Under the pieces are notes generated by a model. That model searched no databases. It had not been told where the DNA came from and worked only from the letters and a program-made list of their open reading frames with translations. The position numbers and the translations under genes are program-made. A DNA stretch of 43,467 nucleotides, taken from Chamaesiphon sp. 341R_metabat_111. GTDB lineage: Bacteria; Cyanobacteriota; Cyanobacteriia; Cyanobacteriales; Chamaesiphonaceae. How positions within the stretch are numbered: the first letter of the stretch is position 1; each line of letters opens with the position of its first letter. The stretch is taken from positions 1 through 43,467 of the forward strand of contig JANXVE010000019.1 in NCBI GenBank assembly GCA_025351825.1, in the 5' to 3' direction. This document shows, piece after piece, positions 1-43,467 of the stretch.

Positions 1-146
1 TGACTGACGGACAAATATTTTTAAGGTAGGTTGGGTTGAGCCTCGAAACCCAACATTTCTAGGGTGTTTGAGTGTTTGTTGGGTTTCACTATCGCTCAAC
101 CCAACCTACGGTTTTTCGTTGTTTCAGGAGTTTTGTCCGTCAATCA
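1..146. repeat. MITE-like palindromic element at the left window edge
   Basis: The first 15 bases (TGACTGACGGACAAA) return as an inverted copy at 132-146 with one mismatch. Inside are two oppositely oriented copies of a GTTGGGTT...AACCCAAC repeat, at 26-55 and 77-109. The whole stretch can therefore fold on itself and has the build of a small non-autonomous element without coding capacity. The left boundary may lie outside the window. The inner unit is related to the GTTGGG repeats seen at 9898, 26279, 30288, 33718 and 35272. Confidence 0.6.
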
Positions 147-205
147 GGTCGTCAACACAGAATGCGGCACTCAAACAGAATGTTGAATTGAATTAACAAC
201 AAATA

Positions 206-1231
206 ATGCCACAATATTATAAAGATGCCTTTGCTAAAGAACATGCCAGAATTATCGGTGAAGGATTAGGAAAATTTGATGATAACCTGAGTATTTCTAC
301 CGAAACTCTGGATTTTGACGTTCTATTTATGCCTAATGCCAAATTTCTGGCTCAGGACAATAAAGATTTAGATTTATATTGTCGTTTGCTCAAAACAGAT
401 ACAGTCGTCAATCTAGAATTTTTCAGTGGTGCCTTGCGACCAGAAAATTTGCGAGAATGTCGGATTAGAACTAATCTAGACTGGGTTAAGCAAAAAAATA
501 ACTATGACAATCTCAAGAAAAAAATTGGAGCTACTAAAAATGAGTCAGAAGCTAAGAAATTAGCAGTCAAACTAACGGAACCTAAACTCAAATTCTGTTG
601 GATAATTATCGCTCTAACTAGTACAAAAACTCTAGAAAACTATCAAGCCAAGCCTCATCTAGAATGGGGTAAGGGTGTGTATTTATTTCCGACAGTCGAG
701 CGAATGGGAGCAGTAATAATTCCCGAATTAGAAAAAAGTCAAGATACTCTATGGCTGAGGACTTTAGGTAAAGAAAAGGTCTTAAAAGAAGCATTTGTCG
801 AAACAATCGAGCTGCCACCAAACTATCCTAAGCGAAATGCTATAATAGATTTAAGTCGTTCGTACTATGATTTTTTGAACGACCAGCCCGAACTACAACT
901 AAGTAATGAGGACACGATCGATATGAGAACATTAAGCGAAATTTATCAAGCCAACAGAGCGCAGTCAATTGCCTTGGAGAATGCATTAGCGGAAGCTCAA
1001 CTTCAAGCATCTGAAGCTCAACTTCAAGCATCTCAAAGTGAAGCTACAGCCCAACGTAATGTTATAAAAAACTTTCTCAGCAGAAAATTTGGGTATGAAG
1101 TATTGACGAACAGCACTACCCAAAGAATAGAACAACTATCATCCGAACAATTAGACGAATTGTTGTTTCAGTCAGCTTCTTGGAATAGCTCTACTCAACT
1201 GCAAAGTTACTTCAACTCTAATAGTATTTGA
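206..1231 (+). CDS. DUF4351-domain protein, Rpn/PD-(D/E)XK nuclease-like
   Basis: A 341-residue soluble protein. The C-terminal about 50 residues (a KFGYEV start, then IEQLSSEQLDELLF) resemble the DUF4351 tail found on cyanobacterial Rpn/YhgA-like proteins, whose N-terminal part is related to PD-(D/E)XK nucleases. A glutamine- and alanine-rich linker with two exact copies of EAQLQAS lies near residues 262-275 just before this tail, a probable coiled-coil hinge. The N-terminal half has a plausible core (DFDVLF near residue 37, then VNLEFFSG near 68) that could supply a D...E-x-F type site, but I cannot prove catalytic residues. The ATG at 206 opens the frame. A hairpin at 1280-1314 separates it from the convergent aminopeptidase gene. 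It stands alone, not in an operon. Confidence 0.6.
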   Translation: MPQYYKDAFAKEHARIIGEGLGKFDDNLSISTETLDFDVLFMPNAKFLAQDNKDLDLYCRLLKTDTVVNLEFFSGALRPENLRECRIRTNLDWVKQKNNYDNLKKKIGATKNESEAKKLAVKLTEPKLKFCWIIIALTSTKTLENYQAKPHLEWGKGVYLFPTVERMGAVIIPELEKSQDTLWLRTLGKEKVLKEAFVETIELPPNYPKRNAIIDLSRSYYDFLNDQPELQLSNEDTIDMRTLSEIYQANRAQSIALENALAEAQLQASEAQLQASQSEATAQRNVIKNFLSRKFGYEVLTNSTTQRIEQLSSEQLDELLFQSASWNSSTQLQSYFNSNSI

Positions 1232-1279
1232 ATATCCTAATATTACATTCGACCGCACTAATCTAGACTAATTAGGACA

Positions 1280-1314
1280 TAAATACCCGACTTCTTCAAG
1301 AAGTCGGGTATTTA
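1280..1314. terminator. Bidirectional hairpin terminator, ACCCGACTT family
   Basis: A 17-bp perfect stem (1280-1296 with 1298-1314) with almost no loop lies between two convergent genes. The AT-rich outer ends give T-runs in both directions. Its core (ACCCGACTTCTT) recurs in the hairpins at 14495-14530 and 41864-41896, so it is one of a dispersed set. Confidence 0.75.
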
Positions 1315-1325
1315 TTAGCGGCGAT

Positions 1326-3920
1326 TTATGTTATTGGCTGCTTGCTTTTAGCCTCCAAATTTTCTAATCGACCTTTCAATTCTTGATTGGTTTTCTTAAC
1401 TTCTTCCAACTCCTCACGCAACTGTTTTACTGCTTTGTCCGAACCAATTTTCTTCTGAACTTTTTGCACGCCTTCATCAGCCATCCGCTTGACGCGTCCG
1501 TCGGGACTTTGATTTGCTAAACCTTGCAATACACCGATCGCTTTGACGGTTTCCATTTGGCTCAGAGCATTAACTACAGATACTTGCGTCAGGAAGAAGG
1601 ACTCGCAGGAAAGTTCAGATAACTTCTCGATAATGACTGTCAGATTTGCCTCTGATTGACCTTGAGAAATCGCGCCCAGGGCACGAATTGACGGTAAACG
1701 CAGTGGTTGAGGTATGCCAGGTTTGACGTACTCTAGGACGGTATTTAGAGCTACTGGTGAATCGGTCATTTTGGCTAAACCACCGATCGCACCAGCTCGA
1801 ACTACTTCATTCCAACCAGCACGGGTATTGAGGACATTGGTAAGCAGGGTAATTACTTCTTCTTGCTTGTCTTTGAGGCTGGCGGTTGTCATCCCACCGA
1901 GGGCGCGACAGGCGGCGGCTTCGACGTAGTAGCTCTCATCACCTGCTTCGACTAATTGTTTAATTGCTGCGTAGGTTGCGGGTGTTTTAATATTACCCAA
2001 TTCATCGACGATCGCTTTGCGGACAAAGGCATCTTCATCGCCGATTTCAGCGATTAGATTAGTTGCTGAGATATCGAGTTTTATCTTAGCTAATTGTTGC
2101 GCGGCTTCGAGGCGGACAGCCCAGAATTCTTCATTTGCTAGACATTCAGTTAGGGCTGTAACGGCTTCCAGGTTGCCTTTTTTAGCGATCGCTTCTGTCG
2201 CGTAAATCCGTGAAATTGGGTCGGGATCTGACTTGAGCTGTGCTTTGAGTTCGGGTAATGGATATTCTAGGGTGACGGTTTTGAGATAGTTATTACCCAC
2301 ATCAAAACTGATGAAATCGGGCTTAGTCTCCATCGGGAAGTAGAGCACTTGTTCCTTCTCATAGATCCGAATTTTGGTGACTTTGAGATCTACTTCTTCA
2401 CCTTTGACATAACCAAAACCAATTGGAATCTTCAGATCGAATAAATCATTTGCGAGAGTGTGAATGCCTTCTTTGGCTTGGGTTTGGGTAACGGTAAGTT
2501 TTGCCAATTTACTATCGCCATCCCAACTATAAGCAACCTTATAATCTGGATGTCCACCGCGATAAACATATTGATCGAACAGGAAGGCTAAATTGCGTCC
2601 GGTAGCTTTATCGATCGCACGTAATAGATCGATGGTTTCAACCGTCTTATGAGCATTGTCCCTCACGAAAGTATGTACAAATCGATCGAATAATTCATCG
2701 CCTAATTCTGCCCGAATCATATGATAGACGCAAGCACCTTTTTCATAGAGATGCCGATCGTACAGCTCGATCGCTTCACGGTAGATATTGGTAACAATTG
2801 GGCGACGATAACGGCTGCTATCTTCACTCAGATAGCTTTGGGCTTCACCTAATAAATAATAAGCAGCTTCATCTTTATCATATTCATGTTCAGTCCAGAG
2901 TACTTCACAATAAGAAGCCATGCCTTCTTTGATCCAAGCATGTGACCAGTGCTTGATTACGACTAGATCGCCAAACCATTGATGCGCCAATTCATGTGCA
3001 ACTAAACTTTCAGTATTAAAGTTATCGATCGCTGCTCGTTCATCCAGCAAACACCGATCCATCAATAGAGTTGTCGAAGTATTTTCCATCCCACCAAAGA
3101 TGAAATCAGCGACACAAACTTGAGCATATTTAGGGAAAGGATAAGGATAGCCAAACTTCTCACTAAAGAACTCAATCATCTGGGGAGTTTTGCCCATACT
3201 CAGCCGTGCGGATGCTTCAAACCCTTTTTCCACATAGTAGGTGACGGGTTTACCCTTCCAACTATCGGCAATCTCGGCAAACCTGCCTACTGCTAATGTC
3301 ATCAAATAAGTCGGATGAATTTCCTTTTGCATCCACTGATAAACTCGATCTTCACCAAAGGTAGTTTGCTCGACTAATTCACCATTAGAAATAGCCATAA
3401 AATCCTTCGGTACCTGCACCCGAATCGCCGAAGTTGCTAGCTGTCCAGGATAGTCAAAACAGGGAAACCAAAACCGTGAATCTTCATCTTCGCCCTGCGT
3501 CCACACCTGAGTCGGCTTATCGGGATAATGTTCGTCAGGCTGGATAAAATACAACCCGCGCTGGGGATTTTTGACACCATAATGAACGATCAGATCGAGA
3601 ATTTTGCCAGCAGTTACCGCAACTTTGACAGGAATATGTAACAGCTCCCCATCATAATTAAACTCATGATCCGTACCATCGATTTCAACTCGATCGATCT
3701 TCAGATCTACCGCATCGAGCGTGAGCGATTCGATCGCATTTCGCACCGGATTGAGCCGAATCTCACAAGTCCCCGTGAAACTGCGATTGGGTATATCTAG
3801 CACCAGATCGAGACTGACATGTTCGACTTGTCCAGGCCTGTCGGGATTATAATGAGGGCGCGAACCTGGTAGTTGAAATGATTTATGTCCGTTGCTTTCA
3901 TCGAGATGGCTGTAAGGCAT
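1326..3920 (-). CDS. M1 family metallo-aminopeptidase with C-terminal HEAT-like repeats
   Basis: 864 residues. It removes N-terminal amino acids from peptides using one zinc ion. The M1 exopeptidase motif GGMEN is at residues 276-280, and the zinc site HELAHQW gives His309, Glu310 (catalytic) and His313, with the third ligand Glu332 in WIKEG at the expected 18-residue spacing. The N-terminal domain is the usual beta-saddle. From about residue 580 on, alanine-rich helical repeats (SRIYATEAIAKKG, WAVRLEAAQQLAK, VRKAIVDELGN) look like HEAT repeats, and the last 45 residues are a charged coiled coil. No signal peptide is seen, so it is probably cytoplasmic. This architecture is common in cyanobacteria. 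It is convergent with the gene upstream and divergent from the DUF433 gene. Confidence 0.9.
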   Translation of the reverse strand: MPYSHLDESNGHKSFQLPGSRPHYNPDRPGQVEHVSLDLVLDIPNRSFTGTCEIRLNPVRNAIESLTLDAVDLKIDRVEIDGTDHEFNYDGELLHIPVKVAVTAGKILDLIVHYGVKNPQRGLYFIQPDEHYPDKPTQVWTQGEDEDSRFWFPCFDYPGQLATSAIRVQVPKDFMAISNGELVEQTTFGEDRVYQWMQKEIHPTYLMTLAVGRFAEIADSWKGKPVTYYVEKGFEASARLSMGKTPQMIEFFSEKFGYPYPFPKYAQVCVADFIFGGMENTSTTLLMDRCLLDERAAIDNFNTESLVAHELAHQWFGDLVVIKHWSHAWIKEGMASYCEVLWTEHEYDKDEAAYYLLGEAQSYLSEDSSRYRRPIVTNIYREAIELYDRHLYEKGACVYHMIRAELGDELFDRFVHTFVRDNAHKTVETIDLLRAIDKATGRNLAFLFDQYVYRGGHPDYKVAYSWDGDSKLAKLTVTQTQAKEGIHTLANDLFDLKIPIGFGYVKGEEVDLKVTKIRIYEKEQVLYFPMETKPDFISFDVGNNYLKTVTLEYPLPELKAQLKSDPDPISRIYATEAIAKKGNLEAVTALTECLANEEFWAVRLEAAQQLAKIKLDISATNLIAEIGDEDAFVRKAIVDELGNIKTPATYAAIKQLVEAGDESYYVEAAACRALGGMTTASLKDKQEEVITLLTNVLNTRAGWNEVVRAGAIGGLAKMTDSPVALNTVLEYVKPGIPQPLRLPSIRALGAISQGQSEANLTVIIEKLSELSCESFFLTQVSVVNALSQMETVKAIGVLQGLANQSPDGRVKRMADEGVQKVQKKIGSDKAVKQLREELEEVKKTNQELKGRLENLEAKSKQPIT

Positions 3921-3967
3921 AATTAAAACTTATATACGATCTTGCATTCCTAAGGCTATCTTAAATT

Positions 3968-4291
3968 ATGACGTTGAAAGACTTAGAATCCCATCTACTA
4001 GCCTTGACTCCCGTTGAAAAAGAGCGCGTGATTCAATTATTAACCCATAGTTTGACGATCGACCGAGTAGATGTCGCCAAGCCGATAGAAGTTGGTGCTG
4101 GTGAAGCCCGCATCGGAAATACACAGATTGCCGTCTGGGAGCTAGTCAATGCCAAGGAGCTAGGCTGTAGTGATGCCGATCTAATTCAGATCTATCCCCA
4201 ACTTACACTCTTGGACTTAATTACTGCTTGGGAATATGCCGAGGCTAACGCTGATGAGATTTCTCGCACTCTTCAAGAAATCGATGAATGA
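3968..4291 (+). CDS. DUF433 domain protein, antitoxin-like
   Basis: 107 residues. The C-terminal two thirds match the DUF433 pattern: an ARIGNTQIAVWELV strand-helix, then LGCSDADLIQIYPQLTLLD and an ITAWEYAEAN helix. DUF433 proteins are small helix-turn-helix-like proteins often encoded next to a PIN-like DUF5615 toxin. The first 30 residues (LESHLLALTPVEKERVIQLL) resemble the N-terminal helix of short addiction-module proteins. No DUF5615 partner follows: the next 440 bases hold no convincing gene, so this copy appears to be an orphan. It is divergent from the aminopeptidase gene with a 47-base gap. Confidence 0.75.
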   Translation: MTLKDLESHLLALTPVEKERVIQLLTHSLTIDRVDVAKPIEVGAGEARIGNTQIAVWELVNAKELGCSDADLIQIYPQLTLLDLITAWEYAEANADEISRTLQEIDE

Positions 4292-4735
4292 CTAGTTGCC
4301 ATGTCCACAGCTCTCGGGGCTGTGTCAACGCTTTCACACGTCTTCCCCGATCTTCGAGTATCTCTAAGTATTAAGTCGCAACGCCAAAGCAGCAAACCTC
4401 ACTACTAAATTACAGACTCGGGCATAGTTTAAGTCTATACATATATCTCAGCAATCTGAGTGAAGAAGTCGTCGAAAGCAGGCTAATTTAAAAGATCGGC
4501 TAATACACCAATGCTATACGATCGCAACTTGTGCGATCTTAATAGCAGTTGCATTTTATACAACAAAGCTAAGTGCGATCGCAATTTGAGAATTCAGTTA
4601 AATAAGATATATCTCTAGAAAATAATTAAAAGTAGTAGCTAGTGATAGTGAAATAAATAATTATTGTAATTTGTCATTGAGGCTTGCTTCTGAGAATACC
4701 AAAATTTGCCTAATATGTGTTGTTAATAGTTTAAT
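4292..4735. other. Non-coding interval, 444 bp
   Basis: No frame with a credible start and protein-like composition was found on either strand. The stretch is AT-rich towards its right end and contains one HIP1-type octamer GCGATCGC at about 4575-4582 and a related ACGATCGC site around 4517. It separates the orphan DUF433 gene from the next hypothetical gene and may hold the latter's promoter. Confidence 0.5.
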
Positions 4736-5143
4736 ATGAAAATAGAAGAAAGAGAAGAATCTGCTCTTGGAACCAAAATAAATCTTCATTCCGCTAATAA
4801 TGAAAAATCTGTTCTTCCTAAAATCGATCCTAAACTAATAGAAGCCTATCTTGCCAAAGAGATGGCTAAGTCAGCACCAGAAAATTGCAAATTACCAGTA
4901 CATCAAATCACAATTTTTACCAATAGTGGTGTCGCCAGCAATTTTCAAAGCTTGACAATACCTCTTGTTGGTGATGAAATCACGATATACAATACAAATG
5001 GAAGAGAACAGATTTATAAAGTTATCAAGATTAGACACTGCGCTTATATTTCTGCTAACAAACTGCAAATCGGCTCCAATAGTAGTGCCATAATCTGGTG
5101 TGAATTAGTCCACAATCCAATTAAGATTGGAGTGATATTTTAG
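4736..5143 (+). CDS. Hypothetical protein, 135 aa
   Basis: I do not recognise this protein. The first 55 residues are charged and probably disordered, with a possible helix (IEAYLAKEMAKSA). Residues 60-135 alternate hydrophobic and polar positions (VHQITIFTN, LTIPLVGDEITIYN, IYKVIKIRH, AIIWCELV) as in a small beta-rich domain. There is no signal peptide or membrane segment. It is monocistronic: the neighbour downstream starts 100 bases later and is unrelated in type. The ATG at 4736 is the only early start. The frame is clean and codon use resembles the surroundings, so it is probably real. Confidence 0.5.
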   Translation: MKIEEREESALGTKINLHSANNEKSVLPKIDPKLIEAYLAKEMAKSAPENCKLPVHQITIFTNSGVASNFQSLTIPLVGDEITIYNTNGREQIYKVIKIRHCAYISANKLQIGSNSSAIIWCELVHNPIKIGVIF

Positions 5144-5243
5144 ACTGGTTCGTACTGAGACATAATTTTCGATCTCAAATTGGACAAATTTTCTGACCCT
5201 GCTAGGCTAGACTGAAATTACAAAATTTTATCTACCTTAGCTT

Positions 5244-5534
5244 ATGTCTAAACAAGCCGATCTCCGACTCCGTTCCATAGCAACGATTCGCTCATTACTG
5301 CAAACGATGATCACCCTAGCATCCGCCTCCCTGGGCTTTGTCGCTGCACTCGCGTGGAATGACGCAATTAAGGCTACTTTCAAGAAGTTTTTGGGAGAAG
5401 CAGATTCCCTCGCAGCTCTGTACACCTATGCAGTTATCGCCACCTTTGCAGCTATTTTTGTAGTTGGACTGCTAAGTTGGTTTGCTAGTAAAGTAGGCGG
5501 TAGTGCCGCAATCAGTAGGGAAGTAGACGGCTAA
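5244..5534 (+). CDS. DUF5654-like small membrane protein
   Basis: 96 residues with two predicted membrane helices, at about 21-40 (MITLASASLGFVAALAW) and 62-84 (YAVIATFAAIFVVGLLSW). The segment FVAALAWNDAIKA is characteristic of the DUF5654 family of bacterial and archaeal two-helix membrane proteins. Its role is unknown. It stands alone, with about 100 bases of non-coding DNA before it and about 155 after it, the latter containing a strong inverted repeat. The ATG at 5244 gives a polar N-terminus followed directly by the first helix, as expected. Confidence 0.7.
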   Translation: MSKQADLRLRSIATIRSLLQTMITLASASLGFVAALAWNDAIKATFKKFLGEADSLAALYTYAVIATFAAIFVVGLLSWFASKVGGSAAISREVDG

Positions 5535-5610
5535 ATTTAGTCCAACACTATAAATAGTAGTATATTATTGCTACTCTTTGAGTAAAAAACACAACAAGCG
5601 ATAGAATACT

Positions 5611-5656
5611 ATAGGAGTACTCATAAAAAGTATGATCTAGATCTGAGTACTCCTAT
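5611..5656. promoter_or_regulatory. Perfect 13-bp inverted repeat upstream of the response regulator gene
   Basis: ATAGGAGTACTCA at 5611-5623 is repeated in inverted form at 5644-5656 across a 20-base spacer. Each arm contains the self-palindrome GAGTACTC. The layout, two palindromic half-sites 33 bases apart and 35 bases before the GTG start at 5691, fits either a paired operator or a transcript hairpin. A terminator for the DUF5654 gene is less likely because no T-run follows. Confidence 0.45.
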
Positions 5657-5690
5657 TAGCTAAATTATCAAAGCTGAATAAATTAAATAA

Positions 5691-6059
5691 GTGAAGAAAA
5701 TTTTAGTTGTCGAGGATAGTCAATCTGAGCGAGATTTAATTACTCTTTATCTAGAGCAGAATAATTATCAAGTTGTCTCTACTAATAATGCCGCAGACGG
5801 TATGGAATTGGCTGCAAAAGAAAAGCCAGATATTATTATTACTGACATCACAATGGAGGGAGTTAATGGTTTTGAGTTTTGTCGGTTGTTGAAGGTTTAT
5901 CCAGATACTGAAAATATTCCGATTATTGCTTGTACGGCTCGCGATCGAGATATGGACAGGTTTTGGGGACAGAAGCAGGGCATCGACGTGTATATTACCA
6001 AGCCATATTCGCAAGTAGATCTAATTAATGCGATCGAATCTGTGATTAAGCAAGATTAA
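5691..6059 (+). CDS. Single-domain response regulator (CheY-like receiver)
   Basis: 122 residues forming only a receiver domain. Conserved residues are in place: the acidic pair Glu8-Asp9, the phospho-acceptor Asp52 in IIITDITME, the switch Thr82 and Lys104 in the TKP motif. There is no output domain, so it acts through protein contact, as PilH/PatA-N/CheY-type regulators do in cyanobacterial motility and signalling. No histidine kinase gene is near, so its partner is encoded elsewhere. The start is GTG at 5691, which places the first beta-strand (KKILVVED) at the very N-terminus. The hicA gene follows 31 bases later, but a shared function is not implied. Confidence 0.9.
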   Translation: MKKILVVEDSQSERDLITLYLEQNNYQVVSTNNAADGMELAAKEKPDIIITDITMEGVNGFEFCRLLKVYPDTENIPIIACTARDRDMDRFWGQKQGIDVYITKPYSQVDLINAIESVIKQD

Positions 6060-6090
6060 TTGACTTATATGAATTAGTTGTGATTGGGAT

Positions 6091-6342
6091 ATGGGTAAAC
6101 GAGAAAAACTAATAGATCGACTGACAAATAGCCCTCAGAATGCAACTTTTGCAGATATCCGCAATTTGTTAGAATACGAAGGGTTTTACCTCGATCGAGT
6201 TACCGATAGTCATCATGTTTATATCTATGCCGAAACTATCTTGGTGATTCCGATTCAGAACAACAAAATCGACACAATTTATGTCGAAAAAGTGTTGGAA
6301 TCGATTGAAGCAGCCGACTCAGAATTAGAGGATGATGATTAA
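6091..6342 (+). CDS. hicA: Type II toxin HicA family (mRNA interferase)
   Basis: 83 residues. HicA proteins are small dsRBD-fold ribonucleases that cleave translated mRNA, with one catalytic histidine. Here the signature appears as TDSHHVY with the fold's preceding RNLLEYEGF helix and the following VIPIQNN strand. The protein is slightly longer than typical HicA because of an acidic tail (EAADSELEDDD). The stop codon overlaps the start of the partner gene by one base (TAATG), so the two are translationally coupled, as in many hicAB loci. The divergence of the loop around the histidine leaves some doubt whether it is an active toxin. Confidence 0.8.
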   Translation: MGKREKLIDRLTNSPQNATFADIRNLLEYEGFYLDRVTDSHHVYIYAETILVIPIQNNKIDTIYVEKVLESIEAADSELEDDD

Positions 6343-6530
6343 TGAAATATCCAACCGTAACTTATCAATGTGAAAAGGGTGGCTATGTTATTGAAATCCC
6401 AGCATTGAAGGGCTGCTTGGCGCAAGGCGAAACTTTGGAGGAAGCTCTAGCCGAGTTGAAGGTTGTTACCGATTTATGGTTAGAAACTGCCAAAAAATAT
6501 GGCCAACAATTACCAGAGATCGACGAATAG
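6342..6530 (+). CDS. hicB: Antitoxin HicB family
   Basis: 62 residues with the HicB partial RNase H-like fold: YPTVTYQCEKGGYVIEIPAL, then the GCLAQGETLEEALAEL segment typical of this family. It binds and neutralises HicA. The usual C-terminal DNA-binding domain (HTH or ribbon-helix-helix) is missing, so this short form probably cannot repress its own promoter by itself. Such short HicB proteins are common in cyanobacteria. Its start overlaps the hicA stop by one base. Confidence 0.85.
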   Translation: MKYPTVTYQCEKGGYVIEIPALKGCLAQGETLEEALAELKVVTDLWLETAKKYGQQLPEIDE

Positions 6531-6595
6531 ATCTACAGGGATTGGAGTATCGAGTCCAAATTGACTAAAATAGATGTGTAGATTCACCCGTCGAT

Positions 6596-7759
6596 ATGTC
6601 TGAACCGATCGCTTCACCAACTGCTTCAGACATTAACGTAATTGACCACATTCTCGCACGAGTCCTAAATGGTGATGATATCTCTACCGCAGACGCACTC
6701 AGACTTCTAACTCAAACAGCTCCAGATATTATCGAGCGAATTCGGTTCACAGCCGATAGATTACGTCAAATCCAAGTCGGCGATACTGTCACGTATGTAA
6801 TTAATCGCAACATCAATTTCACCAATATCTGCGAACAGCACTGTAGCTTCTGTGCATTCAGGCGAGATGAAGGTGCCGAAGGTGCATTTTGGCTGAGTAC
6901 CGAAGAAATACTAGCTAAAGCCGCCGATGCGGTGGCTCTATCGGCAACGGAAATCTGTATGCAGGGCGGATTACATCCAGGTGCAAAGATTAATGGTCGA
7001 TCGTTAACCTATTATTTAGAGCTAGTCATAGCCATCAAAACGACTTTCCCCCAGCTCCATCTGCACGCTTTTTCACCCCAGGAAATCGAGTTTATCGCAC
7101 GCCAAGACGGCTTGAACTATGCAGATGTAATCCTCGCGCTGCAACAGGCTGGAGTCGGCTCGATGCCAGGAACAGCAGCCGAAGTACTAGATGATAAAGT
7201 CCGGCGAGTGATTTGTCCCGAAAAAATCGATAGCGCGACTTGGATCGAAATCGTCACTACCGCCCACCGATTGGGAATGCCGACGACTAGTACGATGTTA
7301 GCCGGACATATCGAGACACCCAGCCAGCAGATCGCTCATCTAGAGCAGTTGAAGCAGATTCAACAGCAAGCAATCGCCGCTCGATCTCCCGCCCGAATTA
7401 CCGAATTTATCGTTCTCCCCTTCGTCGGACAATCTGCGCCTGCACCCCTGCGGAGTCGTGTGGGCAGAGATCAGCCGCTTTTAGCCGATAATCTATTACT
7501 AACTGCGGTTGCGCGAATTTTCTTGGGTAGCTACATCCCCAATCATCAACCCAGTTGGGTTAAATTGGGTTTGGAAGGCGCGAAAACTGCTTTGAGGTGG
7601 GGATGTAACGATCTAGGCGGAACCCTGATGGAGGAGCACATTACCACGATGGCAGGTGCTGAAGGTGGTACGAATCAGACAGTGGCAGATTTACAGGGTG
7701 CAATTGAGGCAATTAACCGAAATTACCATCAACGCAGTACTTTGTATGAGTTAATCTAA
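6596..7759 (+). CDS. cofH: 7,8-didemethyl-8-hydroxy-5-deazariboflavin synthase subunit CofH
   Basis: 387 residues. A radical SAM enzyme that, with CofG, makes the deazaflavin chromophore F0 from tyrosine and a riboflavin precursor. The 4Fe-4S cysteines are Cys79, Cys83 and Cys86 (CEQHCSFC), followed by the CofH-typical [14 protein letters not shown] and [11 protein letters not shown]. The C-terminal part has [11 protein letters not shown] and [12 protein letters not shown], also family hallmarks. In cyanobacteria F0 serves mainly as the antenna chromophore of photolyase/cryptochrome proteins. No cofG gene lies in this window, so the two subunits are encoded apart here. Confidence 0.92.
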
Positions 7760-7799
7760 AATGCGTTAAATTTGAACTAAGATTTTGAGGGTAATAAAA

Positions 7800-8336
7800 A
7801 TGGTCGATACTCTAGTCAAAAAACTTACGAAAGCAGAATTTTGGGCGATCGCTGATGCTGCCGATCTTACTTACGAACTAATTGATGGAGTTGCGGTTGT
7901 CAAGATGTCACCTAAATATTTTCATGCAAAGTCTACTCTTCACCTAGTCAGAATTCTCGATCGATGGAGTGATGGTAAAGGTAGAGTCGGCATTGAATGG
8001 GCGGTCGATCTAACTGAAACCTATAGCCCTGTGCCCGATCTAAGCTACATTTCATTCGACAGATTGCCACTTACTTGGGAAGAAAATACTGCCTGTCCAG
8101 TCGCGCCAGAGCTGGCAATTGAAATTATTTCGCCTGGACAAACATTTGGACAAATGATCCAAAAAGCGAGTATTTATCTGACTAATAATGTGTTGCGGGT
8201 GTGGATTATCGATCCGTCAACTAAGAGCCTGACTATATTTTATGCTGATGCTGCTCCGGTAACATATACAGGCGAACAGCTAATTTCCGATCCGATTTTT
8301 CCAGAACTATCGATCGTTACTAGTCAACTATTCTAA
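7800..8336 (+). CDS. Uma2 family (DUF820) PD-(D/E)XK nuclease-like protein
   Basis: 178 residues from the ATG at 7800. An in-frame TTG at 7785 would add five residues, but a TGAGGG Shine-Dalgarno-like stretch ends about nine bases before the ATG. The Uma2 core is present: YELIDGVAVVKMSP, a VPDLSYIS strand with the catalytic-type Asp, APELAIEIISP with the Glu-x-Ile of the nuclease fold, and VLRVWIIDP. Uma2 proteins are very abundant in cyanobacteria; their biological role is not settled. This is one of three in the window (also at 20000 and 35491) and they are not close copies of each other. Confidence 0.85.
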   Translation: MVDTLVKKLTKAEFWAIADAADLTYELIDGVAVVKMSPKYFHAKSTLHLVRILDRWSDGKGRVGIEWAVDLTETYSPVPDLSYISFDRLPLTWEENTACPVAPELAIEIISPGQTFGQMIQKASIYLTNNVLRVWIIDPSTKSLTIFYADAAPVTYTGEQLISDPIFPELSIVTSQLF

Positions 8337-8483
8337 TTAATTAGCAATAATTTTTAGGCGGATAGTGCTGAGTCACCAACCACCCGCTCGATCGTAAGAC
8401 AATGTAAAGAGTAGAAACCCCCTATGCTCGATCGACCAAATCGCCGATAATGCTGTGATATCGATCGAGTGGTGTTAGAGCTA

Positions 8484-9764
8484 ATGATGAAGATAGGTAA
8501 TTTGCGTCGCTTTCTAGTTGGTGGATTGGTAGGGCTAGTATTGACAGGAGTGGTGAGCTGTCTCAAATCTCCTAGTAGCAGCACGCCCCAATTAGAATTT
8601 TGGACGATGCAGCTTCAACCCAAGTTTAATGACTATTTCAAAGATGCGATCGCTAAATTTGAAGTTGCCAATCCAGGCATTAAAGTCCACTGGGTAGATG
8701 TGCCGTGGGGTGCGATGCAGGGCAAAATTCAAGCAGCAATGGGTGCCAAAACTGCGCCCGATGTCGTCAATCTCAATCCTGATTTTGCGATTCAACTCGC
8801 CGCTAAAAATGCCTGGTTGGATCTCGATCCTATTTTAACCAAAGGCGAGAATAAGGAATATATCCCCAGCATCTGGCAAGCTGGCACCCTCGACGGCAAA
8901 GCTTTTAGTTTTCCCTGGTACCTCACCACCAACGTGACAATCTACAACCAAGAGCTACTTACCAAGGCTGGTGTAGTCAAGCCGCCGACTACCTATCAAG
9001 AACTCGCCCAAGCAGCCAAACAAATCAAAGAGAAGACGGGCAAATACGCCTTCTTCACTACCTTCGTACCTGAAGATACCAACGATGTGCTCGAATCCTT
9101 GGTTCAAATGGGCGTGAAACTAGTTGACAAACAAGGCAAAGCTGCCTTCAATACCCCCGCTGGCAAAGCCGCCTTTCAATATTGGGTAGATCTTTACAAG
9201 CAAGGCTTACTGCCCAAGGAAGCACTCACCCAGGGACATCAACAGGGCATCCAACTCTATCAAGCTGGTGAAACCGCGATGCTCTCCGCAGGGGCACCAT
9301 TTATTGATACGATCGCCAAGAATGCACCTCAAATCGCCAAAGTCTCCGCCGTCGCCCCCCAAATATCTGGGCAAACGGGTAAAAAAGGCGTAGCTGTAAT
9401 GAATCTGGTGATTCCCCGCAGCACGAAGATGTCGGAAGCCGCTGTGAAGTTCGCGCTATTTGTAACCAACGCCAACAATCAGGTTGCTTTCGCCCAAGCT
9501 TCAGACACCTTACCGTCCAATATCAAAGCTGTGGCAGAATATAAAACGAAGCTAGCTAGTAGTAATGATAAATCAGCTCTGGCGCAAGGCAAATCGATCG
9601 GTGCGGAACAATTGTCCCAATCGGAGATCTTAATTCCCCCATTGAAAAATCTCAATCTGTTGAAGAAGTCGATCTATGAGAATCTCCAAGCAGCGATGTT
9701 GGGTGAAAAAACCGTCGAGCAAGCCGTAACGACTGCGGCGGCTGATTGGGATGCTGGCAAGTAA
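8484..9764 (+). CDS. ABC transporter sugar-binding lipoprotein (family 1 solute-binding)
   Basis: About 426 residues from the ATG at 8484; in-frame GTG codons at 8469 and 8472 are possible but would put five residues before the signal peptide. The N-terminus is a lipoprotein signal (LRRFLVGG, then LTGVVSC) with Cys as the lipidated residue. The mature protein begins LEFWTMQLQP and contains VHWVDVPWGAMQGKIQAAMG, KTAPDVVNLNPDFAIQLAAK and FPWYLTTNVTIYNQELL, all typical of MalE/UgpB-type carbohydrate-binding proteins. No permease or ATPase gene is adjacent, so the partner components lie elsewhere. The substrate cannot be told from the sequence. Confidence 0.88.
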   Translation: MMKIGNLRRFLVGGLVGLVLTGVVSCLKSPSSSTPQLEFWTMQLQPKFNDYFKDAIAKFEVANPGIKVHWVDVPWGAMQGKIQAAMGAKTAPDVVNLNPDFAIQLAAKNAWLDLDPILTKGENKEYIPSIWQAGTLDGKAFSFPWYLTTNVTIYNQELLTKAGVVKPPTTYQELAQAAKQIKEKTGKYAFFTTFVPEDTNDVLESLVQMGVKLVDKQGKAAFNTPAGKAAFQYWVDLYKQGLLPKEALTQGHQQGIQLYQAGETAMLSAGAPFIDTIAKNAPQIAKVSAVAPQISGQTGKKGVAVMNLVIPRSTKMSEAAVKFALFVTNANNQVAFAQASDTLPSNIKAVAEYKTKLASSNDKSALAQGKSIGAEQLSQSEILIPPLKNLNLLKKSIYENLQAAMLGEKTVEQAVTTAAADWDAGK

Positions 9765-9897
9765 GAATCTGTAAGGACTGGTTTATGCTAACGTAAAAGG
9801 ACTTATTCTGGCATGTATGCTAACAGGTCTTTATCTAGCAATACAAGCGAATTCACATGAATGATTTTCGGCGATCGTTCGATCGTGTCTTGTGAGG

Positions 9898-9935
9898 TGT
9901 GTTGGGTTTCATTCTTCAACCCAACCTACAGATCT
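9898..9935. repeat. Dispersed palindromic repeat, GTTGGGTT/AACCCAAC family
   Basis: The perfect arms GTTGGGTT and AACCCAAC flank the loop TCATTCTTC, and CCTACAGATCT follows. Nearly identical copies occur at 26279-26314, 30288-30325, 33718-33755 and (inverted) 35272-35304. It abuts the 3' end of ppk1 and overlaps its stop codon by two bases. Confidence 0.8.
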
Positions 9936-12090
9936 AATTAACCGCCATATCCATTAATATCTGTTGTGTACTTTGATCCTCGGAACCAAATTGAGGACGA
10001 CGCTGAATGTAACTGCCATCGGCTTGCATATCCCAAGCTTGACGATTGTCAGCTAACATAATTCCCAAGATTTCTTGGAGATCGTTTGAGATTTCTGCAT
10101 CTTCAATTGGTGTAATTACTTCTACTCGTCGGTCGAGATTTCTAGTCATCCAATCGGCACTACCGATGAAGATTTTAGTATCGCCGCTATTGTGGAAATA
10201 GTAGATCCGCGAATGCTCTAGAAACCGCCCGATGATACTAATTACGCGGATATTTTCGCTCACGCCTGGAACACCTGGACGGAGACAGCACATGCCCCGA
10301 ATGATCAGATCGATCGAGACTCCAGCTTGGGATGCTCTGTAGAGATTGGCGATCGTATTTGGATCTACAAGTGCATTCATTTTAGCCACGATCCGACCAG
10401 TTTTACCTGCTTTACAATGATCGATTTCTTGTTGGATTAACTTCTCAAATGATTCGCGAGAATTGACGGGTGAGACAATTAACTTGCGATAGGAACGTTG
10501 GAGCGAATAGCCAGTCAGATAATTGAACAAATCTGTCAGATCTGCGCCTAGTTCGGGGCGACAACTAAATAGACCAACATCCGTATACAACTTAGAAGTT
10601 TTGGCATTGTAATTGCCTGTACCAATATGCACATAACGCCGAATTTTATCATCTTCCCGCCGGACAACTAATACCACTTTAGTATGTGTTTTAAGTCCGA
10701 CTAATCCATAAACAACATGTACACCAGACTGTTCCAATTCTCGTGCTAAATTAATATTATTCTGCTCATCAAATCTAGCTTTAAGCTCGATCAGGACTGA
10801 AACTTGTTTGCCATTTTCAGCAGCCTTAATTAAAGATTTCAAAATGTGTGAATCTCCCGTCGTCCGGTAGAGCGTCATTTTAATCGCTAGTACCTTCGGA
10901 TCGGTTGCAGCACAGCTAATAAATCGTTCGACTGTATCTGTAAATGATTGATAGGGGTGATGAACTAAGATATCTTGCTTGGCAATTAGATTAAAAAAGT
11001 TGCCGCCATCTTCAGTTGCTTTTAATCGTCGGAAAGATGCTGGCACAACCGCATTCCACGGTGGATCTTTTAGTTCAGGTACAGGTAGTGATAAAAAAGA
11101 GATCACATCACCTAAACCCAACATGCCACTAACTTCATACAGATCCGCCGCCGCAACTTCTAGTTCCTCTTGCAACATCTGCCGAATCTGGCTTGGCATC
11201 GCTGAGTCTACCTCCACTCTTACCGTCGAGCCACCTTTGCGCCGCTTCCGCAGTCCGTCTTCGATAGCGAGGAGTAAATCCTCAGCTTCATCTTCCTCGA
11301 CGCTGATATCGGCATTTCGCGTGACTCGGAAAGTGTAGCAATCTTGGATATTCATCCCTGGAAATAGGGATTCCAAATTGTGTGCGATCAATTGTTCGAG
11401 GGGAATTCCCGTCCAAATTTGGGAGCATTCTGGACGAGCCTGGAGTGGGTTGGCTGAGTCGATTACTTGTAAATCTGTAGGTAAAACGATAAAGCGCGGC
11501 AAAACTTTTGGCACCTTAACTCTGGCAAATAATTCTTCCCCTGTATCGGGATGTTTAATCACTACGGCGAGGTTTAAACTGAGGTTGGAAATATAGGGAA
11601 ATGGATGCCCAGGATCGACGGCTAAAGGCGTAAGCACGGGGAATATTTGTTCTTCAAAATAAGTCTGAAGATAGTTGCACTGCTCTTGGTTTAAATCGTA
11701 ATAATCGAGCAGGTAAATTCCTTGAGCGATTGTGGCGGGGCGAAGAACTGTCTCAAAGTGATGATGTTGCTTGGTAACTAGCTGTTGAACTCGATCTCTG
11801 GCTATCGCCAGTTGCTCTGCTGGCGTGCGCCCATCTGGAGTTAGTTTGCTGACTTTTGCCTCGATTTGCTCTTTAATTGCCGCAATTCTCACCATGAAAA
11901 ATTCATCCAGGTTCGAGCTAAAAATTCCCATGAATTTTAGCCGTTCGAGTAATGGTGTCCGCTCATCCATCGCTTCATTGAGCACGCGGGCATTGAATTC
12001 CAACCATGTCAATTCCCGACTGATGTAGTACTGAGGATCGGTAAAATTGATGTTCGATGAATGAGTTGCAGGTGATTTTGAGACAGTCAT
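9934..12090 (-). CDS. ppk1: Polyphosphate kinase 1
   Basis: 718 residues, the usual length. The enzyme reversibly transfers the terminal phosphate of ATP to polyphosphate through a phosphohistidine. Seen here: the N-terminal ISRELTWLEFNARVLNEA motif, LDEFFMVRIAAIK, the catalytic-domain segments DPKVLAIKMTLYRT and KTHTKVVLVVRR with the likely phospho-accepting His, then HIGTGNYN, and the second histidine region LEHSRIYYF followed by IGSADWMTRNLDRRVEV. It is divergent from the coiled-coil pair, sharing a 257-base intergenic region. A dispersed GTTGGG repeat sits directly at the 3' end and could act as its terminator. Confidence 0.96.
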   Translation of the reverse strand: MTVSKSPATHSSNINFTDPQYYISRELTWLEFNARVLNEAMDERTPLLERLKFMGIFSSNLDEFFMVRIAAIKEQIEAKVSKLTPDGRTPAEQLAIARDRVQQLVTKQHHHFETVLRPATIAQGIYLLDYYDLNQEQCNYLQTYFEEQIFPVLTPLAVDPGHPFPYISNLSLNLAVVIKHPDTGEELFARVKVPKVLPRFIVLPTDLQVIDSANPLQARPECSQIWTGIPLEQLIAHNLESLFPGMNIQDCYTFRVTRNADISVEEDEAEDLLLAIEDGLRKRRKGGSTVRVEVDSAMPSQIRQMLQEELEVAAADLYEVSGMLGLGDVISFLSLPVPELKDPPWNAVVPASFRRLKATEDGGNFFNLIAKQDILVHHPYQSFTDTVERFISCAATDPKVLAIKMTLYRTTGDSHILKSLIKAAENGKQVSVLIELKARFDEQNNINLARELEQSGVHVVYGLVGLKTHTKVVLVVRREDDKIRRYVHIGTGNYNAKTSKLYTDVGLFSCRPELGADLTDLFNYLTGYSLQRSYRKLIVSPVNSRESFEKLIQQEIDHCKAGKTGRIVAKMNALVDPNTIANLYRASQAGVSIDLIIRGMCCLRPGVPGVSENIRVISIIGRFLEHSRIYYFHNSGDTKIFIGSADWMTRNLDRRVEVITPIEDAEISNDLQEILGIMLADNRQAWDMQADGSYIQRRPQFGSEDQSTQQILMDMAVN

Positions 12091-12136
12091 ATCCCTCGGC
12101 TTCAGTTAAAAGTTAGTACAAATTTCCTAAAAAGTC

Positions 12137-12165
12137 TTGACACCGATCGCCAGCTAAGATACAAT
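12137..12165 (+). promoter_or_regulatory. Sigma70-type promoter for the coiled-coil gene pair
   Basis: TTGACA at 12137-12142 and TACAAT at 12160-12165 are separated by exactly 17 bases, close to the consensus. It points towards the coiled-coil gene, predicting a 5' leader of about 175 bases before the ATG at 12348. The leader contains no obvious riboswitch. Confidence 0.65.
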
Positions 12166-12347
12166 AGTACTAGTCAATTAGCAAAAGCGGTCAATCTTGA
12201 CCCCCACAGATCAAATATATCGGTATTTGAGTCGATCTGGCGGAGTATTTGGGCACAATTAGTCAGTAGTTGAGATGATCTCAAACTATACCTGCTGCTG
12301 AGTAGGCTAGTTTTCATGCGTTCTTAATCATTTAGGCAGATAAATTT

Positions 12348-13337
12348 ATGGCAATAGTAAAAGACAGTAAGGCTCAGATTCTCACCGAACTCGATCGCAT
12401 TTTAGCAGAGCAATATCGACCTGGTTCCAAAGTTGCCACCAAAGAAGAAGAAGCGCAATTAGTCAAGAACAAAGCAATTGTTACTAAAGCTGCTACTTAT
12501 ACCGTTGACACGATCGTCAAAGGCATGGCAGATTTACAGTTAGAATTTGGGAGTATTGTTAGTGGCTTATCTGACAGATTAACCGTTGAAGTTGAGAAGC
12601 TAACCGAAGTCAAACAATCGATCGAGATCGAAACCCAACATCGCGCCGAACTCCAGCAGGTTAGAGTTGTTGCCGATGCCCTGCACATCATCACCCAAGA
12701 GCATCAACAGAGCCTAAAAGCGATCGAACAGCAGCTCCTACTCGATCGAGAAAAACTCGCCCAAGAGCAAGTAAATCTCCGCAAACAGTGGGAACGAAAC
12801 GAGCGAGAATACACCGAGCAGCAGACAGAACTAGCCTCAAATATCACCAAAGAGCGTCAAAAAGAGCAAGACGAAGTTCAGTATAAAGTGCTGCGTGATC
12901 GACAATTACAGACAGATGTCTACACAGAAGTCAACCGCAACCAAGAGCAAGAAATTCAATCACTCGATCGAGAAAAACAAAAGCAGTGGAAAGAGCGCGA
13001 GAAATTCTTGAAAGACAATCAAAAACTTGCTGATGAAAACGCAGCTAAAGTGATTGCCTTCCCTGCGGAGCTAGAAGAAGCAGTGAAGAAAGCCAGGGAA
13101 GACGCAATTAAAGAAACTAATAGTAATGAAAAAGTTAAAGCCGATCTAGTCGAGAAGGAATGGGAAGGCGGCAAGCAGGGCTATGAGATGAAGATTCAAT
13201 CATTGGAACGGGTAATCGATCGGCAAAATGAGCAAATTATTGCTATTACCGAGCAGTTACAAACAGTGATGAATCAAGCCCAATCATTAGCGATGATAGC
13301 TTTTGAAACTTCCGCCAAGATTAGCGAGAAGAATTAA
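12348..13337 (+). CDS. Coiled-coil protein, first of a tandem paralogous pair
   Basis: 329 residues, function unknown. After a short N-terminal motif (KAQILTELDRILAEQ) and a segment LQLEFGSIVSGLSDRL, residues from about 90 to 235 are almost uninterrupted charged heptads rich in Glu, Gln, Lys and Arg, a long coiled coil. A shorter C-terminal coil follows (IQSLERVIDRQNEQI, then QAQSLAMIAFE). There is no signal peptide or membrane segment. The same three blocks occur in the next gene, which starts 44 bases after this stop, so the two arose by tandem duplication and are probably co-transcribed. Coiled-coil-rich proteins encoded in neighbouring pairs are known in cyanobacteria to form filaments; assignment to that group is inference only. 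Confidence 0.75.
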   Translation: MAIVKDSKAQILTELDRILAEQYRPGSKVATKEEEAQLVKNKAIVTKAATYTVDTIVKGMADLQLEFGSIVSGLSDRLTVEVEKLTEVKQSIEIETQHRAELQQVRVVADALHIITQEHQQSLKAIEQQLLLDREKLAQEQVNLRKQWERNEREYTEQQTELASNITKERQKEQDEVQYKVLRDRQLQTDVYTEVNRNQEQEIQSLDREKQKQWKEREKFLKDNQKLADENAAKVIAFPAELEEAVKKAREDAIKETNSNEKVKADLVEKEWEGGKQGYEMKIQSLERVIDRQNEQIIAITEQLQTVMNQAQSLAMIAFETSAKISEKN

Positions 13338-13381
13338 TTTAATCACTGCTGTCAATATCCGCACCCAAAAGATTGTAAATC

Positions 13382-14476
13382 ATGGCAAAACCAACAGATA
13401 AGAACACCAAAGCCGAAATTCTCACTGCATATAACCAGCTTGCAGACGAGAAAAAAGCCCTCGAAACTGAAGTAAAAAACATTCAAAAGCAAGCAGCGAC
13501 ACCTACACCAGTAGCGACACCTATCCCAACAGCCAAAATAGCTAAAGACGAGCCAAAATCCACCATGAACGCAGTACCGAACCAAGACAAGGTAAACAAT
13601 ACTATTGCTAATTTAGATAGCCTTCAGCTTGGGTTTGGCTCCGCTGTCAGTCAATTATCTGAGAAGTTAACTACAGAAGCCGCAAAACTAGCCGAGATTC
13701 GGGAAGGTGTGACGACGGAGATTGCTGACTTGCAAACACTGCATGGTTTAGCAGTTGATGACGACACCTTTGAAACACTAATCGAAGACTATCAAACTAG
13801 TTCCAAAGCCTTTGATGCAGAATTGAAAGCACGACAAGAAGCACAGCAACAAGAGGTGCAGAGTTTAACTAAAGCTTGGCAAAAAGAACAAGAGCAAAAT
13901 GGAATTACGATTAAAGAGCGAGTCGAACTCGATCGCAAAAGTAGCCAGCGCGAAGTTCAAGAATACAAGTACAATCTCGATCTAGAACGCAAGATCGATC
14001 GAGAGCAACATGAACAGCAGCAGGCGGGCTTGTATTACGAACTCGCCGAAACCAAAGAAGTTCAAGAAAAAGCCTGGACAGAGCGAGAATTAGCCTTGTC
14101 AGATCGTGAAAAACTCTTCCATGAAGCTAAGGATAAAGTTGCTGCTTTTGTCCAAGACAAAGAAAAAGCGATCGAGAAAGCCAAGGGCGAAGGCAAAGGC
14201 ATCGCTACTTGGCAAGCTAAGATCAAATCGGATCTATATAGTAAGGAAGTCGAAGGTCAGAAACGTTTTTATGATGGCAGAATCGAATCGTTGGAAGATA
14301 CAATTAGCAATCAAAATGAACGCCTCAATAGTCTCTCGAAACAGCTAGAAGCAGCCCTGAAGCAAGTTCAAGATCTGGCAGTCAAAGCGATCGAAGGTTC
14401 GGCAAATGCTAACTCTTATCAAACGTTGAAAGAGATTACTTTAGAGCAGGCTAAGTCGCAAGCTAAGACTAAATAA
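13382..14476 (+). CDS. Coiled-coil protein, second of a tandem paralogous pair
   Basis: 364 residues. It mirrors its neighbour: N-terminal KAEILTAYNQLADEKKALE, the shared block LQLGFGSAVSQLSEKL, a long coiled coil from about residue 125 to 270, and the C-terminal IESLEDTISNQNERL with QVQDLAVKAIEGSA. It differs by a Thr/Pro/Ala-rich linker (TPTPVATPIPTA) near residue 40 that is absent from the first protein. No catalytic motif is seen. A strong hairpin at 14495-14530 closes the two-gene unit and separates it from the NACHT gene. A structural role, for instance a heteropolymer of the two proteins, is the simplest inference. Confidence 0.75.
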   Translation: MAKPTDKNTKAEILTAYNQLADEKKALETEVKNIQKQAATPTPVATPIPTAKIAKDEPKSTMNAVPNQDKVNNTIANLDSLQLGFGSAVSQLSEKLTTEAAKLAEIREGVTTEIADLQTLHGLAVDDDTFETLIEDYQTSSKAFDAELKARQEAQQQEVQSLTKAWQKEQEQNGITIKERVELDRKSSQREVQEYKYNLDLERKIDREQHEQQQAGLYYELAETKEVQEKAWTERELALSDREKLFHEAKDKVAAFVQDKEKAIEKAKGEGKGIATWQAKIKSDLYSKEVEGQKRFYDGRIESLEDTISNQNERLNSLSKQLEAALKQVQDLAVKAIEGSANANSYQTLKEITLEQAKSQAKTK

Positions 14477-14494
14477 ATAATCGATTTGTGGGAA

Positions 14495-14530
14495 CAGAAA
14501 CCCGACTTCTTCCGAGAAGTCGGGTTTCTG
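14495..14530. terminator. Hairpin terminator, ACCCGACTT family
   Basis: A perfect 16-bp stem, CAGAAACCCGACTTCT paired with AGAAGTCGGGTTTCTG, around a TCCG loop. It lies 19 bases after the stop of the second coiled-coil gene. The same core sequence forms the hairpins at 1280 and 41864. Confidence 0.75.
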
Positions 14531-14612
14531 GCAGTAATGCTAACAATGCTCAAAACCCGATAGACATTTCGAGATACAATCGAATTAACTTAAGCTACCG
14601 TATCGTAATCGT

Positions 14613-15296
14613 ATGAGTTTTGCTGTGATTGGAACAATTGCTACGACAATCGCGCCTTGGTTAGGTGAATGGGCAATCGTGGGATTAGCAGGGAAGCTTG
14701 GAGAAGGTGCTGTAAGGCATTTTAAGCCTGATGAAATAACATTGTTGCTGAAACAGTCGATCGCCACAGCAGAAGCCGCACAGCCGAAAACAGGTGCGTT
14801 ATTCGATCGATGCCATTATGACGGATATAAAGGTGTCAAAAAGTTTCTAGAGCAGTTTTTCCAGTCGGGCGAGGTGCTGAAGGAATTGCAGAAACCTTTG
14901 CAGGATGAGGGTAAACCTGATTTAGCTATTTTGATAGCTGCATTTAAGGCATCGGCACAATATCATCCAGAAGCCAAGTATTATCTCCTGAATTTGCTGC
15001 CATTGTGGATGGAAACGTTTGTCGAAAGTTATTTCGAGCAAATTAAGGGGATTTGCTTCCAGGTAGCGAAGGTGCAATATCTGGAGCAATTGGCACAGCG
15101 AGTGGATGATGTGAAGTTTGTTGGGATTGCTGTACCCGAGGGGAAAGTAGTAAAACAAGAGGTTTTAGCACAGATTTTTGTGATGCCAGATGTGCGAAAT
15201 CAGAAACCATCTGAACTTATTGATGAAGTTTTGGCTGAAATGAAGATTTTGAGAAATGAAACAAAGCAGAGTTCACTTCTCAGAGAGCAAAAATAA
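14613..15296 (+). CDS. N-terminal region of a disrupted NACHT NTPase
   Basis: 227 residues as an open frame. It begins with a hydrophobic helix (MSFAVIGTIATTIAPWLGEW) and continues with a helical domain containing VESYFEQIKGICFQVAK and DDVKFVGIAVPEGK, LAQIFVMPDV. This type of region precedes the NACHT domain in large cyanobacterial STAND proteins. The TAA at 15294-15296 is followed in the same frame by residues that lead straight into a NACHT P-loop (see the next feature), so I read this as the front part of one gene split by a nonsense mutation rather than as an independent protein. It might still be expressed as a truncated product. Confidence 0.65.
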   Translation: MSFAVIGTIATTIAPWLGEWAIVGLAGKLGEGAVRHFKPDEITLLLKQSIATAEAAQPKTGALFDRCHYDGYKGVKKFLEQFFQSGEVLKELQKPLQDEGKPDLAILIAAFKASAQYHPEAKYYLLNLLPLWMETFVESYFEQIKGICFQVAKVQYLEQLAQRVDDVKFVGIAVPEGKVVKQEVLAQIFVMPDVRNQKPSELIDEVLAEMKILRNETKQSSLLREQK

Positions 15297-15974
15297 TGGG
15301 CGATGCGCGATCGATCTGCCCCGCGAATTCCCGCTCCTAAAATTCTAAATCTGTCGCAGAAAAAAGCAGTAGTACTCGGCGCACCAGGTTCGGGGAAAAC
15401 AATGCTGGTGAGTTATTTTGCCCTGATGCTGTGTGAAACGGCACAAAGCGATCCTACTCAAATCGGCTTATAAAAGGATGCCGATTATCTGCCGATTGTA
15501 GTACGAATTCGGGATTGGATCTTCTTGAAGCCACCGATGGGATTGTTGGAGTACTTGCGATATTATGCCGAAACTAATTTATGTACAAAAGAATTACCTA
15601 CCGGATTTTTTGAGCATTGGTTAGAGCGGGGTAAAGCGTTGATTTTGCTCGATGGTTTAGATGAGGTAGTAGATGAAACGCAGCGGTGCAAACGCAAAGT
15701 GGCGGATCAAATCGAGACATTTTTGTATCGCTATCAATCCAATCCAGCCGTAATTACTTCCCGCCCAGCGGGGTATCGGTGGGATTTTTTCAATCTCGAT
15801 GAGTTTCCTCATTATACGCTGGAATCTTTCGATGATAAGCAGGTGGCTATGTTTATCGACCATTGGTATGATAGCCAGATTCCAGATGATAAGGCAAAAG
15901 CAGAGCAGCGCAAATCTGATTTACATAAGGCATTCGATCGCAATGAGCGGATTAAACTGGGAGCATCCCAATAG
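15297..15974 (+). pseudogene. Disrupted NACHT-domain STAND NTPase (middle part)
   Basis: The frame of the preceding gene continues here after its TAA. It shows a Walker A (LGAPGSGKTMLVSY), then a second in-frame TAA at 15471-15473, then IVVRIRDW, the Walker B with downstream acids (ALILLDGLDEVVDE), the sensor-like AVITSRPAGYRW and YTLESFDDKQVAMFI. These are the ordered NACHT motifs of NLR-like proteins, several of which act in bacterial antiphage defence. The match stops at NERIK near 15950, just where families continue with an LxxNPLLLT helix; the rest (repeat or sensor domains) is gone and insertion-sequence remnants follow. Two stops plus a lost 3' end make this a clear pseudogene. Confidence 0.85.
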
Positions 15975-15997
15975 TGCGAATAGTACAAATGATTAAG

Positions 15998-16106
15998 CAG
16001 CAAATCGATTGAGATAAGCACATCGCTGCTTGAGAACTCTGCCGACATTTTCAGATTTCCATTGTGCGCCAGAAATCTTAATGCGGATACCAATCCGCTT
16101 GATAGT
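15998..16106 (-). mobile_element. Transposase C-terminal fragment, ISKra4-like
   Basis: On the minus strand the bases 16106-15998 read TIKRIGIRIKISGAQW, then KSENVGRVLKQRCAYLN and a stop. This matches my memory of the C-terminus of cyanobacterial ISKra4-family transposases (an SGAxES-xIK...SGAxW...LxxRCAYLN pattern). The upstream part of the gene is interrupted at 16106 by the ISAs1-derived element. The NACHT gene loses similarity about 25-45 bases beyond the end of this fragment, so insertion of this IS probably caused the truncation. Confidence 0.6.
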
Positions 16107-16540
16107 TCAGGGCAAACGCACACGTTTCGTAACAAATACTAAAAGCTAGGAAGTGACGATGTTTAAAGCACTAAGCACAGTTTTAAGATAGTTGTCATCC
16201 CATCCTGCTTGGAGTCGTCTAGTTTTAACACCTACCTGACTTTTTTGTCTCTTGAAAGTAAATTGATGCCAATATGACGAATGACTGCAAGATTTTCAGC
16301 ACTGTATCCAGAGCAGCTTTGAGCAGCATCTTCACCAAAACCTACATCCAAAATCCAGTGGAGTTGATTCTCAATACTCCAGTGACTTCTAATAATTCAC
16401 CAAAGTGTGTCTCGATTAGGGCGGCAGGGTTAGTGGCTGTGGACATGGAATAGATCTCCAGCGTTCAATCATTTCTCTTACTTCAACACCTTCTTTTTTG
16501 CTAGCCGCTATTTGTTACGAAACGTGTGCGTTTGCCCTGA
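16107..16540. mobile_element. 434-bp ISAs1-family derived element with perfect 32-bp inverted ends
   Basis: Bases 16107-16138 (starting TCAGGGCAAACGCACACG) are an exact inverted copy of 16509-16540. Between them lies a remnant of an ISAs1-family transposase on the minus strand. The flanks, read on the minus strand, are ACTATCAAGC on one side and TACTCCAAAC on the other, which could be a decayed target duplication. The element is far shorter than a full ISAs1 IS (about 1.2-1.4 kb), so it is an internally deleted, non-autonomous copy. Confidence 0.8.
16146..16396 (-). pseudogene. ISAs1 family transposase, C-terminal remnant with frameshift
   Basis: Minus-strand reading gives IIRSHWSIENQLHWILDVGF, then GEDAAQSCSGYSAENLAVIR and HIGINLLSRDKK, the classic ISAs1 (H-repeat) transposase signature around HWxIEN and LDVxFxED. 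After KKVR a TAG ends this frame, but a +1 shift restores VKTRRLQAGWDDNYLK, the family's C-terminal end, closing at 16146. The N-terminal three quarters are missing. It cannot make an active transposase. Confidence 0.85.
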
Positions 16541-16608
16541 GTTTGGAGTAACTCAAGTTGCTACCTATTAGAGACATCCACAAAATAATCGATTCCATTC
16601 CGTTAACC

Positions 16609-16635
16609 TGTAGGGGTGCCCTTTATGGGTACCCT
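16609..16635. repeat. Dispersed repeat TGTAGGGGTGCC...GGGTACCCT
   Basis: This 27-base stretch matches, with two differences, the inverted sequence inside purL at 41326-41352. The unit has two short palindromic parts, one of them GGGTACCC. Here it lies between the IS fossils and the hydrolase gene. Confidence 0.6.
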
Positions 16636-16686
16636 AAATCTTCGCCACAATACTAGATATTTCCTTCTGTGGAGTTCTATCCGTCA

Positions 16687-17595
16687 ATGTTTCCTAGCTT
16701 CTTACCTGCCAGCGTTCAACAATTAACAGAGCCAAATTCGATCGATCTAGCCAGTCAAATTCAGCGCGTAGATATCATCACGTCATTAGTCTCTCGATCG
16801 ATTGCGACTAGTTATGTATGTCAAGGGACTGGTGGATTACCCATCGTCTTTCTACATGGATTTGATAGTTCACTGTTGGAATTTCGACGAATCATCCCAA
16901 TTATTGCAGCTCAACAGCAGGTTTGGGCGATCGATCTCTTGGGCTTTGGGTTTACCGAAAGATTGGCTGATTGTCCATTTAGCTCTGCGAGTATTTGCAC
17001 TCATCTTCAGGCATTTTGGCAGACGATGATTAATCAACCAATGATTTTAGTTGGGGTGTCGATGGGTGGTGCCGCAGCGATAGAATTTACACTCAAATAT
17101 CCTCAAGCTGTGGATAAATTAGTCCTAATTGATAGTGCTGGATTTAGTCAGCCACCTGCGATGGGTAAATTTCTGATTCAACCATTGGGCAAGTTAGCAA
17201 CCAAGTTTCTGTCTAGTCCAAATGTGCGTCAAGGTGTGAGTGAGAAGGCATATTTCGATCGAGCATTCGCCACCGCAGATGCTCAGTTATGTGCCGCTCT
17301 GCATCTAGAAATGCCCAGATGGAGCCAGACTTTGATTGATTTTACTCGCAGTGGTGGTTATGGATATTTACTCGACAGATTGCCAGAGATTCAGCAAGAA
17401 ACATCGATCGTCTGGGGCAGACAGGATCGGATATTGGGCACCAAACCAGCACAACAATTTCAGCAAGGATTACCACAGTCCCAACTGCACTGGGTTGAAA
17501 AATGTGGACATGTGCCGCACCTAGAACAACCCGAAATTACTGCCCAGTTAATTTTGAACTTTATCAACCGATCGAGTAAGTTGGTACCTGCATGA
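16687..17595 (+). CDS. Alpha/beta hydrolase
   Basis: 302 residues from the ATG at 16687; a GTG at 16669 would add six residues, but FPSFLPASVQQLTEPNSI looks like the normal start of this cyanobacterial family. The fold is clear: oxyanion strand IVFLHGFDSS, the nucleophile elbow GVSMGG (Ser125 counted from the ATG), the acid in IVWGRQDRILG and the His in CGHVPHLEQP. There is no signal peptide, so it is cytoplasmic. The substrate is unknown; relatives include esterases and C-C bond hydrolases. Its last 32 bases overlap the 3' end of the convergent recJ gene. Confidence 0.85.
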   Translation: MFPSFLPASVQQLTEPNSIDLASQIQRVDIITSLVSRSIATSYVCQGTGGLPIVFLHGFDSSLLEFRRIIPIIAAQQQVWAIDLLGFGFTERLADCPFSSASICTHLQAFWQTMINQPMILVGVSMGGAAAIEFTLKYPQAVDKLVLIDSAGFSQPPAMGKFLIQPLGKLATKFLSSPNVRQGVSEKAYFDRAFATADAQLCAALHLEMPRWSQTLIDFTRSGGYGYLLDRLPEIQQETSIVWGRQDRILGTKPAQQFQQGLPQSQLHWVEKCGHVPHLEQPEITAQLILNFINRSSKLVPA

Positions 17596-19912
17596 AATAA
17601 TTGCGCTTAAACCGCTCTTCCTCGATCGCTGCGAAGAATTTTTTGACAGTAGCTAGGTTGTAGATATCTACTTCACGTGAATTATGCTGCTGAACTGCTC
17701 CAATTATCAAGATATTAGTGTCAATATTTAGTGATACTTGAAAACCAATTTCAGTCAGAACATCTAATCCCAATCGCAACGATCGATCTCTAATGTTCAG
17801 CTTAGATATTATTCGCCCCAATTCTACCGCAGTACTCGTAGTTGCTAAATATTTAGCAATCCCAACTAACTGTTCGAGGATTTCTCGATTGGTGGCTAGA
17901 TTTGTCGATCGATAATCGAGAGCCAATTTACGATCTGTTCGCAGAGCTTGGCGGCAAGAAGACTGTAATTCGCCCCAATCACTAGGACATGTTTTCACCC
18001 AGGTAATTGATTCTGGATTAATTAGTTCTGAATCGGCTTCAGCCTTGCGAAAATCTAGAATTTGGAGCGGCTGTTGATAATTACTAGAGTTAGATTGAGT
18101 CTCAACTATCATCGGGCGTACTTCCACCAGTCGCACTTCAAATCTCTTGTCATAAGAATTGAAATCTAATTCAACGATCGCGTCACAATTGACACGGGGA
18201 ATCTCATGGTCATAGTGTCCCCACCACAGCCCTGGAAATCCACTCAAGTCAGTATCATCGACTAGTTCAAACTGCGTCCGAATATACTGAACCGTATTGC
18301 CCTTAAAATCTTTAATATTTCGATTCTGAATATTTTTGAACTGACAATTTCTAATTAATAATTTTGGAACTGGATTGCCCATACCATAAGGCTCAAGCAA
18401 CAGCAAATCTTCAAATAATTCGCGACCACTTCTTTGATGTAGCTCTGCACAAGTAACAACTAGATCCGTCTGAATCGATGGTGCTGGTATGCGATCGAGA
18501 CTCGTCTGCAACTGTTGATTAATTGCCTCTGTAAAGATCGGAATATTCTCAACATTAATGCTCATCCCTGCGGCAAATGGATGCCCACCAAAACTATTGA
18601 GTAAATGAGCTTGGGAATTGACTAATTGATACAGATCTATATTCTGAGTCGAACGGGCCGATCCTCTAGCGATTTGGGTCTTTTCTTTACCCACATCACC
18701 ATCACTATTTGTACTCAACAAAATCGTCGGCTTTCCATGCTCCTGAGCAATTTGACCCGCGACTAAACCTAATACTCCTGGCGACCAATTATGATCTGAT
18801 AGCACAATTACGGAAGTTGTCGATAAATCTAAATCATCTAGTTTTTTCTGAATCTTAATCGTGGTGTTTTTCTGTAATTCCTTGCGGCGAGTATTGGCTA
18901 GTTCTGTCTCAGCCGCTAATTCATTGCAACGAAGATTATCCTTACTAGTTAATAGCTCCACCCCAAAACTAGCATCCCCATGAATCCGACTAATAGCATT
19001 GATTCGCGGTGCAATTCCAAACGAAATATCTGTGGGTCGATCGCCACTGCGTTTACAGAGTTTTAATAATTTATGCACCCCAGGTCGAAAACCATCGATA
19101 CCTACTTGATTCTGGAGCGTGATTCGCCTGATTCCCCTCTGTGCCAGATAGCGACAATCACCTTTTAGCTGAACTAGATCGGCAATTAAACCGATCGCAA
19201 CTAAGTCCAATAAATACTCTACAGGTTGCTGCGGAATATCTGGCAAAGTCGCATACAAAGCCTCAACTAATTTATAAGCAACAGCCACACCTGCTAAATG
19301 AAATAATGGATGACTTTCTTCAAAGTAACGGGGATTAATAATTGCCGATACAGGTGGACGTTTAATTGGCAATGTATGATGATCGGTAACGATGATATCC
19401 ACGCCCAATTTAGCCGCATATTCGATTTCTTGAATATTCGTACTGCCAGTATCGCAAGTAACAATCAAATTGACCCCCTGCTTGGCTAATCTTTTCACCC
19501 CCGCCAGATTCAATCCGTGGGATTCCTTCATCCGATCGGGAATATAATAATTTAGCTGCTCAATGGGCGTAAAAAACTGCCCCAAGCCGTCCCAAAGCAC
19601 ACTAGTCGCTGTCACCCCATCCGCATCAAAATCGCCCCAAATAGCCACCTTTTCACGGTAAATGTAGGCTTTTTTCAATCGCTCCACCGCTGCTGTCATC
19701 TCTGCCCCAAACGCAAATGCACTAGTCGGCTGATACTTGTCGCAATCTAAATATCCAGGAATTCGATCGATCTCCCGCATTCCCCGCTGCCACAATAATT
19801 GCGCGGTATATTTACCATTAACATTCGGCTTACAGGCGCGAATCGCTGCGACAAATTCAGCAGGTATTTCTAATTGCGGTGGTAGTTGCCAATCGGTGAT
19901 TGAGTTTGCCAT
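17564..19912 (-). CDS. recJ: Single-stranded-DNA-specific exonuclease RecJ
   Basis: 782 residues. A 5'-3' single-strand DNA exonuclease of recombination and mismatch repair. DHH-family motifs are complete: DFDADG with Asp94, Asp96 and Asp98, then CDTGS with Asp154, the TDHH motif with Asp177-His178-His179, and the DHHA1 part with SDHNWSPGVLGLVAGQI and GGHPFAAGMSI. The protein is about 200 residues longer than E. coli RecJ; the extra C-terminal part carries no motif I recognise. It is convergent with, and overlaps by 32 bases, the hydrolase gene. Confidence 0.93.
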   Translation of the reverse strand: MANSITDWQLPPQLEIPAEFVAAIRACKPNVNGKYTAQLLWQRGMREIDRIPGYLDCDKYQPTSAFAFGAEMTAAVERLKKAYIYREKVAIWGDFDADGVTATSVLWDGLGQFFTPIEQLNYYIPDRMKESHGLNLAGVKRLAKQGVNLIVTCDTGSTNIQEIEYAAKLGVDIIVTDHHTLPIKRPPVSAIINPRYFEESHPLFHLAGVAVAYKLVEALYATLPDIPQQPVEYLLDLVAIGLIADLVQLKGDCRYLAQRGIRRITLQNQVGIDGFRPGVHKLLKLCKRSGDRPTDISFGIAPRINAISRIHGDASFGVELLTSKDNLRCNELAAETELANTRRKELQKNTTIKIQKKLDDLDLSTTSVIVLSDHNWSPGVLGLVAGQIAQEHGKPTILLSTNSDGDVGKEKTQIARGSARSTQNIDLYQLVNSQAHLLNSFGGHPFAAGMSINVENIPIFTEAINQQLQTSLDRIPAPSIQTDLVVTCAELHQRSGRELFEDLLLLEPYGMGNPVPKLLIRNCQFKNIQNRNIKDFKGNTVQYIRTQFELVDDTDLSGFPGLWWGHYDHEIPRVNCDAIVELDFNSYDKRFEVRLVEVRPMIVETQSNSSNYQQPLQILDFRKAEADSELINPESITWVKTCPSDWGELQSSCRQALRTDRKLALDYRSTNLATNREILEQLVGIAKYLATTSTAVELGRIISKLNIRDRSLRLGLDVLTEIGFQVSLNIDTNILIIGAVQQHNSREVDIYNLATVKKFFAAIEEERFKRNYFMQVPTYSIG

Positions 19913-19999
19913 TTGGTTCGCGATGTTTGGCGAGAAGATGAGCTAAGATCGTGATAGCTAAATAATGTTATTTTCCGTACTGAACAAAGGAAGACAAAA

Positions 20000-20614
20000 A
20001 TGGTGCTAGTAGAGTCCAAAACGATTAGCTTTGATGATTTTATCACCTGGTTGCCAGAAGAATCGTCATGTCGCTACGAACTTAGAGATGGAGAAATTCT
20101 AGAGATGCCAAAACCGCGAGGCAAACATTCTGAAATAGCTGGATTGATTTCAGGAAAGCTGTTTCTAGAAATTACCCGATTAGGTCTGTCATATTTAACG
20201 CCAAGAGAATCAATCGTTAAGTCTCTTGATGGTACATCTGGTTATGAGCCAGATGTTATTGTCTTAGATAAAGCAGCACTAGCTCAAGATCTCCACTGGG
20301 AAGCTGAATCGATTATTACTCAAGGTAGTTCAGTCAAACTTGCGGTGGAAGTAGTTTCGACTAATTGGCAAGATGATTATGCCGTTAAACAGATTGCTTA
20401 TCAAGCATTGGGTATTCAGGAATATTGGATCGTCGATCATTTAGGCTTGGGCGGTAGGACCTTTATCGGGCACCCAAAACAGCCAACTATTTCAATTTAT
20501 TATTTGATTGATGGTGAATACGATTTACATCAATTTCGAGGTGCTGAGTTGATTCATTCGCCAACATTCCCAGAACTAGAACTATCGATCGATCTATTAT
20601 CATTAATTAGCTAA
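20000..20614 (+). CDS. Uma2 family (DUF820) PD-(D/E)XK nuclease-like protein
   Basis: 204 residues. Uma2 hallmarks: CRYELRDGEILEMPKPRGKH, GYEPDVIVLD with the active-site type Asp, LAVEVVSTNW with the Glu, and IQEYWIVD. An AAGGAAGA purine-rich stretch lies ten or so bases before the ATG. It is divergent from recJ and monocistronic. Its sequence differs clearly from the Uma2 proteins at 7800 and 35491, so the three are members of a large family rather than recent duplicates. Confidence 0.88.
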   Translation: MVLVESKTISFDDFITWLPEESSCRYELRDGEILEMPKPRGKHSEIAGLISGKLFLEITRLGLSYLTPRESIVKSLDGTSGYEPDVIVLDKAALAQDLHWEAESIITQGSSVKLAVEVVSTNWQDDYAVKQIAYQALGIQEYWIVDHLGLGGRTFIGHPKQPTISIYYLIDGEYDLHQFRGAELIHSPTFPELELSIDLLSLIS

Positions 20615-20729
20615 GTAAAAATATTACTGAACTGAACTCTTCGTATCGTAGATGATGGGCGACTTTCATACCATATGTTAATTCATTAGGCAATTTTGGG
20701 CATACTAGGTACGAAGTATAGCTTGAGTA

Positions 20730-21050
20730 GTGAGAAATAGAGTGACAGTTAAGAAAGAAGAATCTTTTTCTAAAATTGCGATCGGTATTTTTATATTCAC
20801 AGGCACGGTGGGATTAATCATCATCACCCAGGGCGGAAGTGCTTTTGCCACAGGACAAGTTTTTGGTGGAGTGATAATGGGCTTATTAATGGGTTGCATT
20901 CCTTATTATCAGGCCAAAAAAATTAGTAAATTTAATTTAGGTCAAATTTCGCTCGCGAGTTGTACTTTAGCAGGATTGCTCCTTGGTGTCATTCTTGCAT
21001 TACCAACAGCACTAATTTTCACTATTTACATCAAATCAGACAATAGTTAA
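20730..21050 (+). CDS. Small hypothetical membrane protein, about 106 aa
   Basis: I do not recognise the family. Three hydrophobic segments are predicted: IAIGIFIFTGTVGLIIITQG, FGGVIMGLLMGCIPYY and ASCTLAGLLLGVILALPTAL, with a lysine-rich N-terminus. The start is uncertain: the frame opens with GTG at 20730 and a second GTG lies at 20742; no good ribosome site distinguishes them. It is convergent with petD, and the hairpin at 21094-21129 lies between them. Confidence 0.6.
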   Translation: MRNRVTVKKEESFSKIAIGIFIFTGTVGLIIITQGGSAFATGQVFGGVIMGLLMGCIPYYQAKKISKFNLGQISLASCTLAGLLLGVILALPTALIFTIYIKSDNS

Positions 21051-21093
21051 AAATTAATCGAACGGTAACTGTTGCCACGATCTAATCTAACTA

Positions 21094-21129
21094 AAAAAGC
21101 CTATCCAGTGTCAACTAGATAGGCTTTTT
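21094..21129. terminator. Bidirectional terminator between petD and the small membrane protein gene
   Basis: A perfect 12-bp stem, AAAAAGCCTATC at 21094-21105 with GATAGGCTTTTT at 21118-21129, and a 12-base loop. T-runs on both strands make it a good Rho-independent terminator for both convergent genes. Confidence 0.9.
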
Positions 21130-21149
21130 CACAAATAACTTAAATCAGT

Positions 21150-21632
21150 CTAGAACAGACCTAAAGTTAAAGAAGTCGCGATCGGTAAAGTAGCACCGAT
21201 ACCCAGGTAGACTGTGAAGACAGTTCCGAATAGGAATACTGCCATTGCTACTGGACGACGGAAGGGATTTTGGAACTTGTTGACGCTCTCTAAGAAAGGA
21301 ACAACTAGTAGACCTAATGGTACGCCAGCCATGCAAGCGATTCCTAACAGTTTGTTAGGCAACACTCGTAAGAGTTGGAATACAGGCCACAGGTACCACT
21401 CAGGTAGGATTTCCAGAGGAGTAGCAAATGGGTTGGCAGGTTCGCCAACTAGAGCTGGATCCAGAATAGCTAACGCTGTACAGCAACCGATCGTACCAAA
21501 GATAACGACAGGAAAGACGTAGAGTAGATCGTTAGGCCAAGCTGGTTCGCCATAGTAATTATGACCCATACCTTGAGCTAATTTCTCTCTCAAGTAAGGA
21601 TCGGATAGATCCGGTTTTTTGATTGCTGACAT
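21150..21632 (-). CDS. petD: Cytochrome b6f complex subunit IV
   Basis: 160 residues, the exact family length. Subunit IV completes the quinol-oxidation site of the thylakoid cytochrome b6f complex. It begins [20 protein letters not shown] and has [20 protein letters not shown], which carries the PEWY motif of the Qo site, plus three membrane helices (residues about 38-58, 94-115 and 127-148). It lies downstream of petB on the same strand, 136 bases apart, as the classic petBD operon. Confidence 0.98.
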
Positions 21633-21768
21633 GATAAGTACAGTTGTTTAGTGAATAGTTATCAATTATTCTGTTAACAGTAATGGGTTGTCAGTTAACA
21701 GTCATCAGTTAAATGTTCAACGTAGTCAAACCCAACTGTACAATTGTTAACTTTCAACTTTCAACTGC

Positions 21769-22437
21769 TTACAAAGGACCAGAGATTCCTTGTTTGCGAA
21801 TCATGATGAAGTGAAGCAACATGAATACGGCAATCAACCAAGGCAATACAAAGGTGTGAAGACTGTAGTAACGGGTCAAAGTTGCTTGACCGACGCTAGA
21901 ACCACCACGGAGGAGGTCAGCCATTGCTACGCCAACGACAGGAATCGCTTCTGGTACACCAGATACGATTTTAACTGCCCAGTAACCGATTTGGTCCCAA
22001 GGTAGGGAGTAACCAGTTACACCAAAGCTTACAGTCAGAACCGCTAGAATTACTCCAGTGATCCAGGTTAGTTCGCGAGGGTTTTTGAATCCACCAGTGA
22101 GATACACGCGGAAGGTGTGGAGGATCATCATCAAGACCATCATACTGGCACTCCAGCGATGGATCGATCGAATCAACCAACCAAAGTTTACTTCCGTCAT
22201 GATCTTCTCAACCGACGTGAACGCATCAGCGACAGTCGGGGAGTAGTAGAATGTCATCGCAAAGCCAGTGGCAAATTGAATCACAAAGCAGACGAGTGTG
22301 ATTCCACCAAGGCAGTAGAAGATATTAACGTGAGGCGGAACGTACTTACTAGCAATATCGTCAGAGATTGCTTGGATTTCTAACCGTTCGTCAAACCATT
22401 TGAAGGTTTTGCTATTTGTGACTTGCTTGGTAAACAT
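21769..22437 (-). CDS. petB: Cytochrome b6
   Basis: 222 residues with four membrane helices. It carries the two b hemes and, in oxygenic phototrophs, the covalent heme c. Seen: the N-terminal [12 protein letters not shown], the ligand histidines in [18 protein letters not shown] and the later [15 protein letters not shown] and [16 protein letters not shown], and Cys42 (YCLGG) for the heme c thioether. First gene of petBD. It is divergent from ctpA, an arrangement that I recall from other cyanobacteria. Confidence 0.98.
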
Positions 22438-22475
22438 TGACGGGTGCCGTGCTTCTCTCTAATGTCGTATTGTAA

Positions 22476-22481
22476 ATTATA
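22476..22481 (-). promoter_or_regulatory. Likely -10 element of the petBD promoter
   Basis: On the minus strand a perfect TATAAT lies 39-44 bases before the petB start, predicting a short leader of about 30 bases. No good -35 box is seen 17 bases upstream, so an activator or another element may be needed. Confidence 0.4.
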
Positions 22482-22670
22482 ACGTCAGCAGGGTTTTAAT
22501 CCGGTGACTAAAGATAATGGCTTAGGTTAAAACGTCCGATTTTGCCGAACAACAGTGCCAAAGGCAGAGCCACTCTTAACAAATATTCCCAAAATTAGTT
22601 AATTTAGTAATACTCGACTGACAATTTCTCATTTATACCTATACAAAATTTAACACACCTCGAATGGAGA

Positions 22671-23891
22671 ATGGTACCGATCGTGAAAGCTAGTTTTTGG
22701 TTTAGTTGGATTTTGAGTCTGCAAGTGGCTCTATTTTGCTGGGGTACCCCTGCGGCACATGCGTTTACGTCGGAGCAACAATTGGTGCTGCAAGCTTGGC
22801 GGACGGTAAATCAGGCTTATTATGACAATAGTTTCAACCATCAAAATTGGTGGTTGACCAGAGACAGCACGATGAAACAGCAGTTTCCGACGGAGGAAGC
22901 GGCTTATCAGGCGATTACCAAGATGATTGCGACTTTGGATGAGCCGTTTACTAGATTGCTCCGTCCCGAACAGTATCGAAGTCTCAAGGTAAATACCGCC
23001 GGAGAATTGTCAGGAGTGGGCTTGCAAATCGGCGTGAAGGCTGGTAGCAAATCGATCGAGGTAATTGCCCCGATTGCCGGATCTCCAGCGGCTCAGGCGG
23101 GGATCTTGCCCCATGACATCATCGTTGAAATCGATGCCATGCCGACATCAGAGTTGACACTCGATACTGCGGCGGTGCGGATGCGGGGTGAAACTGGTAC
23201 GAATGTGAGTTTGATCGTTCAAACAGCCGAGCAGCCGTCACGGGAAGTAATTTTGATCCGGCGTAAAATCGAACTCAATCCCGTCACCGCCGAACTCCAC
23301 ACTGAAAACGGTCAAAAAATTGGCTATCTCCGCCTATCCCAATTCAGTGCCAAAGCGGCTGAAGAGCTGGGTGAGAATATTACTGAGTTCAAAAAACAGG
23401 GCGTAGTTGGATATGTGCTAGATCTCCGCAATAATCCAGGCGGATTGGTGCAGGCTGGGGTGGAAATCGCCCGTCAATGGTTGAACGAGGGAACGATCGT
23501 CTATACTGTCGATCGACGTGGTGAGATCGATGCGATCGAGTCTACAGGTACAGCACTGACTGATGCACCGTTAGTGGTACTAGTCAATGAAGGTACAGCC
23601 AGTGCTAGCGAAATTCTCGCAGGAGCCTTGCAAGATAACGGACGTGCCAAGCTGATTGGAGCCAAAACATTTGGTAAGGGTTTAATTCAATCTCTATTCG
23701 ATTTGCCCAATGGTAGCGGTTTAGCCGTTACAGTTGCTAAATATGAGACTCCCAACCACCATGATATTCACAAATTGGGGATCACACCCGATCGAGTCGT
23801 CCCCACTCCAGAAATTGCTTTAGAGTTTGCCGCGACAGCGCAGGATACTCAGTATCTGGCAGCAGTGAAGGAGTTGGGAGTTGGAAGTTAG
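22671..23891 (+). CDS. ctpA: Carboxyl-terminal processing protease CtpA
   Basis: 406 residues. A lumenal S41 serine protease that trims the C-terminal extension of the photosystem II D1 protein, needed to assemble the oxygen-evolving cluster. An export signal ends near AHA (residues 29-31). A PDZ domain spans about residues 105-185 (ELSGVGLQIGV, AAQAGILPHD). The catalytic dyad is Ser311 in GTASASE and Lys336 in GAKTFGKG, 25 residues apart as in the plant enzyme. Start: ATG at 22671 has GGAG almost touching it, so the GTG at 22683 is an alternative. Position beside petB supports CtpA over its paralogues CtpB and CtpC. Confidence 0.92.
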   Translation: MVPIVKASFWFSWILSLQVALFCWGTPAAHAFTSEQQLVLQAWRTVNQAYYDNSFNHQNWWLTRDSTMKQQFPTEEAAYQAITKMIATLDEPFTRLLRPEQYRSLKVNTAGELSGVGLQIGVKAGSKSIEVIAPIAGSPAAQAGILPHDIIVEIDAMPTSELTLDTAAVRMRGETGTNVSLIVQTAEQPSREVILIRRKIELNPVTAELHTENGQKIGYLRLSQFSAKAAEELGENITEFKKQGVVGYVLDLRNNPGGLVQAGVEIARQWLNEGTIVYTVDRRGEIDAIESTGTALTDAPLVVLVNEGTASASEILAGALQDNGRAKLIGAKTFGKGLIQSLFDLPNGSGLAVTVAKYETPNHHDIHKLGITPDRVVPTPEIALEFAATAQDTQYLAAVKELGVGS

Positions 23892-23984
23892 ACTTTTAGG
23901 CTTTAGTCTATGTGTGAGTGGGCTATTGCCACCATTCAGATTTCATGCACTCTAAAAAATACCAAATCACAAATAGATAATCTC

Positions 23985-24185
23985 ATGATGGACGCACAAA
24001 ACTTACGAGAACGCATCGCTCAAGTAGAAGCTAAACGACTATTGCTGTTGAAATATCAGACAGATCCTAGTCTCAGTACGTTATCGCTAGATATCGATCA
24101 AGCTCTAGTCGAAATGGACGATTTGATGACCGAGTTTAAGCAAACTTTTCCCCAGGGGATTGTCGAGCCACCAACCGTAGCCTAG
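23985..24185 (+). CDS. Small hypothetical protein, 66 aa
   Basis: From the ATG pair at 23985 the product reads as two amphipathic helices (NLRERIAQVEAKRLLLLKYQ and IDQALVEMDDLMTEFKQTF) joined by a short turn, like a helical hairpin. An upstream extension in the same frame to 23910 is possible but has no protein-like character. The gene follows ctpA by about 95 bases. The family is not recognised. A hairpin with GGGTACT/AGTACCC arms at 24209-24235 may end its transcript. Confidence 0.55.
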   Translation: MMDAQNLRERIAQVEAKRLLLLKYQTDPSLSTLSLDIDQALVEMDDLMTEFKQTFPQGIVEPPTVA

Positions 24186-24740
24186 CCGCTGAAATAATAA
24201 GAGATGATGGGTACTAGTCTCGATTGTGAGTACCCTTGACTTGGATCGGCACATTTGTGTACCGATGTAAAACTTGACTGGACATCTCCACAAATTTTGT
24301 TGTACTATTAAGGGCAATTGGCATTTTTATCACAGCAAAGTAAATTGCTAATTACCCGTAACCGATCGCAACTATCTAGAGGATATCAAGACTCTAGCTC
24401 AAGCGAAGAGATTCTTTCCTACCACCATCCATAACTTCGCTACTATTCGTGTTTAATCTTTCTACCAACTCAGTTATCCCAACCTATTTGACTGCTCAAA
24501 ATTGTAGTGAGAGAGATTTGTGGCAACCAGAGCAAAATTGTGGTGAGGGATCGAACGTGAAGATTGCGGCTACCCAGTCAAGATATCTACAACCATTTGA
24601 CTACTGCGGGAAAACAACTGCCATAGCACCAGTATTGATGTTACTCAGTTGAAATAACAAGAAAACAATTTACATCTTCTTGTGACCCCCGCTTGTCTAA
24701 CGATAGACAACGGGGGTTGTTTGCTAGGAAGCTCAAAATT
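24186..24740. other. Non-coding interval ending in a terminator-like hairpin; possible leader or small RNA
   Basis: No convincing gene was found; the 67-codon frame at 24449-24652 has no family features. The interval holds a GGGTACT/AGTACCC hairpin at its left end, a CTAGAG...CTCTAG stem near 24376-24397, and a strong GC-rich hairpin at 24685-24717 followed by TTGTTT. A terminator directly before the HNH gene, with no gene ahead of it for 500 bases, suggests a non-coding transcript or an attenuated leader. Confidence 0.4.
24685..24721 (+). terminator. GC-rich hairpin followed by T-rich tract, just upstream of the HNH gene
   Basis: ACCCCCG(C)TTGTCTA pairs with TAGACAACGGGGGT around an ACGA loop, with a single bulged C. 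TTGTTT follows. It ends about 20 bases before the HNH start codon, so read-through would be needed for transcription from an upstream promoter. Confidence 0.65.
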
Positions 24741-25307
24741 ATGAAACAAGCCACAATTGGAATCTCAGACAGCAAGGCACTCGATCCCACACAGATCGCT
24801 TCATCGGTACTGAATAATTCTGTCGTTGTATTTTCGACCAATTATTTACCAATGGCACGGATTAATATCCGTCGTGCTGTCGCGCTCTTAATTAGCGGTA
24901 GAGCTGAGGCACTAGATTTGCAGGATACTAAACTTGTCTGGGTATTGAGATCGCCTTCAGTTGCGATCGAAGTTCCGCACCATATTCGGCTAAAAATTAC
25001 CACTTCCGAACGGTTGTGGAAATTGCCGAGTGTCAGTCGCCGCGAGCTACTTAGGCGGGATGGACATCGTTGTCAGTATTGTGGCAGTACGAAACATTTG
25101 ACGATCGATCACGTCATTCCTCGTTCCAAGGGTGGTACCCATACTTGGGACAATGTGGCGATTGCCTGTGAAACCTGCAATCACAAGAAGGGTGACAAAT
25201 ATCTAAGTGAAACAGGAATGGTGCTGAAAACTAAGCCTAAAGCTCCCATGCATCCGACGGTAGCTTTTGCAGAGCAGTTTTGGCAGAGTCGTGGCGATCG
25301 AGAATGA
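24741..25307 (+). CDS. HNH endonuclease
   Basis: 188 residues from the ATG at 24741, which has AGGA about ten bases upstream; the frame extends 16 codons further left into the hairpin, which is unlikely to be coding. The N-terminal half (SVVVFSTNYLPMARINIRRA, VALLISGRAEAL) is the domain that precedes HNH in this widespread cyanobacterial and actinobacterial group. The HNH finger is complete: CQYCGS, LTIDHVIPRSKGGTHTWDN and CETCNHKKGD, giving a CxxC...CxxC zinc site and the catalytic His. The stop codon lies within the left arm of a MITE-like element. Confidence 0.88.
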   Translation: MKQATIGISDSKALDPTQIASSVLNNSVVVFSTNYLPMARINIRRAVALLISGRAEALDLQDTKLVWVLRSPSVAIEVPHHIRLKITTSERLWKLPSVSRRELLRRDGHRCQYCGSTKHLTIDHVIPRSKGGTHTWDNVAIACETCNHKKGDKYLSETGMVLKTKPKAPMHPTVAFAEQFWQSRGDRE

Positions 25308-25530
25308 TTTGCGTAGATCTCTACCCCACCTCAGTCCTCCCCTTAGAAAGGGGAGGAGGTAAGAGTTTCACTTTTCAAGAGGAAATTTGTCATATATCGA
25401 GTTGAAGATAGTCAACAATAACTTAGTTCCTCCCCGCTTGGTGCGCTAGCACTGTCGGGGAACCCGAACAGTACGCGCATCCGCTTTCTAAGGGGAGGTT
25501 AGGTGGGATAGAGGTCTACGCATCAATTCC
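25302..25530. repeat. MITE-like element with about 48-bp imperfect terminal inverted repeats
   Basis: The left end (GCGTAGATCTCTACCCCACC, then CTCCCCTTAGAAAG) is matched in inverted form by the right end (CTTTCTAAGGGGAGG, then TAGAGGTCTACGC). The inner about 130 bases have no coding frame. The element starts on the HNH stop codon and ends about 40 bases before comF, so it may provide or block transcription between them. Confidence 0.7.
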
Positions 25531-25570
25531 AATAGACTCATGTATACATTATTGGCGAGTAATCACTGAA

Positions 25571-26242
25571 ATGCCGAAGCTTTGGCAACCATTATTAGAT
25601 CGAGCATTAAATCTCTTTCTCAAGCCAAACTGTCCGATGTGCGATCGTACGGCACAGGCTGTTTTTTGCAAGTATTGCCACCGCCAAATTCAAGATTGTC
25701 AGTTACTTCAGCCCGATCGATATTGGCAGGGAGATCTGCCGCTATTTGCTTGGGGTAAGTATGAAGGACCGATCAAGCAATCGATCGGTAAGTTAAAGTA
25801 TGATGGCGATCGGTCGATCGGTTATCTCTACGGTGAATGGTTGGCAGACAGTTGGCAAAAGCATACTCCAGCGGGGTTGCCAGCTAAATTAATCGTTGTG
25901 CCCATTCCGCTGCATGGTGATAAGTTAGCCAGTAGAGGCTTTAATCAGGCTGAGTTAATTGCACGGGGATTTTGTGAAGTGACAGGTGCAAAATTAGATT
26001 TGAGTTTGCAGCGAACTCGATCGACTATCGCTCAATTTGGGCTATCAAAATCAGATCGTCAGGAGAATGTTGCAGGTGCATTTACGCTGGTAAATTCGCG
26101 GTTAAAGCCTGGTAATACAGTATTGTTAATTGATGATATTTACACAACTGGTGCAACTGTTCGATCGGCAGCAGCGGTGATTAGATCGATCGGTGTGAAC
26201 GTGTGTGGGGTCGCTGTAATTGCCACCGGACGGAATAATTAG
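25571..26242 (+). CDS. comF: ComF family phosphoribosyltransferase-like protein
   Basis: 223 residues. N-terminal zinc-ribbon cysteines (CPMCD near residue 21 and CKYCH near 33), the conserved GKYEGPIKQSIGKLKYDGD, then the phosphoribosyltransferase domain with VVPIPLHGDKLASRGFNQAE and the PRPP loop VLLIDDIYTTGATV. ComF is needed for DNA uptake in naturally competent bacteria and is widely conserved in cyanobacteria; its exact reaction is unknown. The gene is single. A GTTGGG repeat lies downstream, between it and the convergent glycosidase-like gene. Confidence 0.92.
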   Translation: MPKLWQPLLDRALNLFLKPNCPMCDRTAQAVFCKYCHRQIQDCQLLQPDRYWQGDLPLFAWGKYEGPIKQSIGKLKYDGDRSIGYLYGEWLADSWQKHTPAGLPAKLIVVPIPLHGDKLASRGFNQAELIARGFCEVTGAKLDLSLQRTRSTIAQFGLSKSDRQENVAGAFTLVNSRLKPGNTVLLIDDIYTTGATVRSAAAVIRSIGVNVCGVAVIATGRNN

Positions 26243-26278
26243 ATCGAGAATTAGATAAAAATCTCCTGATTTTGGTTA

Positions 26279-26340
26279 AGTTGGGTTTCATTCTTCAACC
26301 CAACCTACAGATCTACATCCAAAGCTATCAACTATCAACT
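26279..26340. repeat. GTTGGG palindromic repeat followed by a short heptamer repeat
   Basis: 26279-26314 is a copy of the GTTGGGTT/AACCCAAC family ending in AGATCT. Immediately after it, 26325-26340 contains two copies of the heptamer CTATCAA, complementary to the TAGTTGA-type heptamers at 35223-35250. Both sit between convergent genes. Confidence 0.7.
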
Positions 26341-26347
26341 ACTCTAA

Positions 26348-27895
26348 CTATTTCAACTGACAAGAACTCCGAAAGTAATCCAGCTCAGGTTCTTGCCAAG
26401 AGAAAGCAAAATGACTAATCGAATTAATTTGGGGTAGAGCGCGGTGAATACCGTCCATCTGCTCTTCTAATGATGGACGACCTTCGGTGGGTTTGCTCCA
26501 GTTTCCTGCTAGTGCTGGAGTGACATTAGTATTAGGTGGCGCGAAGCTGACAACGCGACGAACTTGATTGGCGATACAATCGCTGCGATTGCAGGTGGCA
26601 TAAGCCATTGGATGCCATTCGTTTGTGGGAAATCGATCCCACGGTTGTAGCCGTGAATCATAGCCTCTTCTGCCCACTGGCTGATTTGCCTCAGGGAAAA
26701 ATACTGAACCGGACTTGATCCGCTGTTGTTCTACGGGTGCAATGGCTTTTTGTAAGAACTTAACTACGCCGTCGCTGGCATGGGAGAGAGTGAGTTGCCA
26801 CAAATCCCACTCAATCCAAGGGAATTTATCCTCGTAAGACATGGTCATTTCGCCCTCCATCGGAGTCCGACCTTGCCACAGGGGTGAAACTTCATTTGGA
26901 TAGAGTTTGTCCACCTCCTTGAGGTCATTAATCGTAATCGTGCCTTTGTTCAGGAATCGATCGATCAAGTCAGTACCTTTGCTATTTTGAGCTAGGGCGG
27001 CGAGAGTTTGTCTAGATTCATCGCTGTAAATCCATAAGTCTTTGACTTGACTGGCGATCGACTGAGCACCCTGTCCGCGTGGAAACCGAATATAATCAAA
27101 CAGCACGCCATCGGGACGACGACGGACGACCTCCTGCACTAGCTTCTCATAATCAGCACGGGCTTTGTCGCTGTAAGGATCGACAAATAAAACGGAACCA
27201 GCACCGCCATCTGTCGATTTTTGGAAGCCTTCTTCCCCTGCAAATAGAGTAGTTTCACCCCGCCCATTGATCGCTACAGCCGACTGTCCTTCTGGAGTTG
27301 TGCCATAGTCCGGCCCAAAATTGAGGCTATACATCCAGGCGTACACTTTCAATCCCCGTTCGTGACCTTTTTGAATCGAATCAGCGAGGAGATCGGTTTT
27401 TTCGGTACCGCGTTGGGTCAATACTGAGTTCCATGCAGTGGTATTGCCTGTGCGCGGCAATAAAGCTTTGCCGTAGAATGTGGCAACATATACTTGGTTA
27501 TAGCCTTTGTTGACCATCCGGTCGAAGACTTCTTCCAAGGCTCCAGGTTTAGTATCGCAAGGATATAATCTCACCCAGATTGCCTGATTTTTGAGCCAGC
27601 TTTTTTGCCGACACTGCTGAACGAGATTGAGATGCTTTTTAACAATCTCACCATATTGGCTCTGACTAGTTTTATCGCCTTTTTGAGCGGCTACTCGTAA
27701 AACATTTTTGGCGTTGACTTCTGCGGGTGGGATTTGACAGTAATCTGCGGACTGGGCGGTGCTAGAGGGGGCGTAGTAGCCTTGTCCGATTAGACTACTG
27801 AGCGTAAATGTCCCAACGAATAGTTTTTGGTGCAGGTTGTGACGATTCGATGTCGATAGTAAGGTAGGAAAATGTGAGTGTAGCTTACAATCCAT
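26348..27895 (-). CDS. Secreted GHL10-type glycosyl hydrolase-like protein
   Basis: 515 residues. The GHL10 (PF02638-like, family 10 glycosylhydrolase-like) core is recognisable from IWVRLYPCDT onward, with GYNQVYVATFYGKALLP, GLKVYAWMYSLNFGPDYG and the signature PDGVLFDYIRFPRGQG. An N-terminal segment (LFVGTFTLSSLIGQ) may be an export signal preceded by an unusually long polar stretch, or the true start may be internal. Members are thought to act on cell-surface polysaccharides, but activity is not demonstrated. It is convergent with comF. Confidence 0.82.
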   Translation of the reverse strand: MDCKLHSHFPTLLSTSNRHNLHQKLFVGTFTLSSLIGQGYYAPSSTAQSADYCQIPPAEVNAKNVLRVAAQKGDKTSQSQYGEIVKKHLNLVQQCRQKSWLKNQAIWVRLYPCDTKPGALEEVFDRMVNKGYNQVYVATFYGKALLPRTGNTTAWNSVLTQRGTEKTDLLADSIQKGHERGLKVYAWMYSLNFGPDYGTTPEGQSAVAINGRGETTLFAGEEGFQKSTDGGAGSVLFVDPYSDKARADYEKLVQEVVRRRPDGVLFDYIRFPRGQGAQSIASQVKDLWIYSDESRQTLAALAQNSKGTDLIDRFLNKGTITINDLKEVDKLYPNEVSPLWQGRTPMEGEMTMSYEDKFPWIEWDLWQLTLSHASDGVVKFLQKAIAPVEQQRIKSGSVFFPEANQPVGRRGYDSRLQPWDRFPTNEWHPMAYATCNRSDCIANQVRRVVSFAPPNTNVTPALAGNWSKPTEGRPSLEEQMDGIHRALPQINSISHFAFSWQEPELDYFRSSCQLK

Positions 27896-27946
27896 AGATA
27901 GTATCGATCGAAGGTCGCAGGTAGATGTTCGGTTTTTTAGTATAAA

Positions 27947-27976
27947 GGAGAAGTCGATCGACAGATCGACTTCTCC
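27947..27976 (-). terminator. Hairpin downstream of psb27
   Basis: A perfect 13-bp stem (GGAGAAGTCGATC with GATCGACTTCTCC) around GACA. On the minus strand TTTATACT follows, making it a probable terminator of psb27 ahead of the downstream glycosidase-like gene. Confidence 0.65.
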
Positions 27977-28050
27977 TCAACTCTTTTGGTTTGGACAGAT
28001 AATTTGCGCCTAAAGTTCCATCAGCCAAAGCCTAGAGCCTAAAGCTTCAT

Positions 28051-28452
28051 CTATGCATTGCGTTGTAGTGCTAGCTCAATTTGCTTGAATTTTTGGGTAA
28101 GGCTAGTTCTGAGTTTTTCTGGCAAGGGGCGATTTGGATAAGCTGCGTAGTGAGCGGCGAGGGAGTTTAGAGCAGTCCGCATGCTGGTAAAAGAGCTAAG
28201 TTTGGTCAGAGCTGGATCTTGGCGATAGCGAGAAGCAAAATCATTAATATTCACTCGTGCCAACGCCTGGGCGGCAGCTTTGTCTGGGGAGTCATCAGGC
28301 AACTCCAACACAGTTTTCATACTATTTAGAACAGTCATGACATCTTGACGGTAATTTCCGACTAGTCCACCAGAGCTAGCGGAACAGCCAGCCAAGCCAA
28401 CAACAACCACCAGTACTAAAGCAAATAACTGTGACCACAGACGTTTTAACAT
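28051..28452 (-). CDS. psb27: Photosystem II assembly lipoprotein Psb27
   Basis: 133 residues. A lipoprotein signal peptide ends with the lipobox LAGC (Cys23), anchoring the protein on the lumenal side of the thylakoid membrane. The mature four-helix bundle shows NYRQDVMTVLNSMKTVLELP, ASRYRQDPALTKLSSFTSMR and AHYAAYPNRPLP, all family markers. Psb27 binds CP43 in immature photosystem II before the manganese cluster assembles, so its role meshes with CtpA encoded 4 kb away, although the genes are not linked as an operon. Confidence 0.95.
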   Translation of the reverse strand: MLKRLWSQLFALVLVVVVGLAGCSASSGGLVGNYRQDVMTVLNSMKTVLELPDDSPDKAAAQALARVNINDFASRYRQDPALTKLSSFTSMRTALNSLAAHYAAYPNRPLPEKLRTSLTQKFKQIELALQRNA

Positions 28453-28642
28453 AGTTTGTAATGTAAAAATTTAAAATTCCAAATACTGTATATCCTAGCG
28501 CGAATTGGGCTTTAGGGGTTAGGTGTTAGGCTTTAGGGGTTGAGGAGAAGTAGATCGATCGAACACATTTTGTGTTTGACTATTGCTAATTGAAGATTCG
28601 ATCTCAATCGATAAATCTAACGTCAAGCCTAATCCCGATCCC

Positions 28643-29281
28643 ATGACTAGAATTTCTCGTCCCTACATCTTAGTGTGGACGATTGTTGGTTTATTTCTGA
28701 CAATCGGCGCAAACTTTGTCCCTGCTTACATCATCAATTCTCCAGCACAGTGGTTGAGTCAGGGGATTACGGCGTACCCATTGGGATTTAAGTGTCAAGT
28801 TGGGGCAGTATTATTGGTGAGTTGTTTGGGTGGTAGAACTGCGGGCGCATTAGCTCAAGTCGTCTATTTGTTCGTCGGATTAGTCTGGCTCAAAATATTC
28901 AACGATGGTGGTGGGATTGAGTATCTTCAAAAACCTGTGTTTGGATATCTGCTTGCATTTATTCCTGGGGCTTGGGTTTGTGGGCAACTTGCTTTCAAAC
29001 AGACTTTGCCCAAGGAGGCTGCTGCGAATAGTGTGAGGACAACGCTGAAGCCTGAATTAGAGCATCTAGGCATTAGTTGTCTATGTGGACTTTTTGTAAT
29101 TCACTTTTTTGGAATTATTTATTCCATTGGCTTCAAGATCGTCGATCTGCAACAGTCAGGTAATTTTAGTCTTGTAGATTCGATCGTTAGCTATTCTGTC
29201 TATCCATTGCCCAGTCAATTATTATTAGTTTGTGCTGCTACATCGATCGCTTTTGTTTTGCGACGAGTTATGTTTTATTAA
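28643..29281 (+). CDS. bioY: Biotin transporter substrate-binding component BioY
   Basis: 212 residues from the ATG at 28643; the longer frame from a TTG at 28583 adds a polar stretch that BioY proteins do not need. Six hydrophobic segments; the family features are GFKCQVGAVLLVSCLGGRTA, LAQVVYLFVGLVWLKIF, NDGGGIEYLQKPVFGYLLAF. BioY is the S-component of ECF-type or stand-alone biotin uptake. No ecfA/ecfT genes are adjacent. The lspA start follows the stop by two bases, so the two are co-translated. Confidence 0.9.
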   Translation: MTRISRPYILVWTIVGLFLTIGANFVPAYIINSPAQWLSQGITAYPLGFKCQVGAVLLVSCLGGRTAGALAQVVYLFVGLVWLKIFNDGGGIEYLQKPVFGYLLAFIPGAWVCGQLAFKQTLPKEAAANSVRTTLKPELEHLGISCLCGLFVIHFFGIIYSIGFKIVDLQQSGNFSLVDSIVSYSVYPLPSQLLLVCAATSIAFVLRRVMFY

Positions 29282-29283
29282 AG

Positions 29284-29769
29284 ATGCGATCTATGAAAAT
29301 TAGAAATTACTATTTTTGGCTAGCAGCGATCGTTAATATCACGATCGATATTTTGAGTAAACGCGCAATCGTCGAAGTGCTCAAAATAGAGGGAACATCG
29401 ATCGCGATCGTGCCAAATATCTTTCACTTTACCTATATTCGCAATCACGGTGCCGCATTTAGCATCCTGGCGGGGAATCCACTGCTGAAGTGGCTATCAT
29501 TAGTTGTCAGTCTGATTTTGATTGCGATTGCTATTGTCAAGACTTTTAGTAATGTCTGGGAGCAGTTGGGATTTGGATTGATTTTGGCAGGTGCCGTGGG
29601 AAATGGGATCGATCGATTATTTTTTGATGGTTCTGTTGTTGACTTTATCGATCTGCGAATTATTAATTTTGCGATCTTCAACTGGGCAGATGTATCGATT
29701 AATCTAGGAATTATTTGCTTGCTAATCCATACTTTTATTTATCAGCCCAAGCAACCTAATTCTAACTAG
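29284..29769 (+). CDS. lspA: Signal peptidase II (lipoprotein signal peptidase)
   Basis: 161 residues from the ATG at 29284, directly after bioY; another ATG at 29293 is possible. This integral membrane aspartyl protease cleaves lipoprotein signal peptides. The catalytic aspartates are in AGAVGNGIDRLFF-VVDFID and NWADVSIN. The usual NxGAAF motif is present as RNHGAAFS. Four membrane helices are seen. The N-terminal region (TIDILSKRAIV) departs from the common DQxSK motif by one residue, so this may be the second, more divergent LspA type. Coupling with bioY is common in cyanobacteria. Confidence 0.92.
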   Translation: MRSMKIRNYYFWLAAIVNITIDILSKRAIVEVLKIEGTSIAIVPNIFHFTYIRNHGAAFSILAGNPLLKWLSLVVSLILIAIAIVKTFSNVWEQLGFGLILAGAVGNGIDRLFFDGSVVDFIDLRIINFAIFNWADVSINLGIICLLIHTFIYQPKQPNSN

Positions 29770-29788
29770 CGATCGAATAAAGTTAATC

Positions 29789-30271
29789 ATGTCTAGAATT
29801 CGCTGTTATTATTTCCTGCTATCTGCCCTAGTTGTAGTTCAGTTTAGTTCGATCGATCGAGCCAGTGCAAATCCTCGAACCACAATCGATCCGTCACTGA
29901 AGCTGGATCGGCCTTTTGCTGTTTACGCACCAATTCAATTGCCAGCAAGTGGAGAGGTTAAAGATACTTTATCCGATCGAGATATCCCTACTGGAGATGG
30001 TGGTTTTGCTAGGGATTATGCAATTAAATTAACTGCTGGAGAAAACATTGCGATCGATCTAACTTCCGAAGTTTTCGATACTGTAGTGATCCTACTCAAT
30101 GCTGAGGGTAAGAATATTGGTAAAAATGATGATGGTGCAGATGGAAGCAGTAATTCATTGCTGTTCACCAGGATCAAAAATGCTGGTAATTACATCATCC
30201 GCGTTCAAGGCTTTGGCGAAACTAGCAGCGGAGAATTCAAGCTCAAAGTTACTAAATTGAAGGAAAAGTAG
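29789..30271 (+). CDS. Exported protein with a PPC (pre-peptidase C-terminal) domain
   Basis: 160 residues. An N-terminal signal peptide (YYFLLSALVVVQF, cleavage after a likely ASA) is followed by a beta-sandwich PPC domain: RDYAIKLTAGENIAIDLTSE, FDTVVILLNAEGKNIGKNDD, NSLLFTRIKNAGNYIIRVQG and the SGEFKLKVT ending. PPC domains usually sit at the end of secreted proteases; here the domain stands alone, so it may be a periplasmic or surface binding module. It starts 19 bases after lspA and may be transcribed with bioY-lspA. Confidence 0.85.
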   Translation: MSRIRCYYFLLSALVVVQFSSIDRASANPRTTIDPSLKLDRPFAVYAPIQLPASGEVKDTLSDRDIPTGDGGFARDYAIKLTAGENIAIDLTSEVFDTVVILLNAEGKNIGKNDDGADGSSNSLLFTRIKNAGNYIIRVQGFGETSSGEFKLKVTKLKEK

Positions 30272-30287
30272 ATAGTTAATAGTTGGG

Positions 30288-30325
30288 TGTGTTGGGTTTC
30301 ATTCTTCAACCCAACCTACAGATCT
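30288..30325. repeat. Dispersed palindromic repeat, GTTGGGTT/AACCCAAC family
   Basis: A copy nearly identical to those at 9898 and 33718, ending in CCTACAGATCT. It lies between the convergent PPC-domain and fabI genes and may terminate both. AT-rich TATCAATTATCAATT direct repeats follow at about 30345-30360. Confidence 0.8.
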
Positions 30326-30367
30326 AAACCTATCTACTATTGAATTATCAATTATCAATTATTAGAA

Positions 30368-31144
30368 TTACATTCCAATCGTCTCGTAACCAGCATCTAC
30401 ATAAATAATCTGTCCAGTAATGCCGCTAGCCAAATCACTAGCCAAGAAAGCTGCGGCATTACCAACTTCAGTTTGAGTCACAGTTCGCTTGAGTGGTGCC
30501 ACATCTTCAACGTGGTGAATCATGTCCAGAATACCACCGACAGCCGACGAAGCTAACGTCCGAATTGGCCCTGCAGAAATCGCATTGACGCGAACATTTT
30601 GGGCACCAAATTCTGAAGCTAGATAGCGAACATTCATTTCCAAACCAGCTTTGGCAATTCCCATTACGTTATAGTTTGGGATCACTTTGACACCACCGAG
30701 ATAAGTGAGGGTGATGATGCTTCCGCCCTCTGTCATCAAAGGTTTGGCAGCACCCGCAAGCCGAATTAGTGAATAAGCACTAATATCCATCGCTTGGGCG
30801 AAACCCGCACGGGAAGTCTTACTAAAATCGCCAGAGAGATCTTCTTTGTTGGCAAAAGCTAAACAGTGAATCAGAATATCTACTCGTCCCCACTTTTCAC
30901 CGACTTCAGCAAAAGTTTTGTCAATTTGTTCGTCGTTTTGAACATTCAACGGTAGATAAATACTGGGATTCAGTGGCGCGACTAATTCTTCGACTTTGCG
31001 CTCCATCTTGCCGCGCTCGTCGGGTAGATAAGTGATGCCAATATTGGCTCCAGCCGCATGAAGCTGTTGAGCAATCCCCCACGCAATCGATCGATTATTG
31101 GCGATGCCAGTGACTAAGGCGTTTTTTCCGCTTAAATTTAACAA
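30368..31144 (-). CDS. fabI: Enoyl-[acyl-carrier-protein] reductase (NADH) FabI
   Basis: 258 residues. It carries out the last reduction in each cycle of fatty-acid elongation. A short-chain dehydrogenase variant: the nucleotide-binding GIANNRSIAWGIAQ typical of FabI, the catalytic Tyr and Lys in YNVMGIAKAGLE, RVNAISAGPIRTLA and the C-terminal GITGQIIYVDAGY. Normal length. It is divergent from ntcA, whose NtcA-dependent promoter lies in the shared intergenic region. Confidence 0.96.
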   Translation of the reverse strand: MLNLSGKNALVTGIANNRSIAWGIAQQLHAAGANIGITYLPDERGKMERKVEELVAPLNPSIYLPLNVQNDEQIDKTFAEVGEKWGRVDILIHCLAFANKEDLSGDFSKTSRAGFAQAMDISAYSLIRLAGAAKPLMTEGGSIITLTYLGGVKVIPNYNVMGIAKAGLEMNVRYLASEFGAQNVRVNAISAGPIRTLASSAVGGILDMIHHVEDVAPLKRTVTQTEVGNAAAFLASDLASGITGQIIYVDAGYETIGM

Positions 31145-31219
31145 AGGTAACTATTACTCCATCTTAACTCGCACGGCTCATGATATCAGTTCACAGTTGG
31201 TACTGACTAGCTTACTGAC

Positions 31220-31247
31220 AGCCTAAAGCCTAAAGTCCAAAGCCTAA
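31220..31247. repeat. Heptamer repeat (AGCCTAA)n
   Basis: Four degenerate tandem heptamers AGCCTAA / AGTCCAA. Related arrays occur at about 32167-32198, 33785-33814, 28506-28545 and 28010-28050. This resembles the short tandemly repeated repetitive (STRR) heptamers described in filamentous cyanobacteria. Confidence 0.65.
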
Positions 31248-31294
31248 CCGCTTGGTAGCCCCTGATACAAAAAACTATTGGCAAGTCAGATTAA

Positions 31295-31335
31295 GTATTC
31301 TGTAATACCGTTAAATAAGTTTGGTCGTCTAGACT
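31295..31335 (+). promoter_or_regulatory. NtcA-activated promoter of ntcA
   Basis: GTATTCTGTAATAC at 31295-31308 is a perfect GTA-N8-TAC site. TAGACT at 31330-31335 fits the TAN3T -10 box, with 21 bases between, which is exactly the class II NtcA promoter geometry (site centred near -41). This implies positive autoregulation, as established for ntcA in other cyanobacteria. The leader would be about 150 bases; it includes a small CACCCCTAAGGGTG hairpin. Confidence 0.85.
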
Positions 31336-31489
31336 TGAGTAAATGCGCCAATTAGTTGGGGTTTGCCAGAACTGAAACCTCTAGGCGTAAAGTCTATCGG
31401 ATTCAGATCTCGTTCGCGCAAGCGCACCCCTAAGGGTGAATGAGTTTGAAATTGTCAGTCCAATTATTTCAAGTGAGCGTAAAGTTGAG

Positions 31490-32167
31490 ATGGTGATGAT
31501 GCAAGATAAGCCCATAGCAAGTGTTTTCCAGGAAATGGTTGGGGGAGCTTTTCCACCCGTCATCGAGACATTCGAGCGAAATAAAACTATTTTCTTCCCA
31601 GGCGATCCAGCCGAACGGGTCTATTTCCTCACAAAAGGGGCGGTAAAGTTGTCTCGTGTCTACGAAGCAGGCGAGGAGATTACGGTGGCGTTGCTGCGGG
31701 AAAATAGCGTGTTTGGGGTGCTATCACTGATTACGGGGAATAAATCCGATCGCTTTTACCATGCGGTCGCTTTTACAACGGTAGAGTTATTGTCAGTATC
31801 GATCGAGCAATTTGAGAAGGCACTCAGAGAAAATCCCGAGTTATCCTGGATCATGCTCAGAGGTTTATCTTCGCGGATTCTCCAAACCGAAATGATGATC
31901 GAAACCTTGGCGCATCGAGATATGGGTTCCAGGCTGGCGAGTTTCTTGCTCATTCTCTGTCGTGATTTTGGGGTACCCAATGGCAATGGCATCACGATCG
32001 ATCTCAAACTATCACACCAAGCGATCGCTGAAGCAATTGGTTCTACTCGCGTGACTGTAACTAGGTTACTCGGCGATCTCCGGGATGAAGAAAATCAAGT
32101 CATCTCGATCGACAAGAAAAAAATCACCGTCCACAATCCGGTGGCGTTGAGTCAGCAGTTTAATTAG
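31490..32167 (+). CDS. ntcA: Global nitrogen regulator NtcA
   Basis: 225 residues from the ATG at 31490; the frame extends 18 codons further upstream, but known NtcA proteins begin at this point (MxxQDKxxAxVFxxM, then [20 protein letters not shown]). A CRP-family activator that senses 2-oxoglutarate with its cyclic-nucleotide-type domain ([20 protein letters not shown]) and binds DNA with the C-terminal helix-turn-helix ([20 protein letters not shown]). It controls nitrogen assimilation genes. A matching NtcA site lies upstream of its own gene. Confidence 0.97.
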
Positions 32168-32198
32168 GCTTTAGGTTTTAGGCTTTGGGCTTTAGGGT
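32167..32198. repeat. Heptamer repeat (GGCTTTA)n after ntcA
   Basis: Degenerate GGCTTTA / GGTTTTA / GGCTTTG units begin at the ntcA stop. A C-rich tract (CCCCCGTCTCCCCGTCCCC) follows at about 32232-32255. Together they fill the gap before glyA. Confidence 0.6.
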
Positions 32199-32341
32199 AG
32201 AGGGAATCGGCAATGTAAATAGTCCCCTCGTCCCCCCGTCTCCCCGTCCCCTATTCCCTATCCCCTAACTTCTAGTTATGATAGATGTTCTGGGAAAACG
32301 CATCGATTCAGCAATCCCTGACCTATTTTTACTAGACTAGA

Positions 32342-33625
32342 ATGACAAAAACTAACTTAGAATTTTTAGCACAAGCAGATCCTGCGATCGCAAGTTTAAT
32401 TGGTTCCGAGCTGGGTCGTCAACGGACGCACCTGGAATTGATTGCCAGTGAGAACTTCACCTCTGCGGCGGTAATGGCAGCGCAGGGTTCGATTCTCACC
32501 AACAAATATGCGGAAGGCTTGCCCACCAAGCGTTACTATGGTGGGTGCGAGTTTGTCGATGAGATCGAACAGATTGCGATCGATCGAGTCAAGAAATTAT
32601 TTGGTGCAGCCGCTGCCAACGTTCAGCCTCACTCTGGCGCACAAGCAAACTTCGCCGTCTTCCTGGCACTGCTCAATCCTGGCGACAAAATCATGGGGAT
32701 GGACTTATCCCACGGTGGACACCTCACCCACGGTTGCCCTGTTAGTGTCTCTGGTAAATGGTTTGAGCCTCACTACTACGGTGTCAGCAAAGAAACCGAA
32801 CAACTAGATTTCGACCAAATTCGGGATTTGGCGAAGAAACACAAGCCAAAGATGCTGATCTGCGGCTACTCTGCTTATTCTCGGACGATCGACTTTGCTA
32901 AATTTCGTGAGATCGCTGATGAAGTTGGCGCAATCCTCATGGCAGATATCGCGCACATCGCGGGACTAGTTGCAACTGGACATCATCCTAGCCCAATCCC
33001 ATACTGTGACGTAGTTACAACTACCACCCACAAAACCCTGAGAGGCCCCCGTGGTGGCTTGATCATGACCCGCGATGCCGAACTAGGCAAAAAATTTGAT
33101 AAAGCTGTCTTCCCTGGGACTCAAGGTGGACCATTGGAACATGTAATTGCAGGTAAGGCAGTTGCCTTCGGTGAAGCTCTTCAGCCCGCCTTTAAGACCT
33201 ATTGCGGCAATGTAATCGCCAATGCTCAAGCAATGGCAGTTCAACTCCAACAGCGCGGCTTCAAAATCGTTTCTGGTGGGACTGACAATCACTTGATGCT
33301 GGTGGACTTGAGATCGATCGGGATGACTGGTAAAGTAGCAGATTTACTAGTCAGTGGCGTAAACATCACTGCTAACAAAAATACGGTACCATTCGATCCA
33401 GAATCTCCATTCGTGACCAGTGGCTTACGCCTCGGCGCGCCAGCGATGACCACTCGCGGCATGGGTACGACTGAATTTACCGAGATTGCCAACATCATTG
33501 CCGATCGACTCTTGAGTCCCGAAGATGATACTGTCGCTAAAGACTGTATCCGTCGCATCAGTAATCTTTGCGAAGGTTTCCCACTGTATCCGCATCTGAG
33601 TCTGCCTGTGCCAGCCTTGGTGTAG
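32342..33625 (+). CDS. glyA: Serine hydroxymethyltransferase
   Basis: 427 residues, the normal length. A PLP enzyme that interconverts serine and glycine and supplies one-carbon units; in cyanobacteria it also serves photorespiration. Seen: [40 protein letters not shown], the PLP lysine in [14 protein letters not shown] and [17 protein letters not shown]. Starts at the ATG at 32342. No riboswitch is seen upstream. Confidence 0.97.
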
Positions 33626-33669
33626 AGGGAAATTGGGAGTTGGGTGCGATCGTGTTGCTGAAGATTGTA

Positions 33670-33814
33670 GCTGGTGGGCACTGCCCACCCTACGGCTTAC
33701 TACAGCTACTTGTTGGGTGTGTTGGGTTTCATTCTTCAACCCAACCTACAGATCTGGTTGGGTACGCTGGGTCTCTACAGATCTAAGCCCTAAAGCCTAA
33801 AGCCCAAAGCCTAA
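33670..33814. repeat. Cluster of three dispersed repeats between glyA and the BFN gene
   Basis: In order: a GGTGGGCA-CTG-CCCACC palindrome (about 33673-33690) with CCTACGG following; a GTTGGGTT/AACCCAAC repeat (33718-33755); and (AGCCTAA)n heptamers (33785-33814) that run into the stop codon of the next gene. The stack sits between two convergent genes. Confidence 0.7.
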
Positions 33815-34305
33815 CTAGCGTATCCACCGTTCCGAATCAGATCGTCAGGACGGAGATTGGAGACGAAACTACGGAAAGCTTGACGCTCTTGTTCGTCGGC
33901 ATCTCGATCGACGGGGATGGACGCATCAGCAATGACTTCTTCAATCACCCAAATCGGTGCTTTAGTCCGAATCGCGATCGCAATTGCGTCACTAGGACGA
34001 GCATCGATTTCTTTGAGTTCGCCATGATTGTTAATTACAATTGAGGCATAGAAAGTATTGTCTTGCAACGAGTTAATCGTAATTCTATCGACCTTGATAT
34101 CACAACTATCAAAAATATTGACAAGTAGGTCGTGAGTAAATGGTCTAGGTGGCGTTTGCTTTTCCAAAGCATTGACGATTGCCTTGGCTTGCTCCTGACT
34201 GATATAGATTGGCAAAGCACGTCGATCGGCAGCGTCTTTGAGTAAGATAATTGGACTACGAGATACAGCGTCTAATGCAATCCCTGCTACTTTCATTTCG
34301 ATCAT
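33811..34305 (-). CDS. Bifunctional nuclease (BFN, DUF151) family protein
   Basis: 164 residues. The BFN domain covers almost the whole protein: MKVAGIALDAVSRSPIILLK, RRALPIYISQEQAKAIVNAL, ASIVINNHGELKEIDARPSD and AIAIAIRTKAPIWV. The family was named from a plant nuclease acting on RNA and DNA; the bacterial role is unclear. A C-terminal helix (DEQERQAFRSFVSNLRPDDL) follows. It is divergent from ribE with 229 bases between, a neighbourhood that I believe recurs in cyanobacteria. Confidence 0.88.
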   Translation of the reverse strand: MIEMKVAGIALDAVSRSPIILLKDAADRRALPIYISQEQAKAIVNALEKQTPPRPFTHDLLVNIFDSCDIKVDRITINSLQDNTFYASIVINNHGELKEIDARPSDAIAIAIRTKAPIWVIEEVIADASIPVDRDADEQERQAFRSFVSNLRPDDLIRNGGYAS

Positions 34306-34534
34306 GTTACTTCCTTTGTCTTTATTTACTGAGGGGGGAACTGAGAACGTTAAAATTTAAAATAAAAAGTGAAATCTTATTATTTAGCGAAGAGTGCGGG
34401 AACAGGGGTTTCCCCGAGTGGAGCACCTTTTAAAGATAGTCTAACAAGCTTAGAGCACCAATGATTTGGGCGGCTATGTATCAAGGATGGCTTACAAAAC
34501 ACTCGATCGATAATAGTACTTTGACTGAAAAAAG

Positions 34535-35221
34535 ATGTTTACAGGACTAGTCCAATCGCTGGGAAATTTGCGCCTTTTGACCGAGGACAGGCTGGAAGTT
34601 TTATGCAGTTCTTCAGGTACAGAAGTAATCTTAACCGATCTAGCTATTGGTGATAGTGTAGCGGTAGATGGGGCGTGTTTGACAGTAGAACAAATATTAC
34701 CACAAGGGTTTATCGCTACTGTTTCTCCTGAGACTTTAGATCGTACAACGATCGGGCAAAAAAATCGCACTTCTACTGTTGTAAATTTGGAGACATCGCT
34801 GCGTGTTGGTGGCAAAATTGGCGGTCATTTCGTCACCGGACACATTGATGGGATCGGCAGCTTGATCTCGTCAACGGCAACCGCGACTTCCTGGGAGCTA
34901 AAGTTTGGCGCACCACAGTCTCTCACCGCACAATGGTCGAGTTATCTCAGTCGTTATCTAGTTTCTAAGGGTAGTATTGCAGTGAATGGGATCAGTTTGA
35001 CGATCGCCGATTGCGATCCGGCTGGCAACTGGTTTACTGTCGCAGTTATTCCCCATACTTACGCAGAAACTAATCTCTCCCAGCTTCAGCCCAATACCTG
35101 GGTGAATTTGGAAGCAGATATTTTGGGGAAATATGTCGAAAAATTGATGCTACCCCAACATGTCAGTTCCAGGCAACGCGAAGTTATTACCCCCGACTTT
35201 CTCGCTGCAAATGGGTATTGA
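34535..35221 (+). CDS. ribE: Riboflavin synthase, alpha subunit
   Basis: 228 residues. It converts two molecules of 6,7-dimethyl-8-ribityllumazine to riboflavin and a pyrimidine product. Two lumazine-binding repeats: the N-terminal MFTGLVQSLGNL with IGDSVAVDGACLTVEQI, and the second with VGGKIGGHFVTGHIDGIGSL and SIAVNGISLTIADCD. Typical length is 205-225, so the protein is complete. No FMN riboswitch features are apparent in the 229-base upstream region. GTTGGG and heptamer repeats follow the gene. Confidence 0.95.
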   Translation: MFTGLVQSLGNLRLLTEDRLEVLCSSSGTEVILTDLAIGDSVAVDGACLTVEQILPQGFIATVSPETLDRTTIGQKNRTSTVVNLETSLRVGGKIGGHFVTGHIDGIGSLISSTATATSWELKFGAPQSLTAQWSSYLSRYLVSKGSIAVNGISLTIADCDPAGNWFTVAVIPHTYAETNLSQLQPNTWVNLEADILGKYVEKLMLPQHVSSRQREVITPDFLAANGY

Positions 35222-35460
35222 ATAGTTGATAGTTGATAATTGATAGTTGATAGCTGGGTTTTTAGTAGAGCTGTAGGTTGGGTTGAAGAATGAAACCCAA
35301 CACACCCAACAAAGTTTCTTTCACTGGCATAGCACTCAAGATATAACAATCCCGATTCTGTTGGCGGTAGCGGAGCGTTTGTCCTGCAATAGCCTCTCTG
35401 TTCGCGAAGCGTCTGCCTCAGCAGAAAGAGAATCGCTAACGATATAATCAGATAGTCAAT
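35222..35460. repeat. Repeat cluster: TAGTTGA heptamers, inverted GTTGGG element, GCGAAGCG element
   Basis: 35223-35250 has four TAGTTGA/TAATTGA heptamers in tandem. 35272-35304 is the GTTGGG palindrome in the opposite orientation to the other copies. 35370-35425 holds a CTCTCTGTTCGCGAAGCGTC-type stretch that resembles GC-rich repeats of filamentous cyanobacteria. No gene is seen here. Confidence 0.65.
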
Positions 35461-35490
35461 ACATAATGTCCACAAGCATTTGGAGCTGAG

Positions 35491-36090
35491 ATGACGATCG
35501 CTACCAGAAGATCACCGATTGAAGTTGTCATTGGCAAAGGAGATGTTCGCACGATCCAGCGGGGAAAAACCTGGTTGCAATTTGAGTATCTGCAAAAGGG
35601 TTTCGAGCATACTCGCGGAATCAAGTTTTTTTATTACAATGGAACGATCGAAATTCTCATGCCTGGTGCTGCACATGAATTGTTTAAAAAGATTATTGCA
35701 ATTTTAATTGAAGTTTTTTTATTAGATCGCAACATTGAGTTTGAGCCAACTGGATCCATGACTCGAAAGCGGGAAGGTACAGCGGCAGCAGAAGCCGACG
35801 AATCCTATGAGATTCAAGGCTCCAAGCTTTGCGTTGAGATTAATTTCACCAGTGGGGATGAATCAAAGCTAGATTGCTATCGGGCATTAGGCATTGATGA
35901 AGTCTGGTTTTGGGAGGATGGTGTCCTAGCCGTCTACCATCTTCAATCTGAGGGCTATCAACGAGTAAGCAGCAGTCAGATTCCAGCACTTGCATCGATC
36001 GATTTAGCTGTCATGGCAGAGTGTATCCTGATTGGCGAAACTTCTCGAATTGAAGCTGTCGAAAAATTTCGCAAAAGCCATCCCAATTAA
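35491..36090 (+). CDS. Uma2 family (DUF820) PD-(D/E)XK nuclease-like protein
   Basis: 199 residues. Core elements: RGIKFFYYNGTIEILMPGAA, EADESYEIQGSKLCVEIN with the acidic residues of the nuclease fold, and IDEVWFWEDGVLAVYHL. This belongs to the divergent Uma2 subgroup with an EADESY motif in place of the PDxxY strand. The C-terminus ends with a helical extension (IEAVEKFRKSHP). It is convergent with trpD with only 15 bases between the stops. Confidence 0.85.
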   Translation: MTIATRRSPIEVVIGKGDVRTIQRGKTWLQFEYLQKGFEHTRGIKFFYYNGTIEILMPGAAHELFKKIIAILIEVFLLDRNIEFEPTGSMTRKREGTAAAEADESYEIQGSKLCVEINFTSGDESKLDCYRALGIDEVWFWEDGVLAVYHLQSEGYQRVSSSQIPALASIDLAVMAECILIGETSRIEAVEKFRKSHPN

Positions 36091-36105
36091 TAATTATTAA
36101 TTAAT

Positions 36106-37185
36106 TTAACCATCCAAAAACCGTACCAACGCCGTCAACTTATCCCAGGCTACGCCGCTGCTCATCACCGTTTGCGCGATCGCAATTCCTTCCCGATGTG
36201 CCCCTACAGGGACAATTCCCGCTACCTGCAACGCCAAACTAGCATTCAGTGCGACTACATCTCGCTGAATAGAAGTCCCTTTACCTTGTAAAATCGCGGT
36301 CAGAATCGCCGCATTTTCAGCCACACCGCCACCTCTGAGTGCCGTAATTGGCGCAGGCGTAAGCCCTAATTCGATCGGATCGAGACTAGAGAGCTTCACC
36401 TCTCCATTCGTCAAAATCGCCAAGTCGGTCAGATCGCCCAAACCCGCTTCATCTAGACGTTCCCGTCCGTGGACAACGATCGCCTGTTGAGTACCCAAAA
36501 TACCTGCGGCGGTGGCAATCGTCTCCAATAGGTGAGGCGAACCGCTGCCAATCACCTGTCCCGTAGGGCGGAGGGGATTGATCAGGGGGCCGAGCAAATT
36601 AAATACTGTCCGAATCTTCAACTCCTGGCGTAGTGGCGCGACTGCCTTCATTGCTGGATGCCAACCCGCTGCAAATAGGAACGTAATTCCCACTTTGTCT
36701 AAAGCTGCCTTAACTCGTTGGCGTAGCCTTTCTGGAGGAACATCGGGTGGAGCCATCAGCTTCACCCCCAGAGCCTCTAATACGTCCGCAGAGCCAACTG
36801 GACTCGATGCCGACCTACTACCATGTTTGGCCACTTTTACCCCTGCTGCTGCGGCAACAAATGCGGCTGCGGTGGAGATATTAAAAGTTGATGCTCCATC
36901 ACCACCCGTGCCACAGGTATCAATGACTGGCACAAGATGATGAATCATCGGAGCCTGCAATAGTTGAGCCATTCCAGCCAATTCGATCGCGGTGATTTTT
37001 TTTGCTTCCAGTGCGATTAAAATTGCCCCAGACAGGACAGGGGAGATCTCTCCTTTTAACCAACCCTGCATCAGTGTGGTGGCTTGCTCTTGGTTCAGGG
37101 ATTGCTTGTCCAGCAGTTGTTGAAGTAGCTGTGACCAATTAGTAGAGTTAGTGGGGATAGCGGATGTGCTCATAGATTTGGGCAT
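36106..37185 (-). CDS. trpD: Anthranilate phosphoribosyltransferase
   Basis: 359 residues. Second step of tryptophan synthesis: it transfers the phosphoribosyl group of PRPP to anthranilate. The PRPP motif [13 protein letters not shown] is near residue 82, [20 protein letters not shown] near 109, and the anthranilate-site [12 protein letters not shown] near 195. An N-terminal extension of about 15 residues ([17 protein letters not shown]) precedes the usual start, so translation could also begin at the second ATG. The gene stands alone, as trp genes generally do in cyanobacteria. Confidence 0.95.
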
Positions 37186-37245
37186 AGTACTGACATTAAA
37201 TTATCCCAGTTGTGGGTTCAGCTTGGCATATTTCCCTAGAACCAA

Positions 37246-37301
37246 TTGACAGACATTAGGATATTAAACTAAACTAAGTCTAGCTAAGTAAATATCCTAA
37301 T
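37246..37301 (+). promoter_or_regulatory. Promoter and operator of the Phd/PIN toxin-antitoxin operon
   Basis: ATTAGGATATT (37255-37265) and its exact inverse AATATCCTAAT (37291-37301) flank the promoter region; the right arm overlaps the start codon of the antitoxin gene. A -35 TTGACA lies at 37246-37251 and a weak -10 (TAAACT, 37270-37275) 18 bases on. An antitoxin bound to both arms would block the promoter, fitting autorepression. Confidence 0.6.
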
Positions 37302-37557
37302 GATGAAAGTAGTTAACATTCACGAGGCCAAAACAACTCTTTCCCAGCTTTTGGAATCGGTAATAGCTGGCGATGAGGTAATTATCAGCAAAGCGGGTAA
37401 ACCGCTGGCGCGACTCATTCCTTACCAAATCGAGAAAAAACCGCGCACGCCTGGTTATTGGAAAGGTCAAGTTAAAATGGCGGAAGACTTCGACGATCCA
37501 TTACCACCGGAGATTTTAGCTGGCTTTATGGGCATGGACGATGAAACTACTCCTTGA
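37300..37557 (+). CDS. Type II antitoxin, Phd/YefM family
   Basis: 85 residues. The N-terminal DNA-binding part is typical: VVNIHEAKTTLSQLLESVIA, GDEVIISKAGKPLARLIPY. The C-terminal acidic segment (WKGQVKMAEDFDDPLPPEIL) is the toxin-binding part seen in antitoxins paired with PIN toxins. The gene overlaps the toxin gene by 17 bases. A perfect 11-bp inverted repeat at the promoter is the likely binding site. ATG codons at 37300 and 37303 are both possible. Confidence 0.92.
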   Translation: MMKVVNIHEAKTTLSQLLESVIAGDEVIISKAGKPLARLIPYQIEKKPRTPGYWKGQVKMAEDFDDPLPPEILAGFMGMDDETTP

Positions 37558-37912
37558 TACTCACATTCTCCTGTGGTGGCTGACCCAAGATCGAAAACTC
37601 TCACCAGCAGAAACTGTGATTATTACAGATCCAGATAATCTAGTATTTGTCAGTGCTGCTACGGCTTGGGAAATTGCTGTCAAAAAGATGATTGGCAAAT
37701 TAGAAGCACCAGATGATTTGCCCGCAGCGTTGGCTGCCAATAACTTTCTGGAGTTATCAATTACGATCGAGCATAGTCAAAAACTGTATCGATTACCGTT
37801 GCATCATCACGATCCTTTCGATCGAATGATAGTTGCACAAGCGATGTCCGAAGATTTAATTTTAATGACCAGAGATGCAAAAATAGCTCTCTATGACATT
37901 AAAATTATTTAA
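37541..37912 (+). CDS. Type II toxin, PIN domain ribonuclease (VapC-like)
   Basis: 123 residues. The PIN acidic residues are all present: Asp6 (LLLDTHILLWW), Glu44 (SAATAWEIAVK), Asp94 (HDPFDRMIVAQA) and Asp112 (MTRDAKI), so it should bind metal and be an active ribonuclease. The DTHxLLWW start places it in the PIN group paired with Phd/YefM antitoxins. It overlaps the antitoxin gene by 17 bases. purL begins 72 bases further on the same strand. Confidence 0.93.
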   Translation: MKLLLDTHILLWWLTQDRKLSPAETVIITDPDNLVFVSAATAWEIAVKKMIGKLEAPDDLPAALAANNFLELSITIEHSQKLYRLPLHHHDPFDRMIVAQAMSEDLILMTRDAKIALYDIKII

Positions 37913-37984
37913 CTCGTACGCCTATTGAAGATCCAATTCAAGCCAACATCTGACATTTTTTCCTGTTCCCCAGTCCCCACACTC

Positions 37985-40900
37985 ATGACATCACCCTTCA
38001 CCACTGCTGAAATCGCTGCCCAAGGTATCAAACCTAACGAATACGAGGAAATCGTCCAAAGACTCGGCAGACACCCCAACAAAGCCGAACTAGGCATGTT
38101 TGGGGTGATGTGGTCGGAACACTGTTGCTATAAGAATTCTCGTCCGCTTCTGAGTCAATTCCCCACCACTGGTAAGCGTGTGCTTGTCGGCCCAGGGGAG
38201 AATGCTGGGGTGATCGATTTGGGTGATGGATTGCAACTCGCATTTAAAATCGAATCCCACAATCACCCTTCGGCTGTGGAACCATTTCAGGGCGCAGCCA
38301 CTGGTGTAGGTGGTATTCTGCGCGATATTTTCACGATGGGTGCGCGGCCGATTGCGATTCTCAATTCGCTCCGATTTGGCGATCTCAAGGATGCCAAAAC
38401 GCGACGGTTATTTACAGGTGTGGTGGCAGGGATTTCTCACTATGGGAATTGCTTATTAGGTTCTGAAAGTTTTATTTGGAAGGATACACAAGGTATTCAC
38501 TTTGATACGATCGGGAATTTTGTCACGACCCATTTGCCCGCTGGCACGGATACCTTAGAACTCGCGCCTGGGATTGAGACACTATCTGTAGATCCCAAAA
38601 CTAATCGCAGTAACTGGCAACCTGTCAGCCGGATTTTCAAGCGTCAAACTAATACGCTGATTAGTATTCGTACTTCCCTCGGACGCACGCTGACAGTCAC
38701 GCCGGATCATCCGATGTTGCGGATTGAGGCTGAAGATAAAATGCGGATTCGTTACGCCCAAACCCTGCGCGTAGGGGATGATTTACCAATCCTTCAGCAG
38801 CTACCAGAAAGTCAGGGGCAGCCTCAGATTCTAGATCTAATTGAGACAATCGATCGTACTCTTCATGCCGATAAAGATATTTATATCGCGCTCCCAGACT
38901 CATGGCAACCCACCGATCTGATTCGCACTACCCTCGAATTATTTGAACCATCGATCCAAAAACGCAACCACTACCTCAATACTAAGACTTTCCCACTCGA
39001 TCGATTCCTCAGTCTCGAACAGCTTTTGGGACTAGAACAAGTCCTCAATTTCTCTCGTGCCGATCTCAAAATCGGGCAACACGGTAAGGATGATTGGATT
39101 CCGGCTTTGATTAGACCAAACGCGGCTTTCGCTCGTCTGTTAGGCTATTTCGTCGCGGCTGGGATGGTTTCGCCTGCTGGGAATATTTATCGAATCTTCT
39201 TGAATTTCAGCCATCATGAAACCGCAGCGGCTACAGATGCGATCGAAATTCTTCAAAGTCTAGGCATTCCCGCCAATCCGCAACAGCGTACTTCTGGGAT
39301 GGCGGTTTGCGTCTCTTCCTGGCTCTTAGGTTATCTCTTCACCCAGGTATGGAAGTGTGGCAACGAATCCACCCACAAACGGATTCCTGATTTTGTTTGG
39401 GATTGGAGTGCCGAACTTCAGCAGGAATTGCTCAAGAGCCTGATTCGGAATAATCCGACTATCCCCAATCCTACTGGCGGAGCGGCTCAGGACAAAATTT
39501 TCTGTTCTACTTCCAGCCGTCAATTATTTGACCAAATCCTACTATTGCTCCAGAATCAAGGCACCAATCCTCAAGTCCATCATCGCCCCGCATCCGTGGG
39601 ACAGATTAAAGGACGAGAATTTCACTATGCTGCCTTGTGGCAAATCGAGGTTCGCCGTGATTGGTTTAGCACTATCGCCAAAGGCGAAGCTATGTCAACG
39701 GCTTCCTTCAACTCCGCTCTGCTAGGGCAGACGCTCCGCACCAGAAATTTAGCATTAAACAAACCCTCAGCAAACCGCCTCGAAGCTGGTGGTGCTGCGC
39801 TTATCGATAGCATCACTACCGTTAGCACGATGGGAACGGTCAAAATTCAGAACATCGCTACCCATAATGTGGAAACTTGCGATGTCTACGATGTCGAAGT
39901 CGATAACACCCACTTATTTGTTACCAGCGGCGGCATTATTACCCACAACTGCGTTGGCGTTCCCACTGTCGGCGGCGAAGTTTATTTCGACCCCGCTTAT
40001 TCTGGCAATCCGCTGGTAAATGCGATGGCATTGGGATTGATGGAAACCTCCACTATCGTCAAATCCGGCGCATCGGGAATAGGTAATCCCGTCCTCTACG
40101 TCGGCTCAACTACCGGACGGGATGGCATGGGTGGAGCCAGTTTCGCCAGTGCCGAATTGACCGCCGAATCGATCGATAATCGCCCCGCCGTTCAAGTGGG
40201 CGACCCTTTCCTCGAAAAATCTCTCATTGAAGCCTGTCTCGAAGCCTTCAAAACTGGTGCAGTCGTCGCCGCTCAAGATATGGGAGCCGCTGGAATCACC
40301 TGTTCCTGCGCTGAAATGTCTGCCAAAGGTGGTGTCGGCGTAGAATTTGACCTCGATCTCGTCCCCGCCCGCGAACCTGGGATGGTGCCCTATGAGTACC
40401 TGCTGTCCGAATCCCAAGAGCGGATGTTATTTGTCGCCCATAAAGGACGCGAACAGGAACTAATCGACATCTTCGAGCGGTGGGGACTACATGCCGTCGT
40501 CGCTGGCAAGGTAATCGAGGAGCCAATCGTGCGAATTCTGTGGCAAGGATCGATCGCCGCTGAAGTCCCAGCTACTGCCCTAGCAGACAACACCCCGATT
40601 TATCAGCGAGAAGTGATGGCAGAAGCTCCAGAATATGCCCAAACAGCCTGGGCATGGACAGAGGGTCGATTACCCCCAGCCACCGCCCAAGGCATCGAGA
40701 TTCAGGGCAAATCCCACAGTTGGAACGACGTGCTGTTGACCCTACTGGATACACCTTCGATCGCTTCCAAACGCTGGGTGTACCGTCAATACGATCATCA
40801 AGTCCAAAATAACACCGTCATGCTCCCAGGTGGTGGCGATGCCGCAGTGATCCGCATCCGCCCCCTAGAGCCGATCCAAGGTCGCCAAGCCATCATTAAT

Positions 40901-41836
40901 AACCCCAACCTCGGTGTAGCCGCTACCGTAGACTGCAATCCCCGTTACGTCTACCTCAACCCCTACGAAGGCGCGAAAATGGTCGTCGCCGAAGCCGCCC
41001 GAAATCTGAGCTGTGTCGGAGCCGAACCCGTGGCGGTGACTGACAATCTCAACTTCGGCAGCCCCGAAAAACCGATCGGCTATTGGCAACTCGCCAACGC
41101 CTGTAAGGGTCTATCCGAAGCCTGTAGCGCATTCGACACTCCCGTCACTGGCGGAAATGTCTCTCTCTATAATGAAACCTTCGATTCTGACGGCAAGCCC
41201 GTCCCGATTTACCCCACCCCAGTCGTCGGCATGATCGGCATCGTCGATGATATTACCAAGATCTGTGGTCAAGGTTGGCAGAGTGCGGGCGATCGAATTT
41301 ACCTCATGGGTGTACCGACAACCCCAGGGTACCCACAAGGGGCACCCCTACAAGTTACTTTAGGAGCATCGGAATATTTAGCGATGCTTCACCAAACGAT
41401 CGCCGGACAGCCGCCAGGAGTGAATTTTGACCTCGAACTCAAGGTTCAAGCCGTTTGTCGTCATGGGATTCGCCAAGGCTGGATTAAGTCCGCTCATGAC
41501 TCCTCTGAGGGTGGTTTAGCAGTAGCTCTGGCTGAATGCTGTATCTCTGGTAATAAGGGAGCAGCAATTAGTATCGGTGAGATCGATAATCGCTGGGATA
41601 CGGTGTTATTTGGTGAAGGTGGCGCGAGAATTGTCGTCTCGATCGATCCTACTCGTCAAGCAGAATTTGAGGCTTATTTAGATGCACATGTTACTGATGC
41701 TTGGCAATATCTAGGTGCTGTTGGTACTGCTGATGACCATTTCCAAATAACTGCTGAAACCGGATTAGTCGATCTGGACATCACCGCAATTACTGAAACT
41801 TGGGCGACTGCGATCGAGCGTCGTTTAGATGTTTAA
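37985..41836 (+). CDS. purL: Phosphoribosylformylglycinamidine synthase subunit PurL, intein-containing precursor
   Basis: 1283 residues from the ATG at 37985; the frame extends 20 codons to a TTG but [20 protein letters not shown] is the normal start. After removal of a 500-residue intein the mature protein is 783 residues, the usual size. The enzyme makes FGAM from FGAR and glutamine-derived ammonia in purine synthesis, with PurQ and PurS. Extein marks: [37 protein letters not shown] and, across the splice site, HYGN joined to [14 protein letters not shown]. The ATP-binding C-terminal half is complete ([26 protein letters not shown]). A small palindromic repeat lies in the coding region at about 41324-41352. 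Confidence 0.96.
38450..39949 (+). other. Intein within PurL, 500 residues, with degenerate LAGLIDADG domain
   Basis: The intein begins with Cys1 ([10 protein letters not shown], block A) and ends HN (GGIITHN, block G), followed by Cys+1 of the C-extein. Block B is [13 protein letters not shown] with Thr84 and His87; block F is [17 protein letters not shown]. All residues for class 1 splicing are present. The inserted region has two LAGLIDADG-like motifs, LLGYFVAAG at 230-238 and LLKSLIRNN at 327-335, but the acidic residue expected near the end of each is Ala237 and Asn335. Homing activity is therefore probably lost while splicing is kept, which purL requires. Confidence 0.95.
41324..41352. 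repeat. Dispersed palindromic repeat inside the purL coding region
   Basis: The inverse of this stretch matches 16609-16635 with two differences over 27 bases. It contains GGGTACCC and GGGGCACCCC. In the purL frame it encodes PGYPQGAPL, inside a loop just before the conserved LGASEYLA. The reading frame is kept. Confidence 0.55.
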
Positions 41837-41863
41837 TTTACTAATTGACTGAAACTAGCAACC

Positions 41864-41898
41864 AGAAACCCGACTTTTCTGGAAAGTCGGGTTTCTTT
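41864..41898 (+). terminator. Hairpin terminator of purL, ACCCGACTT family
   Basis: A 14-bp perfect stem, AGAAACCCGACTTT with AAAGTCGGGTTTCT, a five-base loop and then TTCC. It lies 28 bases after the purL stop. The core is shared with the hairpins at 1280 and 14495. Confidence 0.8.
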
Positions 41899-41987
41899 CC
41901 ACCATAGCTATAAATATTCTAAAATTGAGATATTCTCACTCATGTCTGTAACTCATACTAAATTATTTATTTTAATCTTCAACAGCT

Positions 41988-42416
41988 ATGACTGAAAATA
42001 ATGAATCTTCAGATCGGCTCGATCGATTAGAGCGATTAATGGAACAGCAGATAATTAATACAGCCGATCTCACTCAACAGATCAAAGAAGTAAATATTCA
42101 AATCAAAGAAGTCAGTGTGCAAATCAAGGCACAAGCCACATTTCATGACAGGTTCGAGCAAGAATTATCTACCACCAGAAAACTAATTGAATCTAATGCT
42201 AAAGCTATCTCTGCTAATAGCACTAGTATCGACAGCGAACGTAAGGCAATCAAAGAATTGCGTCGGACTATTCGCGAGTCGAGATTGGATAATTTAGATC
42301 GTCATAGAGATCATCAAGAGCAGACTAATGCACTTTATGATAGTCTCGATGATTTACAGGATGATATCAAAGAAATTAATCGTAAGCTCGACAGAAAAAA
42401 TCTTTCTGAAGATTGA
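41988..42416 (+). CDS. Small coiled-coil protein, 142 aa
   Basis: No family recognised. Nearly the entire protein is heptad-patterned: RLDRLERLMEQQI, three IQIKEV-like repeats near residues 32-47, then ELSTTRKLIESNAKAIS and a second coil at 105-137 (LYDSLDDLQDDIKEINRKL). There is no membrane segment. Similar small coiled-coil proteins are widespread in cyanobacteria with unknown roles. The next gene starts 31 bases later, so the three genes at the right end may form an operon. Confidence 0.65.
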   Translation: MTENNESSDRLDRLERLMEQQIINTADLTQQIKEVNIQIKEVSVQIKAQATFHDRFEQELSTTRKLIESNAKAISANSTSIDSERKAIKELRRTIRESRLDNLDRHRDHQEQTNALYDSLDDLQDDIKEINRKLDRKNLSED

Positions 42417-42447
42417 TATACAGCTATTAGATAAGAACCTAAAACTT

Positions 42448-42666
42448 ATGTGTCATATCTCTGAACTGGATGATGATTTACTTCCCGAATATGAATTTAC
42501 TCAACTCACTGTTGTCGATCGTGGAGAGGGGCGCAATAAATCTAATATCACTCCAAAACAGCGGAATAAAATAGTAGCTAATAATCCAAGTTTTGCTTTT
42601 CTCCACGATCCAGAAGACGATATCTATGCTCCCGAAGATGGTATAGCTGTAAGTTATGAAGAGTAA
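42448..42666 (+). CDS. Small acidic hypothetical protein, 72 aa
   Basis: Starting at the ATG at 42448; the frame extends upstream inside the preceding gene but that part is not protein-like. The product is acidic at both ends (SELDDDLLPEYEF and DPEDDIYAPEDGIAV) with a basic middle (RGEGRNKSNITPKQRNK). No known domain. It overlaps the kinase-like gene by 11 bases, which implies translational coupling. Small size, acidity and overlap resemble an antitoxin or a regulatory partner, but that is inference. Confidence 0.55.
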   Translation: MCHISELDDDLLPEYEFTQLTVVDRGEGRNKSNITPKQRNKIVANNPSFAFLHDPEDDIYAPEDGIAVSYEE

Positions 42667-43258
42667 GAAACTGCTTCTAATTGGCGGTGCGTCACATGTC
42701 GGCAAATCAACATTGGCTCGATCGATAGCAGCTTATCTTGACTGGAGCTACTGTTCCACAGACAAATTAGCTCGCCATCCTGGTCGCCCCTGGCAAACAA
42801 AGTTATCAGATATTCCTAAACATGTCGTCAGCCATTATCAACTACTATCCGCCGATGAATTAATCGAAGATGTTCTAGATCACTATCGCGAAAATGTGTG
42901 GAGATCGATCGAAGATATTGTTACTTCTCATGCGACCGATATCTCATCGGAAAACATGATAATCGAAGGTTCAGCTTTATTACCTGACTTGGTAATTAAT
43001 CTAGATGTTGATAATATTCTTGCTAGCGTCTGGCTCACGGCTAGTAATGAGTTTCTTAGGGAGAGAATCTATTTTGCCAGTCAATATGAAACAAAATCTC
43101 CATTTGAACAAATGTCGATCGATAAGTTTTGGCAACGCAATTGCTTGTTGAACGATCGAATCATTGATAGTGTCGATCGATTAGGATTGGTCAGATTAAA
43201 TATAGAAGCGGCATCCACGCCGGATAAACTGATGAACCAGTGTCTGTCAGCAATCTAA
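42656..43258 (+). CDS. P-loop NTPase, kinase-like
   Basis: 200 residues. The N-terminus has a hydrophobic strand and Walker A (LLLIGGASHVGKSTLARSIA), followed by WSYCSTDKLARHPGRPW, where a lid or substrate-binding Asp of small-molecule kinases usually sits, and MIIEGSALLP as a probable Walker B-type strand. Late in the protein an Arg-rich helix (NEFLRERIYFA) could be the lid. The fold resembles 2-phosphoglycerate kinase-like or zeta-toxin-like kinases. The substrate is unknown. The overlap with the small acidic gene suggests a pair. Confidence 0.7.
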   Translation: MKSKKLLLIGGASHVGKSTLARSIAAYLDWSYCSTDKLARHPGRPWQTKLSDIPKHVVSHYQLLSADELIEDVLDHYRENVWRSIEDIVTSHATDISSENMIIEGSALLPDLVINLDVDNILASVWLTASNEFLRERIYFASQYETKSPFEQMSIDKFWQRNCLLNDRIIDSVDRLGLVRLNIEAASTPDKLMNQCLSAI

Positions 43259-43467
43259 AATAGTGTTTTTGGTCTGATTCGATTTGCTTCATCTACTAGA
43301 TTGATTTTCTCATCGCCAGTACTCAGATAAGCGATCGAGCGCAATACTTTCTCTAAGCCTTGGCGAAGTTTGACCTCTTGAAATGGTTGCCCCAGAATCA
43401 TTAGATTATTCTGAGTGGTAATGGCTTGGGATGTGAGCAGATTTAGGGCAGTTTCTAATACTTGACG
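43255..43467 (-). CDS. C-terminal part of an unidentified protein, cut by the window edge
   Basis: The minus strand is open from the window end to a TAG at 43255, giving about 70 residues: a helical run (QVLETALNLLTSQAITTQNN, PFQEVKLRQGLEKVLRSIAY) and a tail ending NRIRPKTLF. A short tail of the type xRPRT(L/W) occurs, to my recollection, at the end of some cyanobacterial TPR or kinase-associated proteins, but the fragment is too short to name. Its stop overlaps the stop of the convergent kinase-like gene. Confidence 0.5.
   Translation of the reverse strand, partial: RQVLETALNLLTSQAITTQNNLMILGQPFQEVKLRQGLEKVLRSIAYLSTGDEKINLVDEANRIRPKTLF

Follow-up and report, generated by a model that had tools for sequence, protein, structure and literature searches.

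Two adjacent genes for coiled-coil proteins, here called A and B, raise the question of what a tandem pair of such proteins builds, if anything, in the cyanobacterium Chamaesiphon. They lie in a stretch of 43,467 nucleotides from Chamaesiphon sp. 341R_metabat_111, which is referred to below as the window. A preliminary description, made from the DNA letters, had treated the pair as a self-contained unit of unknown function and considered its products to be candidates for either filament-forming cytoskeletal proteins or a structural part of an accessory or defence island. Here, we propose that A and B quite probably represent the Chamaesiphon lineage of the ZicK/ZacK family, that is, paralogous subunits of an intermediate-filament-like heteropolymer whose relatives elsewhere would be inducible through an XRE regulator and an M78 metallopeptidase. 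Both open reading frames of the preliminary description are present, and the features around them are collected in Table 1.

Table 1. Features of the window in and around the A-B pair
Feature	Position	Strand	Remarks
ppk1	9934–12090	-	Polyphosphate kinase by reading; divergent from the pair, likewise in the Chamaesiphon relatives L035 and L188
Promoter of the A-B unit	12137–12165	+	TTGACA-17-TACAAT; 11 of 12 consensus bases matched
Untranslated leader	12172–12347	+	Approximately 175 bases, as placed by promoter position and start codon
Gene A	12348–13337	+	329 aa, intact coiled-coil open reading frame; alr4504 orthologue by synteny (presumably ZicK)
Gene B	13382–14476	+	364 aa, intact coiled-coil open reading frame; alr4505 orthologue by synteny (presumably ZacK)
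Palindrome CCCGACTTCT	14501–14524		Interspersed in the genome, 8 copies in all
Broken NNH2-NACHT gene	14613–15974 (to about 16000)	+	Outside the A-B unit; stop-interrupted, decaying STAND-type gene

The three sequence blocks said to be shared by the two proteins are found in both and in the same order, namely KAQILT, LQLEFGSIVSGLSDRL, and IQSLERVIDRQNEQI in A and KAEILT, LQLGFGSAVSQLSEKL, and IESLEDTISNQNERL in B. The accompanying statement that these blocks surround coils of different sequence needs correction, however: similarity between A and B spans their full length at 30% identity (101 of 335 positions, E 6e-35), and the blocks are thus the best-kept parts of paralogues rather than islands between unrelated coils. 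Because composition alone can make coiled coils look alike, the similarity was compared with 300 shuffles per protein in which each residue was kept in its own heptad position. On a profile of B relatives, A scored 220.9 bits, whereas the best shuffle reached 32.0; B scored 231.6 bits on the A profile, with a shuffle maximum of 28.1. By these comparisons, A and B are true paralogues. Neither protein matched a Pfam or NCBIfam family above its curated cut-off. A profile search of solved structures returned coils such as SARS-type spike heptad repeats (E 0.003 or worse), which were rejected as coiled-coil look-alikes.

Both AlphaFold models and hydrophobic periodicity identify A and B as helical proteins rich in coiled coils. 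The monomer model of A contains helices at residues 2–22, 32–253, and 260–328 (mean pLDDT 80.8), and that of B at residues 7–37, 71–121, 127–338, and 347–359 (mean pLDDT 76.5); pTM was 0.28 for both, a value expected of single rods and uninformative on assembly. A two-part design is common to the two proteins, in which a first coil with a hydrophobic period of 3.50–3.52 is followed by a long rod with a near-hendecad period of 3.62–3.64. These values exceed the 99% level of permutations for the first coil and for the whole rod, and the test was passed only in part when the thirds of the rod were scored singly. Cysteines are absent from both proteins of the window, and the C-terminal tail of B, QVQDLAVKAIEG, is near-invariant across 26 sequences.

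The pair is widespread and is inherited in tandem. In a survey of 292 cyanobacterial genomes across the phylum, B had matches in 42 (E 1e-6 or better), all within the window's order, and A and B were both present and adjacent, with A first, in 39 of these 42; gaps between the genes were measured for 30 pairs of this survey. A scan of GTDB species genomes, from which the best 80 of 290 relatives were kept so that the named loci lean to Nostocales, returned in this best set only cyanobacteria, the closest being two metagenome-assembled genomes of Chamaesiphon (85 and 79%). Identity of A and B to members of Nostocales is approximately 50–56%. Both genes are present in 78 of the 80 named loci, separated by 26–225 bases; one of the remaining two begins at a contig end (L036) and the other has a lone B (L107). 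Eighteen further genomes, of which 17 belong to families other than the window's and none belongs to f6, were compared over stretches of up to 16 kb; A-B is the only feature that all of them share, and its neighbours vary. The pair thus behaves as the self-contained unit originally proposed, and its conservation in tandem, A before B, is broad within the order.

Not every genome of the order carries it. In the family of genome G024, taken as Nostocaceae (f6), 150 of 217 genomes matched the profile at 1e-10 and 67 did not, with matches in 11 of the 13 genomes of G024's genus, and a phage-derived profile (PHROG 29668, discussed below) had no match in 129 of 340 related genomes at 1e-4. Since many genomes of the order are without a match, A-B is not an indispensable cytoskeleton. 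Sixteen genomes were followed up, mostly chosen for single or broken matches and including the eight single-match genomes of G024's family. An intact pair was found in one (G547), a lone intact B in another (G356), A at a contig end in three (G480, G481, and G429), and broken or truncated pieces in ten, while G151 had no match, its earlier survey match having contained four stops. The ten decayed remnants suggest that loss tends to end in broken fragments and not in one functional gene; the lone intact B genes of G356 and L107 are two exceptions in which B has persisted without A. In two deletion derivatives, a 5′ part of the pair is fused to the B tail; the fusion is free of stops in G427 (L151) and contains stops in G396 (L155). 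Homologues occurring singly and scattered, which the preliminary description had named as evidence against a unit, were not encountered apart from these two lone B genes and the broken relics. A maximum-likelihood tree was built from 72 proteins. Its A sequences (33) and B sequences (37) are each confined to one side of a single branch, supported at 97/95 and 99/99, and two phage proteins lie outside both groups (100/100, long branches). As judged from this tree, A and B stem from one old duplication and then travelled together.

The surroundings of the pair provide a link to characterized proteins. To the left of A, genes for PhoU, SphS, and SphR lie in that order and divergently in 57 of the 78 named pairs, so that these loci have two adjacent coiled-coil genes beside phoU-sphS-sphR, the arrangement of the alr4504/alr4505 locus discussed next; the count was made by cluster and order without requiring immediate adjacency, the clusters being defined by single-linkage BLAST and the gene names assigned by reading protein sequences at a few of the loci. 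According to passages of PMC7564538, phoU, sphS, and sphR of Nostoc 7118/7120 are all4501, all4502, and all4503. Because the relatives share this synteny, A and B are assigned as orthologues of alr4504 and alr4505, by the synteny of relatives rather than by direct comparison with PCC 7120; the window's own neighbour is ppk1, and homology to these relatives ties the window to the alr4504/alr4505 locus. The products of alr4504 and alr4505 increase jointly in proteomic data, as detailed below. We take Alr4504 and Alr4505 of Anabaena sp. PCC 7120 to be ZicK and ZacK, whose polymerization is reportedly nucleotide-independent and which are said to have a role in linear trichome shape. Passages of a review describe ZicK and ZacK of Anabaena as strictly interdependent heteropolymers, and passages of PMC8262864 describe them as associated with the elongasome and binding SepJ. 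It is very probable that A and B are counterparts of this co-assembling filament pair and belong to the described heteropolymer family, for which Chamaesiphon is most likely a new host lineage. The suggestion of a filament-forming cytoskeletal pair is therefore well supported by the synteny with alr4504/alr4505, presumably ZicK/ZacK. On the other hand, the neighbouring pairs that it cited from Fischerella found no support: passages of PMC7002697 describe one Fischerella filament protein, Fm7001, of the coiled-coil-rich class, and the interdependent pair is reported for Anabaena.

In the model favoured here, each protein is almost entirely helical and would begin with a short helix, continue through a heptad coil that carries the LQL-FG block into a rod of approximately 210 residues, and end in a conserved tail. 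A and B, which are probably co-transcribed, would pair through their matching rods, and A-B pairs would extend via their conserved ends into filaments that may serve as a scaffold for the envelope or for other machinery of the cell. Chamaesiphon is not known to form trichomes, and the wide distribution of the pair within the order includes relatives of unicellular genera such as Chamaesiphon and Aliterella; trichome shape is therefore neither the general function of the pair nor its basic job, and such a role could not carry over unaltered to Chamaesiphon. Occurrence in relatives of these genera also fits an alternative in which A and B assemble no further than a discrete coiled-coil heterodimer serving as an adaptor, the Anabaena filaments then being lineage-specific or a product of tagging. 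Although the structure predictions, which give only long single helices, are compatible with such an adaptor, conservation of N- and C-terminal segments beyond the rod speaks against it, and we consider the adaptor unlikely.

With regard to expression in the window, the near-consensus promoter described ahead of A is present. A scan for such promoters found 2 sites overall where 3.3 are expected by chance and is thus not significant alone, but a Chamaesiphon relative (L035, from 6582) has kept both hexamers at the same place while the spacer has diverged, which supports the promoter. The hairpin said to close the unit also exists, but as an interspersed repeat: the genome holds 8 copies of the palindrome (another one in the window lies at 1286–1308), the hairpin is not followed by a T run, and the palindrome 3′ of B in relative L034 is another one (by eye). 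It is thus no feature of the A-B unit, and a role as terminator was rejected. On the other side of the pair, a protein 83% identical to the ppk1 product of the window adjoins it in L188. A general phosphate link, as phoU-sphS-sphR in Nostocales and ppk1 in Chamaesiphon might imply, was dismissed because other families have other neighbours. Elsewhere in the window (37925–41836), a 1303-aa frame resembles PurL with an in-frame intein, the insert ending in HNC (by reading).

The gene that follows B had prompted the idea of an accessory or defence island that includes the pair. NNH2 and NACHT domains do adjoin the pair, the NACHT piece scoring 26.6 bits, just below the cut-off of 26.7; however, the gene is broken by stop codons, L034 and L188 have a different gene after B, and the pair's neighbours vary in other families. 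PADLOC models had no match in A, B, or the NACHT pieces. Membership in a defence island together with this gene is thus disfavoured and appears highly improbable.

A different set of genes accompanies the pair in many other families. Among the 18 further stretches, all of which are outside Nostocaceae, a related XRE protein is present in nine and an M78 peptidase in seven (domains by Pfam), and the HExxH motif of M78 is kept in seven aligned sequences. Among the matches listed with both positions, M78 and the pair are no more than 10 kb apart in 50 of 80 genomes and 8 of 17 families; genomes within one family are not independent, so that a binomial calculation on these counts gives no fair probability. 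Before A, at least two copies of a 16-base palindrome, TTGA-N8-TCAA, are found in 9 of the 18 loci and one copy in a tenth (L180); other spacings from 4 to 12 gave 0 of 18 loci, with a background of 0.036 per region, so that only spacing 8 stands out. L175, L180, L181, and L182 have three such sites next to the XRE start, facing a longer gene run that ends in A-B; in L175, this run is interrupted by a reversed gene. Between the palindromes and A-B, these four loci encode a small protein and a protein of approximately 240 aa, and three of them also encode one of approximately 130 aa; no Pfam family above cut-off was found in those of the extra proteins that were scanned. An operator cluster is absent from L174, L184, L187, L189, and L188, all outside Nostocaceae, and L184 has a different XRE-type regulator, divergent and upstream of the pair (9240–9614). 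Single sites in the named loci had spacing 8 in 2 of 79, spacing 9 in one, and spacing 11 in two (L034 was excluded from this count as its A gene is cut by a contig end). A close XRE match (E 2.5e-53 or better) was obtained in all seven operator genomes tested, three of which (G008, G213, and G495) are independent of the profile, which was built partly from G002, G145, G109, and G111. None of five f6 genomes tested had an XRE match at 1e-10. A genome-wide operator scan allowing two mismatches was not clearly above the control in most of 12 genomes, and no regulon was definable. The window copy is without the operator and without an adjacent XRE/M78 switch: its genome has only a distant XRE match (1.8e-33), the best site in its promoter is 5 mismatches off, and its 300-base region holds one site at spacing 7, one at spacing 10, and none at spacing 8.

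The relatives therefore combine an HTH regulator, an M78 peptidase with HExxH, and promoter palindromes, as in the CapH/CapP and DdrO/IrrE systems, and the best PADLOC match of the M78 protein is capP (3.9e-18). CapH/CapP is a repressor-protease switch. In DdrO/IrrE of Deinococcus, the peptidase cleaves its repressor on stress, according to the abstracts of PMC10904395 and PMC7907104. The XRE and M78 genes together with the palindromes suggest induced expression of the pair, whose relatives elsewhere appear, from gene content, to be under a stress-type repressor and protease. In these families, the XRE regulator would act at two or three TTGA-N8-TCAA sites and its M78 partner would relieve it on stress, so that the pair would be expressed on demand.

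This arrangement raises the possibility, which we hold to be doubtful, that the pair is mainly an inducible scaffold for stress or DNA damage under a CapH/CapP- or DdrO/IrrE-like switch, serving repair, the envelope, or the anti-phage response, with shape as a secondary role. In addition to the regulator, peptidase, and operator counts given above, protein abundance data are in line with such a scaffold. Passages of a proteomic study of Nostoc 7120 (PMC8147232) report that BMAA raises the hypothetical proteins of alr4504 and alr4505 4.35- and 20-fold, respectively, and that its authors tie them to DNA metabolism via network data; in passages of PMC7354497, Alr4505 is raised in two other growth conditions, with RecA approximately 3-fold up alongside. 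The existence of phage homologues, one of them preceding TerD/TerC, points in the same direction. However, the window's genome has no operator and only a distant XRE, four loci outside Nostocaceae besides L188 are without the operator cluster, M78 is not close to the pair in several families (f3, f4, f11, f48, and f55), M78 relatives also occur where no pair was detected (e.g., G070, G118, and G610), and A and B themselves have no PADLOC hit.

A phage family, PHROG 29668, is related to the pair along its full length; its profile matches B at 2.8e-15 over residues 1–341 and A at 5.8e-4 over residues 5–322; at 1e-4, it matched 211 of 340 related genomes and 0 of 14 control genomes. A clear hit to a phage family had been named in advance as unfavourable to the preliminary reading of the pair, and such a match does exist, but the family has no known function. 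Individual phage relatives are gp268 of Bacillus phage G and M3_0082 of Lysinibacillus phage LysYB1, also found in LysYB2, each record holding a single match. On both the A and the B profiles, the scores of gp268 and of the LysYB1 protein exceeded those of all 300 shuffles. In LysYB1, the coiled-coil homologue directly precedes genes for TerD, TerD, and TerC (L137, 4983–8142), forming a phage-borne Ter-like cluster. Neither P0002 nor alignment A1 recovered a relative from viral_contigs, gp268 recovered only phage G itself from the same set, and a plasmid search with gp268 had no match.

These observations may be brought together in a tentative evolutionary reading, in which the ZicK/ZacK-type heteropolymer is fundamentally an inducible filament serving stress or anti-phage responses, and the lineages of Nostocaceae and Chamaesiphon have since placed the pair under other control and turned it to use in cell shape. 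In many families outside these two lineages, an XRE repressor on tandem TTGA-N8-TCAA operators would silence the pair and a CapP/IrrE-like metallopeptidase would release it; phages carry single-copy homologues, one of them in a TerD-TerC cluster. We regard this reading as conceivable, and the ZicK/ZacK-family assignment of A and B remains the explanation that we prefer.

An apparent orphan pair thereby becomes a testable family, and presumed bacterial heteropolymer subunits are seen as paralogues from a single duplication, a situation that parallels the pairs of tubulins or keratins. What is new here comprises the distant homologues present as single copies in Bacillus phage G and in a Lysinibacillus phage, which may offer a single-subunit relative for biochemistry, and the XRE and M78 genes near the pair with promoter palindromes in many other families, which hint at when the pair is used. 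In the literature available without subscription, where the regulator was only partly targeted, neither the single duplication nor the regulator-protease genes with palindromes were found in print, and the same holds for the phage homologues of the pair; this is weak evidence.

Compared to known systems, the relatives of the pair resemble CapH/CapP and DdrO/IrrE in having an XRE-type regulator beside an M78 HExxH metallopeptidase and palindromes at the target promoter. They differ in that the presumed target is a coiled-coil pair, and the arrangement is seen in relatives rather than in the window. PHROG 29668, gp268, and M3_0082 share full-length homology and the same end motifs with A and B, but the phage proteins occur as one match per record, and the LysYB1 copy stands before TerD-TerD-TerC. 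In passages of PMC7002697, Fm7001 and other cyanobacterial coiled-coil-rich proteins belong to a filament-forming class to which A and B are similar, although Fm7001 is described singly and the likeness is one of class. The closest counterpart is ZicK/ZacK. The window's pair differs from it in its Chamaesiphon host and its ppk1 neighbour, and polymerization would here be expected by analogy; the interdependence of ZicK and ZacK fits the joint retention of A and B, and the two lone B genes do not agree with strict interdependence. In both cases, the two coiled-coil genes are adjacent and in tandem, and by synteny the relatives of A and B occupy the alr4504/alr4505 locus, with phoU-sphS-sphR divergent to the left.
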